Source of the DNA: a bacterium | GTDB lineage: Bacteria; UBP6; JAFGXH01 | DNA length: 47,801 nt | Direction: 5' to 3' | Assembly: GCA_027064085.1 (NCBI GenBank) | Contig: JAMOQH010000075.1 | Span: 1-47,801 of the forward strand | Shown: positions 1 to 47,801 of the stretch, in pieces | Numbering within the stretch: the first letter of the stretch is position 1 | How the letters are laid out: every line of letters starts with the position of its first letter | The notes under the pieces: model-generated | Databases searched by the model: none | What the model was told of the DNA's origin: nothing | The model's input: only the letters and a program-made list of their open reading frames with translations | Translations under genes and position numbers: made by a program

Positions 1-600
1 AATGACACATGTGATGACTGTATAAATGGACATTATGATGTGAATAATGACGGACTTGATACAGATAATGATGGTTTATGTAATATAGGTGATGAAGATG
101 ATGACAATGATGGAGTAAATGATAATAATAATGACGGAACTCCATTAGATAACTGCCCACTTGTTGTAAATGAAGACCAAATTGATACAGATAATGATGG
201 CGTAGGTAATGCCTGTGAAGATGATAAAGATGGAGATACAGTAAAAGATGCAGATGATAATTGTCCTCTTGTTGTAAATGAAGACCAATTAGATACAGAT
301 AATGATGAAATGGGTGATGCCTGTGATAAAGATGATGATAACGATACAGTAAATGACAATTCTGATAATTGTCCTCTTGTTGCAAATGAAAATCAATTAG
401 ATACTGATAACGATGGAATTGGTGATGCCTGCGATAATAAAGATGATAGTATCACAAACCCTGACGATATGAAGTATAAAGGTAGTTCAATGATTGGATG
501 TACTTATGGCAATAATACATCTAGTGGAGCTTATTTATTAATAATGTTTATGTTGATTATTTTAACTTTGAAAAAGTTAAAAAAACTAAATAAAAACTAA
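1..600 (+). CDS. Thrombospondin type-3 repeat surface protein with C-terminal membrane anchor (5' end outside window)
   Basis: The frame is open from base 1, so the gene begins before the window; a GTG at 40 is internal. The visible part encodes about 199 residues. It opens with a Cys-containing stretch (NDTCDDCINGHYDV) and continues with at least four thrombospondin type-3 repeats of the form DTDNDGxGxACD and DNCPLVxNExQ, whose acidic side chains bind calcium. After an acidic/Ser linker comes MIGCTYG, a hydrophobic segment (AYLLIMFMLIILTL) and a Lys-rich tail (KKLKKLNKN). This Cys-hydrophobic-basic ending resembles MYXO-CTERM-type surface sorting signals, and the subtilisin at 1587-3605 ends in the same way. 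It is probably a calcium-stabilised stalk or adhesin on the cell surface; the function of the missing N-terminal part is unknown. Confidence 0.85.
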   Translation, partial: NDTCDDCINGHYDVNNDGLDTDNDGLCNIGDEDDDNDGVNDNNNDGTPLDNCPLVVNEDQIDTDNDGVGNACEDDKDGDTVKDADDNCPLVVNEDQLDTDNDEMGDACDKDDDNDTVNDNSDNCPLVANENQLDTDNDGIGDACDNKDDSITNPDDMKYKGSSMIGCTYGNNTSSGAYLLIMFMLIILTLKKLKKLNKN

Positions 601-618
601 ATAAAAACTAAATAAAAA
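586..618. repeat. 11-bp tandem repeat (CTAAATAAAAA) x3 across a stop codon
   Basis: Three exact copies of CTAAATAAAAA lie end to end, at 586-596, 597-607 and 608-618. The TAA stop codon of the upstream gene (598-600) lies in the second copy. Because 11 is not a multiple of three, a change in copy number would move the end of the basic tail or the stop by slippage. Confidence 0.8.
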
Positions 619-628
619 CTCCTACCTA

Positions 629-657
629 TTGTATTCTTAATATTTTAATGCTATAAA
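629..657 (+). promoter_or_regulatory. Promoter of the RNase P RNA gene
   Basis: TTGTAT (629-634) and TATAAA (652-657) are separated by 17 bp. Transcription would start at about 663-664, exactly at the first base of the RNase P RNA P1 helix. The positional agreement supports the call. Confidence 0.65.
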
Positions 658-663
658 ACAATA

Positions 664-953
664 AGATGGTTATCTGGCAGTTGCTTTTAATATATTTAAA
701 AGAGGAAAGTCCGGGCACCAATGAGATGCTTTCTAACAGAAAGTCTTGGTAACAAGAAGGAAAGTGCCACAGAAATTAAACAACACCAAAAGGTGTTAAG
801 GTGAAACAGTAGGGTAAGAACCTACTTTGTAAATAGTGATATTTATATTTGGTAAACCCCATCAGGTGCAAGAGTTGTCGCTTGAGCTATTTAGCAATAT
901 CTAGCCTAGATGAATAACTGCTAATACAAAACTCGGCTTATAGATAACCATCT
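664..953 (+). ncRNA. rnpB: RNase P RNA (bacterial type A)
   Basis: This is the catalytic RNA of ribonuclease P, which removes 5' leaders from precursor tRNAs. The P1 helix is closed by AGATGGTTATCT (664-675) and its exact complement AGATAACCATCT (942-953). Conserved elements appear in order: GAGGAAAGTCCGGGC near 702-716, GGAAAGTGCCACAGAAA near 759-775, GGTAAACCCC near 851-860, and AGATGAATAACTGC followed by AAAACTCGGCTTATAG at the 3' side. The 290-nt length is short for type A, so some peripheral helices are reduced. A run of T residues (955-960) right after P1 acts as terminator. Its 3' end abuts the convergent gene ending at 952. Confidence 0.95.
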
Positions 954-1590
954 ATTTTTTGTTTTTCCACTCTATTTTTAGTAATTCCTTATATACTTTT
1001 AAAAATTCTCTTTGATTATGTTTAGCTTTTTTTAAAACATCAGATAAACCACTTATTTTAAATAATTTTTTTATATCATTTTCCTTTTTAATGTTTATAA
1101 GTTTAAAAAAAAGAATAAAACTTGAAAAAAAGTTATCTATCCATAACTCCGTTTTTAAGTCTTCTTTTTTAGGATTAAAAACTCTCCATTTTATAGGGGC
1201 CTTGTCATTTAACTTTTCTGATATTAAATCTTTTAACAAATAAAAATAATTATAATCATTTTCAAACTGATTTATTATACAACCTGCAACAAATTCATGA
1301 CAATTATTCTCTAATAAATGATACTCAAGCTTTTTACCCACTTCTTTTAAAGATCTTAAAGCAATTTCTTTATTTTGTAGTGGAAAACCAAAACCATCTG
1401 TAGCAATAAAAATCTTCTCCCCTACTCTTTGCTTTGAACTATTTAATAAAGTCCAAGAATCAACGATTCTGACCTCGCCACTTCCATGTAGTTCAACGAA
1501 TCGGTTATTTCCCAAATATATCGCAGAATGTTCTGCAAATTCCATACCACCTATCCCTAGATTAATATATACAATTGCCCCAATTATCAT
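952..1590 (-). CDS. LRAT-like (permuted NlpC/P60 papain-fold) protein
   Basis: The 212-residue protein has the signature of the circularly permuted papain fold of LRAT/HRASLS enzymes. It has an N-terminal His in EHSAIYLG (H21), a second His in FVELHG (H35), and the nucleophile in NNCHEFVAGC (C97). Known members transfer acyl groups or cleave thioester, amide or peptide bonds. The domain fills residues 1-110; the remaining half is Lys-rich and predicted helical with no recognised domain. There is no signal peptide. Its ATG overlaps the TGA of the subtilisin gene (ATGA), so the two are translationally coupled. A role alongside a secreted protease is unclear; it could modify lipids, proteins or cell wall. 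Confidence 0.7.
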   Translation of the reverse strand: MIIGAIVYINLGIGGMEFAEHSAIYLGNNRFVELHGSGEVRIVDSWTLLNSSKQRVGEKIFIATDGFGFPLQNKEIALRSLKEVGKKLEYHLLENNCHEFVAGCIINQFENDYNYFYLLKDLISEKLNDKAPIKWRVFNPKKEDLKTELWIDNFFSSFILFFKLINIKKENDIKKLFKISGLSDVLKKAKHNQREFLKVYKELLKIEWKNKK

Positions 1591-3605
1591 ATCTTAATCC
1601 TATTTTTTATGATAAAAAAAATAAATATAAATATTACGAAATAAAATAAATTTTCAAATTTTCCTTCTCCATAACTACATCCATTATTTTTACTATTTTG
1701 ATAGCTAACAACACAATGTACATTATCACTAACAACATAACCGGAATCACAAAAACATCTAGGAGCCGTATTTATAACTTTACATATACCATGCTCAGAA
1801 CAAGTTATATTGTCACATGGAGTTTTTTGAATAACTTTTGTACATTCTAGATTATCATTACCAATATAGCCCAAATCACAATTACAAGCTTTTGCTCCTT
1901 CTATTTCTATACAATTACCATGATTAGAACATGCAATATTCTCACATAAATTAACATTTGAGTTAAGATATTCTAAAGCATTCTGAGCATTTACTTTTCC
2001 ATATCCCAAATAATTACTATGTCCCTCTTCATTATATCCAGTTCCAATTTTATCACTAGTTGACTTTAAAATATCATAAACTTGATTTTTTGTTAACTTA
2101 TCATTTTTAGATAAAATTAAAGCTATTATACCACTGACAAGAGGAGCCGCAGCCGAAGTTCCACCAAAATATTTAGTATATTTACCTTCATTATCAACAT
2201 CTAAACCTAAATATTCTCTTCCTGAATCTGTTTTTTGATATGCTTTACCATTATCATTATACCCTAGGCTTCCTGTAATATCAGTAGTCCAAATAGCATC
2301 TTTATCACTTCCTAAAAAACCAGTACTTGATGGAGCTATAAAATCTAACTTATTACCATAGTTACTATAATATGCCCTATTTCCATGATAATCAGTTGCT
2401 CCAACAGTAATAATACCATCTAAACCCTCTAGTGAAGTATCTAAAAACTCTCTATTTTCATTTCCTGAGGCAAAGATAACGATACCACCTCTTCCATCTC
2501 TGCCATTTTTTAGAATATTTTTAATACTATCCACTAACATTGGATAAAGATTATTAACATTTACACTAGTATCAAAACCCCATGAATTATTAAAAATATC
2601 AGCACCTTGACTTAAACTCCAATCAAAAGCTTCAACTATCATACTTTCAAGATTATAGCCACTACTTGGCATAACCTTAGAAATTATTAATGAACAATTC
2701 ATGCAAACACCAGTAACTCCGATATTATTATTTCCTTTAGCTGCAATAAGGCCTGCACATGAAGTACCATGTTCTCCCGAATCATAAAATCCTTCACCAG
2801 TAAAATCTTTACTAATAATAATATTCAAATCTTCATGATTTAAATCAGCCCCATCATCTAGTACAGCTATTTTTATATCAGAACTTCCCTTTGTTATATC
2901 CCAAGCCCCCTCAGAACTAATTCCAATATATGAGTTCTCATGATGCCATTGTTCATTATAATAAGTATCATTAGGAATAAATTTTCTTTTAAATAAAGTA
3001 TAAAAATCTGGATAAGCATAATGAAATAAGCCAGTTTCATATAACTTAGTAGAAAGTTTAATTATATTTTCTGAACTTTGTAAACTATAAATATTTTTAT
3101 TAAAATTATAATTTTTTACTATCTTAAGTTTAAAAAGAGAGAGTATCCTATCTTTTTTTACATCATCAATATTTTCTTTAAATTTAATATTAATTTTATC
3201 ACTAATAATAATTGGCCATGATTTATCATCAAAAACATAGGAATCTAATAAGTAATAGTTTTCATTTAAAAATCCTATATCTTCTTTTGTTAGTTTATTT
3301 TTAAATTTGACAACAAAAGAATTTTTATTAAATTGCTTTATTTCTAATATTTTAGGTAAATATTTAATTGAAGATAACTCCTTTTTTAACTCAAGAATAC
3401 TAATGGAGTTGTTTAATTTTAAAGAAATAAAAAAATCACTATGCTTTAAATTAGTAACTTCACCATTAATTTTAATATCACTAGAAATTATAGTAATACT
3501 AAAAAACACTAAAAAATACACAAATTTATACAAAAGACCTCTCACTAAAACAATTAATTTTACTCTATTATAAATAAAAATCAACAAAATAAAGAATTTT
3601 CTCAT
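1587..3605 (-). CDS. Subtilisin-family (S8) serine protease with two EGF-like domains and C-terminal anchor
   Basis: This is a secreted, probably cell-surface endopeptidase of 672 residues. A hydrophobic export signal lies within residues 1-45, then a propeptide-like region to about 205. The S8 catalytic domain has the triad D250 (IAVLDDGADLNHEDL), H279 (GEHGTSCAG) and S484 (GGTSAAAPLVSG), with oxyanion N382 (SGNEN). Two six-Cys EGF-like modules follow at about 554-588 and 597-631. The protein ends with NGCSYG (641-646), a hydrophobic stretch and a basic tail (KNRIKI), matching the anchor of the calcium-repeat protein at 1-600. The start is uncertain: the ATG at 3605 has only AAGGA about 25 bases upstream, and a GTG at about residue 21 would give a cleaner signal peptide. 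It is co-transcribed with the downstream LRAT-like gene. Confidence 0.92.
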   Translation of the reverse strand: MRKFFILLIFIYNRVKLIVLVRGLLYKFVYFLVFFSITIISSDIKINGEVTNLKHSDFFISLKLNNSISILELKKELSSIKYLPKILEIKQFNKNSFVVKFKNKLTKEDIGFLNENYYLLDSYVFDDKSWPIIISDKINIKFKENIDDVKKDRILSLFKLKIVKNYNFNKNIYSLQSSENIIKLSTKLYETGLFHYAYPDFYTLFKRKFIPNDTYYNEQWHHENSYIGISSEGAWDITKGSSDIKIAVLDDGADLNHEDLNIIISKDFTGEGFYDSGEHGTSCAGLIAAKGNNNIGVTGVCMNCSLIISKVMPSSGYNLESMIVEAFDWSLSQGADIFNNSWGFDTSVNVNNLYPMLVDSIKNILKNGRDGRGGIVIFASGNENREFLDTSLEGLDGIITVGATDYHGNRAYYSNYGNKLDFIAPSSTGFLGSDKDAIWTTDITGSLGYNDNGKAYQKTDSGREYLGLDVDNEGKYTKYFGGTSAAAPLVSGIIALILSKNDKLTKNQVYDILKSTSDKIGTGYNEEGHSNYLGYGKVNAQNALEYLNSNVNLCENIACSNHGNCIEIEGAKACNCDLGYIGNDNLECTKVIQKTPCDNITCSEHGICKVINTAPRCFCDSGYVVSDNVHCVVSYQNSKNNGCSYGEGKFENLFYFVIFIFIFFIIKNRIKI

Positions 3606-3704
3606 AAAATAATAAATTTTAATAAAAATATTCCTTCATAATATCAATTATGTAATCATAAAAGTAAAAGTAATAAATAAAATTTTATTTATTGGAAAAA
3701 ACAC

Positions 3705-3734
3705 TTGACAAATTTCAGATTATAGACCTATAAT
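3705..3734 (+). promoter_or_regulatory. Sigma-70 promoter of the zapA-6S-rny-ymdB operon
   Basis: A consensus TTGACA (3705-3710) and a consensus TATAAT (3729-3734) are 18 bp apart. They lie about 20 bp ahead of the GAGGGG ribosome binding site and TTG start of zapA. This is one of the strongest promoters in the window, as expected for the source of 6S RNA. Confidence 0.85.
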
Positions 3735-3759
3735 AGTAATAGTATTTGAGGGGTAAGAC

Positions 3760-4074
3760 TTGGCTAAAAGTGAGCATAATTTCATAACAATTGCAAATAA
3801 AGACTTTAAAGTTGCAACAATAAGCGATGAAATTAGAAAAGCTGAAGCATTTGTTAGTAAAAAATATGATGAACTACACAAAGCATTCCCTAAAAGATTT
3901 AAGAAGAGTAAAAAAAAACGGGCCAAAGGTGAAAGCATAGAACAAGAAGTTTTACAGCTTTTAGTTGCGATCACCATTGATTATATTGAAGAGAAAGAAA
4001 AAGTAGAGGATTTAAAAAAAGAAATGAGTATTAAAATAGATTCGTTAATTAATAGAGTGGAGTTATTGTTATAA
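3760..4074 (+). CDS. zapA: ZapA-like cell division protein
   Basis: The 104-residue protein has the ZapA layout. It opens with a small beta-rich N-terminal domain (FITIANKDFKVATISDEIRKAEAFV), continues with a helical core (EVLQLLVAITIDYIEEKEKVEDL) and ends in a coiled coil. ZapA binds and bundles FtsZ filaments at midcell. A KRFKKSKKKRAKG insert between head and helix is unusually basic. The start is a TTG seven to nine bases after GAGGGG; no better ATG exists. Position supports the call, since zapA directly upstream of 6S RNA is a widely conserved arrangement. Sequence similarity alone would be modest. Confidence 0.75.
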   Translation: MAKSEHNFITIANKDFKVATISDEIRKAEAFVSKKYDELHKAFPKRFKKSKKKRAKGESIEQEVLQLLVAITIDYIEEKEKVEDLKKEMSIKIDSLINRVELLL

Positions 4075-4080
4075 TATAAA

Positions 4081-4257
4081 GCCTACGATGTTTGTGATGA
4101 GTTGAGTTGGGTATATTTTTTGAGCTAACAGTTTCGTATAGAGGCCAGAAAGCACTGATGTTGAGCCCGTCCGTTTTAAATGGATAACCTGATTCGGTGT
4201 GGGAGGTTTCACCTTAAACCCATAGTTCAAAAATTCAATTCACACGGCAGAGTGGGC
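4081..4257 (+). ncRNA. ssrS: 6S RNA
   Basis: This GC-richer stretch begins seven bases after zapA and folds into the long hairpin typical of 6S RNA, which binds sigma-70 RNA polymerase by mimicking an open promoter. The ends pair: GCCTAC (4081-4086) with GTGGGC (4252-4257). GTGATGAGTTGAGTT near 4094-4108 pairs with AATTCAATTCACAC near 4233-4246, with one bulge and G-U pairs. Inside, TTTTTTGAGCTA pairs with TAGTTCAAAAA, leaving a central bubble and an apical arm. The 177-nt length fits the family. A T-rich tract (4259-4270) follows. No separate promoter is obvious, so it is probably processed from the zapA transcript. The identification rests on fold and position rather than a database match. 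Confidence 0.85.
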
Positions 4258-4293
4258 ATTTTTTATTTTTTCATTATTATATAAAGGAGTTTT

Positions 4294-5970
4294 ATGACTA
4301 TCGGAATAATAGCGGCGGTTGCTGGGATTGTATTAGGATTAATTATTGGTTATTTATTACAAAAAAACAAAGTAATAGAATCTAATGTTGAATTAAAATC
4401 ATTAAAAGAACAAATTGTAGAAAAAAAGGAGGATTTACACAAAAAAGAAGAAGAATTTAAAGAACAAAAATCTGAATTAGAAAAAAGTTTAAATAAAGAA
4501 ATCGAAAATGCAAAAAAAGAATTTGAACTCAAAGAAAAACAAATAAAACTAGAATTGGAAAAAAATGCTGATAAAAAATATAAAAATAAAAACAAAAAAA
4601 GATATGAAGAACTTAATCAAATAGAAAAAAAATTAAGAGGAAGAGAAGAAAACCTAGATAATAGATTAAAAAATTTAGATAAAAGAGAAGGTAATTTAGA
4701 TAAAAGAGAAAGTAATTTAGATAAAAGAGAAGAAAATTTAAAATCAATAGAAACTGAAATTAATTTTCAAAAAGACAAATATAATAAATTAATAGATGAA
4801 GTTAAAGTTGAAAAAAATAAAATACTATCTGAATTAGAAAAAGTTGCAGGTTTAACTCAACAAGAAGCAAGAGAAAGAATTGATAAATTAATCATAGATG
4901 AAGCTAAAAGAGATGCTGCTAAAAAAGTTCAAAAAATCATATCAGAAACCCAAGAACAAGCAACTGAAAAAGCACAAAAAATTATTTCTATTGCAGTACA
5001 AAGATATGCAGGAGAATATATCACTGAAAAATCTGTTTCAGTTGTTCACTTAAGCCGTGATGACATGAAAGGAAGAATTATTGGACGTGAAGGTAGGAAT
5101 ATTAGAGCATTTGAAGCAGCTACAGGAGTTGATTTAATTATTGATGAAACTCCCGAAGCAGTCATCCTCTCCTCATTTAATCCAATCAGAAGAGAAATTG
5201 CAAAACTTGCACTTGAAAAACTTATTGAAGATGGAAGAATACACCCTGCAAGAATTGAAGAGATAGTAGCTAAAACACAAAAGGAGGTTGAAGCTGGCAT
5301 TATTAAATCAGGTAATGAAGCATTAATGGAATTAAATATTCTTCCTAATATGCATATTGAAATTATAAAATTAATTGGAGCCCTGAAATATAGAACTTCG
5401 TATGGACAAAATCAATTACAACATTCAACAGAAGTTGGTTTTTTGTGTGGTATGATGGCAGAAGAAATGGGCTTAGATCCTAAAATTGCAAGAAGAGCAG
5501 GTTTACTACACGATATAGGTAAAGCGGTTGACCATGAAATAGAAGGTTCACATGCCGTTATTGGTGCCGATTTAGCTAAAAGATATGGTGAAAAACCTGA
5601 AATTGTACATGCAATTAAGGCCCATCATAATGATGTGCCACCAGAAACAGCTTTAGCATTCTTAGTAGATGCTTCAGATGCTTTAAGTGGAGCAAGGCCA
5701 GGAGCAAGAAGAGAAACAATGCAGGCTTTTGTTAAAAGGTTAGAAGACATAGAAAATATTTGTAAATCTTTTAAAGGTGTACAAAAATCATTTGCAATTC
5801 AAGCTGGCAGAGAAGTTAGAGTTATTGTAGAACATGAAGAAGTTAATGATGCTGAAGCAACTGTTTTAAGTAGAGAATTAGCTAAAAAAATTGAGCAAAA
5901 TGTTACTTATCCAGGCCAAATTAAAATTGTAGTAATAAGAGAAAAAAGAGTTGTAACTTATGCCTCATAG
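4294..5970 (+). CDS. rny: Ribonuclease Y
   Basis: This is a membrane-anchored endoribonuclease that initiates mRNA decay, 558 residues and close to the usual 510-520 plus a longer coiled coil. Residues 5-25 form a transmembrane segment (IIAAVAGIVLGLIIGYLL). A highly charged coiled coil runs to about 220, including near-identical heptads (NLDKREx). A KH RNA-binding domain follows (GRIIGREGRNIRAFE, near 258-272). The metal-dependent HD domain has HSTEVG and LLHDIGKAVDHE (near 402-413). An AAAGGAG site precedes the ATG. The 3' end overlaps ymdB by 11 bases, the pairing also seen in Firmicutes. Confidence 0.97.
   Translation: MTIGIIAAVAGIVLGLIIGYLLQKNKVIESNVELKSLKEQIVEKKEDLHKKEEEFKEQKSELEKSLNKEIENAKKEFELKEKQIKLELEKNADKKYKNKNKKRYEELNQIEKKLRGREENLDNRLKNLDKREGNLDKRESNLDKREENLKSIETEINFQKDKYNKLIDEVKVEKNKILSELEKVAGLTQQEARERIDKLIIDEAKRDAAKKVQKIISETQEQATEKAQKIISIAVQRYAGEYITEKSVSVVHLSRDDMKGRIIGREGRNIRAFEAATGVDLIIDETPEAVILSSFNPIRREIAKLALEKLIEDGRIHPARIEEIVAKTQKEVEAGIIKSGNEALMELNILPNMHIEIIKLIGALKYRTSYGQNQLQHSTEVGFLCGMMAEEMGLDPKIARRAGLLHDIGKAVDHEIEGSHAVIGADLAKRYGEKPEIVHAIKAHHNDVPPETALAFLVDASDALSGARPGARRETMQAFVKRLEDIENICKSFKGVQKSFAIQAGREVRVIVEHEEVNDAEATVLSRELAKKIEQNVTYPGQIKIVVIREKRVVTYAS
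4672..4740. repeat. 21-bp tandem repeat inside rny (coiled-coil heptads)
   Basis: Three near-identical 21-bp units beginning AATTTAGATAAAAGAGAA lie at 4672-4692, 4693-4713 and 4714-4734, with a partial fourth. Each encodes one heptad NLDKREx of the RNase Y coiled coil. The low divergence at DNA level points to recent duplication. Confidence 0.85.
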
Positions 5971-6763
5971 TAAAAATAAAATAAAAATACTATTCATTGG
6001 TGATATTTTTAGTAAAAAAGGAATTCTTGCAGTTGAAACAGTTATTCCAAAACTAATAGAAGATGAAGATATTAATTTTGTAGTTTGTAATGGAGAAAAT
6101 GCAGCAGGATACGAAGGAATTACATTAAGATATGCCAAAAGGTTACTAAAAGCTGGTGTTGATGTTATTACTTTAGGTAATCATGCATTTTCTAATAAAG
6201 ATGTAGAAAATATTTTTAAAAAAGAAAATTTTCCATTAATAAGGCCATTCAACTTTAAAAATGTTTCGGGAGAAGGTTATATTAGCATAGAAAAAAACGG
6301 TATTAGATTAAATGTCATAAATGCAATTGGTAGAGTATTTTTAGAAAGATTACCAACATCAGATCCATTTGATAAAATTCTAGACATAATAAATGTTTTT
6401 ACCTCAGGTATAACGGTTGTAGACTTTCATGCAGAAGCTACGGCAGAAAAAATGTCTATGGGGCATTTTTTAGATGGTTATGTATCAACAATGATAGGAA
6501 CACATACCCATGTTCAAACTGCAGATGAAAAGATATTACCCAAAGGAACTGCTTACATTACTGATATAGGAATGACAGGACCTCATGACTCTGTAATTGG
6601 TATTAAAAAATCTATAATAATGGAAAAGATTAAAACCAAAGAAAGAGTTAGATACGAGCCTGCAAAAGCGGGTATCGAATTTCAGGGAGCTATCTCTACT
6701 ATAAATTACGAAACTAAAAAAGCTATAAGTATCAAAAGAGTTAAAGTTAAACTAGATTTATAA
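5960..6763 (+). CDS. ymdB: YmdB-family metallophosphoesterase
   Basis: The 267-residue protein matches the TIGR00282/YmdB family of dinuclear-metal phosphodiesterases; the Bacillus subtilis enzyme hydrolyses 2',3'-cyclic nucleotides. Metal-site motifs are FIGDIF near the N-terminus, CNGENAAGYEG, LGNHAFSN, VDFHAEATAEK and GTHTHVQTAD, all in the family order. The length is typical. The ATG lies inside the end of rny (11-base overlap), so production is coupled to RNase Y; a link to handling cyclic-phosphate products of RNA decay is plausible. The 3' end overlaps the convergent ABC permease gene by six bases. Confidence 0.95.
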   Translation: MPHSKNKIKILFIGDIFSKKGILAVETVIPKLIEDEDINFVVCNGENAAGYEGITLRYAKRLLKAGVDVITLGNHAFSNKDVENIFKKENFPLIRPFNFKNVSGEGYISIEKNGIRLNVINAIGRVFLERLPTSDPFDKILDIINVFTSGITVVDFHAEATAEKMSMGHFLDGYVSTMIGTHTHVQTADEKILPKGTAYITDIGMTGPHDSVIGIKKSIIMEKIKTKERVRYEPAKAGIEFQGAISTINYETKKAISIKRVKVKLDL

Positions 6764-7567
6764 ATCTCTGTTCTTTAAAATTTTATATGTTAAATAAATA
6801 TATAATATGATGTAAAAAATGGATACAAAAAATGGAGTTAAAGTAAAACGATTTAAGTCTTTAAAAAAATGCCTAGAAAAAGGGTTGGATATCAAATTAT
6901 TAATACCATTAATTGGATAAAATGAAGACAGCCACTCAATTTTTAAACCATAAGTAGAAATCGCAACAATAATAGGCTCTATCATAATAATATAAAAAAT
7001 CATTATTGCTATAGAAACGCCTGACTTTTTAATTAAATTAGCTATAAAAAAACTAAACAATAAAAATGTTAATACATATATAAAATAAAAACCTAAATAT
7101 TTAATATTTTCAAAAATTAAACTCAAATCACTAGTTTGAGAGTATAAAAACCCTGTTACTACCCCAATTATTCCCACTAAAAAAGTAACAAACAAGCTTA
7201 AAACAATTATCATATAAATTTTTGATAATAAAAACTCCTTTTTACTTAATCCATCTATAATATTTTGTTTAATTGTTTTATAATTATACTCATTAGTAAT
7301 TGAAATCATTGTTATAAATGCAAGCAAAATTGTACCTAATTTGTAAATATATGTTAAATTATGCCATAAATCTTCAGTATAAAAAAATGAAACATAATTT
7401 ACCAAAGTTCTACCTTCTCTTGTCATTTTATTGCTTCTTATCGTTTCAAAAAATAAATTTACTGATATAGGTACTGAAATTAAAAAAATCATAAATAATA
7501 TCAATAAAATCCAAAAATATTTTGAATTACGAAGTTTATAAAATTCTATATCTAATAATCTAAACAT
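6758..7567 (-). CDS. ABC-2 type transporter permease
   Basis: A 269-residue integral membrane protein with about six hydrophobic segments. It opens with an amphipathic stretch typical of ABC-2 permeases (FRLLDIEFYKLRNSKYFWIL) and contains an extracytoplasmic loop near residues 35-60. Such subunits form the channel of two-component ABC exporters for antibiotics, sodium or lipids. Its ATG overlaps the last bases of the ATPase gene by 8 bp, so the pair forms one transporter. The substrate cannot be read from sequence. The resemblance is to bacitracin- or NatB-like permeases. Confidence 0.85.
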   Translation of the reverse strand: MFRLLDIEFYKLRNSKYFWILLILFMIFLISVPISVNLFFETIRSNKMTREGRTLVNYVSFFYTEDLWHNLTYIYKLGTILLAFITMISITNEYNYKTIKQNIIDGLSKKEFLLSKIYMIIVLSLFVTFLVGIIGVVTGFLYSQTSDLSLIFENIKYLGFYFIYVLTFLLFSFFIANLIKKSGVSIAIMIFYIIMIEPIIVAISTYGLKIEWLSSFYPINGINNLISNPFSRHFFKDLNRFTLTPFFVSIFYIILYIYLTYKILKNRDL

Positions 7568-8459
7568 TTTGCTCCAATATTTCTAAAAATTGAGTTTCAA
7601 GATTTTTTTTCAACACCAAAAAGTGACTTATTATAATTTTATTTTCAAAAAGAAAGTTTGCAACTAAAGTAAAATCAGTATTACCATCAAATTTAACTTC
7701 AAAAAAGTTTTTATTGTGTTTTAAAGATATAAAATAAGGATTAGATTTAATTACTGTTTCTAATTTTATCATATCAGGAGATGCTAATTCTATTACTAAA
7801 CTATTAGTAACATCTTGGTCAACTTTTCCTTTATGAATTAATTTTCCCTCTTTTAAAACAAGGTATTCATTACAAACCTTTTCAACTTCATCTAATAAAT
7901 GACTAGCTAAAATCACAGTTTTACCAGTTGAAGCAATTTTAATAATCAGTTCTCTGATATCTGCTATTCCTTGTGGGTCTAATCCATTTGTAGGCTCATC
8001 TAAAATTAAAACTTCAGGGTCTGACAATAATGCTGAAGCTATAGCTAACCTTTGTTTCATTCCTAAAGAATAAGTTTTAAATTTATCGTCTTTTCTATTG
8101 TATAAATCAACTTCTTTTAAAACTCTTTCAATTTGATTGTCCCCTACCCCTTTAATTTTAGAAATAAGCTTTAAGTTTTTGTAAGCGGTAAAGTTTTCGT
8201 AAAAATGAGGTCCTTCTAAAATTGCACCTATTCGTTTTCTTTGTTTATTACTATTTCCTTCTTCAAACCAAGTAAAACTACCACTTGTTTGATTAATTAC
8301 AGATAAAAGTATGCCTAAAGTTGTTGTTTTACCACTTCCATTTGGCCCAAGTAAACCAAAAGTAGTGCCTTTTCTTATAGTAAAGCTTAAATTATCTATA
8401 GCTCTTATATCTCTATATTGCTTAGTAAGCTTATTGGTTTTTAAAACTATTTCGCTCAT
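7560..8459 (-). CDS. ABC transporter ATP-binding protein (BcrA/NatA type)
   Basis: A 299-residue nucleotide-binding subunit that powers the adjacent ABC-2 permease. It has a Walker A motif GPNGSGKTT (38-46), a signature SLGMKQR (131-137; the first residues differ from LSGGQ, as is common in this exporter class), Walker B LILDEP (151-156), and the switch His in ASHLLDE (H187). The C-terminal 80 residues form the accessory domain common to CcmA/NatA-like exporters. AGGAAT precedes the ATG. The system is self-contained; no regulator is encoded beside it. Confidence 0.95.
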   Translation of the reverse strand: MSEIVLKTNKLTKQYRDIRAIDNLSFTIRKGTTFGLLGPNGSGKTTTLGILLSVINQTSGSFTWFEEGNSNKQRKRIGAILEGPHFYENFTAYKNLKLISKIKGVGDNQIERVLKEVDLYNRKDDKFKTYSLGMKQRLAIASALLSDPEVLILDEPTNGLDPQGIADIRELIIKIASTGKTVILASHLLDEVEKVCNEYLVLKEGKLIHKGKVDQDVTNSLVIELASPDMIKLETVIKSNPYFISLKHNKNFFEVKFDGNTDFTLVANFLFENKIIISHFLVLKKNLETQFLEILEQNV

Positions 8460-8547
8460 ATATTCCTATTAAAAATAAACAGTTATTATCATGATTAACA
8501 TATATTAATATAAAACTTAAGTAAAAATTGAAATCAATTGAAGAAAC

Positions 8548-8790
8548 TTGGTAGTTTTTACCATAAAAGCAAAGGAGAAAAATAAAATTATTGTTGAATG
8601 TAAAAGTCATAGGTGGACAAAAGGAAAAAATGTTCCAAGTGCTAAACTAACTGTTTGGAATGAAGCAATGTATTATTTCAATATTTTAGTAGGAAATTAT
8701 AAAAAAATATTTTTTGTAACAAGAGATGTTAGAAAAGCTCATAATAAAGAAGAGAGTTTAGCTGAATATTACATTAGTAAGTTAATATAA
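8548..8790 (+). pseudogene. Remnant of a PD-(D/E)XK nuclease-like gene
   Basis: An 80-residue frame starting at a poor TTG has no ribosome binding site and is closed upstream by a TGA at 8539-8541. IIVECKSHRWTKGKNVPSAK has the second catalytic motif (E-x-K) and flanks of a restriction-endonuclease-like family whose members continue NEAMYYF and LAEYYI, as here. The preceding strand, with the catalytic Asp, and the end of the domain are missing, and upstream DNA shows no matching reading frame. I read it as a decayed fragment, although a very small intact protein cannot be excluded. It sits between the ABC exporter and nfnA with noncoding DNA on both sides. Confidence 0.5.
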
Positions 8791-8953
8791 AATCCTAGTG
8801 CTTCATTAATAAAAACAAGTGTAATCTAATAAATTATTACTTTTAACTATAAGCAATAATTATTAATTAAAATAATTTTCTAATAATAACACAACACAGA
8901 AAAAGAATAAAAAGAAATAAAGTGTTTTTTTTGGTAAATAATCCTTAAATAAC

Positions 8954-9000
8954 TTGTTAATAAAATTAATATTTGATATCATAACTCGATTTTGAGAGTT
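8954..9000 (+). promoter_or_regulatory. nfnAB promoter with overlapping inverted repeat
   Basis: TTGTTA (8954-8959) and TATCAT (8977-8982) are 17 bp apart, about 43 bp before the nfnA start. AACTC (8983-8987) and GAGTT (8996-9000) form an inverted repeat at the expected transcription start, which could be an operator or a short leader hairpin. TTGTTAA overlapping the -35 also looks like one half of a Rex box, but the second half is poor. The rest of 8791-9024 shows no gene. Confidence 0.45.
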
Positions 9001-9024
9001 CTTTATTATTTTAATGGAGAGAAT

Positions 9025-9864
9025 ATGTATAAAATTCTAAAAAGAAAGGTTATTGCAGCTAAAACAGTGATGCTACATGTTGAGGCACCAGCTGTTGCAA
9101 AATCTATTCAACAAGGGCAATTCATCATGTTAAAGTTAAATGAATATGGTGAAAGGATTCCAATAAGTATCTCAGGATGGAATCGGGAAGAAGGTTGGCT
9201 TCGCATAGTAATAATGGGTGCAGGTAGAACATCTAATGAAATTTTATTAATGCAAGAAGGTGACGAATTTGAATCATTAGTTGGACCACTAGGTACTCCT
9301 TCACATGTTGGAAAATTTGATGGCACTTGTGTGTTGTTAGGTGGAGGATATGGAGCAGGAGCAATTATTCCTGTTGCACAAAAATTAAAAGAATTAGGAA
9401 ATAGAGTTATTGGAGTTGTTGGTGCTAGAAATAAAGATTTATTAGTTATGCACAACGAATTAAAAGAAGAAGTTGATGCTTTATATATAACTACAAACGA
9501 TGGAAGTGAAGGCATAAAAGGTTTTGTAACAAATGCTCTCTCTTCCATTATGGAAAAAGAAAATGTTGCATGGGTAATGGGAGTTGGACCTGTTCCTATG
9601 ATGAAAGCAATTGCAGATATGACAAGAGCTGATAAGATACCTACCTATGCATCACTTAATGCTATTATGGTTGATGGTACAGGAATGTGTGGAGCTTGTA
9701 GAGTCACCGTTGGTGGAGAAACAAAATTTGCATGTATTCATGGTCCAGATTTTAATGCTCATGAAACTAATTTTGAAGAATTAATGCTTAGACAAGGTGC
9801 ATATAAAGAACCAGAAGCTATTGCTAATGAAAAATTTAAAGATTTTGACTTTTCAAAAATATAG
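9025..9864 (+). CDS. nfnA: NfnA: NADH-dependent ferredoxin:NADP+ oxidoreductase, small subunit
   Basis: This FAD and [2Fe-2S] subunit (sulfide dehydrogenase/PyrK-like) passes electrons from NADH in the bifurcating NfnAB complex. It has an N-terminal flavin-binding barrel (RIPISISGW), an NAD-binding region (VLLGGGYGAGAIIPVAQKL), and a C-terminal cluster site MCGACR plus ACIHGP (C222, C225, C237). I chose the ATG at 9025, preceded by GGAGAG, over an upstream GTG-type start at 8992 that lacks a ribosome site; this gives 279 residues, the family length. nfnB follows after nine bases, which makes the Nfn reading much stronger than a lone PyrK homolog. In some organisms the same pair is annotated SudBA. 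Confidence 0.88.
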   Translation: MYKILKRKVIAAKTVMLHVEAPAVAKSIQQGQFIMLKLNEYGERIPISISGWNREEGWLRIVIMGAGRTSNEILLMQEGDEFESLVGPLGTPSHVGKFDGTCVLLGGGYGAGAIIPVAQKLKELGNRVIGVVGARNKDLLVMHNELKEEVDALYITTNDGSEGIKGFVTNALSSIMEKENVAWVMGVGPVPMMKAIADMTRADKIPTYASLNAIMVDGTGMCGACRVTVGGETKFACIHGPDFNAHETNFEELMLRQGAYKEPEAIANEKFKDFDFSKI

Positions 9865-9873
9865 GGGGAATAA

Positions 9874-11301
9874 ATGGCTGATTTAAAAACGAAAGACAGA
9901 ATGAAAATCAAGCGGACTGAAATGCCTCTTAGAGACCCAGAAGTAAGAAAACATGATTTTGATGAAGTTCCTGTTGGTTTTACTATGGAAGAAGCTGTTT
10001 TAGAAGCTTCAAGATGTATTGATTGTGGTAAACCTCACTGTGTTGAAGGTTGTCCCGTTAATATTAACATTCCTGGTTTCTTAAAAGCACTTGAAAAGGG
10101 TGATATGCAAAGTTCCATTAATATTTTAATGAACACAAATCAACTTCCTTCTATTTGTGGAAGAGTTTGCCCTCAAGATCAACAATGTGAATTAGTTTGT
10201 ATCGTTGGAAAGAAAAATAAACCAGTTTCTATAGGTAATTTAGAAAGATTTGTTGCTGATTATGCAATGGAGCACAATTTAATTCCTGATTTTACTCCAA
10301 CAGAGGCTATGGAGGTAGACCAGAAAATTGCTATTGCTGGATCTGGTCCTGCAGGCTTAACTGTTGCTGCTGAGCTAAGAAAATTAGGTTATAAAGTTAA
10401 AATATTTGAAGCCTTACATAAGCCAGGTGGAGTTTTATTTTATGGAATCCCTAGATTCAGGCTTCCTGCTCAAGTCATAGATAACGAAATAAATAATCTT
10501 AAAAAAATGGGTGTTGAAGTAGAATTAAATGCACTTATTGGTCGTACTTATACCGTTGATGCCTTATTTGAAGAAGGTTATGATGCAGTAATGATAGGAA
10601 CAGGTGCCGGATTACCTAAAATGCTTGGACTTCCTGGAGAAAACTTAAAAGGTGTTTTTGCTGCTAATGAATTTTTAACAAGAGTTAACTTAATGAGAGC
10701 TGATAAATTTCCTGAATATATTACTCCGGTGATAGTAGGTAAAGATGTCGTTATTATTGGAGCTGGAAATACAGCTATGGATGCCGCAAGAACTGCCATG
10801 CGTTTTGAGCCAAATTCGGTAACAATTGTTTATCGTAGAAGTAGAGATGAAGCTCCTGCGAGAACAGAAGAATTACTTCATGCAGAACAAGAAGGTGTTA
10901 AATTTTTATTCTTAAATAATCCTGTTGAATTAATTGGTGATGAAGAATATAATTTAAAAGAAATGAAAGTTATAAAAATGGAGCTTGGTGAGCCTGATGA
11001 AGGTGGAAGAAGAAGGCCAATTGCTATCAAAGGTTCTGAGTACAACATTAAATGTGATATGATGGTATCTGCATTAGGCTTTGGAGTTAACCCATTAATC
11101 ACTTCAACAACTAAAGGTATAGATGTTAATTCTTGGGGTGCAATAGTTGTAGATGAAAATGGTATGACAACCAAAGAGGGAGTTTTTGCTGCTGGTGATA
11201 TTATTACAGGTGGTTCTACTGTTATCATGGCAATGGGACAAGCTAAAACTGCGGCTAAAGGTATAGATAGATATCTAAAAGCTAAGCGTGAGGTAAAATA
11301 G
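9874..11301 (+). CDS. nfnB: NfnB: NADPH-dependent large subunit (glutamate synthase small-subunit-like)
   Basis: A 475-residue FAD protein of the GltD/NfnB family, often annotated as gltA (homotetrameric glutamate synthase). The N-terminal part carries two [4Fe-4S] sites (CIDCGKPHCVEGCP and CGRVCPQDQQCELVC). The FAD site is AGSGPAGLTVAAELRKLG and the NADPH site IIGAGNTAMDAARTAMR, with a late FAD motif AAGDIITGGSTV. In NfnAB it oxidises NADPH at its FAD and sends one electron to ferredoxin and one through NfnA to NAD+, or the reverse. GGGGGA precedes the ATG. No glutamate synthase large subunit is nearby, which favours Nfn over glutamate synthesis. Confidence 0.9.
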   Translation: MADLKTKDRMKIKRTEMPLRDPEVRKHDFDEVPVGFTMEEAVLEASRCIDCGKPHCVEGCPVNINIPGFLKALEKGDMQSSINILMNTNQLPSICGRVCPQDQQCELVCIVGKKNKPVSIGNLERFVADYAMEHNLIPDFTPTEAMEVDQKIAIAGSGPAGLTVAAELRKLGYKVKIFEALHKPGGVLFYGIPRFRLPAQVIDNEINNLKKMGVEVELNALIGRTYTVDALFEEGYDAVMIGTGAGLPKMLGLPGENLKGVFAANEFLTRVNLMRADKFPEYITPVIVGKDVVIIGAGNTAMDAARTAMRFEPNSVTIVYRRSRDEAPARTEELLHAEQEGVKFLFLNNPVELIGDEEYNLKEMKVIKMELGEPDEGGRRRPIAIKGSEYNIKCDMMVSALGFGVNPLITSTTKGIDVNSWGAIVVDENGMTTKEGVFAAGDIITGGSTVIMAMGQAKTAAKGIDRYLKAKREVK

Positions 11302-11302
11302 G

Positions 11303-11400
11303 ATTTAATGGGAGACGTAGCGGGGCTAGGTCTGTACGGCAAGCCCAAAGTCTTGCCTATGAGCGTTCAACTATGAGGGTAAATATAAAATTTATCCCTA
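11303..11400 (+). ncRNA. Candidate structured RNA in the nfnB 3' region (family not recognised)
   Basis: Right after the nfnB stop lies a stretch far richer in G+C than its surroundings, like rnpB and 6S RNA here. Three hairpins can be drawn. The first pairs AGAC-G-TAGC with GCTA-G-GTCT (11313-11333, one G-G mismatch, GGG loop). The second pairs GGCAAG with CTTGCC (11338-11357). The third pairs GGGTAAAT with ATTTATCCC (11377-11398, one bulge). TATGAG occurs twice between hairpins two and three. It does not match SRP RNA, tmRNA or a riboswitch I know. It may be a processed 3' UTR RNA, an independent small RNA, or an elaborate transcription end; the last hairpin lacks a good T-run. Confidence 0.45.
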
Positions 11401-11480
11401 CACATTTTCACTTGAAAAATTAACCAAATAAAAATTTGTTTAATTTTTAAATAAAATAGATAAAAAAATAAATAAAAATC

Positions 11481-11507
11481 TTGCACTTTAAACGATTTTG
11501 TTATAAT
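11481..11507 (+). promoter_or_regulatory. Promoter of the small lipoprotein gene
   Basis: TTGCAC (11481-11486) and a consensus TATAAT (11502-11507) are 15 bp apart, a short spacer. The ribosome site GGAGGG and ATG follow within 20 bp, so the mRNA leader would be very short. Confidence 0.5.
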
Positions 11508-11526
11508 CTCTAACTTTGGAGGGAAA

Positions 11527-11733
11527 ATGAAAACTATTTTTATAATTTTAATCTTTTTATCTATACTGCCATCTTGCAATAAACCTAAAAAAACTAAAGG
11601 AGCTGATAATGCAGTTACAAGATATCATAAAAAGCAAGTAGATAAAATTAAAAAAGCCAAAATAACAGTGAAAAATTTAAATAATGATATGAAAGCTCAA
11701 GAAAAAAGAGCTAAAAAATTAAAAAATGAATAA
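11527..11733 (+). CDS. Small lysine-rich lipoprotein
   Basis: A 68-residue protein with a lipoprotein signal peptide (MKTIFIILIFLSILPSC, lipobox LPSC, lipidated Cys17). The mature part is about 50 residues, predicted helical and rich in Lys (over a third of residues), with heptad-like hydrophobic spacing (VDKIKKAKITVKNLNNDM). The size resembles Braun's lipoprotein, but there is no evidence of the same function. GGAGGG lies seven bases before the ATG and a promoter is close. The MBL-fold gene follows after about 48 bp and may be co-transcribed. No family is recognised. Confidence 0.7.
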   Translation: MKTIFIILIFLSILPSCNKPKKTKGADNAVTRYHKKQVDKIKKAKITVKNLNNDMKAQEKRAKKLKNE

Positions 11734-11781
11734 TATTAATAAATAGAAGTCTTTTATTTTAGGCATTAGGAGGTCTTATAT

Positions 11782-13224
11782 ATGAAATTTTTAATCAGCT
11801 TGATTTTCTTATCTTTTATAACTATTAATGTGTATAGTGCAAAATTAGTTAAAAAAGTCAACTCACCAACAATAAAAGTATCATTTGTTGATGTTGGTCA
11901 AGGAGATAGTGAAATTATACAAGATTTAGAAAACAATAAAGTTATAGTTGTTGACACTGGTGTAAAAAACAGTGGTATAGTTGAATATTTAAAATCAGAA
12001 AAAATTAAAACTATAGATTTAATGGTGTTCACTCACCCCCACTCTGACCATATTGGTTCAGGAGTACAAATAATTAATAATTTTACAGTAAAAAGAGTTT
12101 TAGATTCTGGATTTAAACACTCAAGTAGAACTTATTTAAAATTATTAAAAAAAATTAAAGAAAAAAATATTCCTTATATTCGAGGAGTTATAGGACAAAA
12201 TATTAAGTTTGGTAAATCAAGAATACATGTCCTTGCTCCACCCAAAAACTACATAACAGGAACCCGTTCAGATGCAAACTCCAACAGTGTTGTCTTTTTA
12301 TTAACACAAAATAAATTTGGAGTTTACTTTGCCGCAGATTCAGAACATGAAACAGAAGATTTTATAGTAAAAAATAATTCTATACTAAAAGCAGACATAT
12401 ATAAAGTTGCTCATCACGGTAGCAAGTATGCATCAGGAGATGAAATACTAGATAAAATTAATCCAACTATAGCAATTATATCAGCAGGATTAAATAATTC
12501 ATACCATCACCCTGCTCCATCAACAATAGAAAAATTTAAAAAAAGAAATATTAAAACTTACATAACTTTTAAAGTGGGTACAATTATCGCTGAATCGGAC
12601 GGTAAATCATACTCAATAAAAACAGTAAAAACAGGTAATAGTAAAGCCCATAACTCTATTAATTATATTAAAGAAGAAGACCCCGATAATTATAATGAAA
12701 TAGTTGAAAATAGCTCTAAAAGGAAAAAAGGAAATTCTTCAAAAACTTTTGCAAAACTAGATATTAATGGTAAAGCTATTCTTAAAAATGGACATTTTTA
12801 TGCATCTAAAAACTCAAAAAAATTCTATGCGTGGAATTGTAAAGGCCCTAGAAGAATTAAACCAACTAATTTATTAGAATTCAGTAGCTTTCAAGAGGCG
12901 ATTAGTACTAATAGGACCCTTTCTTCAAGATGTAAATATACAGACAATGGCTCAAAATCAGCAAATCAAAATTCAATGAATTTTGATAAAGAAAGCCCTA
13001 AAACAACAAACTCTAAATCTAGTCCATCAGGAAACAAGATAAACATTAATACAGCTTCAGCAAAAGATTTAATTTCAATAAAAGGCATAGGTAAAAAAAC
13101 AGCAGAAAAAATTATAAATTACAGAAAATCAAATAAATTTAAAAACATAGAAGACATTATGAAAGTTAAAGGAATTGGTAAAGGAAAGTTCAAGAAATTA
13201 AAAGCCTCTATAACAGTAAACTAG
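11782..13224 (+). CDS. Secreted ComEC-like metallo-beta-lactamase with Ada-type and ComEA-type HhH domains
   Basis: A 480-residue exported protein: signal peptide (residues 1-19), MBL-fold domain, Ada-like module, helix-hairpin-helix DNA-binding tail. The MBL domain starts with SFVDVGQGDSEI, the hallmark of the ComEC nuclease-like domain. Its metal-binding motif is THPHSDH (H85, H87, D89, H90), with VAHHGS and YHHPAP further on. Residues near 339-390 (FYASKNSKKF, RIKPTNLLEF) match the Zn-type domain that follows MBL in many secreted proteins. The end (INTASAKDLISIKGIGKKTA, then IMKVKGIGKGK) is a ComEA-type (HhH)2 unit. It probably binds and cuts extracellular DNA. AGGAGGT precedes the ATG. 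The last four bases overlap the convergent regulator gene. Confidence 0.88.
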   Translation: MKFLISLIFLSFITINVYSAKLVKKVNSPTIKVSFVDVGQGDSEIIQDLENNKVIVVDTGVKNSGIVEYLKSEKIKTIDLMVFTHPHSDHIGSGVQIINNFTVKRVLDSGFKHSSRTYLKLLKKIKEKNIPYIRGVIGQNIKFGKSRIHVLAPPKNYITGTRSDANSNSVVFLLTQNKFGVYFAADSEHETEDFIVKNNSILKADIYKVAHHGSKYASGDEILDKINPTIAIISAGLNNSYHHPAPSTIEKFKKRNIKTYITFKVGTIIAESDGKSYSIKTVKTGNSKAHNSINYIKEEDPDNYNEIVENSSKRKKGNSSKTFAKLDINGKAILKNGHFYASKNSKKFYAWNCKGPRRIKPTNLLEFSSFQEAISTNRTLSSRCKYTDNGSKSANQNSMNFDKESPKTTNSKSSPSGNKININTASAKDLISIKGIGKKTAEKIINYRKSNKFKNIEDIMKVKGIGKGKFKKLKASITVN

Positions 13225-13592
13225 CTCATCAACTCATTTACTGTAGAAATTAACTTTTCAACTCTAAATGGTTTTTCAATTATTTTATTAGCATCCATTC
13301 TTTTAGCAACATTCAGATAAGAGGTTGCACTAAACGCAGCACCACCACTTGAAATAGCAATAATTTTAACTTGCTCAGAAGTATAAACTTCTCTTATATC
13401 TGAAATTAATTCTAAACCATTTTTATGAGGCATTACAATATCAGTAATAACTAAATCTATAGCTTCTTTTTTTATTACCTCTAATGCTTCTAGTGGATTT
13501 GGTAATGTAAAACATTTATAATCATTTTCAAGTGAAAATTTTATTATCTTTAATGTTTCTAGGTTATCATCAATTATTAATACTCTTTTCAT
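13221..13592 (-). CDS. Single-domain response regulator (CheY-like receiver)
   Basis: A 123-residue protein consisting only of a receiver domain, with no output domain. It has the acidic pair D8-D9 (LIIDDN), phospho-acceptor D51 (LVITDIVMPHKNG), the switch Ser (S81, AISSGG) and K107 (IIEKPFR). Such proteins act by docking to partners or in phosphorelays. No histidine kinase is encoded nearby. It is transcribed alone, converging on the ComEC-like gene with a four-base overlap and no obvious terminator between them. Confidence 0.93.
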   Translation of the reverse strand: MKRVLIIDDNLETLKIIKFSLENDYKCFTLPNPLEALEVIKKEAIDLVITDIVMPHKNGLELISDIREVYTSEQVKIIAISSGGAAFSATSYLNVAKRMDANKIIEKPFRVEKLISTVNELMS

Positions 13593-13674
13593 ACTATTCT
13601 CTAAAAAAATTATATAGCAAGTATATACTTTATATTATCAAATTACAACATTTTTTTCATTTTTTTATAATATT

Positions 13675-15006
13675 TTATCTATGACTTTGTACAGTAACAG
13701 TATCGAAAACTTCAAATGGAGTAGAATCATTACTTCGTTCATCAGCACCTTTTGCTTTAATTGTAATTGTATCACCATCAATTGTTAATAAACAATAATG
13801 ATATTTTTTACCTTCAAACTTTTCACTATATTCATAATCCCCCACACTTAATTGAGTTTGGTCTAATATTGCACCTCCACCTCCAGTTACAATATAGTTT
13901 ATACCATCTGCAATTAAATGTTCATAAGCATGGTCATGACCATTAAAAACGATATCAACACCCTTTTCTACAAGTAAAGGATGTAAAATACTTCTTAAAT
14001 CAGTTTTATCCCCATCATCTCCGTGATGTCCTGTACTAAAAGTAGGATGATGATAAATTGCAATTACAAATTTAATATCACTAGGTATATGGTCTAATTT
14101 ATCTATAAGCCATTCCCTTTGCGGGCTCCCTTCTGATATATCAATGTTAGAATTTAATGCTAAAAATCTAATACCATACAAATCAACATGGTAATATTGT
14201 TCAGTTTCTGGCAAATCAAAAAGATTAAAAAAGTTATCTCCTCCATTTGTGTGGTCATCAGGGTCTGCATGTTCATGATTACCTACGATAGGATAATAAG
14301 TTATACCCATATCAACAAGAGGTTTTATTTCCTTAAAAAAATCATCCCAAGCATCATGTTCTGGATCTTTGCCATCCCATACTAAATCACCACTATTAAA
14401 AATATATTCTATATGATTAGGGTTAGTATTAATTTCATTTAACATTGCAGCAACAACTTTTGGGTGTTTTGAATCAATTGTATGTTTGTACCCCGATATT
14501 TCAATCTCATGGTCTCTGTTATCACCATAAATTATAACTGAATGCGTATTATTTGCTACAATTTCTTTACAGACATCATCAATCTTTTCAAAGCCTGATT
14601 TACAAATACATTCACCAGTATTAGGATTACATTCTTCACTTTCTTCACATTGTTTATTCGCACATAGATCAGTTATTTCTTCTACACAAGCATTATCCTT
14701 TTTAACAAAACCTGTTTTACAGTCGCAATTTCCTGTATTAATATTACATTCTTCATTTTCATTACATTGCTTATCTATACATAAATCAACTTCTTTTTTT
14801 ATACAAATATGTTTATCAGATGGAGATAAAATATAGCCATCATTACATTTACAAAAAGCAGTATTTGCACCAATGTCAACTTTACATTCAGAATTTTCGC
14901 AACTATAATTTTCGCAAGGACTTTTTTCTTTTTCGTTATTATTTTCTTTGCTTGAACCACAAGATAAGATAAATAAAGAGACTATAACTATAAAATATTT
15001 AAACAT
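13675..15006 (-). CDS. EGF-bearing lipoprotein with calcineurin-like metallophosphoesterase domain
   Basis: A 443-residue lipoprotein. I start it at the ATG at 15006, five bases after AAAGGAGG, rather than the upstream ATG at 15024 that would overlap the ribosome site. The lipobox is ILSC (Cys16). Three Cys-rich EGF-like or fungal-CBM-like modules follow to about residue 145, then the phosphoesterase domain. Its metal motifs are YGDNRDHE, NSGDLVWDGKD, VGNHEH, YHHPTFSTGHHG and NGHDHAYE. The order fits purple-acid-phosphatase-like enzymes, which release phosphate or hydrolyse phosphodiesters outside the cytoplasm. The modules probably serve as stalk. It shares the EGF style of the 28.6-34.6 kb lipoproteins. 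Confidence 0.9.
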   Translation of the reverse strand: MFKYFIVIVSLFILSCGSSKENNNEKEKSPCENYSCENSECKVDIGANTAFCKCNDGYILSPSDKHICIKKEVDLCIDKQCNENEECNINTGNCDCKTGFVKKDNACVEEITDLCANKQCEESEECNPNTGECICKSGFEKIDDVCKEIVANNTHSVIIYGDNRDHEIEISGYKHTIDSKHPKVVAAMLNEINTNPNHIEYIFNSGDLVWDGKDPEHDAWDDFFKEIKPLVDMGITYYPIVGNHEHADPDDHTNGGDNFFNLFDLPETEQYYHVDLYGIRFLALNSNIDISEGSPQREWLIDKLDHIPSDIKFVIAIYHHPTFSTGHHGDDGDKTDLRSILHPLLVEKGVDIVFNGHDHAYEHLIADGINYIVTGGGGAILDQTQLSVGDYEYSEKFEGKKYHYCLLTIDGDTITIKAKGADERSNDSTPFEVFDTVTVQSHR

Positions 15007-15027
15007 AACTCCTCCTTTAAGCATTTT

Positions 15028-15056
15028 ATTATATCAATAAATTTAAGTAATTGAAA
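15028..15056 (-). promoter_or_regulatory. Promoter of the phosphoesterase lipoprotein
   Basis: On the minus strand a consensus TATAAT (15033-15028) stands 17 bp downstream of TTTCAA (15056-15051), about 22 bp before the ATG. The -35 is weak. The divergent comM gene has TAGTATAAT (-10 at 15239-15244) without a clear -35. The rest of 15057-15238 is AT-rich with no gene. Confidence 0.45.
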
Positions 15057-15260
15057 GTATTTATTTAACAATAGTTAAGTTTACAAAATAAATACATTAT
15101 CAGCCTAAATATAACTAAATTTTTTTTTGAAACACAAATTCCCCAAAAAACACATTGTTTTTCCTAAAAAAGCTGATAACCCACTAATTTTACTAGAAAA
15201 AACATAAACACACAATTTAGGAAACAATCTTTCTTTAGTATAATTATTAATGGAGGAAAT

Positions 15261-16796
15261 ATGGAAAAAAAAGAAAAAATAGTCTATTCAGCCTCACTTT
15301 CCGGCATAGATGCGGTGATGGTAACGATAGAAAGCGATATTTCATTTGGAATGGCAAACTTTAATATTGTTGGGCTTCCTGATAATGCAGTAAAAGAAGC
15401 CAAAGTCAGGGTTATGAATTCAATAAAATACTTGGATTTAGATTTACCTCAGAAAAAAATAACATTAAATTTAGCTCCTGCGGATATGAGAAAAGATGGC
15501 TCAAGCTTTGATTTACCTATGGCTATCGCTGTTTTAAATGGCTTTAACTTACTAAATGTTGAACTTACTAAAAAATACTTAATTGCAGGTGAATTATCTC
15601 TTTTTGGAGAAGTTAGAAATATACATGGAGCATTATCCTTGGCAATTTTAGCAAAAGAAAAGGGATTAACGGGGATTATTCTTCCTTATGAAAATGCCGA
15701 GGAAGCATCATTAATTCCTGGTATTGAAGTTTATGGTATTAGAAATTTAAAAGAATTATTTGAGTTTTTAATAGGGAAAACCCTATTAAAAAAAGAAGAA
15801 CTTAAAAAATATAATTTAAATAACTCTACTTTATTTAACGAAGACTTTTCAGAAGTAAAAGGACAATTTTTATCTAAAAGAGCCATAGAAATAGCAGTTA
15901 CAGGAAGACATAATATTATGATGATAGGAGCTCCGGGAAGTGGAAAAACTATGCTTGCTAAAAGAATATCAACTATAGCTCCTCCTTTAACTTATAATGA
16001 GATGATAGAAGTAATAAAAATTTATTCAGCTGCCGGTTTACTAAAGCAAGGATTAAAAAACTTATTTACAAGGCCATATAGAGCACCTCATCATTCTATT
16101 TCAGAAGCAGGACTAGTAGGAGGAAGTAGTAATCCTAAACCTGGAGAAGTATCACTTTCACATAATGGAATATTATTTTTAGACGAATTAACAGAATTTA
16201 AAAAATCAACACTTGAACAACTAAGGCAACCACTAGAAGATAGAGAAGTTACTATTACAAGAGCATCAGGAAGTTTAACTTTTCCGGCATCAACAATGTT
16301 TGTTGCAGCAATGAATCCGTGCCCTTGTGGTTTTTATGGAGATCCATCTAATTCATGCTCATGTAATCAAAATGAAATAAAAAGATACCAAAAAAAAATC
16401 AGTGGTCCTCTTTTAGATAGGATAGATTTAGTAATAAATGTTCCTGCAGTTAAACCAAGTGATTTAGTAAATAATATTAATTCAGAAAGCTCAAAAGAAA
16501 TAAGAAAACGAGTAGTAAAAGCATTTGAATTACAGAAGGAAAGATTTAAAAATGAAAATTATAAATTTAACTCTATGATGCCCCCCAAAGACATAAAGAG
16601 ATTTTGTAAAATAGATGAAAATACTAAAAAATTTTTAAGATTTTCAATAGAAAAATTTGGAATCAGTGCAAGAAAATATTCAAGAATATTAAAAGTAGCA
16701 AGAACAATCGCCGATTTAGAAAATTCAAAAAATATAGAACAACATCATATTTCAGAAGCATTAAATTTTAATATTCAGAGGATTTTAATAAATTAG
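15261..16796 (+). CDS. comM: ComM/YifB-family AAA+ ATPase (Mg chelatase-like)
   Basis: A 511-residue protein of the usual family length. The N-terminal Lon-like fold has the family signature FNIVGLPDNAVKEAKVRV and LAPADMRKDGSSFDLP. The AAA+ core has Walker A GAPGSGKTMLAKR, Walker B GILFLDELTEF and a C4-type insert NPCPCGFYGD...CSCNQNE, followed by a C-terminal Mg-chelatase-like domain. In naturally transformable bacteria ComM is a hexameric helicase that extends strand exchange of incoming DNA, although the gene is also common in non-transformable species. GGAGG lies just before the ATG. The secreted ComEC/ComEA hybrid 2 kb upstream is a loose contextual link. Confidence 0.95.
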   Translation: MEKKEKIVYSASLSGIDAVMVTIESDISFGMANFNIVGLPDNAVKEAKVRVMNSIKYLDLDLPQKKITLNLAPADMRKDGSSFDLPMAIAVLNGFNLLNVELTKKYLIAGELSLFGEVRNIHGALSLAILAKEKGLTGIILPYENAEEASLIPGIEVYGIRNLKELFEFLIGKTLLKKEELKKYNLNNSTLFNEDFSEVKGQFLSKRAIEIAVTGRHNIMMIGAPGSGKTMLAKRISTIAPPLTYNEMIEVIKIYSAAGLLKQGLKNLFTRPYRAPHHSISEAGLVGGSSNPKPGEVSLSHNGILFLDELTEFKKSTLEQLRQPLEDREVTITRASGSLTFPASTMFVAAMNPCPCGFYGDPSNSCSCNQNEIKRYQKKISGPLLDRIDLVINVPAVKPSDLVNNINSESSKEIRKRVVKAFELQKERFKNENYKFNSMMPPKDIKRFCKIDENTKKFLRFSIEKFGISARKYSRILKVARTIADLENSKNIEQHHISEALNFNIQRILIN

Positions 16797-16805
16797 ATTT
16801 ATAGA

Positions 16806-18728
16806 CTACCAACCAGTTTCTAGATAATCCTCATTATATCCACTTCCACTATCTGCTAATGTTTTTATTTCTAAATAAATTTCAGACAATTGTCTTTTAG
16901 GAATATCTTTTAGTTTCACTTCCTTACCATTTAAATCATAAAAATATAATGTTCCCATCCAAATTTCTTGGAATCTATCTCCATAAACGCCATAACATTC
17001 ACCCATAAACTCTAACTCAGCCTTAATATTTCCTATATACTTATTATAAGAATAATAACAGCCAGCATCCTTTGCAGGACCTCTCTTCCAACCAAATTTA
17101 TCCATTAATTTTGACTTAAATGATATACGCATTACCATGTAACCTTTAAATTCATCAATAATATTATCATCAAGTTGTTTTTCACTTGGAGTAAAAACTA
17201 TCCTATTTAATTGTTCAAAAGCTTGAGTAATTTCATAATCTTCTAGCTGTTCCTTCCATGCTAGTATATCCTCTTCAAGCATATCAACAGGGTGTATTAA
17301 CGAAATTTTAGAATCTTTAGAAATTTCAAATTCTTCATCTTCTATATCCACTAAGGTATTATCTTCCATTATCCTAAAAGTTTTACCATCTGCTAGCCAA
17401 ATTAGCCCTTTAGATAAATTATTCATGATAGGGTTTTCCATAAATATAAATAAATAATCCTCTAAATCCCATAAAGTTGAATCTATCATTTTTCTTTGTA
17501 AAAATATTTTTCTATCCTTTATATAATCTTTGAGTTCCTTTTTCATATTTTTAAAGTCTTCATAAGCTTTATTTGCAATAACAGGGTCATCTTTTTTACT
17601 TGGTCTCGGCAAATTTTTATAAGATTTTCCATTATTTCCAACAACAGTAAATTTAAAATCAGAAGTCAGAGTTACTGCAAAAGACCTAGCCCCATAATCT
17701 ATAGTTTTCTTAGCTTTTGAATCAAAAGCAAAAGTTTTCATTCTATAATCATATAACAGATTTCCTAGATTTAATTTTGCTCCAATATCATAATAAAGAT
17801 TACTTATCAATGAATCAAATTTATTGTTTAACAACCTAGCCATTTTTTTTAACCCATTCTTTTTACCCATTAATATTATATTACTCGCAAGTAACTTTTT
17901 TAAAGAATTATCATTATTTTCAATTGCAATTATCAACTTATCAAATAATTCATCTAAGACAGAGTCATCACTACAATAAACAGACAATAAAATAAGTACC
18001 CAATTAGCCTTTTCTCTACTATTTTTCCACATATCGTATATAGATTTTGAAAATTTAATTATATCTTCTTTTTTGATAAAACTAAGTAGTTTTTTAGCCT
18101 CATAAAAAAGTTTTTGCTCCTTTGATTTTGTTAATGAGTTTAATAAGGAATAAAGTAAGTTTTGAGAAATTTTTTCATTATTCTTTTTAAAGTTTAATTT
18201 AGGAAGTTCATCTATCTTTAACCAATTTATTTTATTTATATTCTCCAAATTTAAGTCCTTATTTTGCTCAGCTTCATTATTAAAATCCTCTATACCAAAA
18301 CCTAAAACAATATCTTTTCTTTTTTGAGCCTCATTTTGCTTTATTATAGCAAAATATTTACTCACAGCATTTTTCACTTTTTGAACCTTTTCTTTTAATA
18401 ATAATTCATTCAATAAAGGAATTACTACTTCAGGTTTATTTAAAGAAGCTAAAAGTTCAATAGCTATTATTCTTTCAGCTTGTTTTTTAGATTTAATCAT
18501 AGATTTAAAATCATCGAAACCATTTTGATATCCTTTTAAACAACTAACTATAGCCTCTCTTACCTGCCTTGAATTTAAAGAAGATAATTTTAATAAGTAA
18601 GGATAAAATTTATTATTATCATATTCCCACAATAAAGGAATTAAAAATGATAATTTCTTTTTATCTTTTGAAAACCTATCTAACTCATTAACAATACTAT
18701 CAAAATCTTTTCCTGTTATTTGTCCCAT
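16806..18728 (-). CDS. HEAT-repeat protein with DUF4132 domain
   Basis: A 640-residue cytoplasmic protein with no signal peptide. The N-terminal third has helical HEAT-like repeats (AERIIAIELLASLNKPEVVI). The C-terminal third matches DUF4132: the pattern LWDLEDYLF, GLIWLADG..FRIMEDNTL, LIHPVDML, WKEQLEDYEITQAFEQLNR is characteristic. The domain occurs in MolR/YehI-type proteins, whose biochemical role is not established. GGAG precedes the ATG. It is a single gene converging on comM with nine bases between them. I am sure of the domain but not of any function. Confidence 0.75.
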   Translation of the reverse strand: MGQITGKDFDSIVNELDRFSKDKKKLSFLIPLLWEYDNNKFYPYLLKLSSLNSRQVREAIVSCLKGYQNGFDDFKSMIKSKKQAERIIAIELLASLNKPEVVIPLLNELLLKEKVQKVKNAVSKYFAIIKQNEAQKRKDIVLGFGIEDFNNEAEQNKDLNLENINKINWLKIDELPKLNFKKNNEKISQNLLYSLLNSLTKSKEQKLFYEAKKLLSFIKKEDIIKFSKSIYDMWKNSREKANWVLILLSVYCSDDSVLDELFDKLIIAIENNDNSLKKLLASNIILMGKKNGLKKMARLLNNKFDSLISNLYYDIGAKLNLGNLLYDYRMKTFAFDSKAKKTIDYGARSFAVTLTSDFKFTVVGNNGKSYKNLPRPSKKDDPVIANKAYEDFKNMKKELKDYIKDRKIFLQRKMIDSTLWDLEDYLFIFMENPIMNNLSKGLIWLADGKTFRIMEDNTLVDIEDEEFEISKDSKISLIHPVDMLEEDILAWKEQLEDYEITQAFEQLNRIVFTPSEKQLDDNIIDEFKGYMVMRISFKSKLMDKFGWKRGPAKDAGCYYSYNKYIGNIKAELEFMGECYGVYGDRFQEIWMGTLYFYDLNGKEVKLKDIPKRQLSEIYLEIKTLADSGSGYNEDYLETGW

Positions 18729-18869
18729 ATATTTTCTCCAAAATTCTTTATAGTCATCACCTTCAATAAAATCGTGTTATTTTAACATTAAAATTATTTA
18801 ATTATCAAGTGAACAATATAAAATAATAAAGTTCATATAAATTTAATATTTAACGGTAAAAACAATAAA

Positions 18870-20507
18870 CTAATAATTTAACCAGCTGTTGTTATTGTAA
18901 ATATAAAATAATTTAGGCTCCATAAGAGTATTAATACTTTTATCATTACTACTCAACTCACCCTTACCAAAAACTAATGCAGACTTAAAAACTTCTTCTG
19001 TTAAAAATTTAGTTGGAACTTGCAATTTAATATTAGTAATTTTATGTTGATAATTATCGTTTTTTCCTGCTAAATAAAACCCCCAGTCTCCAAAAGATGG
19101 AATATTATAATGGAACGGAGTAATATAAAAATTGGCAGATAAGAGTGTTCTTCCTATGCACAAAAAAGCTTCTTTTGCATGAAAGGGAGATGTAGATTGA
19201 ATAACAAGTAAAGTATCTTCATACATTAAACGCCTTAATTTCATGTAAAATTCTTTAGTATATAATTTATTAAGTTCTATACTATTTGGGTCTGGTAAAT
19301 CTATAATAATTAAATTAAATTTTTCATTTTTAACTTTGCTTATGTAAATATCAGCATCCATATTAATAATTGATATCGTTGCAATTTGCCTATATTTACC
19401 TTTACTCTCTTTTTTATATATTTTCTCCTTACCTTTACTTAAAAATTTAACATCAATAGTTTTAACAATAGAATTAAGTAATGAATTATCATTTATTTCC
19501 CTTAAAATAGAATTAGTTTTAGCTAGTTTAGTCATTTCACTATCCAAATCTATTAATTTAATTTCCGATATATCCTTGTATTTATTTAATTCCCTTACAG
19601 CTAATCCATCTCCCCCACCTAGTATTAATATTTTTTTATGTTCATTTAATAGAGACATTGCAGGATGAACTAATAATTCATGATACCTGACTTCATCTAA
19701 AGAAGAAAACTGGTTATTTCCATTAATATACAATCTATATTCTTTTATAATTTTATTGTGTGTAATAGTAATATGCTGATACTTAGTAGTTTTACTAAAA
19801 ACAACCTTATCTTTATAAAGCCTTTGTTCTGAATTAATTTCCCATTTTTTAGTATTTAAAACACCAAAAACAAGTAATATGATAGTTAAAACAATTAAAA
19901 TTACTATTTTTTTACTTTTTACCAATCCTATTTTATAAAAATATCCAAAAGTGATAATAGCAATTAAAAAATTAACCCCAGACACTAAAAAACCAATTTT
20001 TACTATATTAAAATGAGGTAATAATATCTTAATCCAAATTATAGCACCAATAAAAGAACCAAAATAATCCGCAGAAATAATAGTAGATAAATTAGTTTTT
20101 AATTTTTGTTGATATTTTTCATTAATTCTAATAATAAAAGGAATCTCAAACCCTATCAAAAACCCCATGGAGGAAATTAAAAAATATTGAATTAAAGTAA
20201 AATTATCTTCAATATAGGCAAAAGCTACATAAATACCTATTGGAGAAAAACTACCAAGAATAACCAGTAGGATTTCAATAAGTATAAATTTTTCAATTAA
20301 ATTATTATCCTTTATAAATTTTTGAGCCCAGCCACCAATGCCCATCATACCAAGCATAATAGCAATTGTTATACTAAACTGCTCAATACTATTTCCTAAA
20401 ATATAAATCGATATTGTAGAAAGTAAATACTCATTAATAAGGCCTGATGCACCTGTAAAAAAAATAGATAATGAGAGTAAAACTGTTGAAGTTTTTAATT
20501 TAAGCAT
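18870..20507 (-). CDS. Membrane-embedded spermidine synthase-like protein
   Basis: A 545-residue protein joining a polytopic membrane half (about seven hydrophobic segments, residues 1-215) to a spermidine synthase-like domain. Family motifs are YQHITITH, DEVRYHELLVHPA (271-283), the decarboxylated-SAM site LILGGGDGLAVREL (GGGDG 297-301), KLIDLDSEM and the catalytic-region IIDLPDPN. Such fusions make or sense polyamines at the inner membrane; some have another aminopropyltransfer substrate. It is the last gene of a five-gene operon, three bases after DUF350. No SAM decarboxylase is in the window, so the donor must be made elsewhere. The start lacks a clear ribosome site, consistent with translational coupling. 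Confidence 0.88.
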   Translation of the reverse strand: MLKLKTSTVLLSLSIFFTGASGLINEYLLSTISIYILGNSIEQFSITIAIMLGMMGIGGWAQKFIKDNNLIEKFILIEILLVILGSFSPIGIYVAFAYIEDNFTLIQYFLISSMGFLIGFEIPFIIRINEKYQQKLKTNLSTIISADYFGSFIGAIIWIKILLPHFNIVKIGFLVSGVNFLIAIITFGYFYKIGLVKSKKIVILIVLTIILLVFGVLNTKKWEINSEQRLYKDKVVFSKTTKYQHITITHNKIIKEYRLYINGNNQFSSLDEVRYHELLVHPAMSLLNEHKKILILGGGDGLAVRELNKYKDISEIKLIDLDSEMTKLAKTNSILREINDNSLLNSIVKTIDVKFLSKGKEKIYKKESKGKYRQIATISIINMDADIYISKVKNEKFNLIIIDLPDPNSIELNKLYTKEFYMKLRRLMYEDTLLVIQSTSPFHAKEAFLCIGRTLLSANFYITPFHYNIPSFGDWGFYLAGKNDNYQHKITNIKLQVPTKFLTEEVFKSALVFGKGELSSNDKSINTLMEPKLFYIYNNNSWLNY

Positions 20508-20510
20508 TTA

Positions 20511-21320
20511 TTAGATTATAGAACTTATAACGAATGCAAGAGCAATTTTTATGGAAGAGTAAGTTATTGCAATAGGAATATTATCTTTAACTATTTCATC
20601 ATAAACCCTTACTTTAGGTAAAAAGATTTTATCAATTACATTGTTTAGTACAATAATTACAAATACAACTACAATAACTAAATCTATGCCAAATAACTTT
20701 AAGTCATTTACTAGAGTAGTATCATCTCCCATAATTGCAGTTTTTAATATAATTGCAGCAGAAATCATTATACCAGACAAAACAATTGCAACGGAAATAT
20801 TACCTTCTTTTACTAAATCATGTATGTTAAACTTAGTTATAACATTATACAAAAATACCAGTAAAATAAAAGAAATCTGACCTAATATAAAAAACAGTAC
20901 TGATGTCCACCAAACACCCTCTCCAGACATAGATGCAAAAAGAATAATACCCGTGGCAATGAATGTTCCAATTTCAACAAATGCAACCGAAAGATTATTT
21001 TCAGATAACATTTTATTATTATTTACATGTCTTAAAAGTAATTTATCGTTGATAATCATAGATAAAAATATAGCCACAATTATCATAACAGAAGATGCAC
21101 CCAAGTAAATCAAATCATCTAGCAAATTAACTTTATCCATTGAGGTTAAAGGAGCAATAAATGCAATTCCAATACCAATAAAAAGTCCAAATTTTCTAAT
21201 TGAAAATGCTAAATTAACTTTATTATGATTTAATCTATCTATAAAAAGTTTTACTAAAAAAACTATTACAAATACTACAATTAAATTAATTCCATCTTCC
21301 CATGAATAAAGTTTCATCAT
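20511..21320 (-). CDS. DUF350 membrane protein (two tandem DUF350 units)
   Basis: A 269-residue protein with about eight transmembrane segments arranged as two similar halves (residues 1-130 and 140-269). Each half contains the DUF350/YjfL pattern of a basic-ended helix, then NLSVAFVEIGTFIATGIIL or NISVAIVLSGIMISAAIIL. The family's function is unproven; members are found with PspA-type envelope-stress and polyamine genes. The ATGs at 21320 and 21317 both lie after AGGGGG; the first overlaps the previous stop (ATGA), the second has better spacing. Neighbours suggest a partner of the membrane spermidine synthase. Confidence 0.82.
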   Translation of the reverse strand: MMKLYSWEDGINLIVVFVIVFLVKLFIDRLNHNKVNLAFSIRKFGLFIGIGIAFIAPLTSMDKVNLLDDLIYLGASSVMIIVAIFLSMIINDKLLLRHVNNNKMLSENNLSVAFVEIGTFIATGIILFASMSGEGVWWTSVLFFILGQISFILLVFLYNVITKFNIHDLVKEGNISVAIVLSGIMISAAIILKTAIMGDDTTLVNDLKLFGIDLVIVVVFVIIVLNNVIDKIFLPKVRVYDEIVKDNIPIAITYSSIKIALAFVISSII

Positions 21321-21796
21321 TCCCCCTCTTTCTTTTTAAAATTTATTATTGTTTCTGTGTATATTGTTGTAAATTCATTTGGATAATAGTGTAAAGTATA
21401 TATTTTAACTAAATTATTAAGTCTTTTTAATAAAATTTTAGTTTCAGGGTTATTTTCACCAGGAAAGATATAATTAAATTCTAAATCATAATTATCTTCT
21501 TCTATTTTGTTAATTAAGCGAAAAAGATAAGTAAAATTAGCAAACCTATAAAAAACATTAGTTATTTTAGCTATGTTTTTAGAAAACAAACAATCATTTT
21601 TAATATTATTTACCGCAAACACTTCAAAAACTTCATTATTTATATTTAAAAAATGACTTGCTCCAATAATAGAGAGGTCAATAAAATAATTATTAAATTT
21701 AAACCTAAGGCTTTTTAATATATTTACTTTGTGTACATCCTTTTTGGATATAGTTAAAACTAAATCTTTATAGGATTGCTTTATATAACTAACCAT
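21317..21796 (-). CDS. DUF2617-like protein
   Basis: A 159-residue soluble protein. Its pattern fits DUF2617 as I remember it: IIGASHFLNINNEVFEVFAV near residues 43-62, a central aromatic strand (FYRFANFTYLFRLI), then IFPGENNPETKIL and LHYYPNEFTTIYTETII. DUF2617 is a small uncharacterised family often encoded beside DUF350 and polyamine aminopropyltransferases in Actinobacteria, which matches this location. It overlaps DUF350 by four bases. The identification is by pattern and context, so it is moderately sure. Confidence 0.55.
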   Translation of the reverse strand: MVSYIKQSYKDLVLTISKKDVHKVNILKSLRFKFNNYFIDLSIIGASHFLNINNEVFEVFAVNNIKNDCLFSKNIAKITNVFYRFANFTYLFRLINKIEEDNYDLEFNYIFPGENNPETKILLKRLNNLVKIYTLHYYPNEFTTIYTETIINFKKKEGE

Positions 21797-21804
21797 AATT
21801 AATC

Positions 21805-22182
21805 TTAAATCTTTGAGAAATCATTATCTTCTCCAGTTCCTGTGATTGCTACTCTTTTTTTTCTACTATACCTGATAATATTTTCATCACCATCAACAAT
21901 AATTGAACTTCCAATGCCTGATAATGTTATATCATTATCATCCCCTTCAATATGAATAGTTCTGTAATCTTTACTAAAGATTATTTTATTACCATCTCCT
22001 TCAACTTTAATAACTCTACATTCATCATTAAATACTAAATCATTGTTGTCGCCCGATATTAAAGCTGCAGGTGAATTTCCAGTAAAAACGACTTCATTAT
22101 CATCACCTTCAACTATAATTTTTCTATTGTTACATTCAATTGTTAATAATTCCTTGTCTTCTTCCAAGATATAAGTTTCCAT
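21805..22182 (-). CDS. Small DUF3060-like beta-solenoid protein
   Basis: A 125-residue protein started at the ATG at 22182, after GGAG; longer upstream starts would overlap the previous gene. It contains five repeats of 21-23 residues with the form I-x-h-x-G-D-x-N-x-h-x-h-S/N: VEGDDNEVVFTG, ISGDNNDLVFND, VEGDGNKIIFSK, IEGDDNDITLSG, VDGDENIIRYSR. This GD-x-N ladder suggests a short right-handed beta-solenoid like DUF3060. There is no signal peptide, so it is probably cytoplasmic, possibly docking on the membrane proteins of the operon. Function unknown. Confidence 0.7.
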   Translation of the reverse strand: METYILEEDKELLTIECNNRKIIVEGDDNEVVFTGNSPAALISGDNNDLVFNDECRVIKVEGDGNKIIFSKDYRTIHIEGDDNDITLSGIGSSIIVDGDENIIRYSRKKRVAITGTGEDNDFSKI

Positions 22183-22192
22183 ATTTCTCCAT

Positions 22193-22621
22193 TTATTTTC
22201 CACCACCACCATAAGAGCGACCTCTGAATGAAGATCCACTTCTTCTTACTCCACCTGATGAATACCTTCTTGAAGAGCCATAATAAGTTGTTCCGTAATA
22301 TCCCCCACTACGATACCCATCATCATAGTAATCATCATCGTTATCAGCATAATCAAGCCAAAAACTAAAAACTATAATCCCACCTAAAACAATCCAAATA
22401 AGTATATTTGTATAACTAAAAGAATCTTCATCTTCATAAGCATAACCATAATCTTCGTTTTCATCATAGGAAGGTCTAAAATTTTCAGAAGTATCTTCAA
22501 AGTTATTATTATCTTTAAAATCATCACCATACTCTTCATTTTCTTTTTTAAAAGAAATAAATATATAAATAGCAGCAATTACAATCACAATCACTGACAC
22601 TATAATTAAAACCATTTCCAT
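22193..22621 (-). CDS. Two-helix membrane protein with Arg/Ser/Gly-rich tail
   Basis: A 142-residue protein with an N-terminal helix (VLIIVSVIVIVIAAIYIFI), an acidic linker of about 45 residues rich in Asp, Glu and Asn, a second helix (ILIWIVLGGIIVFSFWL), and a Tyr/Gly/Ser/Arg-rich tail ending RSGSSFRGRSYGGGGK. The tail recalls low-complexity ends of proteins encoded with PspA/YjfL-type membrane-stress genes; that resemblance is from memory. It is the first gene of the operon, ten bases ahead of the solenoid gene. The tail could bind anionic lipid, polyanions or partners. The ribosome site is weak (GGAA). Confidence 0.6.
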   Translation of the reverse strand: MEMVLIIVSVIVIVIAAIYIFISFKKENEEYGDDFKDNNNFEDTSENFRPSYDENEDYGYAYEDEDSFSYTNILIWIVLGGIIVFSFWLDYADNDDDYYDDGYRSGGYYGTTYYGSSRRYSSGGVRRSGSSFRGRSYGGGGK

Positions 22622-22746
22622 AATTATTCCATAACAACCATTGACTTATGATTTTATATAAATAACACAATAAAAGCAAGAATAATCATTTATTTATTCA
22701 AATTACTTCTTATATACTTGAAATTTTACTATAAAATAAGTAAACT

Positions 22747-22764
22747 ATTCCTGAGATTAGGAAT
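22747..22764 (+). promoter_or_regulatory. Leader hairpin covering the ribosome binding site
   Basis: ATTCCT (22747-22752) and AGGAAT (22759-22764) form a perfect six-base stem with loop GAGATT, four bases before the ATG at 22768. The right arm contains the only Shine-Dalgarno sequence (AGGAA). A TATAAA at 22730-22735 would start the mRNA just before the hairpin, so the whole leader is this element. Confidence 0.5.
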
Positions 22765-22767
22765 GTT

Positions 22768-24510
22768 ATGTTTGATATATTTAAACCAAAATGGAAAAAT
22801 GAAGATGCTACAACAAGGCTAGAAGCTTTAGAAAGTATTAATGATGTAAACATATTACAAGAAATAGTTTTATATGATAAAGAACAAATAATTAAAGTAA
22901 GAGCTTTAAAAAGGATAAATGAAGATAAAATACTTTATAATATCCTCTTAGAAACAACAAATGAAAAGATAGCTGATAAAATTATAGAAAGAATATCTGA
23001 CCAAAATACATTAATAAACATACTCATGGAGTATAATAATATAAAAAAAATAAAAAAAATTTTAGAAAAGATAAAAGATAAATCAAAATTGGAAGAAGTG
23101 ATACTTAAAACTAGAAATAAAGAATTAAAAGAAATATTATTACCCTATATTAAAAATCAAGAAATTATTTACAGTTTAATTATCCTAAACCAAAATGATA
23201 AACTTGCACTAAATGCTTCAGAATACTTACGAGATGAGAAATTTTCTAAAGAAGTCTTTAAAAATACAAACAATATAGAAATAAAAAAAAAATTATTAAA
23301 AAATATAACTGATGAATATTTTTTAAAAAAAATAATGTTATCTAACAACAAAGAATTAACAAGAATTGCAATTAAAAATATAATCGATGAAGATCTTTTA
23401 CTAGATATTGCATTAAAAAGTCTAGATAGTAATCTAAGAAAAGATGCCATCAATACAATAAAAAATCAAAATTTTCTATCTCAAATTGCCAAAAAAGAAA
23501 AAAATAAATCAGTTAGATTACTTGCTGTTAGTAAATTAACAAATCAAAATGATTTGGAATATTTTGCAACTTTTGATAATTATTCTAAAATCAGATTAAC
23601 AGCAATAAACTCAATTGAAAGCGAAGATGTTTTATTAAATATAATGGACTTAGAAAATGATTTAACTATAAAGAATGCAATCATATCTAGAATTAATTCT
23701 AATGAGTTTCAAATTAATGTGTTTAATAAAACAAACAATAAATTAATAAAAGCTAATGCTATATCAAAAATAACTGACCAAAAATTTTTAGAAAAAATTA
23801 TACGAACAGAAAAAGATAGATTATTAAGAACAAAAACAATTAAGAATCTTAAAAATCAAAATTTATTAAAAAAAATAGCAGAAAATGAAAAGGAAAATAG
23901 TACATCAAGAGCTATGGCCTTAAAACGACTAAATAATTCTGATACAATACTTAATTTAGCATTAAATTGTAAAAATGAAAATATAAAACTAACTGCAGTT
24001 GCAAATATAACTCAAGAGGATAAACTACTTAATATTATAAATAAAGAAGAAAATATTAAAGTTTCAAAAGCAGCTATTCGTGCTTTAAAAAGTCAAGAAA
24101 ATATTTATAATATTGCTTTTAATAATAATAATGAAAATATAAAATTTTATGCATCAAGACGCTTAAAAGATAATTCTTTGTTAAAAAAACTACATAAAGA
24201 AACTCAAAATGATAAAATTAAAAATATTATATTTAAAAAATTATCCATTATTTCAAAACAACAAATAGAAGAAGAGTCTTTATATGAAATAATTCTAAAT
24301 TCTGATCTGAAAAAGGAAAAAGTTCATGCACTAGAAAAGATTTTATCACAAAAATTATTGATTAAAATTTTAGAAAACTCTAATGATAAAATCATCAAAT
24401 TACTTGCTATAAAAAAAATAAATAATTATGAGTTTTTAAATACAATTAAAAACAAGTATAAAGATAAAAAAATACAACAGTTAATAGAAGAGAAGCTAAA
24501 ATCAATATAA
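22768..24510 (+). CDS. HEAT-like helical solenoid protein
   Basis: A 580-residue protein made almost wholly of about 22-residue alpha-helical repeats. The consensus is roughly VRL-x-A-h-x-K-L-T-x-Q-x-x-L-x-x-I-A, for example SVRLLAVSKLTNQNDLEYFA and LIKANAISKITDQKFLEKII. This resembles bacterial HEAT-type repeats that serve as protein-binding scaffolds. There is no signal peptide or transmembrane segment, and it is rich in Lys, Asn and Ile. It is the first of three same-strand genes (with the DcrB-like lipoprotein and NudL), although the 65-bp gap leaves co-transcription open. No enzymatic domain is visible. Confidence 0.7.
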   Translation: MFDIFKPKWKNEDATTRLEALESINDVNILQEIVLYDKEQIIKVRALKRINEDKILYNILLETTNEKIADKIIERISDQNTLINILMEYNNIKKIKKILEKIKDKSKLEEVILKTRNKELKEILLPYIKNQEIIYSLIILNQNDKLALNASEYLRDEKFSKEVFKNTNNIEIKKKLLKNITDEYFLKKIMLSNNKELTRIAIKNIIDEDLLLDIALKSLDSNLRKDAINTIKNQNFLSQIAKKEKNKSVRLLAVSKLTNQNDLEYFATFDNYSKIRLTAINSIESEDVLLNIMDLENDLTIKNAIISRINSNEFQINVFNKTNNKLIKANAISKITDQKFLEKIIRTEKDRLLRTKTIKNLKNQNLLKKIAENEKENSTSRAMALKRLNNSDTILNLALNCKNENIKLTAVANITQEDKLLNIINKEENIKVSKAAIRALKSQENIYNIAFNNNNENIKFYASRRLKDNSLLKKLHKETQNDKIKNIIFKKLSIISKQQIEEESLYEIILNSDLKKEKVHALEKILSQKLLIKILENSNDKIIKLLAIKKINNYEFLNTIKNKYKDKKIQQLIEEKLKSI

Positions 24511-24575
24511 AAAACTAAAACTTGTTGTTTTTAATGCTAATATTTGATATAAATTCTTCTTTATGAGGAGTTAAT

Positions 24576-25142
24576 ATGAAAATAATAATATATATATCAA
24601 TAATAATTACATCCTTTCTGACTATATCATGTAATAAAGAAAATACTTCAGTTAATTCAAAAGCCACATCATCTACTAAAAAAACAATACCCCTACCTAA
24701 AAATTTAAAAATAATTAAAATAGATGAAAGTTTTAAAGCTCCTGAGTATACTTATCAAAATTTATCATTAAGTATTCCTGAAGATTTTAAAAAAAAGGAA
24801 GAAACAATATTCTTTCAAGAGAATGGCACTAATCTTTCAATCGCTAAAGAACTAACTCAAAGCTCTATCGATGATTATATTAAGAAGAATTATAAAAAAT
24901 TAAAAACTGATTACTCAAATACAATTAAAGAAGAAGAAAATTTAAATATAAATAATAACTTAGCAAAACATGTTAAATATATAATTGACAGAAAAAAATA
25001 TCTAATACAAATTGAAACTATCCTAATAAAAAAAGATAATTATATGTATATAATAATAGTTTCAGGTAAGAAAAAACATATTGATGTTCTTTCTAATACA
25101 ATAAATAATATTTTTGCAACAATAAAAATAAAGGATATTTAA
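24576..25142 (+). CDS. DcrB/PsbP-like lipoprotein
   Basis: A 188-residue lipoprotein (lipobox TISC, Cys19). After a Ser/Thr-rich linker the mature domain runs YTYQNLSLSIPEDFKKKEET, QENGTNLSIAKE, SIDDYIKKNYKKLK, then a strand pair ending NTINNIFATIKI. This order of strands and helices fits the Mog1/PsbP/DUF1795 (DcrB) fold, found in periplasmic lipoproteins of mostly unknown role. GAGG precedes the ATG. Its TAA overlaps the ATG of the Nudix gene by one base. Confidence 0.6.
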   Translation: MKIIIYISIIITSFLTISCNKENTSVNSKATSSTKKTIPLPKNLKIIKIDESFKAPEYTYQNLSLSIPEDFKKKEETIFFQENGTNLSIAKELTQSSIDDYIKKNYKKLKTDYSNTIKEEENLNINNNLAKHVKYIIDRKKYLIQIETILIKKDNYMYIIIVSGKKKHIDVLSNTINNIFATIKIKDI

Positions 25143-25807
25143 TGCAAATAACTCTAAAAAATATCAAACAAATTATCCCTAAAAACCCTAAAATTAACGG
25201 CAGTGAAGACTTTATAAAAACGGCTGTTCTCGTTATTTTAATTAAAATAAATAATGAATGGGAAATACTTTTTGAAAAAAGAGCAAAAAGCATCAGTCAA
25301 GGTGGCGAAATATCGTTTCCAGGTGGTAAATTTGATGCTAATTTTGATTTAACAGCAAAAGATACAGCAATTAGAGAAACAATAGAAGAAACAGGCATAA
25401 GTAAAGATAGCTTAATTGTGATAGGCGAATTGGACTCAATATTAGCACCAATAGGAGTTATGATAAGACCATTTTTAGCATCTTCAGATATAGAAAAAAT
25501 CCCTAAAAATTATAACACATCAGAAGTTGAAAACTTATTTTCTGTTCCAGTTAAGTGGTTTATTGATAACCCCCCACTAGAATATGCAACTATTCTAAAA
25601 GCTCATCCTTACGAAATAGATAAAAGAAATAACATTATCCCATTACTACCAGCAAAAGAACTTGGACTTCCAGAAAAGTATAATGCTCCATGGGGTAAAT
25701 TAAAACAAAAAGTTTTTGTTTATAAATATAATAATGAAATTATTTGGGGACTTACTGCAAGAATTGTAAATTCATTAATTAAAAATTTGGTTCAATATAC
25801 AGAATAA
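25142..25807 (+). CDS. nudL: Nudix hydrolase, CoA pyrophosphatase type (NudL/YeaB)
   Basis: A 221-residue Nudix enzyme. ILFEKRAKSISQGGEISFPG, directly before the Nudix box, matches the extra UPF0035 signature of CoA pyrophosphatases (LLTxRSxxLRxHxGQxxFPGG). The Nudix helix is DTAIRETIEETGI, with catalytic acids E79, E82 and E83. The enzyme probably splits CoA to 4'-phosphopantetheine and 3',5'-ADP. Gly replaces the His normally seen before GQ. The start (TAATG) overlaps the previous stop. Its last 29 bases overlap the convergent gene at 25779-26324. Confidence 0.82.
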   Translation: MQITLKNIKQIIPKNPKINGSEDFIKTAVLVILIKINNEWEILFEKRAKSISQGGEISFPGGKFDANFDLTAKDTAIRETIEETGISKDSLIVIGELDSILAPIGVMIRPFLASSDIEKIPKNYNTSEVENLFSVPVKWFIDNPPLEYATILKAHPYEIDKRNNIIPLLPAKELGLPEKYNAPWGKLKQKVFVYKYNNEIIWGLTARIVNSLIKNLVQYTE

Positions 25808-26324
25808 TAAAATCATCTCCATTTTTTAAACCACCTTGAAAAAAACCTTCATTAGTTTTAGTGTGTAAGTTAATATTTAAAACCCAAGGTATTCTTATAT
25901 TTAATGCAAGTGATTTATTAGCATCAATATTTCTAGGTGTAAAATATATAATTTTATTATTTGGAAGAATAATTTTTTTAGTTTCTCCTACTTTCACTTT
26001 AAATGAATGATCTTTTAAAAGTCTAAATTCAGAAAATTGAGCTACAGAATTAAACATACTCTTAATCTTTTTCAAACTTTTATCAACATGCTCATTTTCC
26101 ATTGAAGCACTAATAACCTTTACTTTAAATTCAATTGGCTGAGTATTACTAATACTTTCCCTTAATAACACCTCTTTTGTTTTATCTTTTTTATCTTTAC
26201 TTAGAATAACATGAGATTCTTTTTGAGAAGTTTCTTTTACTTTTGTAGAATTATTATTAATTCCAATATAATAGCCTACTAGCAAAAGAGCTACAGAACT
26301 AATTAAAATATTCACTATTTTCAT
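25779..26324 (-). CDS. Membrane-anchored protein of unknown function
   Basis: A 181-residue protein with an N-terminal hydrophobic segment (ILISSVALLLVGYYIGI) that serves as signal anchor, a polar linker to about residue 65, and a beta-rich exported domain. VKVISASMENEHVDKSLKKI, QFSEFRLLKDHSFKVKVGE and GGLKNGDDFIILYIEP suggest a conserved fold, and I recall similarly patterned deltaproteobacterial proteins without a known function. It is transcribed alone and converges on nudL with a 29-base overlap, so the two transcripts are complementary at their ends. The ribosome site is weak. Confidence 0.6.
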   Translation of the reverse strand: MKIVNILISSVALLLVGYYIGINNNSTKVKETSQKESHVILSKDKKDKTKEVLLRESISNTQPIEFKVKVISASMENEHVDKSLKKIKSMFNSVAQFSEFRLLKDHSFKVKVGETKKIILPNNKIIYFTPRNIDANKSLALNIRIPWVLNINLHTKTNEGFFQGGLKNGDDFIILYIEPNF

Positions 26325-26376
26325 ATCACACCCACATAGTACAATAAAATAGACAATAATTATTTATTTTTATTCA

Positions 26377-28113
26377 TTATTTTTTTACTTTTTTTCTTTT
26401 TAAATAAAAAGATTTATTTTTTTGCTTATTATTTGATGAATTAAACATAATTTCTTTCTGTTTAACTTTAGCATTTATATTTTTTTCAACAAATATTGGC
26501 CTAAGAGTGAAAGGATCTAATTCGGTATAATACATTAAAGTTGCATAAGTAGATGGAGTTGGTGTAAATATTTGTACTTGTTCTGGATTTATTTTTAAAC
26601 CATCATTAGTAAAAGTTTTAAGTTCATACATATCTTTATTTTTACTACCAGGATGTGCTGCAATAAGATAATAAGTTAAATATTGTTTTTTGTTTAATTT
26701 TCTATTAATATTATCAAATTCTTTTTTAAATTCGAGCAAATGATTATTTGACGGTTTTCCCATGCACTCTAAAACACTATCAGAAATATGTTCTGGAGCA
26801 ATTTTAAGTTGCCCGGACACATGGTTTTTGGCTAAATTTTTTATATATTCTTTTCCATATTTTTTATCATTTAATATCATATCATATCTAAGACCTGAAG
26901 TTATAAATATTTTTTTTATATTTTTTATCTCCCTTAGTTTACTTAATAACTCTAACTGTGGTTTATGTGTAATCTTTAATGCAGGACATATATCAGGATA
27001 AATACATTCTCTATCTTTACAAGAGCCTAATTTTAACTTTTTTTTACATTCAAAGCCATACATATTTGCCGTTGCTCCACCAACATCTTTAATATAGCCT
27101 TTAAAGTCTTTTCTAGAAGAAATTCTTTTAGCTTCCTCAACAATATTATCCTGAGATCTTGACCTGACAGTCCTCCCTTGATGAACCGCAATTGCACAAA
27201 AAGTACAAGCACCATAACAACCTCTATGAGTAGTGATTGATGAACCTATTGTTTCTAGTGCTTTAACATTACCATCTTTTTGATAATAAGGATGTTGTTC
27301 ATTTTCATACTCAATAGCATAAATATCATCTAATTCATTTTCATCTAAATAATCAGCTGGAGGATGTTGAATTAAATATCTATTATCATGTTTTTGTGCC
27401 AATCCCACAGAAGCAAGTGGGTCATTATTTTGATAAAAATCATGAAACATTTCAATAAATTTTATTTTATCCTTTTTTACTATTTCCAAAGATGGTAATT
27501 CCAAATAACCATCAGGTATTTCTTTGGATTTTATACATGTTCCTTTTATATTATCAATAGATAAATTATTTTTTAAATTATTAGCTATATCTAAAATAGA
27601 CCTTTCGGCCATTCCATATACTAGTAAATCAGCCTTAGAATTAAATAAAATTGAGCCTCTTATTTTATTGCTCCAATAATCATAATGAGCAATTCTTCTT
27701 AAAGAAGATTCAACGCCTCCAATAATAGTTAACTTCTTAGAATATCTTTTGATTAAGTTAACATATTTTATAACAGCCCTATCAGGTCTTTTGTTATTTA
27801 CTCCTCCCGGAGTATAATCATCTTGTTTTCTCCATTTTTTACTTGCAGTATAATTTGCAACCATTGAATCAACAGATCCACTTGTAATTCCCCAAAAAAG
27901 ATTTGGTTCTCCTAATCTCATTATATCATTTTCATTACTAATATCAGGCTGAGCAATAATTGCAACTTTAAATCCATTTTTAATAAGTAATTTACCCAAT
28001 ATAGCAACACCAATATATGAACTATCAATATATGTATCACCCGTTACAAGAATTATATCTAAGGAATCCCATTTTTTATTATTCAATTCAGGTTTTGTTG
28101 TAGGGACAAACAT
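26377..28113 (-). CDS. ygiQ: YgiQ-family radical SAM protein
   Basis: A 578-residue radical SAM protein of the YgiQ (UPF0313) family, whose substrate is unknown. The N-terminal B12-binding-like region (DIILVTGDTYIDSSYIGVAI) precedes the cluster motif HRGCYGACTFCAI (C299, C303, C306), the CxxxCxxC that binds the [4Fe-4S] cluster. A second Cys group (KLGSCKDRECIYPDICPALK) and a C-terminal extension, shorter than in E. coli, follow. It lies 12 bases downstream of the pilin gene and is probably co-transcribed with it. Confidence 0.93.
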   Translation of the reverse strand: MFVPTTKPELNNKKWDSLDIILVTGDTYIDSSYIGVAILGKLLIKNGFKVAIIAQPDISNENDIMRLGEPNLFWGITSGSVDSMVANYTASKKWRKQDDYTPGGVNNKRPDRAVIKYVNLIKRYSKKLTIIGGVESSLRRIAHYDYWSNKIRGSILFNSKADLLVYGMAERSILDIANNLKNNLSIDNIKGTCIKSKEIPDGYLELPSLEIVKKDKIKFIEMFHDFYQNNDPLASVGLAQKHDNRYLIQHPPADYLDENELDDIYAIEYENEQHPYYQKDGNVKALETIGSSITTHRGCYGACTFCAIAVHQGRTVRSRSQDNIVEEAKRISSRKDFKGYIKDVGGATANMYGFECKKKLKLGSCKDRECIYPDICPALKITHKPQLELLSKLREIKNIKKIFITSGLRYDMILNDKKYGKEYIKNLAKNHVSGQLKIAPEHISDSVLECMGKPSNNHLLEFKKEFDNINRKLNKKQYLTYYLIAAHPGSKNKDMYELKTFTNDGLKINPEQVQIFTPTPSTYATLMYYTELDPFTLRPIFVEKNINAKVKQKEIMFNSSNNKQKNKSFYLKRKKVKK

Positions 28114-28125
28114 TATAAAATGCTC

Positions 28126-28398
28126 TTATAATCCATTATCTTTTCCTTCTTCATTTTTAGCAAAACTATTTAAGTCTTTATGGGTTGCAACATTATCATT
28201 AAGAGGTCCTGCTTTTCTTTCAGCTTCTTCCTCACCAGAAAGAGCAGATGATGATGCACCGAACATATCTCTTATTTCATCTCCAAACAATGTAACAACT
28301 CCAATAGCAGCAACAGCAATAAGTGCTACAATAATAATATATTCAGTCATTCCTTGACCTGCCTCTTTCTTTAATTCATTCTTTAAAATATTTTTCAT
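28126..28398 (-). CDS. Flp-type (type IVb) pilin
   Basis: A 90-residue prepilin started at the ATG at 28398, seven bases after GGAG; an upstream ATG at 28410 overlaps that site. A short basic leader (MKNILKNELKKEAG) is followed by QGMTEYIIIVALIAVAAIGV, the Flp/Fap hydrophobic core with the Glu-Tyr pair and a processing site just ahead. A polar tail of about 45 residues is longer than in most Flp pilins. Flp pilins build Tad adhesion pili, but no tad assembly genes are in the window. The gene is followed at 12 bases by ygiQ, an odd partner. Confidence 0.85.
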   Translation of the reverse strand: MKNILKNELKKEAGQGMTEYIIIVALIAVAAIGVVTLFGDEIRDMFGASSSALSGEEEAERKAGPLNDNVATHKDLNSFAKNEEGKDNGL

Positions 28399-28568
28399 AA
28401 GAATCTCCATAAACCTACTATACTATACACTATAACATAAATTAAAAAATCATACAAAGGGCCTATTTTTAATTTTTTTACACTAGATTGCTCTAATCAC
28501 TCTTCCTTGGTAAAAATTTATACTTTGTTATGTTCTTAAACAAGAGAACTATGTTAGATAAATAAGTC

Positions 28569-28596
28569 ATACTGTGCTTAGCACAGTATATTTTTT
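28569..28596 (+). terminator. Strong hairpin with plus-strand T-run
   Basis: ATACTGTGC (28569-28577) and GCACAGTAT (28581-28589) form a perfect nine-base stem with loop TTA, followed by ATTTTTT on the plus strand. It has intrinsic-terminator form for plus-strand transcription, yet no plus-strand gene lies upstream. On the minus strand it could protect the 3' end of the FGE-domain gene. A small plus-strand RNA ending here is also possible. The rest of 28399-28628 has no gene. Confidence 0.6.
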
Positions 28597-28628
28597 AGAA
28601 TTGGTTTAAATCAGGAGATAATAAATAA

Positions 28629-30971
28629 TTACTTAGCACATCTAAAGCCAATATCTGAAGTTTTATCAGTATATTTTAAGTAAGCTCTATTAGAATTTCT
28701 AAAACTCTTAGCAAGATGACTTCCCCAAGAACCACCTCTTACTGTTACATAAGTATGACTGTTAACCATTTTTTTAGGCCCTTTTGGATTATTAACGGAA
28801 TCTTCTTTTTTATAATATGAAGGGTCAAAATAATCATTAGTCCATTCTCTTACATTACCTGCTAAATCCATTACACCATAAGAACTTGAATCAGATGATT
28901 TACTACCAACATCAGCAGGAGAACGCTCTCCACATCCTGCAACACCTTCTTCATTTGCCATAACAGTTAAGTCACATGTAGGTTCATCACTACCCCAAAC
29001 ATATATATCATTGCTATCACCTTTGGCAGCTCTTTCCCACTCTGCCTCTGTAGGAAGCCTTAAATCTCCAACCCATCTGCAATATGTATAAGCATCTTCC
29101 CATGAAACATTAGTAACAGGATGATTATCTGCATTATCACCATCTACATATTCACCATCAACAGGAGCTTTACATTTTCCAGCATTAACACATTCTTTAT
29201 ATTGTGCAATAGTAACTTCTTTTTTACCAATTTTAAATTCAGGTACTTGAACTGATTTTGCAGGTTTTTCAGAATTTAAACATAAATCATCACCTTCAAC
29301 ACAACCTCTTGTAAACGAACCTTCAGGAATAGTTACCATTTCATAACTACCATTATTATTATTATCATCATCAGGAGTTGTACATCTGTGTCTTATACAC
29401 TTATCTTTGCTTGTATCTCCATTAACTTGACAATCTGCATCTTCACTACATAAAAGTTGAACACATTTTAAACCATCATCACCTTGACCAACAACAGACC
29501 AGAATTCTTTTGCTCTGCATTTACCATTTTTAGGTTCAAGCCCTTCATGACACCCTCTAGTTGCACTACCAAAGTATCCACCTCCAGTAAAAAAGTCTAG
29601 CCAGGACCAACCCTTAACTTTAGGAGCACTATCAGCATTCCATTTTTTACTATATAATGATTTACCCATAAAAGACATTTCAACAAGAGCGTAAGGATTT
29701 ATAGATAATTCAGCATCAGCTCTTATACAAGCTCTCGCATCTACACCAAAACTGTTATTATCAGCTTCTAAATGTTGTTTTAATGTTCCCTCTAATTTAA
29801 TAGGAGTAAAATCTACATCTGTTCCAAATTCAATTTTTGCAAATTCACCTAAGAAACCAGCATTCGCAGTTATTTTAAAAGCAGGTACGATCCTTAAAGT
29901 TACACTAGCTGTTCCTTCTACCCTAACATCTTCAGTTAAGTTATTTGTAGAACTATAATCAAATGTTTTATTATAGTTTTTATCCCAGTCTGCAGGCTTT
30001 TGCTTCAAGTAATGTAAATTAGCTTTAACAGTGTTATAACTACTTGCTACAACATTTGCAGTTCCTTCAATATGTGCTTTAGGGATAAGCTTCAATGAAA
30101 CATCAACATGTGCCATAAATTGAATAGCAGAAACCGGTAAAGTAATAGGGAACTTAGCAAGACTTAAATCCTTTACTATATCTTTTGCATATGATTTTTC
30201 AATTTCTTGAAAACCTGCATCTTTCTCAACATGAATATCAAGAGTTGCATCAACATCAGCCTTAAATGTATTTTTAATTTCAAATTCATTTACACCATAA
30301 TTACTTGCACTAAAAGCTTCCGAAAATGAGCCAGGATAATTAACATCAATTAAAGCTTCAAGTAAGTAGCTTAACTTTAAGCTACCTTTAAACTTTAGAA
30401 CATCGCCTTTCCATGATTTTTCATAGTTAAGAGTTTTTGATTTAGTAAATGTCAAATCATCTTTTCTTAAATTTTTAAACTTTTGAATTTGTTGTTCATT
30501 TGGAATAAATAAATCACTGTTTTGATTTTCTGTAACTATTCTTTTTATCTCCAATTTAGTTTTACCAAGTGCTAAAAACGGATTTACCAATTTAATATTT
30601 AACTTAATATTCTCACCTGAATCTTCAATTGAATCAATTTTAGCAACAAGTCCACCTTTTATTTTTTCATTTTTTTGAAATGCAACAATTTGTCCTTTCT
30701 CAAATTTTTCATTTCTCTCTGTTCTTACAAATACAAGTTCACGGGCATTTGCACTAACTAAATCATTATTTGCCTCCATTGTTGTAATAACAACAGTTTT
30801 AGGATTAATTTCATTAGTTGGCTGACATGCACCATCAAGACATACTAAACCAGCATCACAAGCTAAATTCTCGTAGCAGGCATTTCCACTAGTTCCCTGC
30901 TCATTAGCATTCTGACATCCCGTAACAGCAAATAATACTGAAACAAAAAGAATTCCTAAATATTTTTTCAT
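28629..30971 (-). CDS. Large lipoprotein with C-terminal FGE-sulfatase (SUMF1-like) domain
   Basis: A 780-residue lipoprotein (lipobox VTGC, Cys19) with AAGGAGGGG before its ATG. It starts with a short Cys module (NLACDAGLVCLDGACQP) shared with the upstream EGF lipoprotein. A long beta-rich central region (about 40-470) has no recognised family, and a Cys-rich linker follows. The C-terminal 230 residues form an FGE/SUMF1-like domain: VTIPEGSFTRGC, HPVTNVSWEDAYTYCRW, LRLPTEAEWERAAKG, GVMDLAGNVREWTNDYF, VTVRGGSWGS, DIGFRCAK. The catalytic Cys pair of true formylglycine-generating enzymes is absent from the RGGSW-to-GFRC segment, so it is probably a binding or C-type-lectin-like domain. It is the second gene of an operon with the EGF protein. 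Confidence 0.88.
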   Translation of the reverse strand: MKKYLGILFVSVLFAVTGCQNANEQGTSGNACYENLACDAGLVCLDGACQPTNEINPKTVVITTMEANNDLVSANARELVFVRTERNEKFEKGQIVAFQKNEKIKGGLVAKIDSIEDSGENIKLNIKLVNPFLALGKTKLEIKRIVTENQNSDLFIPNEQQIQKFKNLRKDDLTFTKSKTLNYEKSWKGDVLKFKGSLKLSYLLEALIDVNYPGSFSEAFSASNYGVNEFEIKNTFKADVDATLDIHVEKDAGFQEIEKSYAKDIVKDLSLAKFPITLPVSAIQFMAHVDVSLKLIPKAHIEGTANVVASSYNTVKANLHYLKQKPADWDKNYNKTFDYSSTNNLTEDVRVEGTASVTLRIVPAFKITANAGFLGEFAKIEFGTDVDFTPIKLEGTLKQHLEADNNSFGVDARACIRADAELSINPYALVEMSFMGKSLYSKKWNADSAPKVKGWSWLDFFTGGGYFGSATRGCHEGLEPKNGKCRAKEFWSVVGQGDDGLKCVQLLCSEDADCQVNGDTSKDKCIRHRCTTPDDDNNNNGSYEMVTIPEGSFTRGCVEGDDLCLNSEKPAKSVQVPEFKIGKKEVTIAQYKECVNAGKCKAPVDGEYVDGDNADNHPVTNVSWEDAYTYCRWVGDLRLPTEAEWERAAKGDSNDIYVWGSDEPTCDLTVMANEEGVAGCGERSPADVGSKSSDSSSYGVMDLAGNVREWTNDYFDPSYYKKEDSVNNPKGPKKMVNSHTYVTVRGGSWGSHLAKSFRNSNRAYLKYTDKTSDIGFRCAK

Positions 30972-30980
30972 AACCCCTCC

Positions 30981-33014
30981 TTAAGGCATAGTAGTTAGTT
31001 CACAAGAGCCATTACCTTGATCATCTATAATATATTCATAACTATCTTCACATTCACAAATTTGAGTTCCGTCAAATCCAACTTCACAATTACCTGTAGC
31101 ATTTGCTTTACTGGCACAAGTTGTACAAGACACACATTCTCCTCCATTTGTATTAAAATCCCAGCCATAATCCTGATTACACTGACACATATACAAATCA
31201 GGAATAGCTACCGGCCCTGGAATACAAACTCCTGTAGAATTAGGAGCACCATTACAGGGCTCTGTATTACAAGCCATATTTGTTTCACTTTCACATACTC
31301 CACCATTATCAACAAATCCATTAGCACACTCACAATGATGTGTGTCAGGACCATCAGCTACACATTTTGTCCTGTTCTCATCATCAATATTATCCTCACA
31401 TGGTGAATCAGCACATGCTGGCGCAACGCAATTACCAAACTGGTCTTCCGCATAATCATCCTTACATAAACACCTATAACCATTTTCAGTATCTTCAGCA
31501 ATTATACACTTGGTATTTGAAATACTAGCACATGGATTTGAATCACAAGCTCCTCCTTCTAAAACGCAATATTCGCCATCAGCAACATAGCCTGTATCAC
31601 AAACACATGTACCGTTTTCAGGATGCATATGAGCATTCTCACATGTTGCTCCACATAAACAAGACAATGAATCCTGATCCCAGTAATACTGTGAATCCTG
31701 AGGGTCATTACTATTATTGCCATCATCACATAAACCATTACATGTACAAGAATATGAACTATCCGCATTTGCCCTACAATCACCTGTCGAGCCCTCAAGT
31801 TCTACACACGGGTTAGGATCACATGGATTAACAATACATTCCGTTCCAACAGCAGTATAGCCATCATCACAGTCACATGTTGGTGTACCGTCAGCATTAA
31901 CATCGCATATTCCATGTCCACTACATGTTATTGAAGTAGTACAGATAGTTGCCTTATCAACACATGTTAAATTACTTGAAGGATAAAAACCAGTTGAACA
32001 ATCACAAAAAGCTTCACCGGTTTTAACTTTACAAACACCATGAGCTGAACAAGTTTGTTCATAACAAGGACTTCCAAATTCTGCAATACACATATAATTG
32101 GCTCTTATATAGCCTTCATCACATAAACAAGCCGCATTACCATTTTCATCTACATGACAATCACCATGTTTAACACCTTCACCATCTGCGCAATCAACAT
32201 CTTTGCAAGCATCAGTTTGGGTTCCTCCACCTAAACAAGTTAAATTCTGCCCAGGATTGTAACCATTTTGACAAATACAAGTAGCTTCATTGTTATGAAT
32301 TTCACAAGCACCATGACCACTACAATTCTGCCCATCACATGGGTTATTGGTTTCATCAACACAAGTTAAACCGCTTGCTATAAAGCCAGTTTTGCAGTTA
32401 CAATTAGCATCACTACCATTTACTTCACATGTTCCTTTATCTGTTCCACCACAATCAACACCATCACATGGGTTACTATCTGAAACACAATTTAAACCTT
32501 GAACATGATATCCATTTTTACAAACACACTCTAGAACTCCACCACTTGATTGACAAGTACCTCTATCTACTCCACCACAATTAATATTTGCGCATGGATC
32601 TAAATTTTCTATACATCTTTCACCAGTGGCATCTGTTGAATATCCTTCTTCACAATTACACTTAGGACTACCATTAACTTCTTCGCATGTACCATGGTTA
32701 GAACAAATTATTCCATTACAAACACTAGAGGCAACACATTTAATATCACCTTCTCTTACAAAACCATTCTCACAATCACAAACAGCCTTACTATTTTCAA
32801 CAATACAGCTACCATGCCCTAAACATGTTACATGATAACAAGCATCTGCTTCAGTAACACATTTATTATCTTTACAAGCTAAACCAGCATCACAAATATT
32901 ACCCGTTTTACATTCATGATTTAATGTACCTGATTCATCTTTGGGCTTGCTTTCACTGCTACATGAAATAAGTAAGAAAGAAAATACTAAAAACAAAAAA
33001 ACTATTTTTTTCAT
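30981..33014 (-). CDS. Multi-EGF-domain lipoprotein
   Basis: A 677-residue lipoprotein started at the ATG at 33014, six bases after GGAG, because residues encoded upstream spoil the signal peptide. Lipobox LISC, Cys18. After a Cys module shared with its downstream neighbour (NICDAGLACKDNKCV), the protein is a string of about 14 six-Cys EGF-like modules with the spacing CxxxxCxxHGxCxxxxxxxxCxCxxGY, some followed by Asp/Asn typical of calcium binding. There is no catalytic domain. It probably forms an extended surface stalk or adhesin that depends on periplasmic disulfide formation. Codon use is like its neighbours, so recent transfer from a eukaryote is not indicated. Confidence 0.92.
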   Translation of the reverse strand: MKKIVFLFLVFSFLLISCSSESKPKDESGTLNHECKTGNICDAGLACKDNKCVTEADACYHVTCLGHGSCIVENSKAVCDCENGFVREGDIKCVASSVCNGIICSNHGTCEEVNGSPKCNCEEGYSTDATGERCIENLDPCANINCGGVDRGTCQSSGGVLECVCKNGYHVQGLNCVSDSNPCDGVDCGGTDKGTCEVNGSDANCNCKTGFIASGLTCVDETNNPCDGQNCSGHGACEIHNNEATCICQNGYNPGQNLTCLGGGTQTDACKDVDCADGEGVKHGDCHVDENGNAACLCDEGYIRANYMCIAEFGSPCYEQTCSAHGVCKVKTGEAFCDCSTGFYPSSNLTCVDKATICTTSITCSGHGICDVNADGTPTCDCDDGYTAVGTECIVNPCDPNPCVELEGSTGDCRANADSSYSCTCNGLCDDGNNSNDPQDSQYYWDQDSLSCLCGATCENAHMHPENGTCVCDTGYVADGEYCVLEGGACDSNPCASISNTKCIIAEDTENGYRCLCKDDYAEDQFGNCVAPACADSPCEDNIDDENRTKCVADGPDTHHCECANGFVDNGGVCESETNMACNTEPCNGAPNSTGVCIPGPVAIPDLYMCQCNQDYGWDFNTNGGECVSCTTCASKANATGNCEVGFDGTQICECEDSYEYIIDDQGNGSCELTTMP

Positions 33015-33162
33015 AAAACACTCCATAATGTTTACAATTATACTAATGTATATCAAAAAAAAAATCAACCCTTTGACCTATTTACTAATAATATATCAAT
33101 AATTCTATTTAAAACGCTATAATTAATTACAACCGTATTCCCAAAATAGGTATTAAGGCTGA

Positions 33163-33190
33163 TTTACTTTTCTTGTAATAACCGTATACT
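33163..33190 (+). promoter_or_regulatory. Promoter of the M64 peptidase gene
   Basis: TTTACT (33163-33168) and TATACT (33185-33190) are 16 bp apart, 23 bp before the ATG at 33214. Both boxes deviate from consensus. The remainder of 33015-33213 holds the divergent upstream region of the EGF lipoprotein and no gene. Confidence 0.4.
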
Positions 33191-33213
33191 AAAGTGTGTT
33201 TTTTGGAGGAATC

Positions 33214-34602
33214 ATGTTAAAAATGTATTATTTACTTTCAATTTTTTCAGTATTAGCAATGCTTTTTTTTAGTTGTGGTCCAACATGTGAACCTGGTCAG
33301 GTCTTATTAAAAGAAAAAAATGAATGCGTGGTAGATACATGTATAAATTTTCATTGTGGAACAGGTGCTAGTTGCGTTGTAACAACAAACGGTCCTAAAT
33401 GTGAATGTCCATCACCATTTCAGAGCCTTGATGCAAATGGAAACTGTTACTATGGTGGACTTGACGAAGTTACATGTTCTAGTAAAGGAACAGTAAAAGT
33501 TAGTAGTTCTGGTAAACCTTACTGTGATTGTGATTCAGGCTATAAACAACTTGCCGATGGTGTTTATTCATGCGTACCATCAACTCTTTCCTCATTCTGT
33601 AATGGAGGAACATGTAGTAATGGTAAGGTTATTCCATATTTTGAAAATAAACCTAATCACGGAGTTAACTTTTTTATAACAGGAGATGGCTATACAGAAT
33701 CTGATTTGTCTTACAATGGTAAATTTGCAAAAGATGCTACGAAATTCATTGGCTACCTAATGAAAAGAGAACCTTACAAAAAATTTGCCAAATATGTAAA
33801 CTTCTATATTGTATTTGCTAAATCAAAACAACATGGCGTTGATTTAAGTTGTAGTTCTGATACTGTTAATTCTGTCTTCAATACATGCTTTGACAATCCC
33901 GGAAGAAGTACAATAGTAAGAATAAAGAGCTCAGGTAGGAACACTCTCAACAGTTTCATTAGAAGATCCGGTAAATCAGCACATTTAAAAATCGTAATAT
34001 TAAATGAAGACAGATATCACGCAGGAACTGCTTTTCCAAGTTATGACCTTGCTATTTTCCCAAGAAAAGCAGGGTTAAATTCAGAAATTGTTACAGATAT
34101 AACACTGTATCATGAGGTGGGACATGCTTTTGGTAAATTAGGAGATGAATACGGAGCTTCTGGTTCAAGTTTTGGTAATCCTCCTGCACTTTCAAGAGCT
34201 GATAGATATCCCAACTTATCATTAACAAATAATCTTAATATAATCAAATGGAAATCATTAATTCCAGATTATAATGTAGGAGCTGTTGAAGGTGGATACT
34301 ATAGAGACTATAATGTATGGAGACCACAAAACAAATGCGTAATGAGGAGTTTTGATACAACAGAAATGTGTCCTGTGTGCAAAGAAGTTCTTGTTAAAAG
34401 ATTTTACAGTATTTTAGGTTTAAGGTACAGTATTGATGATTTCAAAAAAGAATTTCCACCAGGAGCAACTAGAAACTCATTCCAAACAGAATATAATACT
34501 CTTTCTCCTATAGAAAAAGCTCAGTTAAGAGAAATTGACCTTAAATTCCATAATCATAAACATGTAATATCAAGAGAAGAACTTGAAAATATCGAATATT
34601 AA
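33214..34602 (+). CDS. IgA-peptidase-family (M64) metallopeptidase lipoprotein
   Basis: A 462-residue lipoprotein, started at the ATG after TTGGAGGAATC rather than the GTG at 33196. Lipobox FFSC, Cys21. Cys-rich EGF-like segments cover residues 25-135, then the M64 catalytic domain. FFITGDGYTESD is the usual family entry motif. HEVGHAFGKLGDEY (300-313) supplies two zinc His and the catalytic Glu. CVMRSFDTTEMCPVC (375-389) is the conserved Met-Arg and Cys-pair region. M64 peptidases include a Clostridium enzyme that cleaves IgA, but most members in free-living bacteria have unknown substrates. A short charged C-terminal tail (about 60 residues) follows. Confidence 0.92.
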   Translation: MLKMYYLLSIFSVLAMLFFSCGPTCEPGQVLLKEKNECVVDTCINFHCGTGASCVVTTNGPKCECPSPFQSLDANGNCYYGGLDEVTCSSKGTVKVSSSGKPYCDCDSGYKQLADGVYSCVPSTLSSFCNGGTCSNGKVIPYFENKPNHGVNFFITGDGYTESDLSYNGKFAKDATKFIGYLMKREPYKKFAKYVNFYIVFAKSKQHGVDLSCSSDTVNSVFNTCFDNPGRSTIVRIKSSGRNTLNSFIRRSGKSAHLKIVILNEDRYHAGTAFPSYDLAIFPRKAGLNSEIVTDITLYHEVGHAFGKLGDEYGASGSSFGNPPALSRADRYPNLSLTNNLNIIKWKSLIPDYNVGAVEGGYYRDYNVWRPQNKCVMRSFDTTEMCPVCKEVLVKRFYSILGLRYSIDDFKKEFPPGATRNSFQTEYNTLSPIEKAQLREIDLKFHNHKHVISREELENIEY

Positions 34603-34661
34603 AATAATTTAAACATAAAAATTACTTAACATTAAATAAATAAAACTTATTTAAATAACAA

Positions 34662-34680
34662 GGGTTTATTTTATAAACCT
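34662..34680. other. Palindromic hairpin between peptidase gene and nuo operon
   Basis: GGGTTTAT and ATAAACCT form an eight-base stem with loop TTT. There is no T-run on either side, so it is a weak terminator candidate for the M64 gene or an mRNA-end stabiliser. The rest of 34603-34775 is AT-rich with no gene. Confidence 0.4.
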
Positions 34681-34775
34681 GTAAATAAACAAACAGAGAG
34701 AAATAAGATTTACTAATCCAGAAATCAAGAATTATTACAATAATTAAAAACATTTAATTTAAATATAAAAAAAAC

Positions 34776-34803
34776 TTGACAATCTTACTTAATTCAATAA
34801 TAT
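34776..34803 (+). promoter_or_regulatory. Promoter of the nuo operon
   Basis: A consensus TTGACA (34776-34781) is followed after 16 bp by TAATAT (34798-34803), with overlapping alternatives AATATA and TATAGC. The TAGGAGGT ribosome site of nuoA lies 15 bp further on. Confidence 0.6.
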
Positions 34804-34828
34804 AGCGTTGTATGATTTAGGAGGTCAA

Positions 34829-35254
34829 ATGTTATTTTCAATGGCGAATATAATAGTAATGATGTTTCTTACTATTGCTTTAACTGCAGTAATGATGCTT
34901 ATTCCTAAGTTAATTGCTCCTAATAAGCCTAATGAAATAAAATCTGAAGTATATGAATGTGGAGAAAAACCCTTTCATGGTGCTTGGTTTAATTATAACC
35001 CAAGGTTTTATATGATTGCGGTTATCTTTATTATTTTTGATGTAGAAGTAGCTTTAACTTTTCCTATAGCAACAGTTTACAAATCTTGGTTAAAAAAAGG
35101 AAGTGGAATAATCGCATTAACTGAAATACTTGCATTTGTTTTAATATTAGGATTTGCTTTTTTGAGATTATGGAAAAAGGGAGACTTTGAATGGAATAAA
35201 GATGTTCCTAAATATGATAGCAAGAGTACAAATAAACTTAAAGAATATATATAA
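34829..35254 (+). CDS. nuoA: NADH-quinone oxidoreductase subunit A
   Basis: A 141-residue membrane subunit of complex I with three transmembrane helices. NKPNEIKSEVYECGEKP is the conserved Cys-containing loop at the quinone-access site, and RFYMIAVIFIIFDVEVALTFP is the signature second helix. The start is the ATG after TAGGAGGT; an in-frame TTG at 34808 would place the ribosome site inside the coding sequence. It is the first gene of an eleven-gene nuo operon. Confidence 0.96.
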   Translation: MLFSMANIIVMMFLTIALTAVMMLIPKLIAPNKPNEIKSEVYECGEKPFHGAWFNYNPRFYMIAVIFIIFDVEVALTFPIATVYKSWLKKGSGIIALTEILAFVLILGFAFLRLWKKGDFEWNKDVPKYDSKSTNKLKEYI

Positions 35255-35263
35255 GGAGTTGAT

Positions 35264-35767
35264 ATGAGCTTTTATCATAAGGCAGAATCAAATTTTTTAG
35301 TTACAACCCTAGATGAAGTATTAAACTATACAAGAAAGGGTTCTTTATGGTATTTATTTTTTGGACTGGCTTGTTGTGCTATTGAGATGATGCAAGCTGG
35401 AGGCCCAAGAACTGACCTTGATAGATTTGGAGTTGTATTTAGGGCTACACCTCGTCAAGCAGACTTTATTTTCATTGCAGGTACACCTACAATAAAAATG
35501 GCAGACAGAATCAAAAGATTATGGGATCAAATGCCTTACCCTAAATATGCAATATCTATGGGTAGCTGTTCTAATACAGGTGGTTTATTCCAAAAAGGAT
35601 ACTCGGTATTAAATGGTATTGATAAAATACTTCCAATAGATGTATATGTTCCAGGATGCCCGCCAAGACCAGAAGCATTAACAGAAGCGATATTAATATT
35701 AAGAGAAAAAGTACAAAAAGAAAAGTTCTTAAGAAAGGAAGAAAGTGAATTAATAGAGGAAGCATAA
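35264..35767 (+). CDS. nuoB: NADH-quinone oxidoreductase subunit B
   Basis: A 167-residue peripheral-arm subunit that binds cluster N2, the last [4Fe-4S] before quinone. The ligands are the tandem Cys in FGLACCAIEMM (C37, C38), C102 in MGSCSNTGG and C132 in VPGCPPRPEA. Length is normal. AAGGAG precedes the ATG and the stop overlaps the nuoC start by one base (TAATG). Confidence 0.97.
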   Translation: MSFYHKAESNFLVTTLDEVLNYTRKGSLWYLFFGLACCAIEMMQAGGPRTDLDRFGVVFRATPRQADFIFIAGTPTIKMADRIKRLWDQMPYPKYAISMGSCSNTGGLFQKGYSVLNGIDKILPIDVYVPGCPPRPEALTEAILILREKVQKEKFLRKEESELIEEA

Positions 35768-36288
35768 TGAAACCATCAGAATTATTAAATGTTATTGAAG
35801 CTGAGTTTGGTGATTTTATTTTAGAAAGTTCAGACCAAGGCTTTGATCCATATATTGTTGTAGAACCAGATGCCTTAAGAGATGTTTCATTTTTTTTAAG
35901 AGATGATGAAAGAATGAAGTTTGATTTCTTAAGAACTTCTCTGGGTACAGATAAAATTGATTTTATTGAAAGCTTGTTTGTTCTTTACTCATACGAACTT
36001 AAACATCAATTAATCGTCAAAGTTGAACTTAGCCACAAAAATCCAGAAGTAGATACCGTTTCAGATATCTGGAAAGCTGCAAATTGGTATGAAAGAGAAT
36101 CCTATGACTTACTTGGAATAAATTATAAAGATCATCCAGACTTAAGAAGATTAATGATGCCTCATGATTGGGTTGGACATCCTTTACTAAAGGACTATAA
36201 GTCACCCAAGAAATATCACGGTATGGATTTATACAGATTTAATCCTGTTTTAAAAGTTACTAAAAAGAAAGCTAAGAAAAAAAAATAA
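35767..36288 (+). CDS. nuoC: NADH-quinone oxidoreductase subunit C
   Basis: A 173-residue 30-kDa-type subunit, separate from NuoD. The family motif is present as WKAANWYERESYDLLGINYK followed by HPDLRRLMMPHDWVGHPL. It helps hold the quinone module together and has no cofactor. The end is a Lys run (KVTKKKAKKKK). It is coupled to nuoB by a one-base overlap and followed by nuoD after 11 bases. Confidence 0.96.
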   Translation: MKPSELLNVIEAEFGDFILESSDQGFDPYIVVEPDALRDVSFFLRDDERMKFDFLRTSLGTDKIDFIESLFVLYSYELKHQLIVKVELSHKNPEVDTVSDIWKAANWYERESYDLLGINYKDHPDLRRLMMPHDWVGHPLLKDYKSPKKYHGMDLYRFNPVLKVTKKKAKKKK

Positions 36289-36299
36289 GGGAGACTTAA

Positions 36300-37445
36300 A
36301 TGAGTAACATAACAGAAAAAGAAGTATTTTTTGATGAGATGACCTTAAATATGGGGCCTCACCATCCATCTACTCATGGAGTTTTAAGATTTGTATTAAA
36401 AACTGATGGAGAAATATTAAAAACAGCAATTCCTGATGTAGGCTTTTTACATAGATCTATTGAAAAGATTGCAGAAAGCTTACCATATCCTCAATTTTTT
36501 CCATATACAGATAGAGTAGATTACTTGGCAGCAATGAATGCTAATCATGCCTATGCTGTAGCTGTGGAAAAACTACTAGGAATTGAAGTTCCTGAAAGAG
36601 CTGAATACATTAGAGTTCTTGTTGCAGAAATGAACAGAATTGCAAGTCATATGGTTGGAGTAGGATCTTTAGCATCAGATTTAGGTGCGTTTACACCATT
36701 CTTATTTAATCTAAGAGATAGGGAGTATCTCTATGATTACTTAGAAGAAATGTGTGGAGCAAGATTAACATACAACTATCTTTCTATAGGTGGAGTTCAC
36801 AGGGATTTAAAACAGGAAACAGCAGATAAAATATTAAAATTTGTTGAACAAGGAATAAAAAATCTTGATGAATTTAATAGGCTTATTGCCTACAATAAAA
36901 TCTTTCTAAGAAGATTAGCGGGTGTTGCAGTTGTTAATAAAAAAACTTGTATTGAATATGGTATCGTTGGACCAAATTTAAGAGCGGCAGGACTTAAATA
37001 TGATGTAAGAAAGGACCAGCCTTATTCTATTTATGATAAACTTGATTTTGATATTCCTGTTGGGGAAGCTTATGCTGCATCAGATGGAGGCGTAATAGGC
37101 GATGCCTATGATAGATTCATGGTAAGAATCAAAGAAATGGAACAATCATATAAAATTATTAAACAAGTCCTTAAAGAAATACCAGAAGGCGAAATTCAAG
37201 CAAAAGTTCCAAGAAAATTAAAACCTCCTGTTGGGGATATTTATGTTCCAACTGAATCAGCAAGGGGTGAAATGGGATATTATATATTTAGTGATGGTAC
37301 GGATAAACCATGGAGACTAAAAATTAGAACTGGTTCATTTTCTGCAATGAGTGCATTTGAAGAAATATCTAATGGTTACTTTATTGCAGATTTAGTTTCA
37401 GCAATTGGTTCTTTTGACATTGTTGCTCCTGAAGTTGATAGGTAG
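36300..37445 (+). CDS. nuoD: NADH-quinone oxidoreductase subunit D
   Basis: A 381-residue 49-kDa-type subunit that forms the quinone-binding cavity with NuoB. The N-terminal MGPHHPSTHGVLRF carries the His loop at the quinone head group, and the conserved Tyr lies in NHAYAVAVEKLLG or nearby. FLHRSIEK and IGSFDIVAPEVDR complete the family pattern. The C-terminus ends in VDR, as usual. AGGGAG precedes the ATG. Confidence 0.97.
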   Translation: MSNITEKEVFFDEMTLNMGPHHPSTHGVLRFVLKTDGEILKTAIPDVGFLHRSIEKIAESLPYPQFFPYTDRVDYLAAMNANHAYAVAVEKLLGIEVPERAEYIRVLVAEMNRIASHMVGVGSLASDLGAFTPFLFNLRDREYLYDYLEEMCGARLTYNYLSIGGVHRDLKQETADKILKFVEQGIKNLDEFNRLIAYNKIFLRRLAGVAVVNKKTCIEYGIVGPNLRAAGLKYDVRKDQPYSIYDKLDFDIPVGEAYAASDGGVIGDAYDRFMVRIKEMEQSYKIIKQVLKEIPEGEIQAKVPRKLKPPVGDIYVPTESARGEMGYYIFSDGTDKPWRLKIRTGSFSAMSAFEEISNGYFIADLVSAIGSFDIVAPEVDR

Positions 37446-37448
37446 GTT

Positions 37449-38648
37449 ATGGAAAGTATTACAAATTCATTAATTCAAAGCTGGGGGATAACAAGTAGCA
37501 CTGGAGCTCAATTAGTTTCATTACTTGTAATGCTTGCTTTCTCCGCTGTTGTTCTTATACCTTTTTTCTTGCCATTTGCAGGAATTACCTCTTGGCTGGA
37601 AAGAAGAATCGCAGGAAGAATGCAATCAAGAGTTGGGCCAAATATAAATGGTCCTCAAGGTTTTTTACAGTGGATTGCAGATGGTGTTAAGGCTATGGAA
37701 AAAGAAGATTTAATGCCTGATGATGCAGACAAACCTCTTTTTAAGGTAGCTCCATATTTTGTATTTATGGGTGTAGGAGCAACATTAGTTGCGATTCCAT
37801 TCTCAGAATACTTGGTTTTATCAGATTTAAATGTTGGTATTTTTTACATCATATCGGTAACATCATTTGTTACAGTTGGTATTTTACTAGCAGGTTGGTC
37901 ATCAAATAATAAATGGTCATTAATTGGTGGAGTTAGATCTGCATCACAAATGATTTCATATGAAATCCCTACTGCATTATCTATTTTAACTGTAGTTTTA
38001 CTTACAGGTTCATTAAGCATGCAAGACATTGTCAAAGCACAAGGATTTTGGCCTTGGCAATGGCATATATCAAATAATCCATTTATGATAGTTATGTTTT
38101 TTATATTTTTTATATCTGCATTAGCAGAAGGCTCTAGAACTCCTTTTGACTTACCAGAAGCTGAATCAGAACTAGTATCAGGTTATAACACAGAATACTC
38201 AGGTATTAGATTTGCAATGTTCTTTTTAGCTGAATGGGGAAACCTATTCGTAATTGGAGCAATGACCACTGTTTTATTTTTAGGTGGTTGGCAAGCTCCA
38301 GTAGCATTACAGGGTTCAATATGGAATACTCCTGTTCAGTTCATAATATTTATGACTAAAATGTCTGCAGTAGTTTTTATTGTAATTCAATTAAGATGGA
38401 CACTCCCTAGAGTTAGAGTTGATCAACTTATGATTATTTGTTGGCATTATTTTGTACCTCTTTCCTTGCTATCAATCTTAGCAGTTACTATTTGGATGGC
38501 ACTCTCTTATGGGCATTCAGCATTAGAATTAGGCATGAGTATCTTTAGTGCTGCTATTTGGTTATATTTTGTATTTTTAGTTCTTTTTAGAGCGGTTAGA
38601 AACTTCAAAAAAACCAATGCTAAACTTAATTTAAACTTTTTGGAGTAG
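37449..38648 (+). CDS. nuoH: NADH-quinone oxidoreductase subunit H
   Basis: A 399-residue, about eight-helix membrane subunit linking the quinone cavity to the proton pumps. Signatures are ERRIAGRMQSRVGPN, then LQWIADGVKAMEKED and AEGSRTPFDLPEAESELVSG, which holds the conserved acidic residues of the E-channel. It is longer than the E. coli protein, with an extra loop (IVKAQGFWPWQWHISNN). nuoE, nuoF and nuoG, which usually sit between nuoD and nuoH, are missing; only three bases separate the two genes. Confidence 0.96.
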   Translation: MESITNSLIQSWGITSSTGAQLVSLLVMLAFSAVVLIPFFLPFAGITSWLERRIAGRMQSRVGPNINGPQGFLQWIADGVKAMEKEDLMPDDADKPLFKVAPYFVFMGVGATLVAIPFSEYLVLSDLNVGIFYIISVTSFVTVGILLAGWSSNNKWSLIGGVRSASQMISYEIPTALSILTVVLLTGSLSMQDIVKAQGFWPWQWHISNNPFMIVMFFIFFISALAEGSRTPFDLPEAESELVSGYNTEYSGIRFAMFFLAEWGNLFVIGAMTTVLFLGGWQAPVALQGSIWNTPVQFIIFMTKMSAVVFIVIQLRWTLPRVRVDQLMIICWHYFVPLSLLSILAVTIWMALSYGHSALELGMSIFSAAIWLYFVFLVLFRAVRNFKKTNAKLNLNFLE

Positions 38649-38651
38649 ATA

Positions 38652-39527
38652 ATGGGGTTTAAATCATATATTAAAAATATTAAAGAAACATTAGATTCTA
38701 CCTTCGAAGGAATGGGAATAACTCTTAGTAATCTAGCTAAAAGACCAGTTACTTTTGATTATCATTCTTATGGAGACCCTAAAAGGATGCCAAAATCTTT
38801 AGCAAAAGCGGGTTTAAAGGATTACAAAGATACTATTTCTGAAGGCTACAGAGGAATACTAGAAGTAGATATTGATACTTGTACTGGTTGTGGTTTATGT
38901 GAAAGAGCTTGTCCGATTGATGTTATTACTATTGAAAAAGGTAAAAATGAAGACAAGAGGATTGTAGTTGAAAGATTTGCAATTGATAATGCAAGATGTA
39001 TGTTTTGCGGACTTTGTTCCATTCCATGTCCAACTGGTTCAATTATGCACACAAAAGAATTTGAAGCATCAAATTATTATGTCGAAAATCTTCTTTTTGA
39101 ATGGGCAGACGAAGATGGTTACATTGCGTATAATGCTAAAAAAGATGGAGAAAGAGAGAGGGCTGAATTAGGTTCAAAGATAAAAGATAAACTAATAGGA
39201 GCAACAATTGTTCCTAAAGAATTTTATCCTAAAAAGGCAAAAGCTCCAAAACCTGAAAAAGTTAAGCTTAAATCACCTCCCGTTATGTTTGGTAATAGAA
39301 AAACAAGAAAGCCCGTTGAAGAAGAGGAGATAGTTGAAAAGAAAAAAGAAGATATAAAAAAAGAGATAAATAAATCTTCTGATAAAACAAATAGTAAGAA
39401 CGAGGCTGTGCCTCGTCCTAAAAGTGGAGAAAACAAAAAAGAAAAAGTAATTGAAACTAAAGTTGAAGTTAAAGCAGAGACAAAGGAAGATATTACTGAA
39501 ACTAAAGATAATAATCCTAAGGAATAG
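38652..39527 (+). CDS. nuoI: NADH-quinone oxidoreductase subunit I with long charged C-terminal extension
   Basis: A 291-residue subunit carrying clusters N6a and N6b, bound by CTGCGLCERACP (C77, C80, C83, C87) and CMFCGLCSIPCP (C116, C119, C122, C126). The first 190 residues match the family's full length. The remaining 100 or so are low-complexity Lys/Glu/Pro (KAKAPKPEKVKLKSP, VEEEEIVEKKKEDIKKE), predicted disordered and not part of standard NuoI. The frame is continuous to the stop and nuoJ follows after nine bases, so this is a true extension, not a misassembly sign. Confidence 0.95.
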   Translation: MGFKSYIKNIKETLDSTFEGMGITLSNLAKRPVTFDYHSYGDPKRMPKSLAKAGLKDYKDTISEGYRGILEVDIDTCTGCGLCERACPIDVITIEKGKNEDKRIVVERFAIDNARCMFCGLCSIPCPTGSIMHTKEFEASNYYVENLLFEWADEDGYIAYNAKKDGERERAELGSKIKDKLIGATIVPKEFYPKKAKAPKPEKVKLKSPPVMFGNRKTRKPVEEEEIVEKKKEDIKKEINKSSDKTNSKNEAVPRPKSGENKKEKVIETKVEVKAETKEDITETKDNNPKE

Positions 39528-39536
39528 GAGTTTCGT

Positions 39537-40043
39537 ATGATAGTTGTTTTACTATTTTATTTTTTGGCTTTAATTACTGTACTTGGAGCACTAGTTACAG
39601 CCTTTTCTAAAAACATTGTGCATTCAGCATTTGGCCTAATGGCTTCTATGGTAGGAGTAGCAGGTCTTTATGGATATATGAGTGCAGATTTTCTAGCAAT
39701 TGTTCAGTTAATTGTTTATGTTGGTGGAATTGTAGTATTAATTCTCTTTGCAGTTATGTTTACAGGTGATATTAGAGAAGTTAAATCTTCAAATAAGACT
39801 GTTAATTTACTTTGGGCTACTCCTTTTATTGCTGCTTTAATTGGTATAATTATAGGTGCCGAAGGTAAAGTTAATTTTGTAAGCAAAACAACCAAGTTGC
39901 ATAATACCCCAACAACAAAAATGATTGGTGATAGTTTGTTGAGTGATTATGTACTTCCATTTGAAGTTGTTTCCGTTTTATTACTTGCTGTACTTTTAGG
40001 TGCTGTACATGTAGCAAGAAAATATAAAACAGATGAGCGTTAG
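39537..40043 (+). CDS. nuoJ: NADH-quinone oxidoreductase subunit J
   Basis: A 168-residue membrane subunit with five helices. The conserved third-helix motif is IVQLIVYVGGIVVLILFAVMF, which includes the pi-bulge segment. It joins NuoA, NuoK and NuoH in the proximal membrane arm. AGGAG precedes the ATG. Confidence 0.94.
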   Translation: MIVVLLFYFLALITVLGALVTAFSKNIVHSAFGLMASMVGVAGLYGYMSADFLAIVQLIVYVGGIVVLILFAVMFTGDIREVKSSNKTVNLLWATPFIAALIGIIIGAEGKVNFVSKTTKLHNTPTTKMIGDSLLSDYVLPFEVVSVLLLAVLLGAVHVARKYKTDER

Positions 40044-40051
40044 GAGGAATA

Positions 40052-40363
40052 ATGTCAGCAATAGGTCTTAATCATTTTTTAATTTTGGCTACAACTTTGT
40101 TTGGGCTAGGAATATTTATTATTTCAACTAGAAAAAATGTTATCGCAATATTAATGGGTATTGAATTAGTATTAAATTCTGCAAACATTAATTTTGTTGC
40201 ATTTAGTAGATATTCAAATGGTAATATCGATGGGCATATATTTTCTATATTTGTGATAATTTTAGCAGCAGCAGAAACTGTTGTTGGAATGGCAATTGTT
40301 TTAATGCTTTTTAGGCGTTATAAGCATGTAAATGCTACTGATCTTGATAATTTAAAGCAGTAA
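40052..40363 (+). CDS. nuoK: NADH-quinone oxidoreductase subunit K
   Basis: A 103-residue three-helix subunit of MrpC ancestry. It has the conserved Glu in ILMGIELVLNSANINFVAF and a second acidic site in AAAETVVGMAIVLMLFRR, both part of the proton path. Length is typical. GAGGA lies just before the ATG. Confidence 0.95.
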   Translation: MSAIGLNHFLILATTLFGLGIFIISTRKNVIAILMGIELVLNSANINFVAFSRYSNGNIDGHIFSIFVIILAAAETVVGMAIVLMLFRRYKHVNATDLDNLKQ

Positions 40364-40376
40364 GAGGTAATTTAGT

Positions 40377-42551
40377 ATGGCTAAATATCTATTTTTAATT
40401 CCACTTTTCCCACTTATTGGAGCAGTATTCAATGCTTTATTTGGATATAGCATACATAAGAAAAAGGGAGAGAAACCTATCCATTGGCTAGCAATATTGA
40501 TGCCTGTTGCATCTTTTGTTGTTGCTGTTATGGTTTTTGTAAATCTGGCTTCACAGTCTGGCGAACACAAATTATTAACTAATCATCTTTTTGAAATGGT
40601 TAATATTGAATTTGTAAAAATTAATATGGCATTTGCAGTAGACCAATTATCTGCCGTTATGATTTTGATTGTAACAGGTGTTGGTTCATTGATTCATATT
40701 TATGCAGTTGGCTACATGCATGGAGATGAATCATATTGGAGATTTTTTAGTTATCTAAATATATTCTTATTTGCAATGCTCCTTCTTGTTATGGGCGACA
40801 ATTTAATTGTTATGTTTTTTGGATGGGAAGGTGTTGGATTTGCTTCATATGCATTAATTGGTTTTTGGTATAAAGATGTTAATAATGCTAGTGCAGGAAT
40901 GAAAGCATTCATTGTTAACAGAATCGGTGATTTTGGCTTTCTAGTTGGATTTTTCCTATTATTCTGGGGATTATCCGGTGCCTGGACAGAAGTCGGTCAT
41001 CATTATGTTATGGGAGAAGAACATTTTACCATTACTTTTACTGAACTTCATAAATTATTTGCAAATGAAGAATTTGTAAATGCTTTTAAAGCCAAAACAT
41101 TTATGGGCGTTTCTTTGGCAACTTTGGTTCCACTTCTTCTATTTGTTGGAGCAACTGGTAAAAGTGCTCAAATACCTTTATATGTATGGCTTCCTGATGC
41201 TATGGCTGGCCCTACTCCAGTAAGTGCATTAATACATGCTGCAACTATGGTTACTAGTGGTGTTTATATGATTTCAAGATTGAATTTTTTGTTTTCAATA
41301 TCTCCATGGGTAATGGTTGTAATTACTGGTATAGGTGCATTAACGGCTCTCTTTGCGGCAAGTATTGCTTTAGTACAAAGAGATATTAAAAAAGTTCTTG
41401 CTTACTCAACGGTTTCACAATTAGGTTATATGTTTATAGCGGTTGGAACCGGAGCTTATTGGGCTGGCATATTTCATGTTATGACACATGCATTTTTTAA
41501 AGCATTGTTATTCATGGGAGCAGGTTCTGTAATTATGGGGATGCACCATGAACAAGACATGTTTTATATGGGTGGACTAAGAAAGAAAATGCCTAAAACA
41601 CATATGACAATGCTTCTTGCAACAATATCTATTGCTGGGCTACCTGGTTTAGCAGGTTTCTTTAGTAAAGATGAAATTTTATGGAAAGCATTCGCAACAG
41701 AAAATCAGGCAATTTCTTGGTGGCCTTATTTAGTATGGGGTATGGGAGCATTAGCCGCTTTATTTACATCATTTTATATGTTTAGATTATATTTTATGAC
41801 ATTTAGTGGTGAAAATAGAGCAGACAGGATTCCAGTAACAACACATCATGGAGACGATGAACATCATGGACATCATGAAATTAAAGAAAGTCCATCATCT
41901 GTTACTATTCCATTAATGATATTAGCTTTCTTAGCAACTTTTGCGGGCTATATTGGAATGCCACATTTATTTCATGCACTTCCTAACTACCTAGAACACT
42001 GGTTGGAGCCTGTATTTGAAACATCAACAGAACATATTCATTTAAGACATGGACTAGAACATTCTTTAGGTTTAGAATGGGGCTTAATGACAGTTTCTAT
42101 TGTATTAGCTTTTGTTGGATTTTTTGTAGCAAAAAGATTTTATAATAATAATCCTCTTATTGAGGATGATCCAAATAATATACCTGCAAAACTTAAAAAG
42201 AAATTTGCTATGTTTCATGAAATTCTATTTCAAAAGTATTTTGTGGATGAACTATACTTTTTCTTTGTAGTTAATAATCTTCTAAGATTAAACAATTTGT
42301 TATCATGGTTTGATGGTAAAATTATTGATGGAATAGTAAATAATGTTGCCTTAGTTGTTAAAATATTTACATTTTTTGCTGGTGCAATAGATAAATATAT
42401 CGTAGATGGAATGGTAAAAGGTGTAGGAAATATAGTTTTTACTTTAAATAGAAGAGTTGCTGCATTGCAGACTGGTCGTATTCAAACTTATGTTATAGGA
42501 ATGTCTGCAGGCTTGGTTTTAATTATAATTATTAGATATATATTATTATAA
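40377..42551 (+). CDS. nuoL: NADH-quinone oxidoreductase subunit L
   Basis: A 724-residue antiporter-like pump subunit. The conserved Glu is in FFGWEGVGFASYALIGFWY, and the Lys/His region is GKSAQIPLYVWLPDAMAGPT with SALIHAATMVTSG. The C-terminal part beyond about residue 560 includes the long lateral helix that clamps the membrane arm. A His-rich cytoplasmic loop (HHGDDEHHGHHE, near 490) could bind metal but is common in bacterial NuoL. AGAGG lies upstream of the ATG. Confidence 0.97.
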   Translation: MAKYLFLIPLFPLIGAVFNALFGYSIHKKKGEKPIHWLAILMPVASFVVAVMVFVNLASQSGEHKLLTNHLFEMVNIEFVKINMAFAVDQLSAVMILIVTGVGSLIHIYAVGYMHGDESYWRFFSYLNIFLFAMLLLVMGDNLIVMFFGWEGVGFASYALIGFWYKDVNNASAGMKAFIVNRIGDFGFLVGFFLLFWGLSGAWTEVGHHYVMGEEHFTITFTELHKLFANEEFVNAFKAKTFMGVSLATLVPLLLFVGATGKSAQIPLYVWLPDAMAGPTPVSALIHAATMVTSGVYMISRLNFLFSISPWVMVVITGIGALTALFAASIALVQRDIKKVLAYSTVSQLGYMFIAVGTGAYWAGIFHVMTHAFFKALLFMGAGSVIMGMHHEQDMFYMGGLRKKMPKTHMTMLLATISIAGLPGLAGFFSKDEILWKAFATENQAISWWPYLVWGMGALAALFTSFYMFRLYFMTFSGENRADRIPVTTHHGDDEHHGHHEIKESPSSVTIPLMILAFLATFAGYIGMPHLFHALPNYLEHWLEPVFETSTEHIHLRHGLEHSLGLEWGLMTVSIVLAFVGFFVAKRFYNNNPLIEDDPNNIPAKLKKKFAMFHEILFQKYFVDELYFFFVVNNLLRLNNLLSWFDGKIIDGIVNNVALVVKIFTFFAGAIDKYIVDGMVKGVGNIVFTLNRRVAALQTGRIQTYVIGMSAGLVLIIIIRYILL

Positions 42552-42557
42552 GAGGAG

Positions 42558-44132
42558 ATGATGAGTAGTTACATTTTATCATTAATGACATTTATACCAC
42601 TATTTGCAGGTATAATAATCGCAAGCCTTGCTATTTTTTCTAAAAAGAAAGAATCTGAAGAAGAGCAAGACTCACTAGATGGCTTAATTAAATGGATTGC
42701 ACTTGGAGTTACATTAATCTCCTTCGGATTTGCGATTTGGGCTTATTTTAAATACGATCCAACTAAAGTGTTTGATTTAAATGCAAAAAATGCAAATATG
42801 CAATTAACTGAACACTATTACTGGATTAGATCTTTTCATATTACTTACTATGTAGGAATTGATGGTTTATCTGTTCTAATGCTTTTATTAACTGGTTTTG
42901 TCTCAGTTGTTGGAGTACTTGCTTCTTGGAATATTAAAAAGAAAGTAAAAGGTTATTATGCATTGTATTTAATCTTAATTGCGGCAATGTATGGAGTTTT
43001 TATTGCTTTAGATTTTTTCTTATTTTATGTATTCTGGGAATTAATGCTTTTACCTATGTATTTTTTAATAGGTATTTGGGGTGGTCCAAGAAAAGAATAT
43101 GCGGCAATAAAGTTCTTTATCTACACCTTAATTGGTAGCTTATTTATGTTACTTGCAATAATTGCATTATACTATAATTTACCAGCGGGACAACACACAT
43201 TTAATATTATTGATATGATAAAGCATGCTGATCATTATGCAAGTATTAAAATATTAGGGCTTCCTTTTGATAAAGTGGTATGGCTTGCATTATTTTTTGG
43301 ATTTGCAGTTAAAATCCCAATGTTTCCATTTCACACATGGTTACCTGATGCTCATGTTCAAGCACCAACACCAATTTCTATTATTTTGGCAGGTGTTTTA
43401 TTAAAAATGGGTACTTATGGTATCTTGAGAGTAAACTATACTATCTTTCCACATGCAACAATGTGGGCCGCAACCGGAATCGCAGTATTTGGAGTTATAA
43501 ATATTGTTTATGGAGCAATGGTTGCCATGGCTCAGAGAGACTTAAAGAAAATGATTGCATATTCTTCTGTTTCTCATATGGGTTATGTTATGTTGGGGAT
43601 GGCTGGTATGACAGCAGCTGCAATGAACGGAGCTGTATTACAAATGTTTTCTCATGGTATTATAACAGCAATGTTATTTATGTTAGTTGGTGTAATTTAC
43701 GAAAGAGCACATCATAGGGTTATAGATAATTTTGGTGGTATTGCTCAATTAATGCCTATTTATGCTGCTTTTGCTGGTATTGCATGGTTTGCAGCATTAG
43801 GTCTTCCTGGATTTTCAGGATTTATTGCAGAAGCATTAGTATTTTTAGGTTCTTTTAAAAACTTACAACCTTATGTTATTATTGCAGCATTATCAGTTAT
43901 CTTAACAGCAGGATACATGCTTTGGTCATACCAAAGAGTATTCTTTGGTCCAATAAAAGAAGATATGGCCGCTAAATATCATTATCGTTCATTTAAAGAT
44001 TTATCAATTAGAGAATTAATAATATTAGCACCTTTAGCGATAACAGCTATTATAGTTGGTTTTTATCCAAAAATAGTTTTATCTATGATGGATGGAACAT
44101 TAAGTGCTCTTGTTAATTATGTAACAAAGTAG
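42558..44132 (+). CDS. nuoM: NADH-quinone oxidoreductase subunit M
   Basis: A 524-residue antiporter-like pump subunit. The key Glu is in FYVFWELMLLPMYFLIGIWG; the Lys/His motifs are KIPMFPFHTWLPDAHVQAPT and SHMGYVMLG. The adjacent ATG at 42561 (second codon) is the likelier start, since the first ATG touches the GAGGAG ribosome site. It is in the usual place between nuoL and nuoN. Confidence 0.97.
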   Translation: MMSSYILSLMTFIPLFAGIIIASLAIFSKKKESEEEQDSLDGLIKWIALGVTLISFGFAIWAYFKYDPTKVFDLNAKNANMQLTEHYYWIRSFHITYYVGIDGLSVLMLLLTGFVSVVGVLASWNIKKKVKGYYALYLILIAAMYGVFIALDFFLFYVFWELMLLPMYFLIGIWGGPRKEYAAIKFFIYTLIGSLFMLLAIIALYYNLPAGQHTFNIIDMIKHADHYASIKILGLPFDKVVWLALFFGFAVKIPMFPFHTWLPDAHVQAPTPISIILAGVLLKMGTYGILRVNYTIFPHATMWAATGIAVFGVINIVYGAMVAMAQRDLKKMIAYSSVSHMGYVMLGMAGMTAAAMNGAVLQMFSHGIITAMLFMLVGVIYERAHHRVIDNFGGIAQLMPIYAAFAGIAWFAALGLPGFSGFIAEALVFLGSFKNLQPYVIIAALSVILTAGYMLWSYQRVFFGPIKEDMAAKYHYRSFKDLSIRELIILAPLAITAIIVGFYPKIVLSMMDGTLSALVNYVTK

Positions 44133-44143
44133 GAGGATAGGTA

Positions 44144-45616
44144 ATGGCATCATATATGATGAATTATATACCTGAGCTAATACTTATTATTGGTATTGCA
44201 CTAATGGTATTATTCTCACTATTTATAGATAATAATGATGAAAATAAAGAAAGACTTTTAGCTATTTCTATTTCTACAATGGCTATAGTTGGTTCAATAT
44301 TTGTTCTTATCATGAATTCTAATAAACATGTTGAGATTTTTTCTAATTTTTTAACAATAGACCCACTAGCAACAATATTTAAAATACTATTTTTATCAGT
44401 CGCTCTTGTATCTGTATGGTTTTTTGCTCGCTCCAAAGAAACTAATCAATTTGCTTTAGATTTCTATGTTCAAGTATTAACTGTTCTTATTGGAATGATG
44501 TTAATGGCTTCAGCGAATAACATGTTGGGATTATATCTTGGCCTTGAAATGGTTTCAATTCCTTCATATTTAATGACAGGTTGGAAACGAAGTAATAATG
44601 GCCCTGAGGCTGCGATTAAATACACTATTTATGGTGGTGCAGCATCTGGAGTAATGATTTTTGGAATGAGTTTAATTTATGGATTAGTTGGTAACTTAAG
44701 TCTTTCTAGTATTGCAAATTATACACATTTTAATAGTTCAAATAAAGCATTATGGATAATATCAATATTATTCTTATTTGCTGGTTTTGGATATAAAGTG
44801 GCAGCTGCTCCTTTTCACCATTGGTCACCTGATGTATACCAAGGAGCAACAACACCAGTAACAGCATTCTTTTCTGTTGCTCCTAAAGCAGCTGGATTTG
44901 CAATGATAATCAGATTTTTCTATAAAAATACTATCACAACAAGTGGAGAAACTGTTACCCATGTATTAAACCAAGTACCTTGGACACTATTAGTAGCAAT
45001 TATTGCAGTAATAACTATGTTTATTGGTAATTTATCTGCAATAAAGCAAACATCCCTAAAAAGAATGCTTGCATACTCATCAATTGCTCATGCAGGCTAC
45101 ATGATTAGTGTTATAACAGTATCATCTAAAATGGCAATTACATCTATATTATTTTATCTTGTAATATATCTATTCATGAATATCGGAGCATTTATTATAG
45201 TTTCTATTGTAATGGAAAACAATAATGGCAGTGATGATATAAAACATTTTAATGGTTTTGGCTCTAAAAATGCCTTACTCGCAATAATAATGGCATTTTT
45301 TATGTTTTCTTTAATGGGTGTACCTCCTTTTGCAGGATTTATTGGTAAAGTTTACCTATTTACAGCTCTTTTAGAAAATATTACTGCAATCACGGTTACT
45401 TTGGCTGTTATTGCTATTATTAATTCAGCAATATCGGTTTATTATTATGCAAGAGTTATTAAAGCAATGTATTTAACAGAATCAACAAATGATTCAACTA
45501 TTGATACAACAATAGATTTTAAATCTATATTATTTATTTTTGCTATAATAATATTTGTATTAGGTGTTTATTGGGCTCCTTTATTTAATTTATTAAATAA
45601 AGCTGTTGTAATGTAG
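44144..45616 (+). CDS. nuoN: NADH-quinone oxidoreductase subunit N
   Basis: A 490-residue antiporter-like pump subunit with 14 or so helices. Motifs are LGLEMVSIPSYLMTGWKRS, KVAAAPFHHWSPDVYQGATT and KRMLAYSSIAHAGYM, the last matching the broken-helix region. GGAGG precedes the ATG. It is the last nuo gene; a FadF-like gene follows after 16 bases and is probably in the same transcript. Confidence 0.97.
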   Translation: MASYMMNYIPELILIIGIALMVLFSLFIDNNDENKERLLAISISTMAIVGSIFVLIMNSNKHVEIFSNFLTIDPLATIFKILFLSVALVSVWFFARSKETNQFALDFYVQVLTVLIGMMLMASANNMLGLYLGLEMVSIPSYLMTGWKRSNNGPEAAIKYTIYGGAASGVMIFGMSLIYGLVGNLSLSSIANYTHFNSSNKALWIISILFLFAGFGYKVAAAPFHHWSPDVYQGATTPVTAFFSVAPKAAGFAMIIRFFYKNTITTSGETVTHVLNQVPWTLLVAIIAVITMFIGNLSAIKQTSLKRMLAYSSIAHAGYMISVITVSSKMAITSILFYLVIYLFMNIGAFIIVSIVMENNNGSDDIKHFNGFGSKNALLAIIMAFFMFSLMGVPPFAGFIGKVYLFTALLENITAITVTLAVIAIINSAISVYYYARVIKAMYLTESTNDSTIDTTIDFKSILFIFAIIIFVLGVYWAPLFNLLNKAVVM

Positions 45617-45632
45617 TGTTGGAGGTTTTAAG

Positions 45633-47750
45633 TTGTTAAATAATATATTTAATTCAATTGTAGGAAGTGGAAACCCAATGAGTCCAACTGAACTTGCAGC
45701 AATTGAACATAATACACAAAGAATTGTATACTGGAATGTTGGTCATAGTATTACTCATATAATGTATCCAATGGCAGCACTAGCAGTGATTATTTTTGCC
45801 TACGGAATGTATAAAAGATACAAAATGTGGAGACTTGCTAAAAGAGAAGATAACCGTTTTACTGATTTACCAGATAGAATGGAAGGGCTTTTTGAAGCTG
45901 TTTTTATGCACAAAAAGATTTTAACAAGAAAATATGCAGGAATAATGCATATAACAATATTCTTTGGCTTTATGATGATGTTGCTTGGTACCGCTCTTAC
46001 AACCATAGAGTCTGATACTCCTGCTACATTTTTAAATGGAACATTTTACTTAATCTTTTCTATTACCCTAGATGCTTTTGCAATTTTGATTTTAGTAGGT
46101 TCATTTATGGCCTTTTATAGGCGTAAAGCATTAAAACCTTTTTTTCTAAAAACAGATGGTGACGACTGGTATGCATTATCTTTTTTGGTTATATCAGTAT
46201 TGCTTGGATTCTCAATTGAAGCAATTAGAATAGCTATTACAAATCCTTCTTTTGGTAAAATATCATTTGTTGGCTGGATTTTAGCACAAGGAATTAAAGT
46301 ATTTAATCCATCAGTACCATTTTTATCATCTTTACATAAAGGATTGTGGTATTTACATTTTGGAACGACCATGTTCTTCATTGCTTCAATCCCTTATACT
46401 AAATTTTTACATATAATAACTGGACCATTAAATATTTTCTTTAAAAGAAGAACCCCAATGGGAAGATTAAGAAAAATTGATTTAGAAAATATTGATGAAG
46501 ATACAAGATTTGGTGTTAGTGATATTCAAGATTTATCTTGGAAAGATGCACTTGACTTAGACGCCTGTATAGAATGTGGAAGATGTGAAGAATTATGTCC
46601 TGCATTTAATACAGACAAACCATTATCTCCTAAAAAACTAATGAATACCCTCAGAGACCACATGGAAGATGAAGCTAAAGGTTTAAACAAAGCTAATGGC
46701 ACCGAACTTGTTGAAATGAGAGTAACAGAAAGTGTCCTATGGTCATGTACAACATGTGGTGCTTGTATGGTTGCATGTCCAATGGAAATTGCTCATGTTG
46801 ATAAAATTGTAGATATGAGAAGATATTTGGTATTAGGTCAAGGTAAAGTAGAGCCAGAACCAGCTGCAGCAATCAAAAAAATGAGAAAACAAGGAAATCC
46901 TTGGGGATTACCTCAAAACGAAAGAGCAGAATGGTTAAAAGATATTGAAAACCCTCCTCTTTTAGATGAAAATCCTGATATTGAATTTGATTATCTGATT
47001 TGGATAGGTTCTATGGGCTCTTATGACAATAGAACACAAAAAGTAGCTAAAGCATTCCTTAAAATATTACAACATGCTAATATTAAATATGCTCTACTTG
47101 GCACTTTAGAAAAAGCTAGTGGTGATGCAGTAAGAAGAATTGGAGCAGAAGATGCTTTTCAAGAATTAGCTATGCATAATATTAAGCAATTAGACAAATT
47201 TGGTTTAAATAATAAAAATGGTAATACAGGTAAAATGGTTGTAGCAATTTCACCTCATAGTTATAATGCTATTAAAAATGAATATTCTGATTTTGGCGGA
47301 GATTACGAAGTAATTCATCACAGTGAACTTCTAAATCAGTTAATCTCATCAGGAAGATTGAAGTTAACTAAAGATTTTGATAAAAAGATTACCTATCATG
47401 ATTCATGTTATTTAGGCCGTTACAATGGTGTTTATGAAGCTCCTAGAGATATATTAACTTCTATTCCTGGTGTTGAACTACTAGAAATGGAACACAATCA
47501 TGATAAATCATTTTGCTGTGGAGCAGGTGGTGGAAGAATGTGGATGGAAGAGCCTCTTGGAACAAGAATCAATCTAAAAAGAACAGACGAAGCAATAGAA
47601 GTTGGTTGTGATATTGTCGCAACAGGTTGTCCTTTCTGTATGACTATGATTGATGATGGTGTAAAAGCTAGAAATGAAGAAGACAATATTAAAGTTCTTG
47701 ACTTATCAGAGATAGTAGCAGAAAATCTTGGTTTAATCACTATAAAATAA
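45633..47750 (+). CDS. FadF/HdrD-like membrane iron-sulfur oxidoreductase
   Basis: A 705-residue protein of the EtfAB:menaquinone oxidoreductase type (FadF, EMO). The N-terminal 280 residues hold about six helices like cytochrome-b-type NarI. Two [4Fe-4S] motifs follow (CIECGRCEELCP and CTTCGACMVACP), then two CCG domains. The second CCG domain is intact: YHDSCYLGRYNGVYEAPRDI and SFCCGAGGGRMW. The first is altered: Ser460 in WIGSMGSYDNR and Ala495 in LEKASGDAVRR stand where family members have Cys. It probably passes electrons from a flavoprotein to quinone. It starts with TTG seven bases after GGAGG, 16 bases from nuoN, which suggests joint expression with complex I. The bound b-hemes are not proven from sequence. 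Confidence 0.88.
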   Translation: MLNNIFNSIVGSGNPMSPTELAAIEHNTQRIVYWNVGHSITHIMYPMAALAVIIFAYGMYKRYKMWRLAKREDNRFTDLPDRMEGLFEAVFMHKKILTRKYAGIMHITIFFGFMMMLLGTALTTIESDTPATFLNGTFYLIFSITLDAFAILILVGSFMAFYRRKALKPFFLKTDGDDWYALSFLVISVLLGFSIEAIRIAITNPSFGKISFVGWILAQGIKVFNPSVPFLSSLHKGLWYLHFGTTMFFIASIPYTKFLHIITGPLNIFFKRRTPMGRLRKIDLENIDEDTRFGVSDIQDLSWKDALDLDACIECGRCEELCPAFNTDKPLSPKKLMNTLRDHMEDEAKGLNKANGTELVEMRVTESVLWSCTTCGACMVACPMEIAHVDKIVDMRRYLVLGQGKVEPEPAAAIKKMRKQGNPWGLPQNERAEWLKDIENPPLLDENPDIEFDYLIWIGSMGSYDNRTQKVAKAFLKILQHANIKYALLGTLEKASGDAVRRIGAEDAFQELAMHNIKQLDKFGLNNKNGNTGKMVVAISPHSYNAIKNEYSDFGGDYEVIHHSELLNQLISSGRLKLTKDFDKKITYHDSCYLGRYNGVYEAPRDILTSIPGVELLEMEHNHDKSFCCGAGGGRMWMEEPLGTRINLKRTDEAIEVGCDIVATGCPFCMTMIDDGVKARNEEDNIKVLDLSEIVAENLGLITIK

Positions 47751-47801
47751 TCAATATCTTAAAAATTAGCATTTCAAACAATGTGTTTTCCATGCAAAAA
47801 A

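Follow-up and report, generated by a model that had tools for sequence, protein, structure and literature searches.

The window, a contig of 47,801 nucleotides (JAMOQH010000075.1) from a bacterium of the phylum UBP6 (assembly GCA_027064085.1), encodes two exported-type proteins with similar carboxy termini near its first position. A gene on the forward strand (1-600) specifies a thrombospondin type-3 repeat protein (PF02412, E 1.7e-19), of which 199 residues are present, the 5' end being lost at the contig edge. Its tail (496-597, forward; GCTYGNNTSSGAYLLIMFMLIILTLKKLKKLNKN, then a stop) comprises a GCTYG motif (496-510; Cys codon 499-501), a hydrophobic helix (AYLLIMFMLIILTL, 529-570), and a basic end (KKLKKLNKN, 571-597), with 32 residues after the Cys. 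The second gene (1587-3605, reverse strand) encodes a subtilase of family S8 with EGF-like repeats (PF00082, E 5.8e-45; 672 residues from the listed start). Here the tail (1682-1590, reverse; GCSYGEGKFENLFYFVIFIFIFFIIKNRIKI, then a stop) consists of GCSYG (1668-1682), a helix (LFYFVIFIFIFFII, 1608-1649), and the basic end KNRIKI (1590-1607), all on the reverse strand, with 29 residues after the Cys. A search of genome contigs for relatives of the subtilase returned only distant S8 proteins, from Caulobacteraceae, Phenylobacterium, Salipiger, and Poseidoniales. The tails, helices, and distances were read directly from the sequence, and they confirm the claim of the initial annotation that two unrelated hosts both end in GC[ST]YG, a hydrophobic segment, and a basic tail.

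Between the two tagged genes lie a bacterial class A RNase P RNA (665-956, forward; Rfam RF00010, 218.6 bits) and a gene with an LRAT domain (PF04970; 952-1590, reverse), which overlap by about 5 bases. The LRAT gene also shares 4 bases with the end of the tagged subtilase gene, and cotranscription of the two is therefore probable. Acyltransferases exist among LRAT-family proteins.

The bare motif GC[ST]YG is not enriched at the DNA level in the 3.65-Mb genome (seven matches versus four for the reversed control), and as a strict genome-wide marker it was rejected for that reason. Only three of the seven matches are tail-like: the two window cases and one on contig C80, which lies inside a longer open reading frame (ORF) and is followed by a helix and RKK. 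The wider architecture, unlike the bare motif, recurs far above chance. A first-round profile built from the two window tails only, with no positional information, matched contigs C33 (E 4e-9), C158 (6e-5), C153 (9e-4), C80 (1e-3), C138 (5e-3), and C194 (0.01). The Cys is present in all six of these non-seed matches (E < 0.011), and five lie within 34-43 residues of the stop codon, the sixth being C80. Weaker matches fell on C20, C179, C23, and at two further places on C194, with chance matches also among the weaker ones; C80 excepted, the first-round tails, weaker ones included, start 30-43 residues before the stop codon with the Cys aligned. A second round added C101, C194:3550, C23:13565, C61, C57, and C106; E-values of later rounds are partly circular and those of the first round are not.

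The genome therefore encodes at least 19 tailed proteins, the two of the window included, with the tail at the C-terminus in 18 of them; the end of C57 and the start of C146 carry the same tagged C-terminus, probably an assembly overlap, and were counted once. The consensus of the 19 is [GSN]C[STND][YF], an S/N-rich linker, a helix, and K/R residues; by position relative to the Cys it reads G/S/N at -1, S/N/D/T at +1, Y/F at +2, and G/S/T/N/A at +3. The helix tails have 26-34 residues after the Cys, and their last 12 residues carry a net charge of +2 to +6. All three parts of a MYXO-CTERM C-terminus (Cys motif, helix, and basic end) are thus found in the 19 proteins. The initial annotation had proposed GC[ST]YG with helix and basic tail as a sorting signal to be sought across the proteome, a claim that could not have stood had the motif been confined to the window pair. 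Recurrence holds, on 19 exported-type proteins, but GC[ST]YG itself is too narrow, the rule being [GSN]C[STND][YF].

Most of the 19 hosts are exported-type hydrolases or adhesins. The peptidases comprise five subtilases, a thermolysin (M4), a clostripain (C11), and a papain-like enzyme (C1); the remaining hosts include an amidase 3, a CAP protein, a peptidyl-arginine deiminase, and thrombospondin-repeat, EGF-repeat, and lectin/cadherin-like proteins. Three consecutive tagged genes on one strand of contig C194 (L109, C194:1-12000) encode an EGF-repeat protein, a subtilase, and a thermolysin. Judged by eye, a signal peptide opens most of the tagged proteins whose start is intact; a 131-residue ORF on C20 has none, and the case of the papain-like C23 ORF is uncertain. 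A crude rule-based detector, which misses some that are clear by eye, found one in 9 of 15 helix-tagged ORFs. In the sister genus, too, the majority of tagged proteins have a signal peptide at their start.

Two anchoring routes had also been proposed for this organism, an N-terminal lipobox and the C-terminal tail. The two are not fully separate, since one tagged protein and the fused ORF of C80 start with a lipoprotein-type signal. The tagged protein, on C179 (L107:3674-4453; 260 residues), combines a lipobox-like N-terminal signal (FFIGCSSSS) with a C-terminal Cys tail. In two genera a single ORF was seen in which a Cys-helix-RKK tail is joined directly to a lipoprotein-like signal with no stop between them: one in this genome on C80 (L112:3925-9255; GCSYG...GRKKNLLLLLVASFTIFFYGC) and one in genome G002 on C208 (L207:214-5403; GCSFG...FRKKLKVFLIILSFFIISGC). 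By analogy with the internal MYXO-CTERM of MXAN_5598, each fused ORF perhaps yields a single chain that is cleaved into two surface proteins.

A profile of the 19 tails (E <= 1e-4) gave 20, 5, and 9 matches in the three genomes of the window's family (this genome, G001, and G002, respectively) and none in 58 other genomes, 25 of the same phylum and 33 of other phyla. Tails of the sister genus mostly read GCSF or GCSY, with the layout unchanged. The MYXO-CTERM model TIGR03901 (cut-off 20 bits) has no match in this genome at E <= 10, none in the three genomes of the family at E <= 0.01, and none among 13 tails; the motif is therefore a different one from MYXO-CTERM. Other NCBIfam and Pfam models gave no significant match to the helix tails (JDVT-CTERM matched two, with a best E of only 0.17). 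Elsewhere in the phylum, one tail in each of five genomes of family f3 exceeds the TIGR03901 cut-off (GCGCSTVGD..., with a basic end RRK; CGCSVVGD...; CDCSLIAG..., twice; and CGCTLVAH...), and one in family f4 falls slightly below it (GCSIVTTD...). Because these families of the same phylum hold TIGR03901-type tails, the window tails are best seen as a diverged MYXO-CTERM branch. In genome G037, from another phylum (1.5 Mb; L177, L185), an Mrt-like protease (82.5 bits) accompanies two tails, GGGCSIAP...helix...RRKK, near the TIGR03901 cut-off, which are possibly another variant.

MYXO-CTERM proteins in myxobacteria are processed by a CPBP-family protease, MrtX (TIGR03901, NF040593; PMC11980579). 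Two CPBP proteins were found in this genome. One, encoded on contig C182 downstream of ftsY, scores 91.4 bits against Mrt_core (NF040914; 93.0 in the search of relatives), where the cut-off is 100; it also lies below the cut-offs of MrtP (104.5 versus 250), MrtC (96.8 versus 195), and MrtX (75.1 versus 180). Its counterpart in G001 exceeds the Mrt_core cut-off (103.7 bits), and that in G002 scores 98.8. The other CPBP protein resembles MroQ and ABC-permease fusions. EExxxR, a central His, and HxxxN, the catalytic motifs by which glutamic intramembrane proteases are recognized, are conserved in an alignment of 21 Mrt-like proteases. At E <= 1e-8, Mrt_core has exactly one match in 27 of the 28 genomes of the phylum examined, the exception being a genome that is 65% complete; in a tree of the proteases each family groups together, without resolution of the deeper order. 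No tagged gene was recognized beside the C182 protease gene in this genome, nor was a lipid transferase found. The expectation that a CPBP-family myxosortase homolog would co-occur with the motif was borne out: helix tail and Mrt-like protease occur together in all three genomes of the family, this one included.

Outside that family the tag takes another form. In homologs of the window subtilase from families f2, f3, and f4, only a few residues follow the Cys (SSGCSVTVF, SSGCSAILL, GCGCTLIY, GCGCSLI, and GGCSLIL), giving a short tag, GC[SA]xxPhiPhi-stop, with neither helix nor basic end. As a DNA pattern (GC[SA], four residues, and a stop) it has 354 matches versus 8 for the reversed control in 25 f2-f4 genomes, which are mostly of one genus (g3) and so not independent; 33 genomes of other phyla are at chance level (27 versus 30). 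Short tags in the window's own family were rejected (2 versus 3 reversed, both matches chance ones in ORFs of 21 and 27 residues), as was an earlier pattern, CxC with a final aromatic residue, which was too loose and gave much background. NCBIfam has no model for the short tag, and no paper describing it was found, although its absence from the literature is uncertain.

The short-tagged proteins also appear to be exported. A lenient test found a signal-peptide-like start in all 34 fetched examples with intact starts, but is too permissive, as 52 of 83 other ORFs also pass; a stricter test was passed by 30 of 32 short-tagged proteins and 28 of 58 other ORFs of the same stretches, some of them spurious (p 8e-6). 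The region upstream of the short tag is acidic (32% D/E over 60 residues). Among the ten examples scanned, three are C25 peptidases, and a subtilase and an S15 peptidase also occur, as do a peptidyl-arginine deiminase, an amidase, and a phosphoesterase. Mrt-like protease and short tags co-occur in the f2-f4 genomes, and in f3 and one f2 genome short-tagged proteins are encoded within a few kilobases of the protease gene (L198, L199, L201, and L209; ends GCGCSVVW, CCCACSVIW, and GCSCGLIY). The short tag resembles the eukaryotic CaaX box processed by Rce1 in having its Cys a few residues from the C-terminus, aliphatic residues after it, and an Rce1-like protease in the genome. It differs in sitting on exported bacterial proteins with signal peptides, and also in spacing: CaaX has three residues after the Cys (Cys four residues from the C-terminus), whereas the short tag mostly has five, with a range of about three to seven.

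Homologous proteins carry one tag or the other. The peptidyl-arginine deiminase of this genome has the ending SSCNYNN-helix-KRK, whereas its f2 homologs, at 44-48% identity (E to 1e-127), finish in GGCSLTLV or SGCSAVLL. The window subtilase is 34-37% identical to short-tagged subtilases (E 5e-67 and 6e-65). Sister-family homologs keep the GC[SA] end and drop the helix, so the Cys rather than the helix is the constant part; what persists across tags is a Gly/Ser-Cys-small residue core, and the helix is variable. This suggests that one enzyme family serves both the helix tag and the short tag. For the phylum as a whole, we lean slightly towards a myxosortase/Rce1-like protease serving two forms of one surface tag, helix-bearing in the window's family and CaaX-like GC[SA]xxPhiPhi elsewhere.

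The short ends could instead be a separate system unrelated to the helix tails, only the latter being a MYXO-CTERM variant. Such a separation would fit the occurrence of both forms side by side in f3 genomes and the lack of a helix or basic end on the short form, because of which a short-tag substrate would have to reach a membrane protease in another way. We nevertheless think it rather unlikely, given that the two forms are complementary in distribution, occur on homologous proteins, and share the core just described. The full MYXO-CTERM tail and the short form of f3 show the same core (CGCSVVGD... and CGCSVVW-stop), and f2 genomes keep an Mrt-like protease though no MYXO-CTERM match was found there.

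As for the helix tails themselves, our analysis favors, with a probability of roughly 85%, a Cys-dependent C-terminal sorting signal that would constitute a diverged MYXO-CTERM and belong to a variant of the MYXO-CTERM/myxosortase system. At the sequence level this model has the support of a tail that recurs on exported-type hosts and is absent from the 58 genomes of other families, together with a protease whose catalytic motifs are conserved. The initial annotation had likewise seen a MYXO-CTERM-like tag with a different motif, a proposal that the recurrence on exported-type proteins and the CPBP protease support, with TIGR03901 unmatched. Shared with MYXO-CTERM/MrtX are the invariant C-terminal Cys, helix, and basic end, the exported hydrolases and adhesins, and the CPBP-family protease in the genome; the window family departs from it in its motif, S/N-rich linker, K-rich end, and a protease below the model cut-offs. 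JDVT-CTERM/MrtJ and Synerg-CTERM/MrtS (NCBIfam) are also invariant-Cys C-terminal tags with CPBP proteases of the same group, to whose MrtJ and MrtS models the protease here matches weakly, but JDVT-CTERM/MrtJ has a single target in a two-gene neighborhood (PMC11980579), compared with 19 targets here. GlyGly-CTERM/rhombosortase is similar as a Gram-negative surface tag with a helix and basic end, but its signature motif has no Cys and its enzyme is a rhomboid serine protease (PMC11980579).

That the signal is cut by some other enzyme (an exosortase, a rhombosortase, or an undescribed protease) while the Mrt-like CPBP protein has other substrates is improbable. CPBP proteases have many roles, and the one in this genome falls below every curated cut-off and has no recognized tagged neighbor; against this, signals that pair with Mrt-type CPBP proteases are marked out by their invariant Cys (PMC11980579), the only other CPBP protein found is of the MroQ/ABC-permease-fusion type, and short-tagged genes lie close to the Mrt-like gene in f3 and one f2 genome. 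It is very improbable that the tails are ordinary, uncut membrane anchors on which no sorting enzyme acts, the Cys being structural or lipidated where it stands: helix and basic end alone could hold each protein in the inner membrane, but unrelated proteins share a Cys that lies 26-34 residues from the end and has an aromatic residue at +2, sister-family homologs retain GC[SA] and lose the helix entirely, and the myxosortase-type protease is kept almost throughout the phylum.

Under the sorting-signal model, a tagged protein would leave the cytoplasm by Sec through its N-terminal signal peptide, and the C-terminal helix and basic end would halt it in the inner membrane with the Cys on the outer face. 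The later steps are modeled on M. xanthus (PMC11980579): a transferase would lipidate the Cys, the C182 myxosortase-type protease would cut next to it, the helix being discarded, and the lipidated protein would be moved to the surface. Sister families may use the same route on a reduced, helix-free, CaaX-like end; the simplest guess for how such a tag would reach the membrane protease is that lipidation comes first, as it does for eukaryotic CaaX proteins.

A recently proven sorting system, described for Myxococcota, would thus extend to the motif of another lineage, whose tagged surface proteins go unrecognized because no curated model detects it. If one protease does serve both forms, the membrane helix would be dispensable, and CaaX-like processing would take place on the export side of these bacteria. 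Processing of the short tag by the same protease family would also provide a natural series of substrates, running from helix-anchored to helix-free, that reveals what these proteases read, and would help to tell whether lipidation of the Cys precedes cleavage, an open step of the MYXO-CTERM pathway.
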